Origin: a virus
IMG/VR virus record: IMGVR_UViG_3300030117_000172
Span: 1 to 25,575 of that record
Length of the DNA stretch: 25,575 nt
Reading direction: 5' to 3' (one strand)
This document shows positions 1 through 25,575 of this stretch, in pieces. The translations under genes and the position numbers were made by a program. Position 1 is the stretch's first letter; each line of letters begins with the position of its first letter. The notes beneath the pieces were generated by a model. That model was not told the origin of the DNA. It searched no databases and saw nothing but the letters and a program-made list of their open reading frames with translations.

Positions 1-2271
1 GAACTCTACAAAATCTTTTACTTTTGTATTAGTTGTTGCACCAGGAATGTTTTGATTGAATAAATAACTAACTAACCCTTCTGGTTGTTGTTTACTAATA
101 TTTAAAACTATTTCCTTATTTGCTAATTCAGTAGCAGCTTTTTGAGCTTGAAAAATACTTTGAAATTTTGCTGCCTCACCCACTGATAAGTTTCTACTTG
201 CTATAGCATAAATATTATTTTCTAGTTTCTTTTGTAAATCAGAAACTACATTAAATATTTTTACATCTGCTGGTTTATTACTACTTTTGGCTAGATCAGC
301 ACGGAAAGCATTTAAATCTATACGTAATCTATTTAATTCTCCAATACTTAAATCACCGTCTGTATAACGTAATAAACGTTCTGCTGTAGCCTCATCAAAA
401 AAATCATTAAACCTTCTTTTTACTTGTTCTGTTGAGCCTTTAAATAAATCTCCACCTTTCCCATAATCTCTAAATTTAATTAAGGCGTCTCTAAAACCGC
501 CTGCTCTGCTGTTTGTTTTAATTTCATTTAAACCAAACTCTTCAAAAGCATCGTCTAAAGATTGTGCTGCATCTGCTCTGTATTTTTTAGCAGCAGCATT
601 GATTTTTGAAGTTTGTCTTGTGTATAAATCACTCGAAGCTTGTTCGTCTAAAACTTTACTCAAAACACCCTTACCTTGTGTTATGTCTTTTATGTCGTTT
701 ACTTGTTTAGATAAACTATCTATTATAAGTTCACCTTCATCTAAAAATGATTGTCTTTTAATATCTATTCTTTTTAATAAATCTCTACCAACGGTTTCTC
801 CTGTTATTGAATTATCTAATTTATCAAATAAAGCATTAAAAAATTTTTGTTCAACTTCTTTATTACCTTTAAAAACTTCTTGATAAAATTTAGCAAACTC
901 TGGATTACTAGCATTCGTGTTAAAAATTTGTTCAAGGTTAGCTACAAATTCATTTTTTGTGCCTTGTGCTAATGTAGGATTAAACATTACATCATCGCCT
1001 ATTTTATCTGCTAAACTCTCTATTGCTGTATCAATATCTAATAATGTGATTTCTTCAGGTTTACCTGATAGTGTTGTTTGTTTTACACCTTTTTTACTTT
1101 CTCCATAAGCCTTAAAAGCTTCTTCTAATTCTTTTAATTCAGTGGCTCCTATATCTTTACCTACTATCGCTCTATAGATTTTTGGTATTCCATTCATAAA
1201 TATGTCTATGGTTTGATTACCAGCATAAGCGAGTATACCCATAAGACCAGATTCTGTCATTATATCTGTAATACTTCTATCATGAGCACCGTAAGATAAA
1301 CCTGCCATTCTTTGTAAAAAGGTTGCACCTGCTGCACCAGCACCAATTATTGAATTAAACGCTACGCTGTCTCTTATTTTCCCTGCGATACCGCTGCCTT
1401 TTGGTATAGCTTTTAAAAAATCATCTCTAAAATATCCTGCACCTTTAAAACCAATCACTTCACCTGCAAAAGTAGGACCTTCTTGTGCAACAAACTCTGC
1501 TACATCTAATCCTGTAATCAATGGTGAATCAAATAACACGGGTCTTTTACCTTCTTCGTAAATAGCTATACCTAACTCTGGTCTAGAAGGATCAACATAA
1601 CCAAAGTCTCCTTTGATGATATCAGCAAACTTTCCTCTCGCTCCTGGATTTTCTAATCTAGTTCTGGCACTTAAACCCATATAATTTTTAGCAAAATTCA
1701 AATCTTCAGGTGTTACATTACGAGGTGCTCCAAAATTTATTGCAAGTCTAAATTGATTCATACCCTCAACATCGTATTCTATTGCAGAATCTATACCGTA
1801 TTTAGCTAATTCTACTGATTTATCAAAACCTATGGGCTTTATAGGTTTTGGGTCAATATCTAAAAAACTCTCAGGAAAATCACCTCTAGTGTATGCTAAA
1901 TTTCTTCTTTGTTGTTGTTTAAATCTAAAATTTGGGTCGTTATAATTTTGTAAATCCGTGTAATATTGAGGGTGTCTTTGTTGTACGTTATAATCTATAG
2001 GTTCAAAATTTCTAGCATCAAAACGTCTTTTAAAAAGTGCCTCTGCTTGAGCTATTTTCATATCTAAATCTTCTTGACCTACTGCTTCGACCATTGCATT
2101 ATAGAAAGGTCTATTACCTTGTGAATCTACATACGTATTTATAGCAATTAACCTTAAAGCATCATCATTTAATAAACTTCCGTAAGTTAAATTTTCATTG
2201 AGTGATCTTTCAGGTGTTCGTTGTCTTATAACATCAACAACTTTATCTAATTCTTGTACAGGAATACTCAT
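1..2271 (-). CDS. Large internal virion (ejection-type) protein, 3' end outside the window
   Basis: An open frame runs without a stop from ATG at 2271 to the window edge, giving 757 residues of a longer protein. It begins MSIPVQELDKVVDVIRQ. The start overlaps the stop of the preceding gene as ATGA, which fixes it well. The protein is soluble-looking and rich in charged helical segments. A Gly/Ala-rich hydrophobic stretch lies around residues 300-335 (SIIGAGAAGATF is part of it), followed by another apolar stretch near 345-365. It is the last of four overlapping genes after the 6046-6074 promoter candidate. Podovirus ejection modules (T7 gp14-gp15-gp16, P22 gp7-gp16-gp20) have the same plan of small to very large proteins ending in one of about 1000 residues or more. 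Ejection function is inferred from size and position; no lytic transglycosylase motif was recognised in the visible part. Confidence 0.72.
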   Translation of the reverse strand, partial: MSIPVQELDKVVDVIRQRTPERSLNENLTYGSLLNDDALRLIAINTYVDSQGNRPFYNAMVEAVGQEDLDMKIAQAEALFKRRFDARNFEPIDYNVQQRHPQYYTDLQNYNDPNFRFKQQQRRNLAYTRGDFPESFLDIDPKPIKPIGFDKSVELAKYGIDSAIEYDVEGMNQFRLAINFGAPRNVTPEDLNFAKNYMGLSARTRLENPGARGKFADIIKGDFGYVDPSRPELGIAIYEEGKRPVLFDSPLITGLDVAEFVAQEGPTFAGEVIGFKGAGYFRDDFLKAIPKGSGIAGKIRDSVAFNSIIGAGAAGATFLQRMAGLSYGAHDRSITDIMTESGLMGILAYAGNQTIDIFMNGIPKIYRAIVGKDIGATELKELEEAFKAYGESKKGVKQTTLSGKPEEITLLDIDTAIESLADKIGDDVMFNPTLAQGTKNEFVANLEQIFNTNASNPEFAKFYQEVFKGNKEVEQKFFNALFDKLDNSITGETVGRDLLKRIDIKRQSFLDEGELIIDSLSKQVNDIKDITQGKGVLSKVLDEQASSDLYTRQTSKINAAAKKYRADAAQSLDDAFEEFGLNEIKTNSRAGGFRDALIKFRDYGKGGDLFKGSTEQVKRRFNDFFDEATAERLLRYTDGDLSIGELNRLRIDLNAFRADLAKSSNKPADVKIFNVVSDLQKKLENNIYAIASRNLSVGEAAKFQSIFQAQKAATELANKEIVLNISKQQPEGLVSYLFNQNIPGATTNTKVKDFVEF

Positions 2272-4004
2272 GGAAGTAGACCTTCATTTATTTTAATTTC
2301 AGTGAAATCGAAACCTTCTATACCGCTTGTTTTCCCTTCGTTTATCGTATTAGGAACTTTACTAGACTCAGGTCTTTCATAATTTAAAAATTGCGTTACA
2401 CTTGGAACATTTCCATACCTTTGAACATAACTTTTGAACTTATAGTTTTCTTTATTTGTGTAATCTTTTACTCCATTCGGATCTGTTTTTATATCGTAAA
2501 AATAATCAAATGCATTTACATAATTATTACCAGAATCATTAGGTTTTTTAGTGATTAATTTATCTTGATAAATACTAAATATGGTATTTAACCCAAAAGG
2601 TACCTCAGTTTGTGCATCGTTTTGTTGTATAACTTGATCTACAAAACCAATTAAATTTTTCTTTAAAGCTGTTGGATCTTGTGTGGCTCCGTAACCTACC
2701 ATACGTAAGTGGTAAGCTAAATCTTTATCTGATAACGTTCTACCTGTTTGTCCGTTTGCCGCTGCTGCCATATAAGCTAATTGTAATAAAGCCGCTGATG
2801 TTCTTATATTACGGAAAGCTAAATCACCTAAATAATCAGTTCTAATGCTTATACCGTATTGTTTTGCAGCATCTGATTCATCAAATTTTTCGATAGCTCT
2901 ACGTAGTGCCTCAGGATCATTACTTAAAGTTGCTTCGTATAATAATTTAGCTATCTGACCTGAACCTTCTCTACCGTTTGATCCAGCTGTACCTCGGTTT
3001 ACGTCCTCATTATTTGCAAAAATTCTATTATCTCCGTAAATAGCTGATAAAGCAGAGTTAGTTTGTGCAAGTATGCTATTAGCTGCGTTGTTTACCGCTC
3101 CGAAGAAACCTAAAGGGTTTTTAGAGGGGTCTTCTTCAGCGTCTACAAGATTACTTACAACTTCATTAGTTACGGTAATCGTGCTATTTAATGCTATATC
3201 TCTATCTTTAGCGTTTTTCAAATCTTCATTAAAAGATTTAAATAATGGATCGCTGCTGTTTAATTCATTAAAGTATGAGTTTGTTGCATTAGCCCTAGCT
3301 TTTATAAAGTTTCTACCTTTGCCGTCATCCATCGTAGTAGCGTCTACATACCTCTTATTATCATCATCTAAAATCATTAATCGAGTTCGGTTTGTATTAG
3401 GATTAGTTTCGAAATATCCTGGTCTGTAATCAGCTACGCCATTTTTAGCTGCTTCGACATCTAAATAATTATCAAAGCCTTGTGATTTGACCGAAGAATT
3501 AGCAGCTATGTAATTAGCTTTAGCAAAATCTGTTTGTTTATCTTTTTGAAACTTTTGGTTTTGTATATTAGTTAAACCAGTGGTATATGAACTAATTTCT
3601 CTAGGATCTTCCAATCCTACTAAGGGCAGTAAATTTATAGCTGTTTCTACTCCTTTAGAAACAGCAGACTGAGCAGTATCAGTGCCGTATAAATAATCTG
3701 CTTTTAGTTTTGCTTGTGAGTACGTTGGTAAATTACTGAACTCTTCTGTTTCGAATATACTAGGATCGATTGTATCAGCAGGTCCATCTATAGCGTCTCC
3801 GATAGCACTAGATATGTAAGGCACTATCATTGGAGCTATTGCAGCTAATGGATTAATTGAAGGAGGTGCTGATGGTCTACCTCTAGGTCTAGGAAATTGA
3901 GGGCTTACGCTTGGTAAAGATAACGTAGGTATAATACCGCCTTGACCACCTACATTAAAAGATGGAAAACCTAAAGAAGATATCCCTGTACGTCTCCTAA
4001 CCAT
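2268..4004 (-). CDS. Internal virion protein (ejection-type), 578 aa
   Basis: The frame extends upstream to 4040, but the ATG at 4004 (MVRRRTGISSLG) is preferred. It has a strong purine-rich site (AAGGGGAT) directly upstream and overlaps the previous stop by 8 bases (ATGGTTAG), the same overlap length as the next upstream pair. The first 60 residues are Pro/Gly-rich and low in complexity. A short Ala/Ile-rich hydrophobic stretch follows (LAAIAPMIVPYISSAIG), and then a long mixed helical region. No enzymatic motif was recognised. Its position between a 405-residue and a very large protein fits the middle component of a podovirus ejection apparatus. The function is inferred; only the coding status is well supported. 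Confidence 0.75.
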   Translation of the reverse strand: MVRRRTGISSLGFPSFNVGGQGGIIPTLSLPSVSPQFPRPRGRPSAPPSINPLAAIAPMIVPYISSAIGDAIDGPADTIDPSIFETEEFSNLPTYSQAKLKADYLYGTDTAQSAVSKGVETAINLLPLVGLEDPREISSYTTGLTNIQNQKFQKDKQTDFAKANYIAANSSVKSQGFDNYLDVEAAKNGVADYRPGYFETNPNTNRTRLMILDDDNKRYVDATTMDDGKGRNFIKARANATNSYFNELNSSDPLFKSFNEDLKNAKDRDIALNSTITVTNEVVSNLVDAEEDPSKNPLGFFGAVNNAANSILAQTNSALSAIYGDNRIFANNEDVNRGTAGSNGREGSGQIAKLLYEATLSNDPEALRRAIEKFDESDAAKQYGISIRTDYLGDLAFRNIRTSAALLQLAYMAAAANGQTGRTLSDKDLAYHLRMVGYGATQDPTALKKNLIGFVDQVIQQNDAQTEVPFGLNTIFSIYQDKLITKKPNDSGNNYVNAFDYFYDIKTDPNGVKDYTNKENYKFKSYVQRYGNVPSVTQFLNYERPESSKVPNTINEGKTSGIEGFDFTEIKINEGLLP

Positions 4005-5214
4005 ATCCCCTTCCAGGAGCTCCTTCGTCAAAACTATCAAATGGTAAGTTTGGTATATTTATGGGAACGTTAGGCGGGGGTGTTCCTGGTGTTCCAACCA
4101 TCGTTCTTTCGTCACCAGTGTTAGGTGTTGTTGGTCTAGTTAGTTGAGGTATTGGACCTGTGTTCGGGTAAAAAGCTTCCATACCTCCCGCACCAGAATC
4201 TGAAGCGAAAGGCATAGTCTCACCTGAGTAACCAAAGCCACCCGCTAGAGGTCCTAGAGTCGCTGTAATAGCTCCAACGTTTTGTAGTGTTTGTAACGGT
4301 AAGTTATATTGACCTACAAAGTTTTGGTAAGCTAAATCTAGTAACGATTGATCTCTCGCTCTATCTAAACCACCTATACCCATAAGTCTGTTTATATCCG
4401 CTGTTTGTAAGTTTTGTAATGTAGGTGCCATAGCTCCAAACTGTCTACCAATACCGCCGTAAATATTAGCTAAATTAGTACCTGTGCCTGCAAACCTAGA
4501 ACCTAAAGTTCCTAATTCTCTACCTATGTTTCCTGTAAGCCCTGCAATACCGCCTGTTCTTCGCATTAAATCAGCAAAGTCTTGCCTAGAAGCATCTCTC
4601 GCACCTGTGAAACCACGTTCTCTTATAGCTCCAACTCTTTTAGTTGCTTCTTCTGCAAATCTATCGGCTAGTTCTTCTGAGGCTAATCTACCTCTAGAAC
4701 CACCAAAAGCACCTTTACTAATAGCGTCTGCTCTAGTGCCTATATCTGCTTTTTGGAAACCTTCTGTTATATCTTGTATTGTTTGATCAACTACAGCATC
4801 TTCGAATGGATTGTAATAAGCATCTATTGCACTAGGATCAAAAGCACCTAACGAAGCTAAACCTAAATCCTCTGCTCGCCTAAAAGTTCCAGCACCTTGA
4901 TCTAATAAATCTTGTGCTCTTGTTGTACCAGCCCCTGCTTCTAAAGCTCCTAAATTTAATAAACCTGATTGTTGGTCTAATAACGGCTGATAACTACCTA
5001 CCGAAGCATCGGATAATAATTTCGCATATTCTTCTCGAGGGTCGAAGTCTGCTACTCTTTGTCCTGTATACGTAAAAGGACTAGTATCAGCTTGACCAAA
5101 CTGATCACCAAGTTGACCTTGTAAAAAACTTTGTAAAAAAGGAAAGATACCTTCTTGTAAAAAATCACCTACAAAAGGTGCGGGGGCTTGGGTTGCAAAT
5201 TCTTGTTTAGCCAT
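3997..5214 (-). CDS. Internal virion protein (DNA-ejection type), 405 aa
   Basis: ATG at 5214 (MAKQEFATQAPAPFVGDF) overlaps the upstream stop by 8 bases and is preceded by AGGAGAT, a good ribosome site. The protein is Gly/Ala/Gln-rich. A central helical region contains NPFEDAVVDQTIQDI followed by AFGGSRGRLASEEL, a pattern I associate with internal virion proteins of many marine podoviruses. Glycine-spaced amphipathic helices continue to about residue 330. The last 70 residues are Pro/Thr/Gly-rich and probably disordered. No signal peptide or classical membrane segment is present. Context puts it with its two large downstream neighbours as an ejection-module protein. Virion-protein status is likely; the precise equivalence to T7 gp14 or P22 gp7/gp20 is unproven. 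Confidence 0.75.
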   Translation of the reverse strand: MAKQEFATQAPAPFVGDFLQEGIFPFLQSFLQGQLGDQFGQADTSPFTYTGQRVADFDPREEYAKLLSDASVGSYQPLLDQQSGLLNLGALEAGAGTTRAQDLLDQGAGTFRRAEDLGLASLGAFDPSAIDAYYNPFEDAVVDQTIQDITEGFQKADIGTRADAISKGAFGGSRGRLASEELADRFAEEATKRVGAIRERGFTGARDASRQDFADLMRRTGGIAGLTGNIGRELGTLGSRFAGTGTNLANIYGGIGRQFGAMAPTLQNLQTADINRLMGIGGLDRARDQSLLDLAYQNFVGQYNLPLQTLQNVGAITATLGPLAGGFGYSGETMPFASDSGAGGMEAFYPNTGPIPQLTRPTTPNTGDERTMVGTPGTPPPNVPINIPNLPFDSFDEGAPGRGYG

Positions 5215-5974
5215 ATCTCCTATTTCCTTGAGCGTTAAACTTTTTTAAATTAGCAATACCTTTTTTATGGTTACCACCGCCTGCATTTTTAACAGCAGCG
5301 TTAGATAACATAAACTCACCATCACTAGCCATAACAGGCACAAGATCGTCTTTAGGACCTCCTGGACCGCTAATTTTACCACCGTTAGGCATAAAATTTT
5401 TCATAAAAGGCATACCATCAGCCGCATACATAGGTTCTAAACCAACGATTCCTGGTTTGGGAACAATATCGCCTTGTCCTCTACTCATAGTTCTATCTTC
5501 TTGACTACGTAGTAGTTGTATTATAGGACTTAAACTTTTTATTATTTGAGCTATTTCCTCAGTGCTCATACCAACAAGCCCAAGTCCTGATGATAAAGAA
5601 TCTATTCCTCCCCCATCAGCCATAAAACCCATTTTATTACGGACTTCTTCTGGTAATTTAGCTAAACCTTTATTACCTTCTGGAATAGCTTTTAACTCTT
5701 TACCTTCGGCTGCTGTTTGTACTTGTTGACCTTCTAGTATTTTACGTAAAAGTTCGGCTTCTAAATCGCCGCCTGCTTCTAAATCATCTAATGTTCCGAA
5801 GTCTCCTGACATTTCGACTTCGCTGCCTTGAATCGGCATAACAGGTATATTAGAACTTCCAGGAGCAACACCAACGGTAGTACTACCAAGTACGTCAGGC
5901 TGTTTAGGTTTTTTTGCAGCACCTGCTACACTAGCTATGGCTCCTATAATAGCTGCTATTTCCATTCCTGTCAT
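5207..5974 (-). CDS. Internal virion protein with glycine-zipper-like N-terminus, 255 aa
   Basis: Starts at ATG 5974; an alternative ATG at 5965 (MEIAAIIGAIASVAG) follows ACAGGA and would remove only three residues. The N-terminus is a short Ala/Gly/Ile hydrophobic helix of the glycine-zipper kind. A Gly/Glu-rich middle follows. The C-terminal 60 residues carry a GPGGPKDDLVPVMASDGEFM motif and then a basic tail, an arrangement I recognise from structural or core proteins of marine phages. It is the first gene after the promoter candidate at 6046-6074 and the first of four overlapping virion genes. The membrane-active N-terminus would fit a protein ejected into the host envelope, but this is inference. 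Confidence 0.72.
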   Translation of the reverse strand: MTGMEIAAIIGAIASVAGAAKKPKQPDVLGSTTVGVAPGSSNIPVMPIQGSEVEMSGDFGTLDDLEAGGDLEAELLRKILEGQQVQTAAEGKELKAIPEGNKGLAKLPEEVRNKMGFMADGGGIDSLSSGLGLVGMSTEEIAQIIKSLSPIIQLLRSQEDRTMSRGQGDIVPKPGIVGLEPMYAADGMPFMKNFMPNGGKISGPGGPKDDLVPVMASDGEFMLSNAAVKNAGGGNHKKGIANLKKFNAQGNRRYG

Positions 5975-6045
5975 AAATCTACCTTTAATTTAAGCGGGTT
6001 ATAAGCCATTCCCTTACGGCTGCAGCTACATTGACTGATAACAAG

Positions 6046-6074
6046 ATTATACGTTTGTTTAACTCTAGTGTATA
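6046..6074 (-). promoter_or_regulatory. Sigma70-like promoter candidate for the ejection-protein genes
   Basis: On the minus strand the sequence reads TATACA (6069-6074), a 17-base spacer, then a perfect TATAAT (6046-6051). The -35 element matches the consensus at 4 of 6 positions and overlaps the end of the 6065-6250 gene. The start point would be near 6039, about 65 bases before the ATG at 5974. The 90-base region is the largest gap in the window and contains no start codon with a ribosome site of its own. The same TATACA-17-TA(T/G)AAT layout occurs at 7499-7527. A weak inverted repeat (GGCTTATAACCC) lies downstream in the leader; it is too imperfect to call a terminator. Confidence 0.5.
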
Positions 6075-6250
6075 GTGGGAGCATATTCTTCAAGTTCGTC
6101 AAAATCTTCTATAATATCTACTAATTGACCCACTATAACGACTTTATACTCGTCAGCCTTCTCCTCGGCTTCTTTGAAGTTTTCTGCAATAATATTAGGA
6201 CCTGCATAAAGTTTTCCTTTATACAAAAACTCTGTTAAAAATATATACAT
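6065..6250 (-). CDS. Small acidic conserved phage protein, 61 aa
   Basis: ATG 6250 overlaps the preceding stop as TAATG. The product begins MYIFLTEFLYKGKLYAGPNI and has an alternating beta pattern, then a Glu/Lys helix with KEAEEKADEYK, then a beta strand and an acidic tail. It looks like a tiny alpha/beta protein of the kind seen next to basic small proteins in marine podoviruses. It is the only acidic member of a run of otherwise strongly basic small genes. No function is recognised. Its 3' end carries the -35 box of the promoter candidate for the next genes. Confidence 0.65.
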   Translation of the reverse strand: MYIFLTEFLYKGKLYAGPNIIAENFKEAEEKADEYKVVIVGQLVDIIEDFDELEEYAPTIH

Positions 6251-6417
6251 TACCTTCTTTTCGTTGTTCTTCTAGCTTGTTTGAAGTTCTTTTTACTAGG
6301 TGCACCTTTTGATCCTGGTTTACGCATACGTTCACCGCTACCCGCTTTTATTCTTTTACGTTTAGCGTGTATATTCGCCCACAATCCTGGACGTTTGCTT
6401 TTAGTCTTTTTCTTCAT
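6250..6417 (-). CDS. Very basic 55-aa conserved marine phage protein
   Basis: ATG at 6417 sits directly after the upstream TAA (TAAATG), and the TAA at 6250-6252 overlaps the next ATG, so the gene fits exactly between its neighbours. The product starts MKKKTKSKRPGLWANIHAKR, continues through a GSGERMRKPGSKGAP segment and ends in a run of Arg/Lys. There are almost no acidic residues. I recognise this KRPGLWANIH-type sequence as a widespread small protein of unknown function in marine phages. It could bind DNA or RNA, or be packaged with the genome. Because of its length it is easily missed by automatic ORF calling. Confidence 0.78.
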   Translation of the reverse strand: MKKKTKSKRPGLWANIHAKRKRIKAGSGERMRKPGSKGAPSKKNFKQARRTTKRR

Positions 6418-6702
6418 TTAACACTTCCATCTTCTTCTTGCTTGTCTCAACCTAGAATTAGGATTTTTAGCTGCTTTTGGAAACTTTTTCATCTGACCTT
6501 TTGACCTTGCACAAAAAGATTTACGACGTTTAGCCGCTTTACTGCCTTTCTTGACTTTACCTGTAACAGCTGTTTTTAGCTTCGATCCAGGATTCATACG
6601 CCTATAAGCTTTGACTCCTGCCGCAGTCATACCCGCACCTTTTTTAGTAGGTCTAAAATTCTTTTTATTACGTTTAGGCATTTTCGCTTGTTTTCTAGGC
6701 AC
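6418..6702 (-). CDS. Lys/Arg-rich conserved small protein (MTAAGVKAYRR type), 94 aa
   Basis: The preferred start is GTG at 6702 because GGAGG lies immediately upstream at correct distance (GGAGGAAACGTG); the in-frame start at 6741 lacks such a site. The start overlaps the previous stop by 8 bases. The product contains GAGMTAAGVKAYRRMNPGSK, then KAAKRRKSFCARSKGQMKKF, and ends RRRWKC. This is a common basic family in marine phages and in some giant-virus and metagenome sequences, with unknown function. Two conserved Cys (in FCARS and the C-terminal WKC) are worth noting. A nucleic-acid role is likely from charge alone. Confidence 0.78.
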   Translation of the reverse strand: MPRKQAKMPKRNKKNFRPTKKGAGMTAAGVKAYRRMNPGSKLKTAVTGKVKKGSKAAKRRKSFCARSKGQMKKFPKAAKNPNSRLRQARRRWKC

Positions 6703-7003
6703 GTTTCCTCCTTCTCGTAGTTTTTCTTTTCTTTTTAACAAAAGTTCTTACGTTTGTTGGTTTACCTCCTGGATTACCAGCAGCTCTTTTTCTACGTACC
6801 GCACTTCTTCTTTGTGCAGCAGTCATTGATCTAGCTTTAGAACGTGGTACACATTTAGGGTATTTACGTTTACTTTTACCTTTAGCGGATTTACGACCAC
6901 ATTTTTGAAATTTACCTTTTTTCTTAGGAGCACCAATATCTACCCAGTCTCCTTTAGGTCCCTTGCCAAACCATGCTGTTAGTCCACCTTTAGGTTTTGC
7001 CAC
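6695..7003 (-). CDS. DUF6321-like basic protein, 102 aa
   Basis: Starts with GTG at 7003, supported by GAGGAAG just upstream, and overlaps the preceding gene by 14 bases. The product begins MAKPKGGLTAWFGKGPKGDW, continues with VDIGAPKKKGKFQKCGRKSA, then YPKCVPRSKARSMTAAQRRS, and ends in a poly-basic tail. The combination of WVDI, KCGR, YPKCVP and MT-x-x-QR matches the small family I know as DUF6321; I could not search a database. Its two cysteines might form a metal knuckle with neighbouring residues. Function is unknown, and a DNA-compacting or virion-internal role is only a guess from charge and context. Confidence 0.75.
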   Translation of the reverse strand: MAKPKGGLTAWFGKGPKGDWVDIGAPKKKGKFQKCGRKSAKGKSKRKYPKCVPRSKARSMTAAQRRSAVRRKRAAGNPGGKPTNVRTFVKKKRKTTRRRKRA

Positions 7004-7295
7004 GTTTCTTCCTCTTACTCCTTATCGCTTCTTTACCACGTTTAAATATAGCTGCGACTTGGTTTTTACCCATAACTTTAGCTCTCTGTTCGCCAACTGT
7101 AAGTATTTGTATCTTTCTAGCAAACGGTTTACTAATTTTTTTAACTTTTGCCACTGTTGCTCTAGCATCAGCAGGAGTTGCAAACTTGATTCTAACCGTG
7201 TCTTTAGGGTTTTCATCTGTGTATAATCTTCTACCTGTGCCTTTTGGTTTTTTACCCGTGCCGACTTTTGGGTCTTTACGTTTCTTCTTAGGCAT
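6990..7295 (-). CDS. Basic conserved phage protein, 101 aa
   Basis: ATG 7295 overlaps the preceding stop as TAATG. The product begins MPKKKRKDPKVGTGKKPKGT and includes GRRLYTDENPKDTVRIKFAT, a signature I recall from marine phage hypothetical proteins. A helical region with ISKPFARKIQI follows, and the protein ends in a very basic tail. The middle part is compatible with a small folded helical domain flanked by disordered basic arms. It is the second of five contiguous basic genes. The biochemical role is unknown. Confidence 0.74.
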   Translation of the reverse strand: MPKKKRKDPKVGTGKKPKGTGRRLYTDENPKDTVRIKFATPADARATVAKVKKISKPFARKIQILTVGEQRAKVMGKNQVAAIFKRGKEAIRSKRKKRGKT

Positions 7296-7480
7296 TATTT
7301 ATAGCCACCGCCACGTTTTTTATACGTTCTTACTAACCATCCATTTGCATAAGCACTTGGATAAACTTTAAATTTCTTTTTAGCTTCTGCTTTTACTCTA
7401 GCGTATAAAGCAGGATTAGTAGGCGTAGCACCTTTCTTTTTAGTTGTTTTACGCTTTGTTGCTTTTTTAGCTCTTGGCAT
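7295..7480 (-). CDS. DUF5872-like basic protein, 61 aa
   Basis: ATG 7480 is preceded by AAAAAGGAGATATT, one of the best ribosome sites in the window. It is the first gene after the 7499-7527 promoter candidate. The N-terminal 20 residues are almost all Lys/Arg/Thr. The rest reads VKAEAKKKFKVYPSAYANGW followed by LVRTYKKRGGGYK. The PSAYANG...LV..YK.RGG.Y pattern is what I know as the DUF5872 domain, found in marine viruses and bacteria. Function unknown. Confidence 0.76.
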   Translation of the reverse strand: MPRAKKATKRKTTKKKGATPTNPALYARVKAEAKKKFKVYPSAYANGWLVRTYKKRGGGYK

Positions 7481-7498
7481 AATATCTCCTTTTTATTA

Positions 7499-7527
7499 AT
7501 TCTATCTTTTTTACAATATTGTGTATA
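7499..7527 (-). promoter_or_regulatory. Sigma70-like promoter candidate for the basic-protein genes
   Basis: On the minus strand: TATACA (7522-7527), 17 bases, TAGAAT (7499-7504), located in the only gap of this region and ending about 20 bases before the ATG at 7480. The -35 box and spacer length are identical to those of the candidate at 6046-6074. Two symmetrical sequences overlap it: a perfect 10-base palindrome ACAATATTGT (7513-7522) and an imperfect TGTG-8-CACA inverted repeat (7520-7535). Either could be an operator. Promoter activity is inferred from sequence only. Confidence 0.45.
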
Positions 7528-7530
7528 TAT

Positions 7531-7863
7531 TCACACCTCTACGTTTATTGCACCGTTAGTAGCTACTGATATAGCCCCTAAACTAGATTGTGCTTGTAAA
7601 CCTTTAGTGCTTTCTGATTCTATATTAATGTTATACCAACCTGACGTAATCCAAACTTGTAACTTGTTAGTGGTTGTATTGAATATTATAGAACCGTCAT
7701 TAAAATTAACTTTATCTCGTTCCTCTGTTGACAGACTTTCCGTATCAACAGGGTCGAAAGCACCTAAGTTAATCTCTAATATTCTAATTAATCTATTATA
7801 TAGATTAGAATCTACTTGTTGTTCTTGTGATAACGGTAAGTTTGTTTGTAGAAGTTTAGCCAC
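7531..7863 (-). CDS. Small tail-associated protein, 110 aa
   Basis: Starts with GTG at 7863, overlapping the stop of the nozzle-like gene as TAGTG, which argues for translational coupling. The first 45 residues are helical (MAKLLQTNLPLSQEQQVDSN, then NRLIRILEINLG). A short beta unit with NDGSIIFNTTTNKLQVW and a following W-Y pair comes next, the kind of motif also seen around residues 130-150 of the 20246-22282 fibre. The tail ends in SLGAISVATNGAINVEV. Being coupled to the nozzle gene, it may be a tail tip or plug component; that is inference. No database family is recognised with certainty. Confidence 0.62.
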   Translation of the reverse strand: MAKLLQTNLPLSQEQQVDSNLYNRLIRILEINLGAFDPVDTESLSTEERDKVNFNDGSIIFNTTTNKLQVWITSGWYNINIESESTKGLQAQSSLGAISVATNGAINVEV

Positions 7864-9758
7864 TATCTACGTCCATCAGGTCTAACATCTAATCTTGTAG
7901 CACCTAATCGCCAGCCTGTTCCTGTATTACCCGATACGTTATCATCGTCAGACTCTACTCGTAAAACAATTTGTCTACCTCTAGCTCTTATGTTAGCTTT
8001 CTGTGTAGAAGCACCCACAGATGTTGTTGATCTTGTAGTTAATGAATCTCCAGGAAAGTTTCTCGTTTTGGTAACTAAATTAACTTGATTACCGCCTGAT
8101 GAATTTAAAAACTTAACGTCAGGTATTAAACGACTAATAAAAGTAAACTCTTCTCCATCGCTTAAATCTAAATCAGATGATTCTATAAACACATTAGTCA
8201 TAGGAGAACCATCGTCATCGAAACCTGTTTCTTGTTCGTATAAGTAATTATTACCTGTAGCCTGAGGATAATCGTGTACTCCCTCATCTAACCAAGCGTG
8301 TCTAACTAATTGTCCGTAAACCCAAGTTTTTTCTTCGTAGTTGAACAAGACATACCTATCTATTTCTGTAGAACTACTTGAAGGGTAGAACCAACCAACC
8401 TCACTTTTAGAATTTATAGTAAATGCAAAAACTTTATATATTTGGCTTTTATTTAAATCACCAAATACGTAGTTTTGTACGGCACACGGTAATTTATTTA
8501 CAGCTCCGTTATAGTAGTAAAAGTTTTCATAACCCATCCAAAACACACCGCTTGGTGTAGTTATTGCACCCTTCGGTGATGCTAATCCTGAGTTTTCATT
8601 TATAAGATTAACTCCAAACGTAAACGGAGGTCCGATAAACTGCATACTGTATAAAGCGGTATCTGTATAAATTAATATTTCTTGTCTACCTTTTACTGCA
8701 CCAACTATTGTTGATCCTGCAGAGAGTTGTAATGAACCTGCAGTATTAGTAGATAAAGACTCAAACTCTAATAAATTTTCTTGATCACTAAAAACTATAT
8801 GTAAAGGATCTATTACCCCCGTTCTAGCCGTTCCTGAGGCGTTTAAGGGATCTGCTCCTAATATTATAAGATGTCTATCGGTTTCTGAAGTTAATACTTG
8901 TAAAGCTTTAGTAGGCACTAAATTAGCACCTGTACGACCCGCTAATTCTACTGCTCTTATGGCTGAACCGTAAGAATTAGCACTAGCATCCCAATAATAA
9001 ATACCACCGTTTCTAGGGTTAATAATTAAATCTTCACCGTAATTATCGTGTGTCCATAATCTTAATTGATTTAATTCTGATATCGCTGTTGTTGAACCCC
9101 ATGAACTATCTCCCCATGCACCAACACTCCAACCTGTTGAAGATATGTAATCGTCTGCTCCATAACTAATTTGTAAAGCTGCTGTAGAACTACCACCCCC
9201 ATTACCACTGTCAGATGCATTAGCTGTTACCGTACTGCCTGACGTATCTTTAGCTGTAATAGTAAAAGTATTACTGTCTATCACAGCTAATACTTGATAT
9301 TCTTGTTGTAATACCGTTTGTGTAATATTACCACCAGAACCAAGACCATTAGAGTCTACACCAGCAAAGGTTACGTAATCCTCGGCTAAAGCACCGTGTG
9401 TGCTACAAGTTACGGTAATTGTAGAAGAACCGTCAGAAGCTGCGAAAGTACAAGATATAGTAGCTCGCAAAGGAGTAATATCATTGAAAGCCTCAGCATC
9501 AGAGCCACCACTACCAGAAATATAATATTTCCTAGATGTACCAACACCCAATAATCTCGTGCCTTGTAAATTTACCCAACCGTGTAAAGCTCTTGCAATA
9601 CCTGTATAAGTCGCTGTAAATAGTTTTACCCAGCCACCAAATTTTTCAGGTCTACCTTTACGAAAACGTACTAAATTTACGTCAAACCAACCACCTTCGT
9701 TATCGTAATCAGTACCTTCTCTGTTTACTCCTGGTTTAAATACAAACTTCTGTAACAT
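7863..9758 (-). CDS. Tail nozzle/hub-like protein (P22 gp10 / T7 gp12 type), 631 aa
   Basis: ATG 9758 directly abuts the endolysin stop (TAGATG). The N-terminus FKPGVNREGTDYDNEGGWFD followed by NLVRFRKGRPEKFGGW is a pattern I associate with large tail proteins of marine podoviruses. Many short beta strands follow, among them RLWTHDNYGEDLIINPRNGG and a GVFWMGYENFYYYNG segment, consistent with a beta-propeller. The conserved end includes GRQIVLRVESDD and WRLGATRLDVRPDGRR. Length and fold type fit the tail nozzle that closes the short tail below the adaptor ring, like P22 gp10. An insertion of Ser/Thr/Gly-rich beta sequence lies at about residues 100-200. Confident as a structural tail protein, moderately so as the nozzle. 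Confidence 0.78.
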   Translation of the reverse strand: MLQKFVFKPGVNREGTDYDNEGGWFDVNLVRFRKGRPEKFGGWVKLFTATYTGIARALHGWVNLQGTRLLGVGTSRKYYISGSGGSDAEAFNDITPLRATISCTFAASDGSSTITVTCSTHGALAEDYVTFAGVDSNGLGSGGNITQTVLQQEYQVLAVIDSNTFTITAKDTSGSTVTANASDSGNGGGSSTAALQISYGADDYISSTGWSVGAWGDSSWGSTTAISELNQLRLWTHDNYGEDLIINPRNGGIYYWDASANSYGSAIRAVELAGRTGANLVPTKALQVLTSETDRHLIILGADPLNASGTARTGVIDPLHIVFSDQENLLEFESLSTNTAGSLQLSAGSTIVGAVKGRQEILIYTDTALYSMQFIGPPFTFGVNLINENSGLASPKGAITTPSGVFWMGYENFYYYNGAVNKLPCAVQNYVFGDLNKSQIYKVFAFTINSKSEVGWFYPSSSSTEIDRYVLFNYEEKTWVYGQLVRHAWLDEGVHDYPQATGNNYLYEQETGFDDDGSPMTNVFIESSDLDLSDGEEFTFISRLIPDVKFLNSSGGNQVNLVTKTRNFPGDSLTTRSTTSVGASTQKANIRARGRQIVLRVESDDDNVSGNTGTGWRLGATRLDVRPDGRR

Positions 9759-10202
9759 CTAGACCTCTTGCCAATCTTTACCTTCGTATAACAAAGCTTC
9801 TGCTTCTCTACGTCTTACTAATCCTTTTAATACTTCACCGTTAGCTTTATTCCAGCGTTTAATTTGTATAGGAACTTCATCGTGTTCTGCTCTGTTCAAC
9901 ACTTTTAACAAAGTAGAATTTTTTAAGTTTGTAGCTCCTAGATTGTATGTCCAAGCGACTAAAGAATCGAACTGACATTGCGATAAAGGCACTTCAACTA
10001 AACGTTCTATTTCTTCTTCAAACGTTTCTAAATCTTTTTTTAACAGTTCTTCTGCTTGATTTTCTGTAATCCGCATGCCCTCTATAACATTTTTAGTTGT
10101 GCCATAGCCTATAGTCCATACATCTGCAGGACATAGGTAACTTTCTAATTCACAGCCCTCAAACTTTTTAATTAGGGCTATGCCTTCTGCTGAAGTTTTC
10201 AT
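9759..10202 (-). CDS. Endolysin: GH24 phage lysozyme (muramidase), 147 aa
   Basis: The protein cleaves the MurNAc-GlcNAc bond of peptidoglycan during lysis. The sequence shows the GH24 signature: KKFEG with catalytic Glu15, then YLCPADVWTIGYG. The spacing is Glu15-8 residues-Cys24-5 residues-Thr30, the E-x8-(D/C)-x5-T triad with Cys in the middle place, as in P1 Lyz and relatives rather than the Asp of T4 lysozyme. VAWTYNLG and WNKANGEVLKGLVRRREAEA are further family blocks. There is no N-terminal signal or SAR segment, so release needs a holin. It follows the curli-like genes by 11 bases, and membrane-protein holin candidates lie upstream at 13176-14047. Length is normal for the family. Confidence 0.93.
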   Translation of the reverse strand: MKTSAEGIALIKKFEGCELESYLCPADVWTIGYGTTKNVIEGMRITENQAEELLKKDLETFEEEIERLVEVPLSQCQFDSLVAWTYNLGATNLKNSTLLKVLNRAEHDEVPIQIKRWNKANGEVLKGLVRRREAEALLYEGKDWQEV

Positions 10203-10213
10203 GATCTTTTATT

Positions 10214-11365
10214 TTAACCTGAACTCTGTTTGATTACTATTGTTGATGAACTACCACCATTAACTTTTACTTCGTTTACTACTCCGTTTTGTTCTAGAAC
10301 AACCGTATAACTATTACCACTTTCTATATTTATAGCCGCATTTGCACCGACTGTTCTACGTAAACTAATCGTTTCTCCTGTTACTATCGTTGTAATTTGT
10401 GTTTTTGTGTCTTGACCAATATTTGTGCCTTTAATACTTGTAGACGTTGCTTCTTGGGCGAGTTGGTCATCTTCATCTATCTTATCAAGCTCGCTAATAA
10501 TATCTAACAGGTCTTCTAGAAAGTTTACGTTTAGTGCATCGTAATCTAGTTCGGTAAAGTCTAATCCTTCTTCGCCTAAATTTTCCTCTGCTAGATAGTC
10601 TATATCTAGCTCGTTGAAGTCCAGTATTGGATCTACGGTGTCCGTAGTTCCTTGTTCTTCGTCAAAGGATCTAGAGCGTTTGGGTGGCGTTACAATAAGC
10701 ATGTTGTCAATAAAATCTAAAGATAAGTCTAGAATCACAGGTTCGCTAGGAGCACTTTCAATAGTAGTTGTAGTAGTAGCTTGAAAAGCTTGATTTAAAA
10801 TTACGGTGCCCATATCAGTAGTTACCGATATTTCCCCTGATGGTGCTCCGTCTTGATTTGGTAATAATATAAATAAAGACTCTGAAGTATCTGGGTTTAC
10901 GGTCACACTAAAGTCTGTTCCTCGAATACCTACTGTTGCTGAATTAGTCCGCAACACCATGTTTTCTTTAGCAACTTTACCCGTTAGCCCTGTAGTAAAA
11001 CGTGCTGTACCTTTTAAAAAGTTGACAGCTAGTTTTGATTTAGATGGGTCAGGGTCAAAGACAAACTCATCTATGATAACCATTGAGTGTTCAGTAATCC
11101 TAATAGTTGTATCATCTACGAAACGTATACCCATACGACCAGCCTCGGTTTGTGCTTTGTCGTAGGATTGTACAACGAAGTCTTGAGTTACAGCAAAAGA
11201 CTCATCTCTTTCTATTTGTGCGAAGCCTGATACTTCTTCTACTGCTCCAACATCAACAACTTGTTGTGGTGCCTTGGTCGTTTTGGATAATGCAGAAAGT
11301 TCCATTTGAGCCGTTACTAATGACCCGTAACCAATCGTTATCCAAAGTAGAAGCTTGTGTAACAT
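10214..11365 (-). CDS. Secreted FecR-domain protein with curlin-like C-terminus, 383 aa
   Basis: The N-terminus MLHKLLLWITIGYGSLVTAQ is a clear Sec signal peptide. Residues about 45-155 form a FecR-type beta domain: GFAQIERDESFAVTQDF, FVDDTTIRI, FLKGTARFTTG and the hallmark RTNSATVGIRGTDFSV (139-154). Residues 235-305 are strongly acidic with repeated DFNELDIDYL / DFTELDYDAL units. The end (about 350-382) reads SYTVVLEQNGVVNEVKV and then STIVIKQSSG, matching the curlin consensus Q-x-G-x-x-N-x-x-x-V and a second partial unit. The gene begins inside the curlin-like gene (113-base overlap) and has only a weak ribosome site, so it may be translationally coupled. With CsgG and CsgF upstream, it is a likely substrate, anchor or nucleator for the curlin-like protein. 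FecR family membership is well supported; the curli role is inferred. Confidence 0.82.
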   Translation of the reverse strand: MLHKLLLWITIGYGSLVTAQMELSALSKTTKAPQQVVDVGAVEEVSGFAQIERDESFAVTQDFVVQSYDKAQTEAGRMGIRFVDDTTIRITEHSMVIIDEFVFDPDPSKSKLAVNFLKGTARFTTGLTGKVAKENMVLRTNSATVGIRGTDFSVTVNPDTSESLFILLPNQDGAPSGEISVTTDMGTVILNQAFQATTTTTIESAPSEPVILDLSLDFIDNMLIVTPPKRSRSFDEEQGTTDTVDPILDFNELDIDYLAEENLGEEGLDFTELDYDALNVNFLEDLLDIISELDKIDEDDQLAQEATSTSIKGTNIGQDTKTQITTIVTGETISLRRTVGANAAINIESGNSYTVVLEQNGVVNEVKVNGGSSSTIVIKQSSG

Positions 11366-11957
11366 TTAACGTTCTTGAACCACCTGTGTGATCTAAATAA
11401 AAATAGCCACCTTGGTAGCCATCCCCGTTATAGTTTATCGTATTATCAGACCCGTCTATATCCATGTAGTTAGTAGCTAAATCTACATCTATGTCTGAAT
11501 CTATGGTATTGTTAGACCCGTTTATAATCCAATCTAAATCTAGCGTAGATGCCATAGCATTCGTTCCTTGGTCTAACGACATATCGTTTGACGAACCTGT
11601 TACTTGTATATTAACGTTGCTTGAATCTGCTCCGTAAGTATTATTAGGATCTGTTTGTATGTCAAAAATATTAGAGTCTCCTGTAAACTCGAAGAAACCT
11701 GTATACGAATCAGCGTAAATATCACCTTTGAACAAGTTACTTGAACCTATTTGATTAATATCTAATGTCATCGTAACACCATCTAAATCTAGCGGCGTCA
11801 TGCTTCCAGCAGTAGCTGTGGCACCACCTATTAAGTTCCCTGAACCAAGTTGTTCTACATCAATGTTGATAGTATTACCTACTTGATCTATAGAAACTTC
11901 ATTATCAACCCCGTATAAGAAACCTACGAAGAAAAATAAATAAAGGTATTTAATCAT
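11253..11957 (-). CDS. Curlin-like secreted amyloid subunit candidate, 234 aa
   Basis: A short signal peptide (MIKYLYLFFFVGFLYG) leads into curlin-type repeats of the form I-x-Q-x-G-x-x-N: SIDQVGNTINIDVEQLGSGN (residues 22-41) and LDINQIGSSNLF (65-76). More degenerate units follow at roughly 92, 118, 147, 168 and 213, where the Gln is replaced by Asp, Asn, Phe or Thr but the G-S-x-N turn persists. The protein is Asp/Asn-rich and ends in a Cys-containing tail (FCIIQNDQGTTTSC). Curlin repeats stack as beta-turn-beta strands in curli amyloid (CsgA/CsgB). It overlaps the CsgG gene by 8 bases, so co-translation is expected. It is the likely export substrate. Whether it polymerises cannot be read from sequence; the acidic, Q-poor middle differs from CsgA. 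Confidence 0.8.
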   Translation of the reverse strand: MIKYLYLFFFVGFLYGVDNEVSIDQVGNTINIDVEQLGSGNLIGGATATAGSMTPLDLDGVTMTLDINQIGSSNLFKGDIYADSYTGFFEFTGDSNIFDIQTDPNNTYGADSSNVNIQVTGSSNDMSLDQGTNAMASTLDLDWIINGSNNTIDSDIDVDLATNYMDIDGSDNTINYNGDGYQGGYFYLDHTGGSRTLNVTQASTLDNDWLRVISNGSNGTFCIIQNDQGTTTSC

Positions 11958-12759
11958 CTTTGTAACTCCAATAGTCTTTCATTATACCTTTTTCAATCGT
12001 TTTTAATACTGCTGTTTCTATAGCTGTTTGTAAAGATAAAGTTATTGATTCATTTTCAACATTACCGTTTTCTATCTCAATCAATTCTGTATCATTTCGT
12101 ACAAATCTAAACACATCTTCGTTTATACCAACACTAAGAATTGTTTTTGTTGTAGTAACTTCTGTAAGTATGCGACCTGTTAAAACAGATACAGTTCTGA
12201 GACTTACGGTAACAGTATCTTGTCGATAGCTTCTACTCATACCTATACCTAAAACCCTGCCGCCTGTTCCCCCTGTTCGTATATTGCTTTCGTAACTTAA
12301 AACACCACCCTCTAATAAAATGCCTGCAAACATTAAAGGTTTTAGTTTTTGTACTTCTTCAAAACTTTCTCTAGTTGATCTTATAAGCTGTCTTTCTTTA
12401 CTTAAATTATCTAATCCTATACGTTCTACAACTTCAAAAAAGTTGCCTTGAGCTGTATTTTTTAATGCTTGTATTAGTAAATTATAGGGAGCTTGAGTTA
12501 CTGCGGTGCTAAAAGAAGCGTATTGACTATTACTTCTTCTTTGTCCTGTTTGATCTAAAAAAGACGTAGGGTAAACAGCCACTACAGGTTTTTTTACAGG
12601 TTGTTTTAGATTCCATAACTGTTCGTTTATTACTGAAGATACTTCAGCAAATCTAGTAATTTTAAAATTTTCTGTGGAGTATTCAGGTTCGAGTAATACG
12701 CAGCTAGAAAGTAAAACTATTAATAGGGAAAGTAATAGTAGTTGTTTCACCGTTTTCAT
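11950..12759 (-). CDS. csgG: CsgG-like curli export channel lipoprotein
   Basis: CsgG forms the nonameric outer-membrane channel that exports curli subunits. The N-terminus is a lipoprotein signal with lipobox LSSC (lipidated Cys20). The core matches CsgG throughout: VVAVYPTSFLDQTGQRR (59-75), SFSTAVTQAP (82-91), ALKNTAQGNFFEVVERIGLD (98-117), NLSKERQLIRSTRE, ILLEGGVLSYESNIRTGGTG, RVLGIGMSRSYRQDTVTVSL, TTTKTILSVG and the end block LQTAIETAVLKTIEKGI. Length (269 aa) is close to E. coli CsgG (277). The E. coli eyelet Phe56 aligns with Phe83, whereas Asn55 aligns with Ser82. Start is ATG 12759, or GTG 12750, which has slightly better ribosome-site spacing. The gene overlaps the end of csgF by 56 bases. 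Family assignment is very strong. Confidence 0.95.
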   Translation of the reverse strand: MKTVKQLLLLSLLIVLLSSCVLLEPEYSTENFKITRFAEVSSVINEQLWNLKQPVKKPVVAVYPTSFLDQTGQRRSNSQYASFSTAVTQAPYNLLIQALKNTAQGNFFEVVERIGLDNLSKERQLIRSTRESFEEVQKLKPLMFAGILLEGGVLSYESNIRTGGTGGRVLGIGMSRSYRQDTVTVSLRTVSVLTGRILTEVTTTKTILSVGINEDVFRFVRNDTELIEIENGNVENESITLSLQTAIETAVLKTIEKGIMKDYWSYKDD

Positions 12760-13195
12760 CCGTTACTGTAAGAATAATAAATCCACCGTCAACTTCGTAT
12801 TCTATTATATTCCCCTCTAACTCAATCGTTCCTGATTCTTGTGGTTGTTCTCCAAATAATTTTTCTACTAATTGTGAGCTAAGTTTTGCATAGACCCTTG
12901 ATTCAAGATTTCTAATAAATCTAGCAAGAGTAGTATTATCAGCTGCTCGTTTTGCATCATCTATAGCTGCTTGTTTATCATCTTTTATAGCTTGTTTTCT
13001 AGAAAATTGTTGATTTTCAATCGTTAAGTAATGTTGCGAAGTGTTCACACCTGAAAAACTTGGTGATTTAAATTTAAACACCATCTCATCTGTAAATACA
13101 AAATTAGAAAACAATAATAAACAGATAACTAATAGTGCAAAAAACACTATAGTTCTAAGTTGTCTTTTTTTGTATTCAATCCAACTTTTCATCAT
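12704..13195 (-). CDS. csgF: CsgF-like curli assembly factor
   Basis: In curli systems CsgF caps the CsgG pore and couples export to surface nucleation. After a basic N-terminus and a hydrophobic signal or anchor (TIVFFALLVICLLLFSNFVF, 15-34), the mature-like start VFKFKSPSFSGVNTSQHYL (39-57) matches the F-x-F-x-x-P-x-F-x-G segment with which E. coli CsgF enters CsgG. A helical middle (65-115) follows. The C-terminal beta part (GGFIILTVTDENGETTTITF) matches the CsgF end. It is adjacent to csgG, as in bacterial operons. The hydrophobic segment is long and the Asp/Glu after it gives no textbook signal peptidase site, so it may stay inner-membrane anchored. Tandem ATG codons at 13195 and 13192 follow GGAG. 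It overlaps the upstream membrane-protein gene by 20 bases. Confidence 0.88.
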   Translation of the reverse strand: MMKSWIEYKKRQLRTIVFFALLVICLLLFSNFVFTDEMVFKFKSPSFSGVNTSQHYLTIENQQFSRKQAIKDDKQAAIDDAKRAADNTTLARFIRNLESRVYAKLSSQLVEKLFGEQPQESGTIELEGNIIEYEVDGGFIILTVTDENGETTTITFPINSFTF

Positions 13196-13442
13196 CAGGC
13201 TCCTTCAGTCTATGTTCTTCTTTTAATTCTAATACAGTATTAACTTTTTGTTGTAATCTAATCATGTCTTGATCTAATAATCTTAACTGATCTGTCAATC
13301 TTATTATAGTAGATTTCATTTCTTGAACGGCTGGATCTATAGTTTTCGTTATAGTTTGCCAAACAAAATACACAAAGTAACCTAAACCAACCACCATAAC
13401 AACAGGAAAACCAAAATCTGCTATTAATTGTACTATATCCAT
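13176..13442 (-). CDS. Small single-TM coiled-coil protein, holin candidate (88 aa)
   Basis: ATG 13442 overlaps the previous stop as TGATG. The layout is N-terminal MDIVQLIADFGFPVVMVVGL plus YFVYFVW (one membrane segment), then a helical, coiled-coil-prone region (LTDQLRLLDQDMIRLQQKVN) and a charged tail. This single-TM plus coiled-coil plan resembles BhlA/UviB-type holin-like proteins. It is a diverged copy of the protein from 13442-13735 (LIADFGFP versus LIAELGVP; DQDMIRLQ versus NNDMIRID). Its neighbours are another membrane protein, the CsgF/CsgG genes and, further on, an endolysin. A holin or spanin-like function is inferred; it could also be an inner-membrane partner of the curli genes. 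Confidence 0.72.
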   Translation of the reverse strand: MDIVQLIADFGFPVVMVVGLGYFVYFVWQTITKTIDPAVQEMKSTIIRLTDQLRLLDQDMIRLQQKVNTVLELKEEHRLKEPDDEKLD

Positions 13443-13735
13443 CAATCTCTTCTTGCGTCTATTTTACCATCTTCTACAAAGTTTTCGGCTCTAGCTATAC
13501 GGTTTAAGTCTGGAGATAAATCTAAAGCAGACGATACACTGGTATCTATACGTATCATATCGTTATTCATAATAGACGCTCTAGTAATTAACATTTGTGT
13601 AATACTTTGTACAGTTTTAATTTCTGCTACTAATCCGTCCATGAGTTGTTTCATAATTAAAAATATGAAGTAAGCCATTACTAAGGCTCCCGCTATAGGC
13701 ACACCTAATTCTGCGATTAGGTTGAACCACTCCAT
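13442..13735 (-). CDS. Small single-TM coiled-coil protein, paralogue of its neighbour (97 aa)
   Basis: ATG 13735 follows the preceding TAA directly (TAAATG). The protein begins MEWFNLIAELGVPIAGALVM, and the membrane segment continues AYFIFLIM. A helical region with SITQMLITRASIMNNDMIRI and a charged C-terminus (ENFVEDGKIDARRD) follow. It shares layout and a conserved DMIR block with the 88-residue product of the next gene, so the two arose by duplication. The predicted topology is a short outside N-terminus and a cytoplasmic helix. It is a candidate holin/antiholin-type protein by context; no sequence signature proves it. Confidence 0.72.
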   Translation of the reverse strand: MEWFNLIAELGVPIAGALVMAYFIFLIMKQLMDGLVAEIKTVQSITQMLITRASIMNNDMIRIDTSVSSALDLSPDLNRIARAENFVEDGKIDARRD

Positions 13736-14047
13736 TTAATCTTCGCCTTTGAAGTTTTTACTTGAGTTTGATGTGCCTGCATACAAACCAAACCAAGCTG
13801 CTCCTGCTCCTACGATAATAGATATAAGACCACTTTGTTCTAGAGACGGATCTTCTAGATTCATGAACCACATAGTTGAATAATATAGGAGAAATATGTA
13901 GACGCTCAAAAATAATCTAGGAAAGATCCGCCAAGAATCTATCGCTCTAGCTAAATGTATCCATTTTTGATACGGGTTAGCTCCCTGATTGTGTGGTGTT
14001 ACATCAATGTCTAGTTCTAATTTTTTCTTAATAATTTTTTCTTCCAT
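13736..14047 (-). CDS. Two-TM membrane protein, holin candidate (103 aa)
   Basis: ATG 14047 lies two bases after the nuclease stop. About 40 hydrophilic residues are followed by the first membrane segment (FPRLFLSVYIFLLYYSTMWF), a short loop with DPSLEQSG, and a second segment (LISIIVGAGAAWFGLYAG), ending in a charged tail. The WFM...DP..EQSG.....V.GA.AAWFGLY pattern is one I have seen in marine phage membrane proteins. Two TM segments with an Ala/Gly-rich second helix fit a class II holin. It heads the block of membrane proteins that precedes the curli-like genes and the endolysin. The role is inferred from topology and position. Confidence 0.72.
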   Translation of the reverse strand: MEEKIIKKKLELDIDVTPHNQGANPYQKWIHLARAIDSWRIFPRLFLSVYIFLLYYSTMWFMNLEDPSLEQSGLISIIVGAGAAWFGLYAGTSNSSKNFKGED

Positions 14048-14049
14048 AC

Positions 14050-14475
14050 CTATATTTCGTCTGGATTAAATATTCCTTCGTCAATAAGTTTTTGCCTATT
14101 AATCATATGTTGTTGCTCTACGTCAGTTTTACTTTGTCCGTAGTATTTAACAGCAAAACCACTATCTACCATGCCTTGATTTATATCTTCGCCGTCACAA
14201 ACCACAGTGCCTAATACTCTACCAAACTTACCTCTAGAGTCTTTTAACTCTGTTCTTATGACAACTTGTTCTGCTAATTCTATAGCTTTACTTAAAAAAG
14301 CAGAAGCAAGTTTACCTCTAGCTTTTTCGTCTTTATTTCTAGTTCTAGATTCAGGTGTATCTATGCCGTAAAGTCTTACTCTAGAACTATAAGAAACTGA
14401 AAACCCTAAATCGAGGATTACGTCTATCGTATCGCCGTCTACAACTCGTTCTACGGTACAAGCATATTCATACAT
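14050..14475 (-). CDS. Staphylococcal nuclease-type (thermonuclease) endonuclease, 141 aa
   Basis: SNase-fold enzymes hydrolyse DNA/RNA with Ca2+. The catalytic set is intact: Asp15 in VVDGDTIDVI (Asp21 of the Staphylococcus enzyme), Arg34, Asp39, Thr40 and Glu42 in RLYGIDTPE, and Arg86 in RGKFGRVLG (Arg87). No signal peptide is present, so it acts in the host cytoplasm or within virions, in contrast to the secreted bacterial form. The start is ATG 14475, which overlaps the stop of the zinc-ribbon gene as TGATG; an upstream TTG is less likely. Length matches a single SNase domain. It may serve host DNA degradation for nucleotide recycling. Confidence 0.9.
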   Translation of the reverse strand: MYEYACTVERVVDGDTIDVILDLGFSVSYSSRVRLYGIDTPESRTRNKDEKARGKLASAFLSKAIELAEQVVIRTELKDSRGKFGRVLGTVVCDGEDINQGMVDSGFAVKYYGQSKTDVEQQHMINRQKLIDEGIFNPDEI

Positions 14476-14636
14476 CAAATTACCTCATGTTTATTTATTG
14501 GACAAGTATTACCTTTTATAAAAACTTTAAGAGGCATAACACATTTACAAATACTACAAATCTTCATACTTTTATTATACTTATCACAATTATTACAAAT
14601 ATTTAATTTTCTATCTCTTTCAAGTTTAAGTTCCAT
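14475..14636 (-). CDS. Tiny zinc-ribbon protein (DUF6171-like), 53 aa
   Basis: This short gene fills the space between the thioredoxin-like gene and the nuclease exactly: ATG 14636 overlaps the upstream TAA (TAATG), and its TGA overlaps the nuclease ATG (TGATG). The product starts MELKLERDRKLNICNNCDKY and has six Cys: C14-x2-C17, C27-x2-C30-x-C32, and C45 followed by Pro. The C-x2-C ... C-x2-C-x-C ... CP arrangement resembles the small DUF6171 family of phage zinc-ribbon proteins. It probably binds one zinc ion. Function is unknown. The exact fit and Cys spacing make it a confident gene even though it is short. Confidence 0.82.
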   Translation of the reverse strand: MELKLERDRKLNICNNCDKYNKSMKICSICKCVMPLKVFIKGNTCPINKHEVI

Positions 14637-14992
14637 TACTCAACCATAGAACTCAACCATTTTTCTCCCTCGGTTAAACCAAGAAAACCTCTCACAAATT
14701 GCACAAAGGCGTCTATGTTCGAAGAATCCATAATACCAATACCCTCAACGACTCTATTTCTACCTTCAAAAAACACAACAGACGGTACGGTCGTAGGAGC
14801 AAAAAAAGGTGTTTCTTCTGTTACATGAACTTTGTACCACTTAATATCAGATATCGTAGAAAACGCATTTTTTAAAGTGCTTTCATTTGTGCTACAATCA
14901 GAACAATCTTTCATGGTTATATATACAGCATGTTTTTGACTTGGGTTAGCTGCTAATGTAGATTCTAAATCTGCAAGTTCTATTTCTGTCAT
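14636..14992 (-). CDS. Thioredoxin/glutaredoxin-like protein, 118 aa
   Basis: The preferred start is ATG 14992, which overlaps the previous stop as ATGA; an upstream GTG (15001) would add three residues. The thioredoxin fold is indicated by HAVYITMKDCSDCSTNES with a C30-S-D-C33 active site after a beta strand. A second strand follows (IKWYKVHVTEE), then the cis-proline loop TTVPSVVFFEGRNRVVEGIG (Pro70). The C-terminal helix is typical. The CSDC active site is unusual compared with CGPC or CPYC. It has no signal peptide, so it is cytoplasmic. It may supply reducing power to phage or host ribonucleotide reductase, or act as a redox modulator. Family is likely; substrate unknown. Confidence 0.8.
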   Translation of the reverse strand: MTEIELADLESTLAANPSQKHAVYITMKDCSDCSTNESTLKNAFSTISDIKWYKVHVTEETPFFAPTTVPSVVFFEGRNRVVEGIGIMDSSNIDAFVQFVRGFLGLTEGEKWLSSMVE

Positions 14993-15504
14993 GTCGTACA
15001 CTCTCTTACTGATATATTAGATACAAACGATCCAGGACAATAATATCCTAAATATTGATACGCCATCCATCCTGCATCTCCGTTGTGAACGCCTGTTTTG
15101 TAAACTTCATCGCTAGTTTGTACGTCTTTAGTATTAGTAACTCCATTATCGGTAAAACCACTTGGGCAACTAGGGGGTGTAGCGTAAGTAGCCGAAGGTG
15201 TACTTGGAGACCAACATGCAGAACCACTAGGTAGACCCATAGCTGCTGTATTACTGTAAAGAGTATCTGTTCCTTCAATACCCCACAAACCTGTTTCTAC
15301 GCTTATGTTACTAGCTCCGCTTATGTTGGTGTACATGCTTTCTTTCTCTGCGGTAGTGTTTTCAAATAAAGGCGAAGCTAATGAACTAGAGTTGGTTATT
15401 TTTATCCAACGACCTAATTCTGGTCTAGCGTTATCGCCAGAACCTGCTCCGTATCTTTTAGTAACCGAAGAATTACCGTTTACTTTAGTAGTTATTTCTG
15501 ACAT
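14989..15504 (-). CDS. Four-cysteine fibre-associated protein of unknown family, 171 aa
   Basis: ATG 15504 overlaps the S74 fibre gene by 13 bases, and its own stop overlaps the thioredoxin-like start as ATGA. The N-terminal half is Ser/Thr/Asn-rich beta sequence (ELGRWIKITNSSSLASPLFE). The C-terminal half carries Cys97, Cys113, Cys156 and Cys169 among aromatic and Pro/Gly residues, e.g. GDAGWMAYQYLGYYCPGSF. This looks like a compact disulfide- or metal-stabilised beta domain. Its position at the end of the fibre block suggests an adhesin tip or fibre accessory protein. No known family is recognised, and no signal peptide is present. Confidence 0.62.
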   Translation of the reverse strand: MSEITTKVNGNSSVTKRYGAGSGDNARPELGRWIKITNSSSLASPLFENTTAEKESMYTNISGASNISVETGLWGIEGTDTLYSNTAAMGLPSGSACWSPSTPSATYATPPSCPSGFTDNGVTNTKDVQTSDEVYKTGVHNGDAGWMAYQYLGYYCPGSFVSNISVRECTT

Positions 15505-16706
15505 TTTAGCTCTTCTATTTCTTTTTGTTGTTCTTTAATCGCTTCAACTAAAAGCCCTATCATGTGACCGTAATCCATAGTCTTGTGCTTGTCCTCTACT
15601 ACTAGTTCTGGCAGAACTTTTTCTACTTCATCAGCTACTAAACCAATATCTTTTCTGCCTGTATCTTTCCATTTATAACTAACACCTCTAAGTGCTTGTA
15701 CTTTTTCTAAAGGTTTTTCAATTGTTTGTATATCTTCCTTGAGTGCTGCATCTGATGAATAAAAGAAAGATGCAGAAGTGACGCTTGTGGTAACTGTAAC
15801 CGCATTAGGTAATCCAACGGTAACTGCTGCTGTTTCTGACCCAGAACCTGAAACTTCTATTTCATTAGTAGTTCCAGCAACTGTAGCTACATAATTTCCT
15901 GTTGTATCGGTACCTAAAGCTACTGAGTTAGCTTGAATAGTTGTAGCTCCATTAGAAGCTATAGCGACATCTCCTGACATAGCAACAGGGTTATAGTTTG
16001 TGCCATCAGCTACTAATATGTGTCCTGATGTATTAGTGCCCATAGTCAAGGCGTCATCTGAAATTGTTATATCTCCAGCGAAAGTAACATTTGAGTTTTC
16101 ATCTACAGATATAGCAGGTGTAGTCCCCACCGTTGAACCTTTTCCTATAACTAGGTCATCTGCTGAATCATCTAAACCTATATAAAAATCTTGAGCGTTA
16201 CCATCAAATAATATCTTAGCGTCTTCTGCATCGCCGTCGCCAATAGTTAAAGTAGGTGTACTGCCTCCCACTTGCAAACTATCTGTAACATGTAGGTCTG
16301 TAAATAAATCATAGACCGCTGCACTAGATCCACCACCATCAGTAGCGATAGCCTTAACTTGTCCAGCTAGTATAGAAACATTTGCACCTGAACCTTGAGA
16401 AAAAGTTAATGTATAACTCGTAGCGTTTTCTATTATCCAAACTTTAGATACAGTATTAGGAGCTAAAGTTACGGTACAGGCTTGTCCGCCCCCTGTGCAT
16501 TTTAAATAAAATGACCTAGCATCATCGGCTGTTGCATTTTGCATAGTGATTGTGGCTGTAGAAGCATTTGCTATGGCTTCTGAACCGTATTTAAAAGCGT
16601 CTGTAATAAGACTTAAATTAGTATTAGTTTGTGTGCCCCAAGTTCCTGGTTGGTCACCCGTAGCCATTTCCGCTAATCTTAAATTATTATCAAATGAACT
16701 TGCCAT
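15492..16706 (-). CDS. Tail fibre with S74 intramolecular chaperone domain, 404 aa
   Basis: ATG 16706 has a good ribosome site (AAAGAGGAAATT). The N-terminal domain, MASSFDNNLRLAEMATGDQP followed by GTWGTQTNTNLSLITDAF, is a virion-attachment module I recall from many marine phage fibres. A repetitive beta region follows (DDALTMGTNTSGHILVADGT and similar). From about residue 317 the peptidase S74 domain begins: SSDAALKEDIQTIEKPLEKV, YKWKDTGRKDIGLVADEVEK, ending in a coiled coil. S74 domains trimerise the fibre and then cut themselves off at the Ser. The usual Arg in S-D-x-R-L-K is Ala here, although the Ser318 and Lys needed for the Ser-Lys dyad remain. Confidence 0.88.
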   Translation of the reverse strand: MASSFDNNLRLAEMATGDQPGTWGTQTNTNLSLITDAFKYGSEAIANASTATITMQNATADDARSFYLKCTGGGQACTVTLAPNTVSKVWIIENATSYTLTFSQGSGANVSILAGQVKAIATDGGGSSAAVYDLFTDLHVTDSLQVGGSTPTLTIGDGDAEDAKILFDGNAQDFYIGLDDSADDLVIGKGSTVGTTPAISVDENSNVTFAGDITISDDALTMGTNTSGHILVADGTNYNPVAMSGDVAIASNGATTIQANSVALGTDTTGNYVATVAGTTNEIEVSGSGSETAAVTVGLPNAVTVTTSVTSASFFYSSDAALKEDIQTIEKPLEKVQALRGVSYKWKDTGRKDIGLVADEVEKVLPELVVEDKHKTMDYGHMIGLLVEAIKEQQKEIEELKCQK

Positions 16707-16741
16707 AATTTCCTCTTTTTAATTATATACCAATTATATCA

Positions 16742-17653
16742 TCATGCAGCTACTTCATCCCAATCAGGTGATTGTGAATCTGTAACGTCTGTCCAACTCG
16801 GTGATTGACTCGTACTTACTTCACTATAGTTAGCTGTTTGTGAATCATCTATTTCTATCCATAATTGTACTCCACCTAATGTGGTAGTTAATCCATACCC
16901 TGTAATACTTACACTAGCACCTGCAGTGGTTGTTACTGTGCCTAAAGCAGAAGTTGCTGTTTGTCCTGTAACAGTTGTCGCTGCATCAGCAGTTATGGTA
17001 GGAGTTCCTAAAGCAGAAGTTCCTGCTTGTCCTGTTACGCTTATATTAGCTTCAGCTACCGTAGATATTGAACCCAAACTAGAAGCAGTTTGGAATCCTG
17101 TTACCTCTACATTAGCGTCTGCGTCTACAACTACGGAAACCGAACCAACACTAGATACTAACGAAGGTAGGTTTACAACAGCTTGTGCATTAACACCAGG
17201 AGCAGAGAAACCACTCGTACCTACTTGACCTGTAGGAGTTACGTTAGCTTTTGCTATATTAGTTATAGTGCCTAAGGCAGCTGTAGCAGCTAATCCCGCT
17301 ACTCCAATATCGTTTCCAGCAACAATAGCAACTCCACCTAATGCTGACGTTGCTGATTGACCTGTAGGAGTTACGTTAGCTTCAGCGTCTGTAGTTACGC
17401 TTACCGAACCTACTGAACCTGAAAGACTTGGTAAAGTAGCAACTGCTTGTGCATTAACACCAACACCTGATACATTAGAGGTACCCGCTTGTCCGCTTGG
17501 GCTTACATTAGCGTCAGCATTTATTGTTATGTTGGATGCTGTTGTAGGATCTGCTGTTGAAGCAGTTGCAGCTAAACCTGATACACTAACTTGGACACTG
17601 ACTCCACCTAAGGAAGTAAACGGAGCTTCAGCAAAGGCGGTTATACCAAACAT
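16742..17653 (-). CDS. 22-residue-repeat fibre/adhesin protein, 303 aa
   Basis: ATG 17653 lies one base from the preceding stop. Most of the protein is built of beta repeats of about 22 residues with consensus A-x-V-x-V-T-G-Q-x-A-T-S-A-L-G, for example VTGQAGTSALG, VTGQTATSALG and VTPTGQSATSALG. Some pairs fuse to longer 44-residue units containing VNAQAVATLPSL. The last 35 residues hold three short copies of a D/S-S-Q-(T/S)-P-x-W-x-(E/D)-V motif. The sequence is Ala/Thr/Ser/Gly-rich with very few charged residues. Such proteins sit among fibre genes and probably form a shaft or decoration. Related repeats are found in the 23663-24505 protein. No known family is claimed. Confidence 0.75.
   Translation of the reverse strand: MFGITAFAEAPFTSLGGVSVQVSVSGLAATASTADPTTASNITINADANVSPSGQAGTSNVSGVGVNAQAVATLPSLSGSVGSVSVTTDAEANVTPTGQSATSALGGVAIVAGNDIGVAGLAATAALGTITNIAKANVTPTGQVGTSGFSAPGVNAQAVVNLPSLVSSVGSVSVVVDADANVEVTGFQTASSLGSISTVAEANISVTGQAGTSALGTPTITADAATTVTGQTATSALGTVTTTAGASVSITGYGLTTTLGGVQLWIEIDDSQTANYSEVSTSQSPSWTDVTDSQSPDWDEVAA
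16878..17480. repeat. In-gene tandem repeats (66-base unit, 132/264-base higher-order copies)
   Basis: The repeat protein gene contains DNA-level repeats. A 26-base block is identical at 17225-17250 and 17357-17382 (132 bases apart). An 18-base block GCTTGTGCATTAACACCA is identical at 17181-17198 and 17445-17462 (264 bases apart, twice 132). A GCAGAAGTT-centred block recurs near 16940-17030. The units equal 22 or 44 codons, so the array keeps frame and can expand or contract by recombination without destroying the gene. Confidence 0.75.
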
Positions 17654-17654
17654 G

Positions 17655-17885
17655 TTAGCTCTCCGCTATTTCGTTGATGGTTTTAGTTTCGGTTTCTTTT
17701 ATTTCTACAGACGCAGTAAGTTGTTGTTCAAAGACAGAGAGTGCTGCGGATAACACATCTACTTGTCGTATAAGATCTTGTTTCTTGACTCGTAGTTCTT
17801 GTATCTGACTTAACAAGTATTTTTGTTTATCGTTTAAATCGGCTACTTCGTAGTCTTGATCGTTTATGGTAATAGTATCTGTCAT
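17655..17885 (-). CDS. Small coiled-coil protein (DUF6447-like), 76 aa
   Basis: ATG 17885 overlaps the previous stop as TAATG. The product begins MTDTITINDQDYEVADLNDK. A short beta strand pair (ITINDQDYEV) is followed by a long helix with heptad-like spacing (LLSQIQELRVKKQDLIRQVD). The I-x-(I/V)-x-x-x-x-Y-x-x-x-D-L-(S/N)-x-x-x-K opening resembles the DUF6447 family, often found beside phage fibre genes. It could be a fibre-assembly chaperone or an attachment coiled coil. Function is not established. Confidence 0.68.
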   Translation of the reverse strand: MTDTITINDQDYEVADLNDKQKYLLSQIQELRVKKQDLIRQVDVLSAALSVFEQQLTASVEIKETETKTINEIAES

Positions 17886-18922
17886 TAACTACCCTCTAAA
17901 GTTGCTATCCTAGCTTCTGCTGCTTCTAGTTTAGTTTTTAATTCTTTAATTGCTTCAATAAAGAATGGAGTCAATCTTGAGTAATCCATAGTGTAATATT
18001 TATCATCCTCTTTTACGCCATCTACTACGTATTTAAAATTACCCTCTTCATCAGTAGCACCATCTTTATCTATAACATTATATAAAGGGTCAACCTCTAA
18101 TGTAGGCAACTCAGCATCTATTTCCATCATATTTTGTGCAGTTACTCCAAACTGTTTACCTGCTTTACCACCACCTCTATTAGCAGCATCCTTCCATTTA
18201 AAAGTTACGCCTTTCATTTTAGCTACTGAATCTAAAGCTCCTGTTATGGTAGTTATGTCTTCTTTTAATTTTTCGTCTGAATAAGTAGAAAAACCACCAT
18301 TAGCTTGACAAGCAACATTAAAATAAACTGTGCTTGGACCTGACTGTGCCATGAAGTGATGGTAGCCTGTATTTAAAGCTCCTATGTCAAATCTACCGTA
18401 GTCACTTGTGATGTGCAAAGCTGCATAATTACCCGAACTAGCACTTATTCTTAATCTTTCTGTACCATTATGTTCAAAAAGAAATACACCATCATTAGCA
18501 CACATAAGTTTCATACTATCGCCATCGCCACGAATATGAACTGTGTCGTTGCTTACTAGATTAGCTCCAGCACCACCACTTCCTAATTGTATTCTTGCGT
18601 CTGTGCCACCATTTAAAAATAAATCATTGCCATAAATTCTGAGTCTTTCTGTATCGGCAGTTTGGAATTTTATTGATTGAACTGACGCATCAAATACTTG
18701 TTTTTCGTCACCGTTACCTATTTCTAAATTACCAGATGTAATGTGTGCTATTTCTGTTACGTTTAATTTACCATCAGACGCTAAAGATAATCTATCAGTT
18801 CCACCGACTTTAAAATCTATTTGATCGTCAGTATCTGCTGTAATAGATGTATCACCGTCTGCATCTAAAACTAGTTCGCCACCGTTTATACTTAGTAATT
18901 CTACTGGTACTTTAGTTGTCAT
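17885..18922 (-). CDS. Tail fibre with S74 intramolecular chaperone domain, 345 aa
   Basis: ATG 18922 overlaps the stop of the small gene upstream (TAATG). A repetitive beta-rich shaft of GGTDRLSLASDGKLNV / HNGTERLRISASSGN type occupies residues 15-200, the kind of G-x-(E/D)-R-(L/M)-R-I unit common in marine fibres. The S74 domain starts at Ser215: YSDEKLKEDITTITGALDSV with Lys220, then VTFKWKDAANRGGG, QFGVTAQNMMEID and a C-terminal coiled coil (LKTKLEAAEARIATLEGS). The canonical Arg is Lys (S-D-E-K-L-K). The protein is expected to trimerise and release its C-terminal chaperone autocatalytically. Confidence 0.9.
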   Translation of the reverse strand: MTTKVPVELLSINGGELVLDADGDTSITADTDDQIDFKVGGTDRLSLASDGKLNVTEIAHITSGNLEIGNGDEKQVFDASVQSIKFQTADTERLRIYGNDLFLNGGTDARIQLGSGGAGANLVSNDTVHIRGDGDSMKLMCANDGVFLFEHNGTERLRISASSGNYAALHITSDYGRFDIGALNTGYHHFMAQSGPSTVYFNVACQANGGFSTYSDEKLKEDITTITGALDSVAKMKGVTFKWKDAANRGGGKAGKQFGVTAQNMMEIDAELPTLEVDPLYNVIDKDGATDEEGNFKYVVDGVKEDDKYYTMDYSRLTPFFIEAIKELKTKLEAAEARIATLEGS

Positions 18923-19134
18923 TAGTCAGCTTCCTCTATAGTTAGTGTTCCTGCATCAACTTGTCGCTTAACCTCATTATAAAATCTATTGCTCTCGTTG
19001 ATAGGTACGCTTCTTGTTAAATTAAAACTGTTACCATCTTTATCAAGTTCTTTTGTTACAACATTAATAGATACTGTTTCTCCAGAAATGACATCTTTAC
19101 AATATTTCGCTGAAACTATTTCTATTGATCCCAT
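18922..19134 (-). CDS. Small fibre-associated protein, 70 aa
   Basis: The open frame extends to 19185, but ATG 19134 is chosen because it overlaps the preceding stop as TAATG, like most junctions here. The product MGSIEIVSAKYCKDVISGET then shows beta strands (VSINVVTKELDKDG), a helical section with FYNEVKRQVDAGTLTIEEAD and an acidic end. The architecture (a short beta hairpin followed by a helix) suggests a small alpha/beta protein. Set between two fibre genes, it may be a fibre chaperone or connector. No family is recognised. Confidence 0.65.
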   Translation of the reverse strand: MGSIEIVSAKYCKDVISGETVSINVVTKELDKDGNSFNLTRSVPINESNRFYNEVKRQVDAGTLTIEEAD

Positions 19135-20246
19135 TATAACTCCGCATCTATTTCTAAAGTAACTCCACTTTGAAACCTTGACCAAGCTGCATAACCTTGA
19201 CCAAGAGTGTTTGTACCAAAAGTAAATTCTACTCCGTAAGAAGTTCTATCAGCAAAATCTGCTGTTGTAGTTGCGGAAGTTGATCCGCCTGCAAAAACAG
19301 TCAATCCTGTTGCAGAACTTAAAGTTAATGTTGGAGCTGGTCGTGTCTCTCCTCTAGGATAATAAAACATTCCGTAAAAAGCTGTCGTAGTCCACATTGA
19401 TCCTTGAAAAATACCTGCATCAGACGAGCCAGAAGCTAAATCTCCGTAAGCGTATTTTTGAAAATATCTATGGCAAAGTTTTTCTGTTTCTCCTCTTGAT
19501 AAAACTTCAAACTCTGTCGCAACATTACCAACTTCTAACTGAACTGCGGTTATAGCGAATGTATTACTCGTGCTAGACATAAAACTACTAATACCAGCAG
19601 CTCTGTTTGCTGCTGTTTGTGCAGCCCAAGCAGAACTATTAAGTGTTCCGCCTGTATAGTCGCTGCCTGCATGAAGCCATATAGCTACATTTAAACTAGC
19701 ATTTGTATCATTATCAAATGCTCCTGTGGTATCGGCAGGAAAAGTAAGCTCTACTTTTGACCATGATGAGGTTACTGAGAATGTTTTAGAAATTTGTCTG
19801 CCGTTATCGTTATCGTATAGTTCAACCACATAAGTAGCACTTCCGTTTCCTTTGACAAAAAAACTTACTGTAAATTCTTTTGCTCCACTCGTGCCTTTTT
19901 TAAACTGTTGTAAATTCACTCCTTCTATTTGTTGCACTAAAATAAAATATTCACCTGCTCCTATAGAAGTATCGGCTGTTGTGCAGGTCAACTTTAAACT
20001 TTTTGTGGTGTTACTTTCAGTAGGAGCATCATCAACAACAGCATTCATTGTAACTCTGCCTGAGTTGTTGCCGCCCATATCTAGTTTCCATCTGTCCGCA
20101 GTATAGTAAGTACTTGCATTTGCTCCAATGTTTGTTATCTCACCAGCTCTATGTGCCACACGAAAATCTCCATTAATTAAAATGTTTCGTCTGCCGAAAG
20201 CTCCCGTGTTTTCAACCATACTTGTATCTACTTTAGTTAATGCCAT
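19134..20246 (-). CDS. Fibre protein with carbohydrate-binding-like jelly-roll, 370 aa
   Basis: ATG 20246 overlaps the preceding stop (TAATG). The N-terminus MALTKVDTSMVENTGAFGRR leads into NILINGDFRVAHRAG, a signature of marine phage fibre proteins whose following approximately 200 residues resemble CBM4/9-like jelly-rolls: ADRWKLDM, EYFILVQQIEGVNLQQF, FTVSFFVKGNGSATYVVELY and FAITAVQLEVGNVATEFEVL. The ending QLEVG-x-x-A-T-x-F-E is typical, and SRGETEKLCHRYFQKYAYGD follows. The last 90 residues form another beta region. A glycan-binding receptor-recognition function is inferred. No catalytic motif is visible and there is no S74 domain. Confidence 0.82.
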   Translation of the reverse strand: MALTKVDTSMVENTGAFGRRNILINGDFRVAHRAGEITNIGANASTYYTADRWKLDMGGNNSGRVTMNAVVDDAPTESNTTKSLKLTCTTADTSIGAGEYFILVQQIEGVNLQQFKKGTSGAKEFTVSFFVKGNGSATYVVELYDNDNGRQISKTFSVTSSWSKVELTFPADTTGAFDNDTNASLNVAIWLHAGSDYTGGTLNSSAWAAQTAANRAAGISSFMSSTSNTFAITAVQLEVGNVATEFEVLSRGETEKLCHRYFQKYAYGDLASGSSDAGIFQGSMWTTTAFYGMFYYPRGETRPAPTLTLSSATGLTVFAGGSTSATTTADFADRTSYGVEFTFGTNTLGQGYAAWSRFQSGVTLEIDAEL

Positions 20247-22282
20247 TAGCTACCCTCTAAGGTTTCAATTCTTGTTTTTAAGTCTTCTATAATAACTTGT
20301 TGTTCTTGTGTAGCTTTTATTAAAACATCTATTAATCTTTCTTTAGCAAGGTATTTATAAGGATTATCAGGGTCATCTTCTGGAGCAACAACCCCATCTC
20401 CTGATTTATCTGCATTTGTAACAATTGCAACAGGATAAACTGATTCTAATTCTTGTGCTATGTAACCTATAACTTTTGTTTTATTTACATCTCTCTTCCA
20501 ATTAAACTCTCTTTGTTTAATGTTTTTTAAAGTATTGATACCTTCTAAAGTAGAATCAACTATATTCTCTTTTAATCTTTCATCAGATGCTTGGTTAATT
20601 TCTACTGTGCCGTTATTATGGTAAATATAGCCTTGTGCATGACCATTTCCATCATCAAATCGAAGCCAGAATTGTCCCGTTGTTGCATCATCATCACCTG
20701 TTACTATTCTTATACCATACCTATCATTATCATTTCCATCGTGGTAAAAAAGAGATAAGTACGATCCAGCATCGTTACCGAAAACATATAATTTTTCACC
20801 TGAACCTTGGATTCCAATACTGACCTGACCGTTTGTGCCTATACGCATCCTTTCCGTATCTTCTGTTAAAAAAGCCATGTATGAGTTAGACCTTTTGCTG
20901 GCAAACTGAACTTGGTTGGCATCATAATACCAATAAGCTATTTCCGTTCCGCTTGCCTCTCCTGATAAAAAGTAGCCTGACGTTGATGTTTGATTTACGA
21001 CAAATTTTTTAGCTGTTGTGCTTGATAAACCAACATTTCCCGAATTATCTAAGTATAAAACATCTGTAACATTTGAAGCACCACTGCTTCCACCACCATC
21101 TGCATAATTAAAATATAAACCGCTCCCTTGTGCTACCGCAAACCAATCTTTACTTTGACCTGTATCACTCCATGCTATAGCAGGCGAACCAGAATCCTCA
21201 ATAACTAATGTTTTTTGAGAGTTTGCATAGCTAGTTGGTGACGAAGTTCCGATACCAACTATTCCTCCATCATCAATAATCATGCGTTCAGTTCCGCCTG
21301 TATCAAACCTTATCTTGTCTTCGTCAGAACTTTCTTCGACCATGACTTTAGTATCGCCATCAGCGTCTAATAATTGTGTAGCCGTATTGATTGTGGTCTG
21401 TGTAGCGACTATGGCTTCTACCTTAGTGTTGTTAGGCGGAGCTTCAGAGAAAGTAAGTGTTGTGCCTGATACACTAAAAGTATCTTTATTTTGATAAGTA
21501 CCGTCTATATAAACTTGAACATTGTTTTCGTTGACAGGATCAGTATTAAGCGTCAGCGTGGTATCGCTGCCGTCTCCTGTCATAGTGGATAAAGTATAGT
21601 TCGATCCTGATACACCAGCTTTGACAGAATAAACAGTTATAACCCTACCGTTAGCAGGAGCTGTTGCAAAAGTTAGTGTCGTACCAGATACTGAATAGAC
21701 GTTTTGTGCTTGAAACACACCGTCTATAAATACTAATAAATCGTTTTCGTTATCTATAGTTTGAGAAAGCGTGAAGGTTGTGTCTGAACCATCGCCTGCA
21801 AAAATGTTAGTGAAGAAAGAGTTTGACGATCCAAAAGAACCCCAAGCAGAACCTAGATAGCCCTCAAACCTACCTGTTGTTGTGTTGTAACGAAAGTCCC
21901 CCGCAGCAGGTGAGCTTGCTCTTTGTGCAGTTGTTCCTGTAGGCACGTTAAGAGCTGTATCTACTTCTCTTATCGTTTTGCCTGCAGGCAAAGTACAAAA
22001 TACATCTTTTGTGCCTGCACTAAAATCAACAGCACTGTCGCTATTAGAGCTAGAAAGAATAGTCGTTCTAGATAAAGTATCGGGGGAAGCATCAGTGACT
22101 GTACCAATACCTACTTCAAACTCTGTTGTGCCTCTACCAGCAATACAGTAATAAGTAACATTACTGTTGCCTACCCCAGCAACAAAAGTTTCAAAACCTG
22201 TAGCGGCACCAGCAAGATTAATCGTGCCTGTGCCTGTGGTTGTTGTTGTTTCCTTTACTCTGTCGTTAAGGACGAAAGCCAC
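20246..22282 (-). CDS. Large tail fibre with S74 intramolecular chaperone, 678 aa
   Basis: The start is GTG 22282, preceded by a very strong AAGGAGGAGG site. The N-terminal 100 residues (FVLNDRVKETTTTTGTGTIN, then AGAATGFETFVAGVG and SPDTLSRTTILSSSN) are the common virion-attachment domain of marine phage fibres. Two copies of a DGSDTTFTLS...DNENDLLVFIDG / DGSDTTLTLN...NVQVYIDG beta module occupy about residues 165-300. A shaft with GGTERMIIDDGG units follows. The S74 domain begins at Ser566 (SDERLKENI, Lys571) and includes FNWKRDVNKTKVIGYIAQEL and a C-terminal coiled coil ending TRIETLEGS. This is the canonical S74 motif, so self-cleavage is expected. It is the longest fibre here and a likely main fibre. 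Confidence 0.92.
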   Translation of the reverse strand: MAFVLNDRVKETTTTTGTGTINLAGAATGFETFVAGVGNSNVTYYCIAGRGTTEFEVGIGTVTDASPDTLSRTTILSSSNSDSAVDFSAGTKDVFCTLPAGKTIREVDTALNVPTGTTAQRASSPAAGDFRYNTTTGRFEGYLGSAWGSFGSSNSFFTNIFAGDGSDTTFTLSQTIDNENDLLVFIDGVFQAQNVYSVSGTTLTFATAPANGRVITVYSVKAGVSGSNYTLSTMTGDGSDTTLTLNTDPVNENNVQVYIDGTYQNKDTFSVSGTTLTFSEAPPNNTKVEAIVATQTTINTATQLLDADGDTKVMVEESSDEDKIRFDTGGTERMIIDDGGIVGIGTSSPTSYANSQKTLVIEDSGSPAIAWSDTGQSKDWFAVAQGSGLYFNYADGGGSSGASNVTDVLYLDNSGNVGLSSTTAKKFVVNQTSTSGYFLSGEASGTEIAYWYYDANQVQFASKRSNSYMAFLTEDTERMRIGTNGQVSIGIQGSGEKLYVFGNDAGSYLSLFYHDGNDNDRYGIRIVTGDDDATTGQFWLRFDDGNGHAQGYIYHNNGTVEINQASDERLKENIVDSTLEGINTLKNIKQREFNWKRDVNKTKVIGYIAQELESVYPVAIVTNADKSGDGVVAPEDDPDNPYKYLAKERLIDVLIKATQEQQVIIEDLKTRIETLEGS

Positions 22283-22295
22283 ACTGACCTCCTCC

Positions 22296-22724
22296 TTATG
22301 CTATCCTAATAATAGCTGTAGATGCGGCAGCAGCAGGAAATACTATAGTGAAATCACCATTAGTAGAGGTTTTATCTCCTCCGAAATCTATACAAGCTAC
22401 AGAAGGATCCCCTGACTGTGTGTCATTGTAAATTAAACAACCTCTAGCTGTAATTGTTGCACTACTAAAAGTTAAATCATTAAAATCAGTAATACCTGTA
22501 GTTCCATCTAACGAGGGACTTACATTAGTTAATGCAGAACCTGTTGCCGTATAGCCTGTACCACTTACTTCATTTGAGGAAGAATAAGCAGTTGTACTAG
22601 CTCCTAAAGTTGCAGAACTCGTATATAAAGCTAATTTAAAAGAGTTACCGCCACTTTGGAAGTTATGCGTGCCATCAAGTAGTTCTTTTTTGAAACTTGA
22701 AGTTAAAGTTGATGTTATTGCCAT
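22296..22724 (-). CDS. Conserved virion structural protein, 142 aa
   Basis: ATG 22724 is one base from the preceding stop. The product contains STLTSSFKKELLDGTHNFQS, FKLALYTSSATLGASTTAYS, SNEVSGTGYTATGSALTNVS, ARGCLIYNDTQSGD and a final TIVFPAAAASTAIIRIA. The order FK.ELL.G.HNF, F.LALYTS, T.YS..NEVSGTGY, ARG.LIYN and FP.A.A..AIIRI is a well-conserved marine phage structural family with a beta-sandwich feel. It is normally found beside tail or fibre genes. Exact role (decoration, tail or fibre base) is not known to me. Confidence 0.78.
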   Translation of the reverse strand: MAITSTLTSSFKKELLDGTHNFQSGGNSFKLALYTSSATLGASTTAYSSSNEVSGTGYTATGSALTNVSPSLDGTTGITDFNDLTFSSATITARGCLIYNDTQSGDPSVACIDFGGDKTSTNGDFTIVFPAAAASTAIIRIA

Positions 22725-22725
22725 G

Positions 22726-23016
22726 TTAAAGCTCCTTAATAATTTTTGCTAAGTTTTCGTGACCTTGATTATTTAACATATTAGACATTGTGCATCGATC
22801 ACTCTTAATAGCTTCTTGTATATAATACAGCACGGTATTATAAATCGCTACTTTAAATGCTTCCGCTTGTTGCCTAACATGTCCTTCTGCGTTTTCTGAT
22901 ATACCGCATATTCTATCTGTAAGTCTTTCCGCCCAAAACTCTGGCGTTTGACCTCTATCTGTTTGTGTTTCTACCCCTATATTACCTAAAGAGCTAACTA
23001 CGTCTATCTCTATCAT
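22726..23016 (-). CDS. Conserved small helical phage protein, 96 aa
   Basis: ATG 23016 overlaps the adaptor-like gene stop as TAATG. The product is mostly helical: RGQTPEFWAERLTDRICGIS, VRQQAEAFKVAIYNTVLYYI, then MLNNQGHENLAKIIKEL. The pattern of TPE-x-W-A-x-R-x-x-D-x-I, R-x-Q-A-x-A-F and Y-I-x-x-A-I is one I recall from many marine podovirus and siphovirus genomes, next to head-tail joining genes. Function is unknown; it may be a head-tail assembly or scaffold helper. Confidence 0.7.
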   Translation of the reverse strand: MIEIDVVSSLGNIGVETQTDRGQTPEFWAERLTDRICGISENAEGHVRQQAEAFKVAIYNTVLYYIQEAIKSDRCTMSNMLNNQGHENLAKIIKEL

Positions 23017-23666
23017 TATCCTGTTGGTCTCCTAAGATTGTCGTACCTAGCTTCATCTTTTACGTTTTTAGACTCTCCTAAAACTTTTAACGAAGCTAAA
23101 GCATCTTGAAATCTTTGTTCGTACATCATTATTTGTTCTGCACTTTCTTTCATAAAAGTTGCACCCTCAACTAAAGAACCATATAACAATGCATTAGAAG
23201 CGTTAGTAGATAACCAAGTAGTTCCTGAATCACCGCCTGCTGTTAAAGAAGTAGGTCGATAATAGTAATGTAACTCGAAAGTGTAATTACTATTAGGCGT
23301 AGGAGCTAATATAAACGTATCTTCGTCAAACTGTGCATAAAACAAAGGTGTACCCGTTGTTGCAGCGGCAGGTGTATAGTCTCTAATCCAAGATACGTGC
23401 TTAAATAATAAATAGCTGTAATTACTACTGCTATCTAGAACCGCTAAGCTAAACGGTGCTAAAAAGTCAGACGGAGTGCTTAAATAAGTTGTTCCTGATG
23501 TTGCTGTACCTGTAGAGTTTTTTCTAAAAACAGGTAACTGTACTGCTTTTAAAATACGTTCTTCGGCACTTTTAATAAATGTATCTATAGTATTAACGAA
23601 AGTAGTTTCGTCATTTTCTAAGTAATTCTGTACTGCTGTTTTTAATTCTGATTTAGTAAAACTCAT
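23016..23666 (-). CDS. Head-tail adaptor protein (SU10-adaptor/tail-tube-A type), 216 aa
   Basis: The frame is open to 23708, but ATG 23666 overlapping the upstream stop (ATGA) is preferred, giving MSFTKSELKTAVQNYLENDE. The next block, TFVNTIDTFIKSAEERILKA, with TTYLSTPSDFLAPFSLAVLD and LHYYYRPTSLTAGGDSGTTW, matches the pattern of phage adaptor proteins (I-D-x-F-I-x-x-A-E-x-R-I then L-P/S-x-D-F-L). These sit as a ring below the portal. The C-terminal helices (EGATFMKESAEQIMMYEQRF) also fit. A GGGAGG site lies 15 bases upstream, somewhat distant. The identification is by pattern, not by search. Confidence 0.78.
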   Translation of the reverse strand: MSFTKSELKTAVQNYLENDETTFVNTIDTFIKSAEERILKAVQLPVFRKNSTGTATSGTTYLSTPSDFLAPFSLAVLDSSSNYSYLLFKHVSWIRDYTPAAATTGTPLFYAQFDEDTFILAPTPNSNYTFELHYYYRPTSLTAGGDSGTTWLSTNASNALLYGSLVEGATFMKESAEQIMMYEQRFQDALASLKVLGESKNVKDEARYDNLRRPTG

Positions 23667-24505
23667 GGTGTGTTCGCCGTGCCTCCCATTCCAGAGTGAA
23701 TAGTACAATAATAATATAGCGTTGGTGCTCCAGAAGCTACCGTAATCTGTGTATATGCCCCTGAGCTTCCTGGTGTTCCATTCGTAGTTACTCCTGTAGT
23801 ATATTCTGAACCACCGCCGTGTGTACCGTTTGCCGTAGTAGAAAATCTAAGTGGATGTCCGCTATTAGAACTATCTGATTGATCAAATCTGTAAGTGCTG
23901 CCTTCTGATAAATTTACTGTCGGACTAACCGATCCATCTAAATAGTATTTATTACCGCTTCCATAAGAGTTAGTTCCAGAGGCAACAGTAACGGTGTAAG
24001 ACGTTATTGATGATGTTGTAATCGTTGGTGTTCCTAACGAAGCTGTAGCAGATTGTCCTGTAAGTGTAGGAGAATCTGAGGCACCTGTTATAGTTATAGT
24101 CCCTAATGCGGCTGTTGCAGATTGTCCTGATAATGAAAAAGTATCTGTAGTAACAGATACCGTGCCTACAGCAGATTTAATTTGTTTTAAAAAGAAAGAA
24201 GAACCTATAGGATCGTTATTTAAAGTGCCGTTTAGAGCTATACCTGTCTTACCGTCTACGCCCACAGGATTAGAAGTAAATACTCTACCTGTCTCTGTAG
24301 TTGGTGCTGGTTGGTTAGGTCTTGGTTTAAATAAAGCTTCTGCATCGGCAGTAGCAACGACAGGGTCTAGTTGCGGATGTTTAGAGTCGAAACACTCATC
24401 ACATACACGACTGTGACTCCAAGTAAATCTTGTATCTGTATAATCGTAAGCAAAGCCACAAATATCGCATATAGCCTTTGCGTATTTACCAGTGGCATAA
24501 GGCAT
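23663..24505 (-). CDS. Virion protein with N-terminal Zn-finger and C-terminal cupredoxin-like domain, 280 aa
   Basis: ATG 24505 overlaps the upstream stop (TAATG). Residues 1-45 hold a four-Cys zinc ribbon: C13-x2-C16 (ICDICGFAYDY) and C35-x2-C38 (VCDECFDSK). Residues 110-165 contain two copies of the LSGQSATAALG / LTGQSATASLG repeat that also builds the 16742-17653 protein. Residues 168-278 look like a cupredoxin: YTVTVASGTNSYG, a hydrophobic strand with TVNLSEGSTYRFDQ, SGHPLRFST with His217, and YYYCTIHSGMGG with Cys267, His270 and Met273. That supplies all four type-1 copper ligands with amicyanin-like C-x2-H-x2-M spacing. It lies between two adaptor-like genes, so it is probably a virion protein. 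Copper binding is inferred. Confidence 0.8.
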   Translation of the reverse strand: MPYATGKYAKAICDICGFAYDYTDTRFTWSHSRVCDECFDSKHPQLDPVVATADAEALFKPRPNQPAPTTETGRVFTSNPVGVDGKTGIALNGTLNNDPIGSSFFLKQIKSAVGTVSVTTDTFSLSGQSATAALGTITITGASDSPTLTGQSATASLGTPTITTSSITSYTVTVASGTNSYGSGNKYYLDGSVSPTVNLSEGSTYRFDQSDSSNSGHPLRFSTTANGTHGGGSEYTTGVTTNGTPGSSGAYTQITVASGAPTLYYYCTIHSGMGGTANTP

Positions 24506-25176
24506 TAAATATACTCCTTCTTAGGTACAAATTTAGCTGTTGATCTATCTTCGTCGTAACGTAAAGCGTTATTTAAATCTCTGTTGTATAAAGGCTCAAT
24601 TACAGGTATTTTTTGTGCATTCTTTTTTACACATAAATAATAAGCCAACCCTGATACTAAACAAGGTATAAATCTACTAGGTATGTCTATATCTTGTATA
24701 GAAGCGTCAGCGTCTTGTATTCTTCGCCAAGAATAGTAAACGAGTTTGTCAGTCGAGTTCTCTGGTGTGGGATAAAGATGAATAACAGGTGTTATTTTTC
24801 TTTCTAACCAAAGTTCTGTTGGTCTGCCCTTACTGCTTTTATTAGGGATAGTAACGTATTCATTACGATCAATCCTATCTAATTCATAGTCTGTAGTAAC
24901 ACTATTTACTGTTCTTTGTATGTATGCGTCTAGAATATCTATGTCATAATCATAAATAGTGTATTCATTTGTGCCTTCAGTAAGAGTTTGTTCAACTTTT
25001 ACTACCTCCCACATCTGAATACCTCTGTTAGACCAATCAGCAAACATTATGTTTAAAGAACGTCTAGCAGTTACAGCATCATAGGAAGTACGAGCCTCCA
25101 AACCTGCAAGCTCGTATGCTTCCTCTATAGCGGTAGCTACATCTAAACTAAATGTACGAGTACCCGATGTTGCCAT
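24505..25176 (-). CDS. Head-tail connector/adaptor-like protein (P22 gp4-like), 223 aa
   Basis: ATG 25176 is one base from the preceding stop. The first 50 residues, including VATAIEEAYELAGLEARTSY, AVTARRSLNIMFADWSNRGI and QMWEV, match the helical A-x-x-x-x-G-x-x-x-x-x-x-x-x-x-x-A-x-x-x-L-x-x-x-x-x-x-W-x-x-x-G-I pattern of P22 gp4-type accessory factors. Beta strands follow (EYTIYDYDIDILDAYIQRTV) with LWLERKITPVIHLYPTPENS and a C-terminal helix with PCLVSGLAYYLCVKKNA. It precedes a second adaptor-like gene, so one may bind the portal and the other the nozzle. Structural role is likely; the exact equivalence is inferred. Confidence 0.74.
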   Translation of the reverse strand: MATSGTRTFSLDVATAIEEAYELAGLEARTSYDAVTARRSLNIMFADWSNRGIQMWEVVKVEQTLTEGTNEYTIYDYDIDILDAYIQRTVNSVTTDYELDRIDRNEYVTIPNKSSKGRPTELWLERKITPVIHLYPTPENSTDKLVYYSWRRIQDADASIQDIDIPSRFIPCLVSGLAYYLCVKKNAQKIPVIEPLYNRDLNNALRYDEDRSTAKFVPKKEYI

Positions 25177-25177
25177 G

Positions 25178-25504
25178 TTAGTTGTAGTAAGCTACAAAAA
25201 AATCGCAATTATTTAGAACTACATAAGCTCCAGAATCAAATTTAACTCCGTCGTTAGGCAGGTAATGGTCAAAAGACTCATTAGCTGCTGAACCGAATTT
25301 AAATTCTATCTGTAATTTAGTCCCACTTGCACTCGTTCCATCATATATTTTTATAGAAGCGTCTGCTGCACTAGACTGTGCTTGAACAGATTGTATTCTT
25401 ATAGGTCCAAGATTTGTGGCTGTGCCTGCTCCTGAACCTATAAAACCTTGCAACTGTCCTGTTGCACTTAATGCTTTCGACGCTTTAACGTCTGATGAAC
25501 TCAT
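25178..25504 (-). CDS. Small beta-rich virion structural protein, 108 aa
   Basis: ATG 25504 follows AATAGGAGAACAT, a good ribosome site. The product begins MSSSDVKASKALSATGQLQG and continues with strands RIQSVQAQSS, ASIKIYDGTSASGTKLQIEF, FDHYLPNDGVKFDSGAYVVL and NNCDFFVAYYN. The G-V-x-F-x-x-G-x-Y-V-x-L-x-N pattern and small all-beta composition suit a capsid decoration or tail-surface protein. I recall similar proteins beside head-tail genes of marine phages. The function is not proven. Confidence 0.68.
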   Translation of the reverse strand: MSSSDVKASKALSATGQLQGFIGSGAGTATNLGPIRIQSVQAQSSAADASIKIYDGTSASGTKLQIEFKFGSAANESFDHYLPNDGVKFDSGAYVVLNNCDFFVAYYN

Positions 25505-25515
25505 ATGTTCTCCTA

Positions 25516-25575
25516 TTATGCGTCAGCAAATGGTGTAACTATAGTTCCTGAACCTAAAATGATTCCTTCTACTGC
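25516..25575 (-). CDS. C-terminal end of an upstream structural gene (partial)
   Basis: A frame open from the window edge ends at TAA 25516-25518 and gives 19 residues, AVEGIILGSGTIVTPFADA. It lies 11 bases before the next gene and shares its strand. By position it should be a capsid or head protein, but 19 residues are too few to identify it. Confidence 0.5.
   Translation of the reverse strand, partial: AVEGIILGSGTIVTPFADA

Follow-up and report, generated by a model that had tools for sequence, protein, structure and literature searches.

A predicted cupredoxin domain with a conserved type-1 ligand set as a candidate surface-display module of marine tailed-phage virion proteins

Introduction

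The question raised by this locus is why a protein encoded close to the predicted head–tail joint of a phage should end in a domain that resembles the blue copper proteins. The original prediction for this 280-residue protein described a zinc ribbon, adhesin repeats, and a cupredoxin-like domain with complete type-1 copper ligands. The window, that is, the whole stretch of DNA analysed here, comes from a virus, measures 25,575 bases, and encodes a single cupredoxin copy. No link between cupredoxins and phage tails was found in the open-access literature, to which the search was confined. The fold and the ligand set are already known, and what is new, as judged from the open-access literature searched, is their widespread use as a virion module.

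The predicted neck protein and its neighbors

The open reading frame and its translation place the 280-amino-acid neck/tail protein at 23663..24505 on the minus strand, with a consensus Shine–Dalgarno sequence, AAGGAG, at 24514..24519 of the same strand. From the N- to the C-terminus, the protein comprises a zinc-ribbon-like module, a low-confidence linker, two beta-repeats, and the cupredoxin; the full-length model has a pLDDT of 72 overall, approximately 88 for residues 11–40 and approximately 90 for most of the cupredoxin. No secretion signal was seen in this protein.

Two members of the SU10_adaptor family flank the gene on the minus strand: adaptor A upstream (24505..25176; Pfam PF24175, E 3e-10) and adaptor B downstream (23016..23666; PF24175, E 4e-29), the latter with its likely start ATG at 23666, where it shares an overlapping ATGA with the stop codon of the 280-residue reading frame. 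The order adaptor A, cupredoxin protein, adaptor B is that of the family: of 82 loci inspected, 69 have an adaptor gene on each side. The position near the head–tail joint proposed earlier is consistent with these SU10-type genes on either side, in the window as in 69 relatives. Some relatives are annotated as “virion structural protein”. Gene order thus points to the protein being a virion part at the portal–adaptor neck.

The conserved N-terminal module corresponds to PHROG 28581 (24311..24505, minus strand) and includes a C2-C2 zinc-ribbon-like site at residues 11–40 (24386..24475, minus strand), composed of two CxxC knuckles, C13xxC16 and C35xxC38. Sequence searches returned no solved relative of this module, which is found between the adaptors without a cupredoxin in the freshwater phage DSL-LC04. 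The predicted zinc ribbon does exist in the window protein, but it is an optional feature, as its cysteine quartet is kept in only 15 of 48 full-length relatives. The replacements are of recurring types, namely, SSGE, CSGQ, and CTGV, and a function centered on the zinc ribbon was rejected because the site is gone in two thirds of the relatives.

Between the linker and the cupredoxin lie two short beta-repeats (SLSGQSATAALGT / TLTGQSATASLGT; residues about 113–165; 24011..24169, minus strand). As to the supposed adhesin repeats, the two short repeat copies are real and are shared with a 303-residue protein, but they match no adhesin family. That 303-amino-acid protein (16742-17653, minus strand) is built largely from the stalk beta-repeat of the cupredoxin protein, and the other two within-record matches are repeats in it.

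Predicted fold of the C-terminal domain

The cupredoxin domain spans residues 166–280, about the last 116 residues (23666..24010, minus strand), and was delimited from AlphaFold2, fold matches, and relatives. The model of the last 119 residues, made with 62 relatives from viral contigs, reached a pLDDT of 96.2 and a pTM of 0.89. In a Foldseek search of the PDB, copper proteins made up 49 of the 50 matches listed, including three-domain copper nitrite reductase, rusticyanin, CueO, laccases, and ascorbate oxidase; the exception was a prothrombinase complex. The best VIA-align match was the N-terminal cupredoxin of nitrite reductase (Z 9.6, 2.4 Å over 97 residues), and rusticyanin was aligned with Z 8.3 and 3.3 Å over 105 residues. 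Since Z-scores of 8–10 are moderate, the evidence for the fold comes from the uniform Foldseek list together with the ligand alignment. The Greek-key beta-sandwich that defines the cupredoxin superfamily is seen in the predicted model and in the top rows of both structural searches. Structure prediction therefore bears out the earlier claim of a cupredoxin-like domain.

By sequence, cupredoxins were reached only with profiles. A PDB search with the single protein gave no useful match. With a profile of diverse members, Prochlorothrix plastocyanin (1b3i) ranked first with all four ligands aligned, at an E-value of 0.013, which is insufficient alone, as antibody chains with YYC were also among the weak matches. 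A second family profile matched pseudoazurin, with the Cys-His-Met part aligned, and copper nitrite reductases. The profile sequence searches found no solved phage structure related to the domain. Under the Pfam and NCBIfam thresholds, no cupredoxin domain is called; Pfam PF00127 (Copper-bind) falls below its gathering cut-off (best E 0.01, in five of 63 members; best score shown 15.4 bits vs. 21.2), so the domain is not placed in that family. PF25489 (At5g54830-like domain) was matched weakly but repeatedly, by 19 of the 63 members and with E 2.6e-5 at best; the matches involve the gp9-type domains of loci L103, L153, and L171 and may indicate a eukaryotic relative.

The N-terminal cupredoxin of the Hyphomicrobium denitrificans three-domain copper nitrite reductase (2dv6, 6tfo), the best fold match, belongs to an enzyme, whereas the window domain has neither an enzyme nor a type-2 copper partner. 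Rusticyanin, plastocyanin, and amicyanin resemble the window domain in predicted fold and in the His…Cys-x2-His-x2-Met set, but they are soluble electron carriers, while the window domain is part of a virion protein and is approximately 15% identical to them.

Ligands and their conservation

The four ligands named in the original prediction were confirmed from the codons, all on the minus strand: His217 (23855..23857), the first type-1 ligand; Cys267 (23705..23707), the thiolate ligand; His270 (23696..23698), the second histidine; and Met273 (23687..23689), the axial ligand. The last three have the spacing C-x2-H-x2-M, which is the ligand spacing of amicyanin. The domain thus contains the type-1 motif, a His where one strand starts and, in the final loop, Cys-x(2-4)-His-x(2-4)-Met. 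Predicted secondary structure and profile alignment put His217 at the start of the strand that bears the first His ligand of plastocyanin and assign all four ligands to canonical positions, with His217, Cys267, and His270 each aligned with their plastocyanin counterparts.

In the 63-row alignment, the only invariant columns are Cys267 and His270, with His217, Pro218, and Met273 nearly so; in a deeper 17-row set, nine columns are invariant, the four ligands among them. On a tree of 136 rows, the ligand columns require 5, 5, 6, and 10 changes, where the median column requires 31, and rank 3, 5, 9, and 13 of 109 for fewest changes. The four ligands are kept across very distant phages and marine cells, as the conservation check proposed with the original prediction was to establish. 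Chance resemblance is excluded by conservation over hundreds of genomes, and such conservation of the site argues that the metal matters.

Among 326 distinct domain copies, 269 have the His-Cys-His-Met (HCHM) set. The others are mostly the second of two copies in gp10-like baseplate proteins of cyanophages; in these second copies the first His is replaced, and many of them are clipped by the end of the locus. Two such gp10-like proteins (L090:5508-5921 and L094:5984-6397) have two cupredoxin copies each, the first with the ligands and the second without. Gln in place of the axial Met (CxxHxxQ), as in the stellacyanin type, was observed in one phage copy (L161:3492-3929) and one SAR86 copy (L282).

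Distribution and placement of the domain

Relatives of the domain were identified in 355 phage records, all 355 of which are marine by the names of the records, and in at least 594 stretches of viral contigs. In the neck cassette, it takes three placements: as a C-terminal extension in the window, as an insert in a loop of adaptor B (loci L074 and L076), and as a fusion at the N-terminus of adaptor A in phage 023Pt_psg01. In marine T4-like cyanophages, it terminates gp9, the baseplate connector for the long tail fibers (approximately 300 records); the gp9 N-terminus (PF07880) is present in 287 records and a gp9-type cupredoxin in 330. It is also found in T7-like cyanophages and in tail fibers of Pelagibacter phages (pelagiphages) and Methylophilales phages. 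The profiles of PHROG 30742, 27200, 693, 677, and 708, tail fiber and baseplate families of marine phages, contain the domain, yet they are annotated as tail fiber, baseplate, or unknown and never as copper or cupredoxin.

Cellular genomes encode the domain in SAR86 proteins (one of them lipoprotein-like), in very large proteins of Bacteroidetes and Flavobacteriaceae, in a SAR116 RTX-type protein, and in a collagen-repeat protein of a Marine Group II archaeon, although some of the contigs concerned may themselves be viral. These surface-type copies mostly retain the ligands. On sequence grounds, the domain is a mobile surface module.

Possible function

Since the domain moves between neighboring virion proteins, ends connectors and fibers, and recurs on cell surfaces, it is best regarded as a display or adhesion module. 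The explanation that we hold to be slightly better than even, taken as a whole, is that the protein ends in a genuine cupredoxin whose predicted type-1 metal site (His-Cys-His-Met) is intact and which, jointly with this, acts as a mobile surface-display module on the virions of marine tailed phages. It draws on the sequence, the predicted fold, the alignment and conservation of the ligands, the mobility of the module, and the kinds of protein that carry it (neck, baseplate connector, fibers, and cell-surface proteins). In the window protein, a flexible stalk bearing the repeats would hold the cupredoxin off an N-terminal module anchored at the portal–adaptor neck. By tying the beginning of the strand with the first His to the C-terminal Cys-His-Met loop, the metal would make the head rigid and stable, with one ligand histidine at its exposed end. 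The exposed end of a cupredoxin is where the second His ligand is located, so that edge could touch a surface.

That a metal is bound in the virion at all is likely. Cys-His2 sites also take zinc if made in a cytoplasm; the bound metal would probably be mainly copper, acquired during assembly or after release. There is a slight preference for a head that serves adhesion or docking at the host surface rather than soluble electron transfer, and redox work without a partner seems less likely. A bolder version, in which many marine tailed phages show copper-loaded cupredoxins on the neck, baseplate, and fibers and the copper joins in infection (with the exposed ligand-His edge docking to a metal-uptake receptor or a surface group of the host, or with a Cu(II)/Cu(I) change as a contact trigger), is regarded as unlikely.

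The same beta-sandwich might instead be a spacer or decoration stabilized by a purely structural metal, zinc or copper, with no recognition or redox role. Ig-like decoration domains are likewise mobile beta-sandwich modules, found on many tailed-phage structural proteins, and to our knowledge they carry no conserved metal site. The three placements in the neck cassette are what generic decoration would give, the fold persists where all four ligands are gone, and the sequence shows no other need for the metal. Against this stands the strictness with which the ligands are kept, beyond most core positions, as a mere stabilizer is usually easily replaced. Of 48 full-length relatives, a set that contains the window protein, 47 have all four copper ligands and 15 all four zinc cysteines; whatever its function, the copper-type site is far more tightly constrained than the zinc site of these proteins. 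A structural role alone is thus considered rather doubtful.

A redox or copper-delivery role, in the form of electron shuttling, detoxification of oxidants, delivery of copper to the host, or exploitation of a host receptor for copper uptake, as a copper version of the iron “Trojan horse” proposed for phage tails, is judged quite improbable. It would suit the complete type-1 ligand set with its plastocyanin-like alignment and the marine names of every matching phage record. It would also have a precedent: HxH sites that bind iron, in T4 gp37 and in marine phage fibers, have been published, as has the Trojan Horse hypothesis (PMC11705849). Those sites are located on the tails of tailed phages, marine ones included, but they have another fold, paired-His ligands, and iron, with no homology to the cupredoxin domain. 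However, neither a partner protein nor an electron route is evident, and the module is present on cell-surface proteins too, which suits adhesion at least equally. The hosts, moreover, span cyanobacteria, SAR11, and Methylophilales, for which we know of no common copper receptor.

The surface-display explanation also has to accommodate the copies that have lost the site, which could be taken as a sign that a blue copper protein was the ancestor of the domain and that its present use, metal-free, is only that of an Ig-like sandwich. Degenerate copies occur in several lineages, the site being lost in gp10-like second copies, in the first copies of Flavobacteriaceae, and in S-ShM2, while locus L079 replaced two ligands together (H217D and M273L). 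On the tree, His217 and Cys267 show approximately four changes each, in the same direction in most pairings, and these independent events are too few for significance as co-loss. The existence of degenerate copies indicates that the fold can work without metal. However, among copies below 80% identity with the loop covered, 124 of 134 have HCHM, two have HCHQ, and six lack the Cys; four ligands kept in 124 diverse sequences, from phages to bacteria and archaea, are unlike a vestige, which makes this reading very improbable.

Marine phages do possess another cupredoxin, the plastocyanin encoded by petE, one of the metabolic genes of cyanophages (PMC3037559). It is a separate soluble photosynthesis gene, whereas the window domain is built into virion proteins. 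A stray petE copy was rejected because cell-surface proteins, and phages whose hosts are not photosynthetic, have the domain as well.

If the display modules are metal-loaded, cyanophages, pelagiphages, and other ocean viruses that are very common would bear centers of the blue-copper type on the outside of their virions, and apparently nobody has asked about copper in such particles. A family labeled “tail fibre” or “unknown” becomes concretely testable with standard Synechococcus laboratory phages, and the debate on whether phages carry metals in seawater, so far limited to iron, gains copper. Were the copper loading and the role in infection both true, virions would be a copper-binding colloid in seawater.

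Other genes in the window

A curli-like cassette lies at 10214-13195 on the minus strand, in which a CsgG secretion channel (Pfam PF03783, E 3e-48) and a FecR-domain protein were identified; a curlin-like repeat protein (11253-11957) and a small protein that could be CsgF/CsgE-like (12704-13195) were recognized by eye. Three fibre-like proteins with a terminal S74-type chaperone motif, detected by Pfam in one and by eye in two, are encoded at 15492-22282 on the minus strand. The gene at 14050-14478, also on the minus strand, encodes a protein of the staphylococcal nuclease type (PF00565, E 1.5e-15), and beside it lies a small CxxC protein (14636-15001) that is thioredoxin-like by eye.
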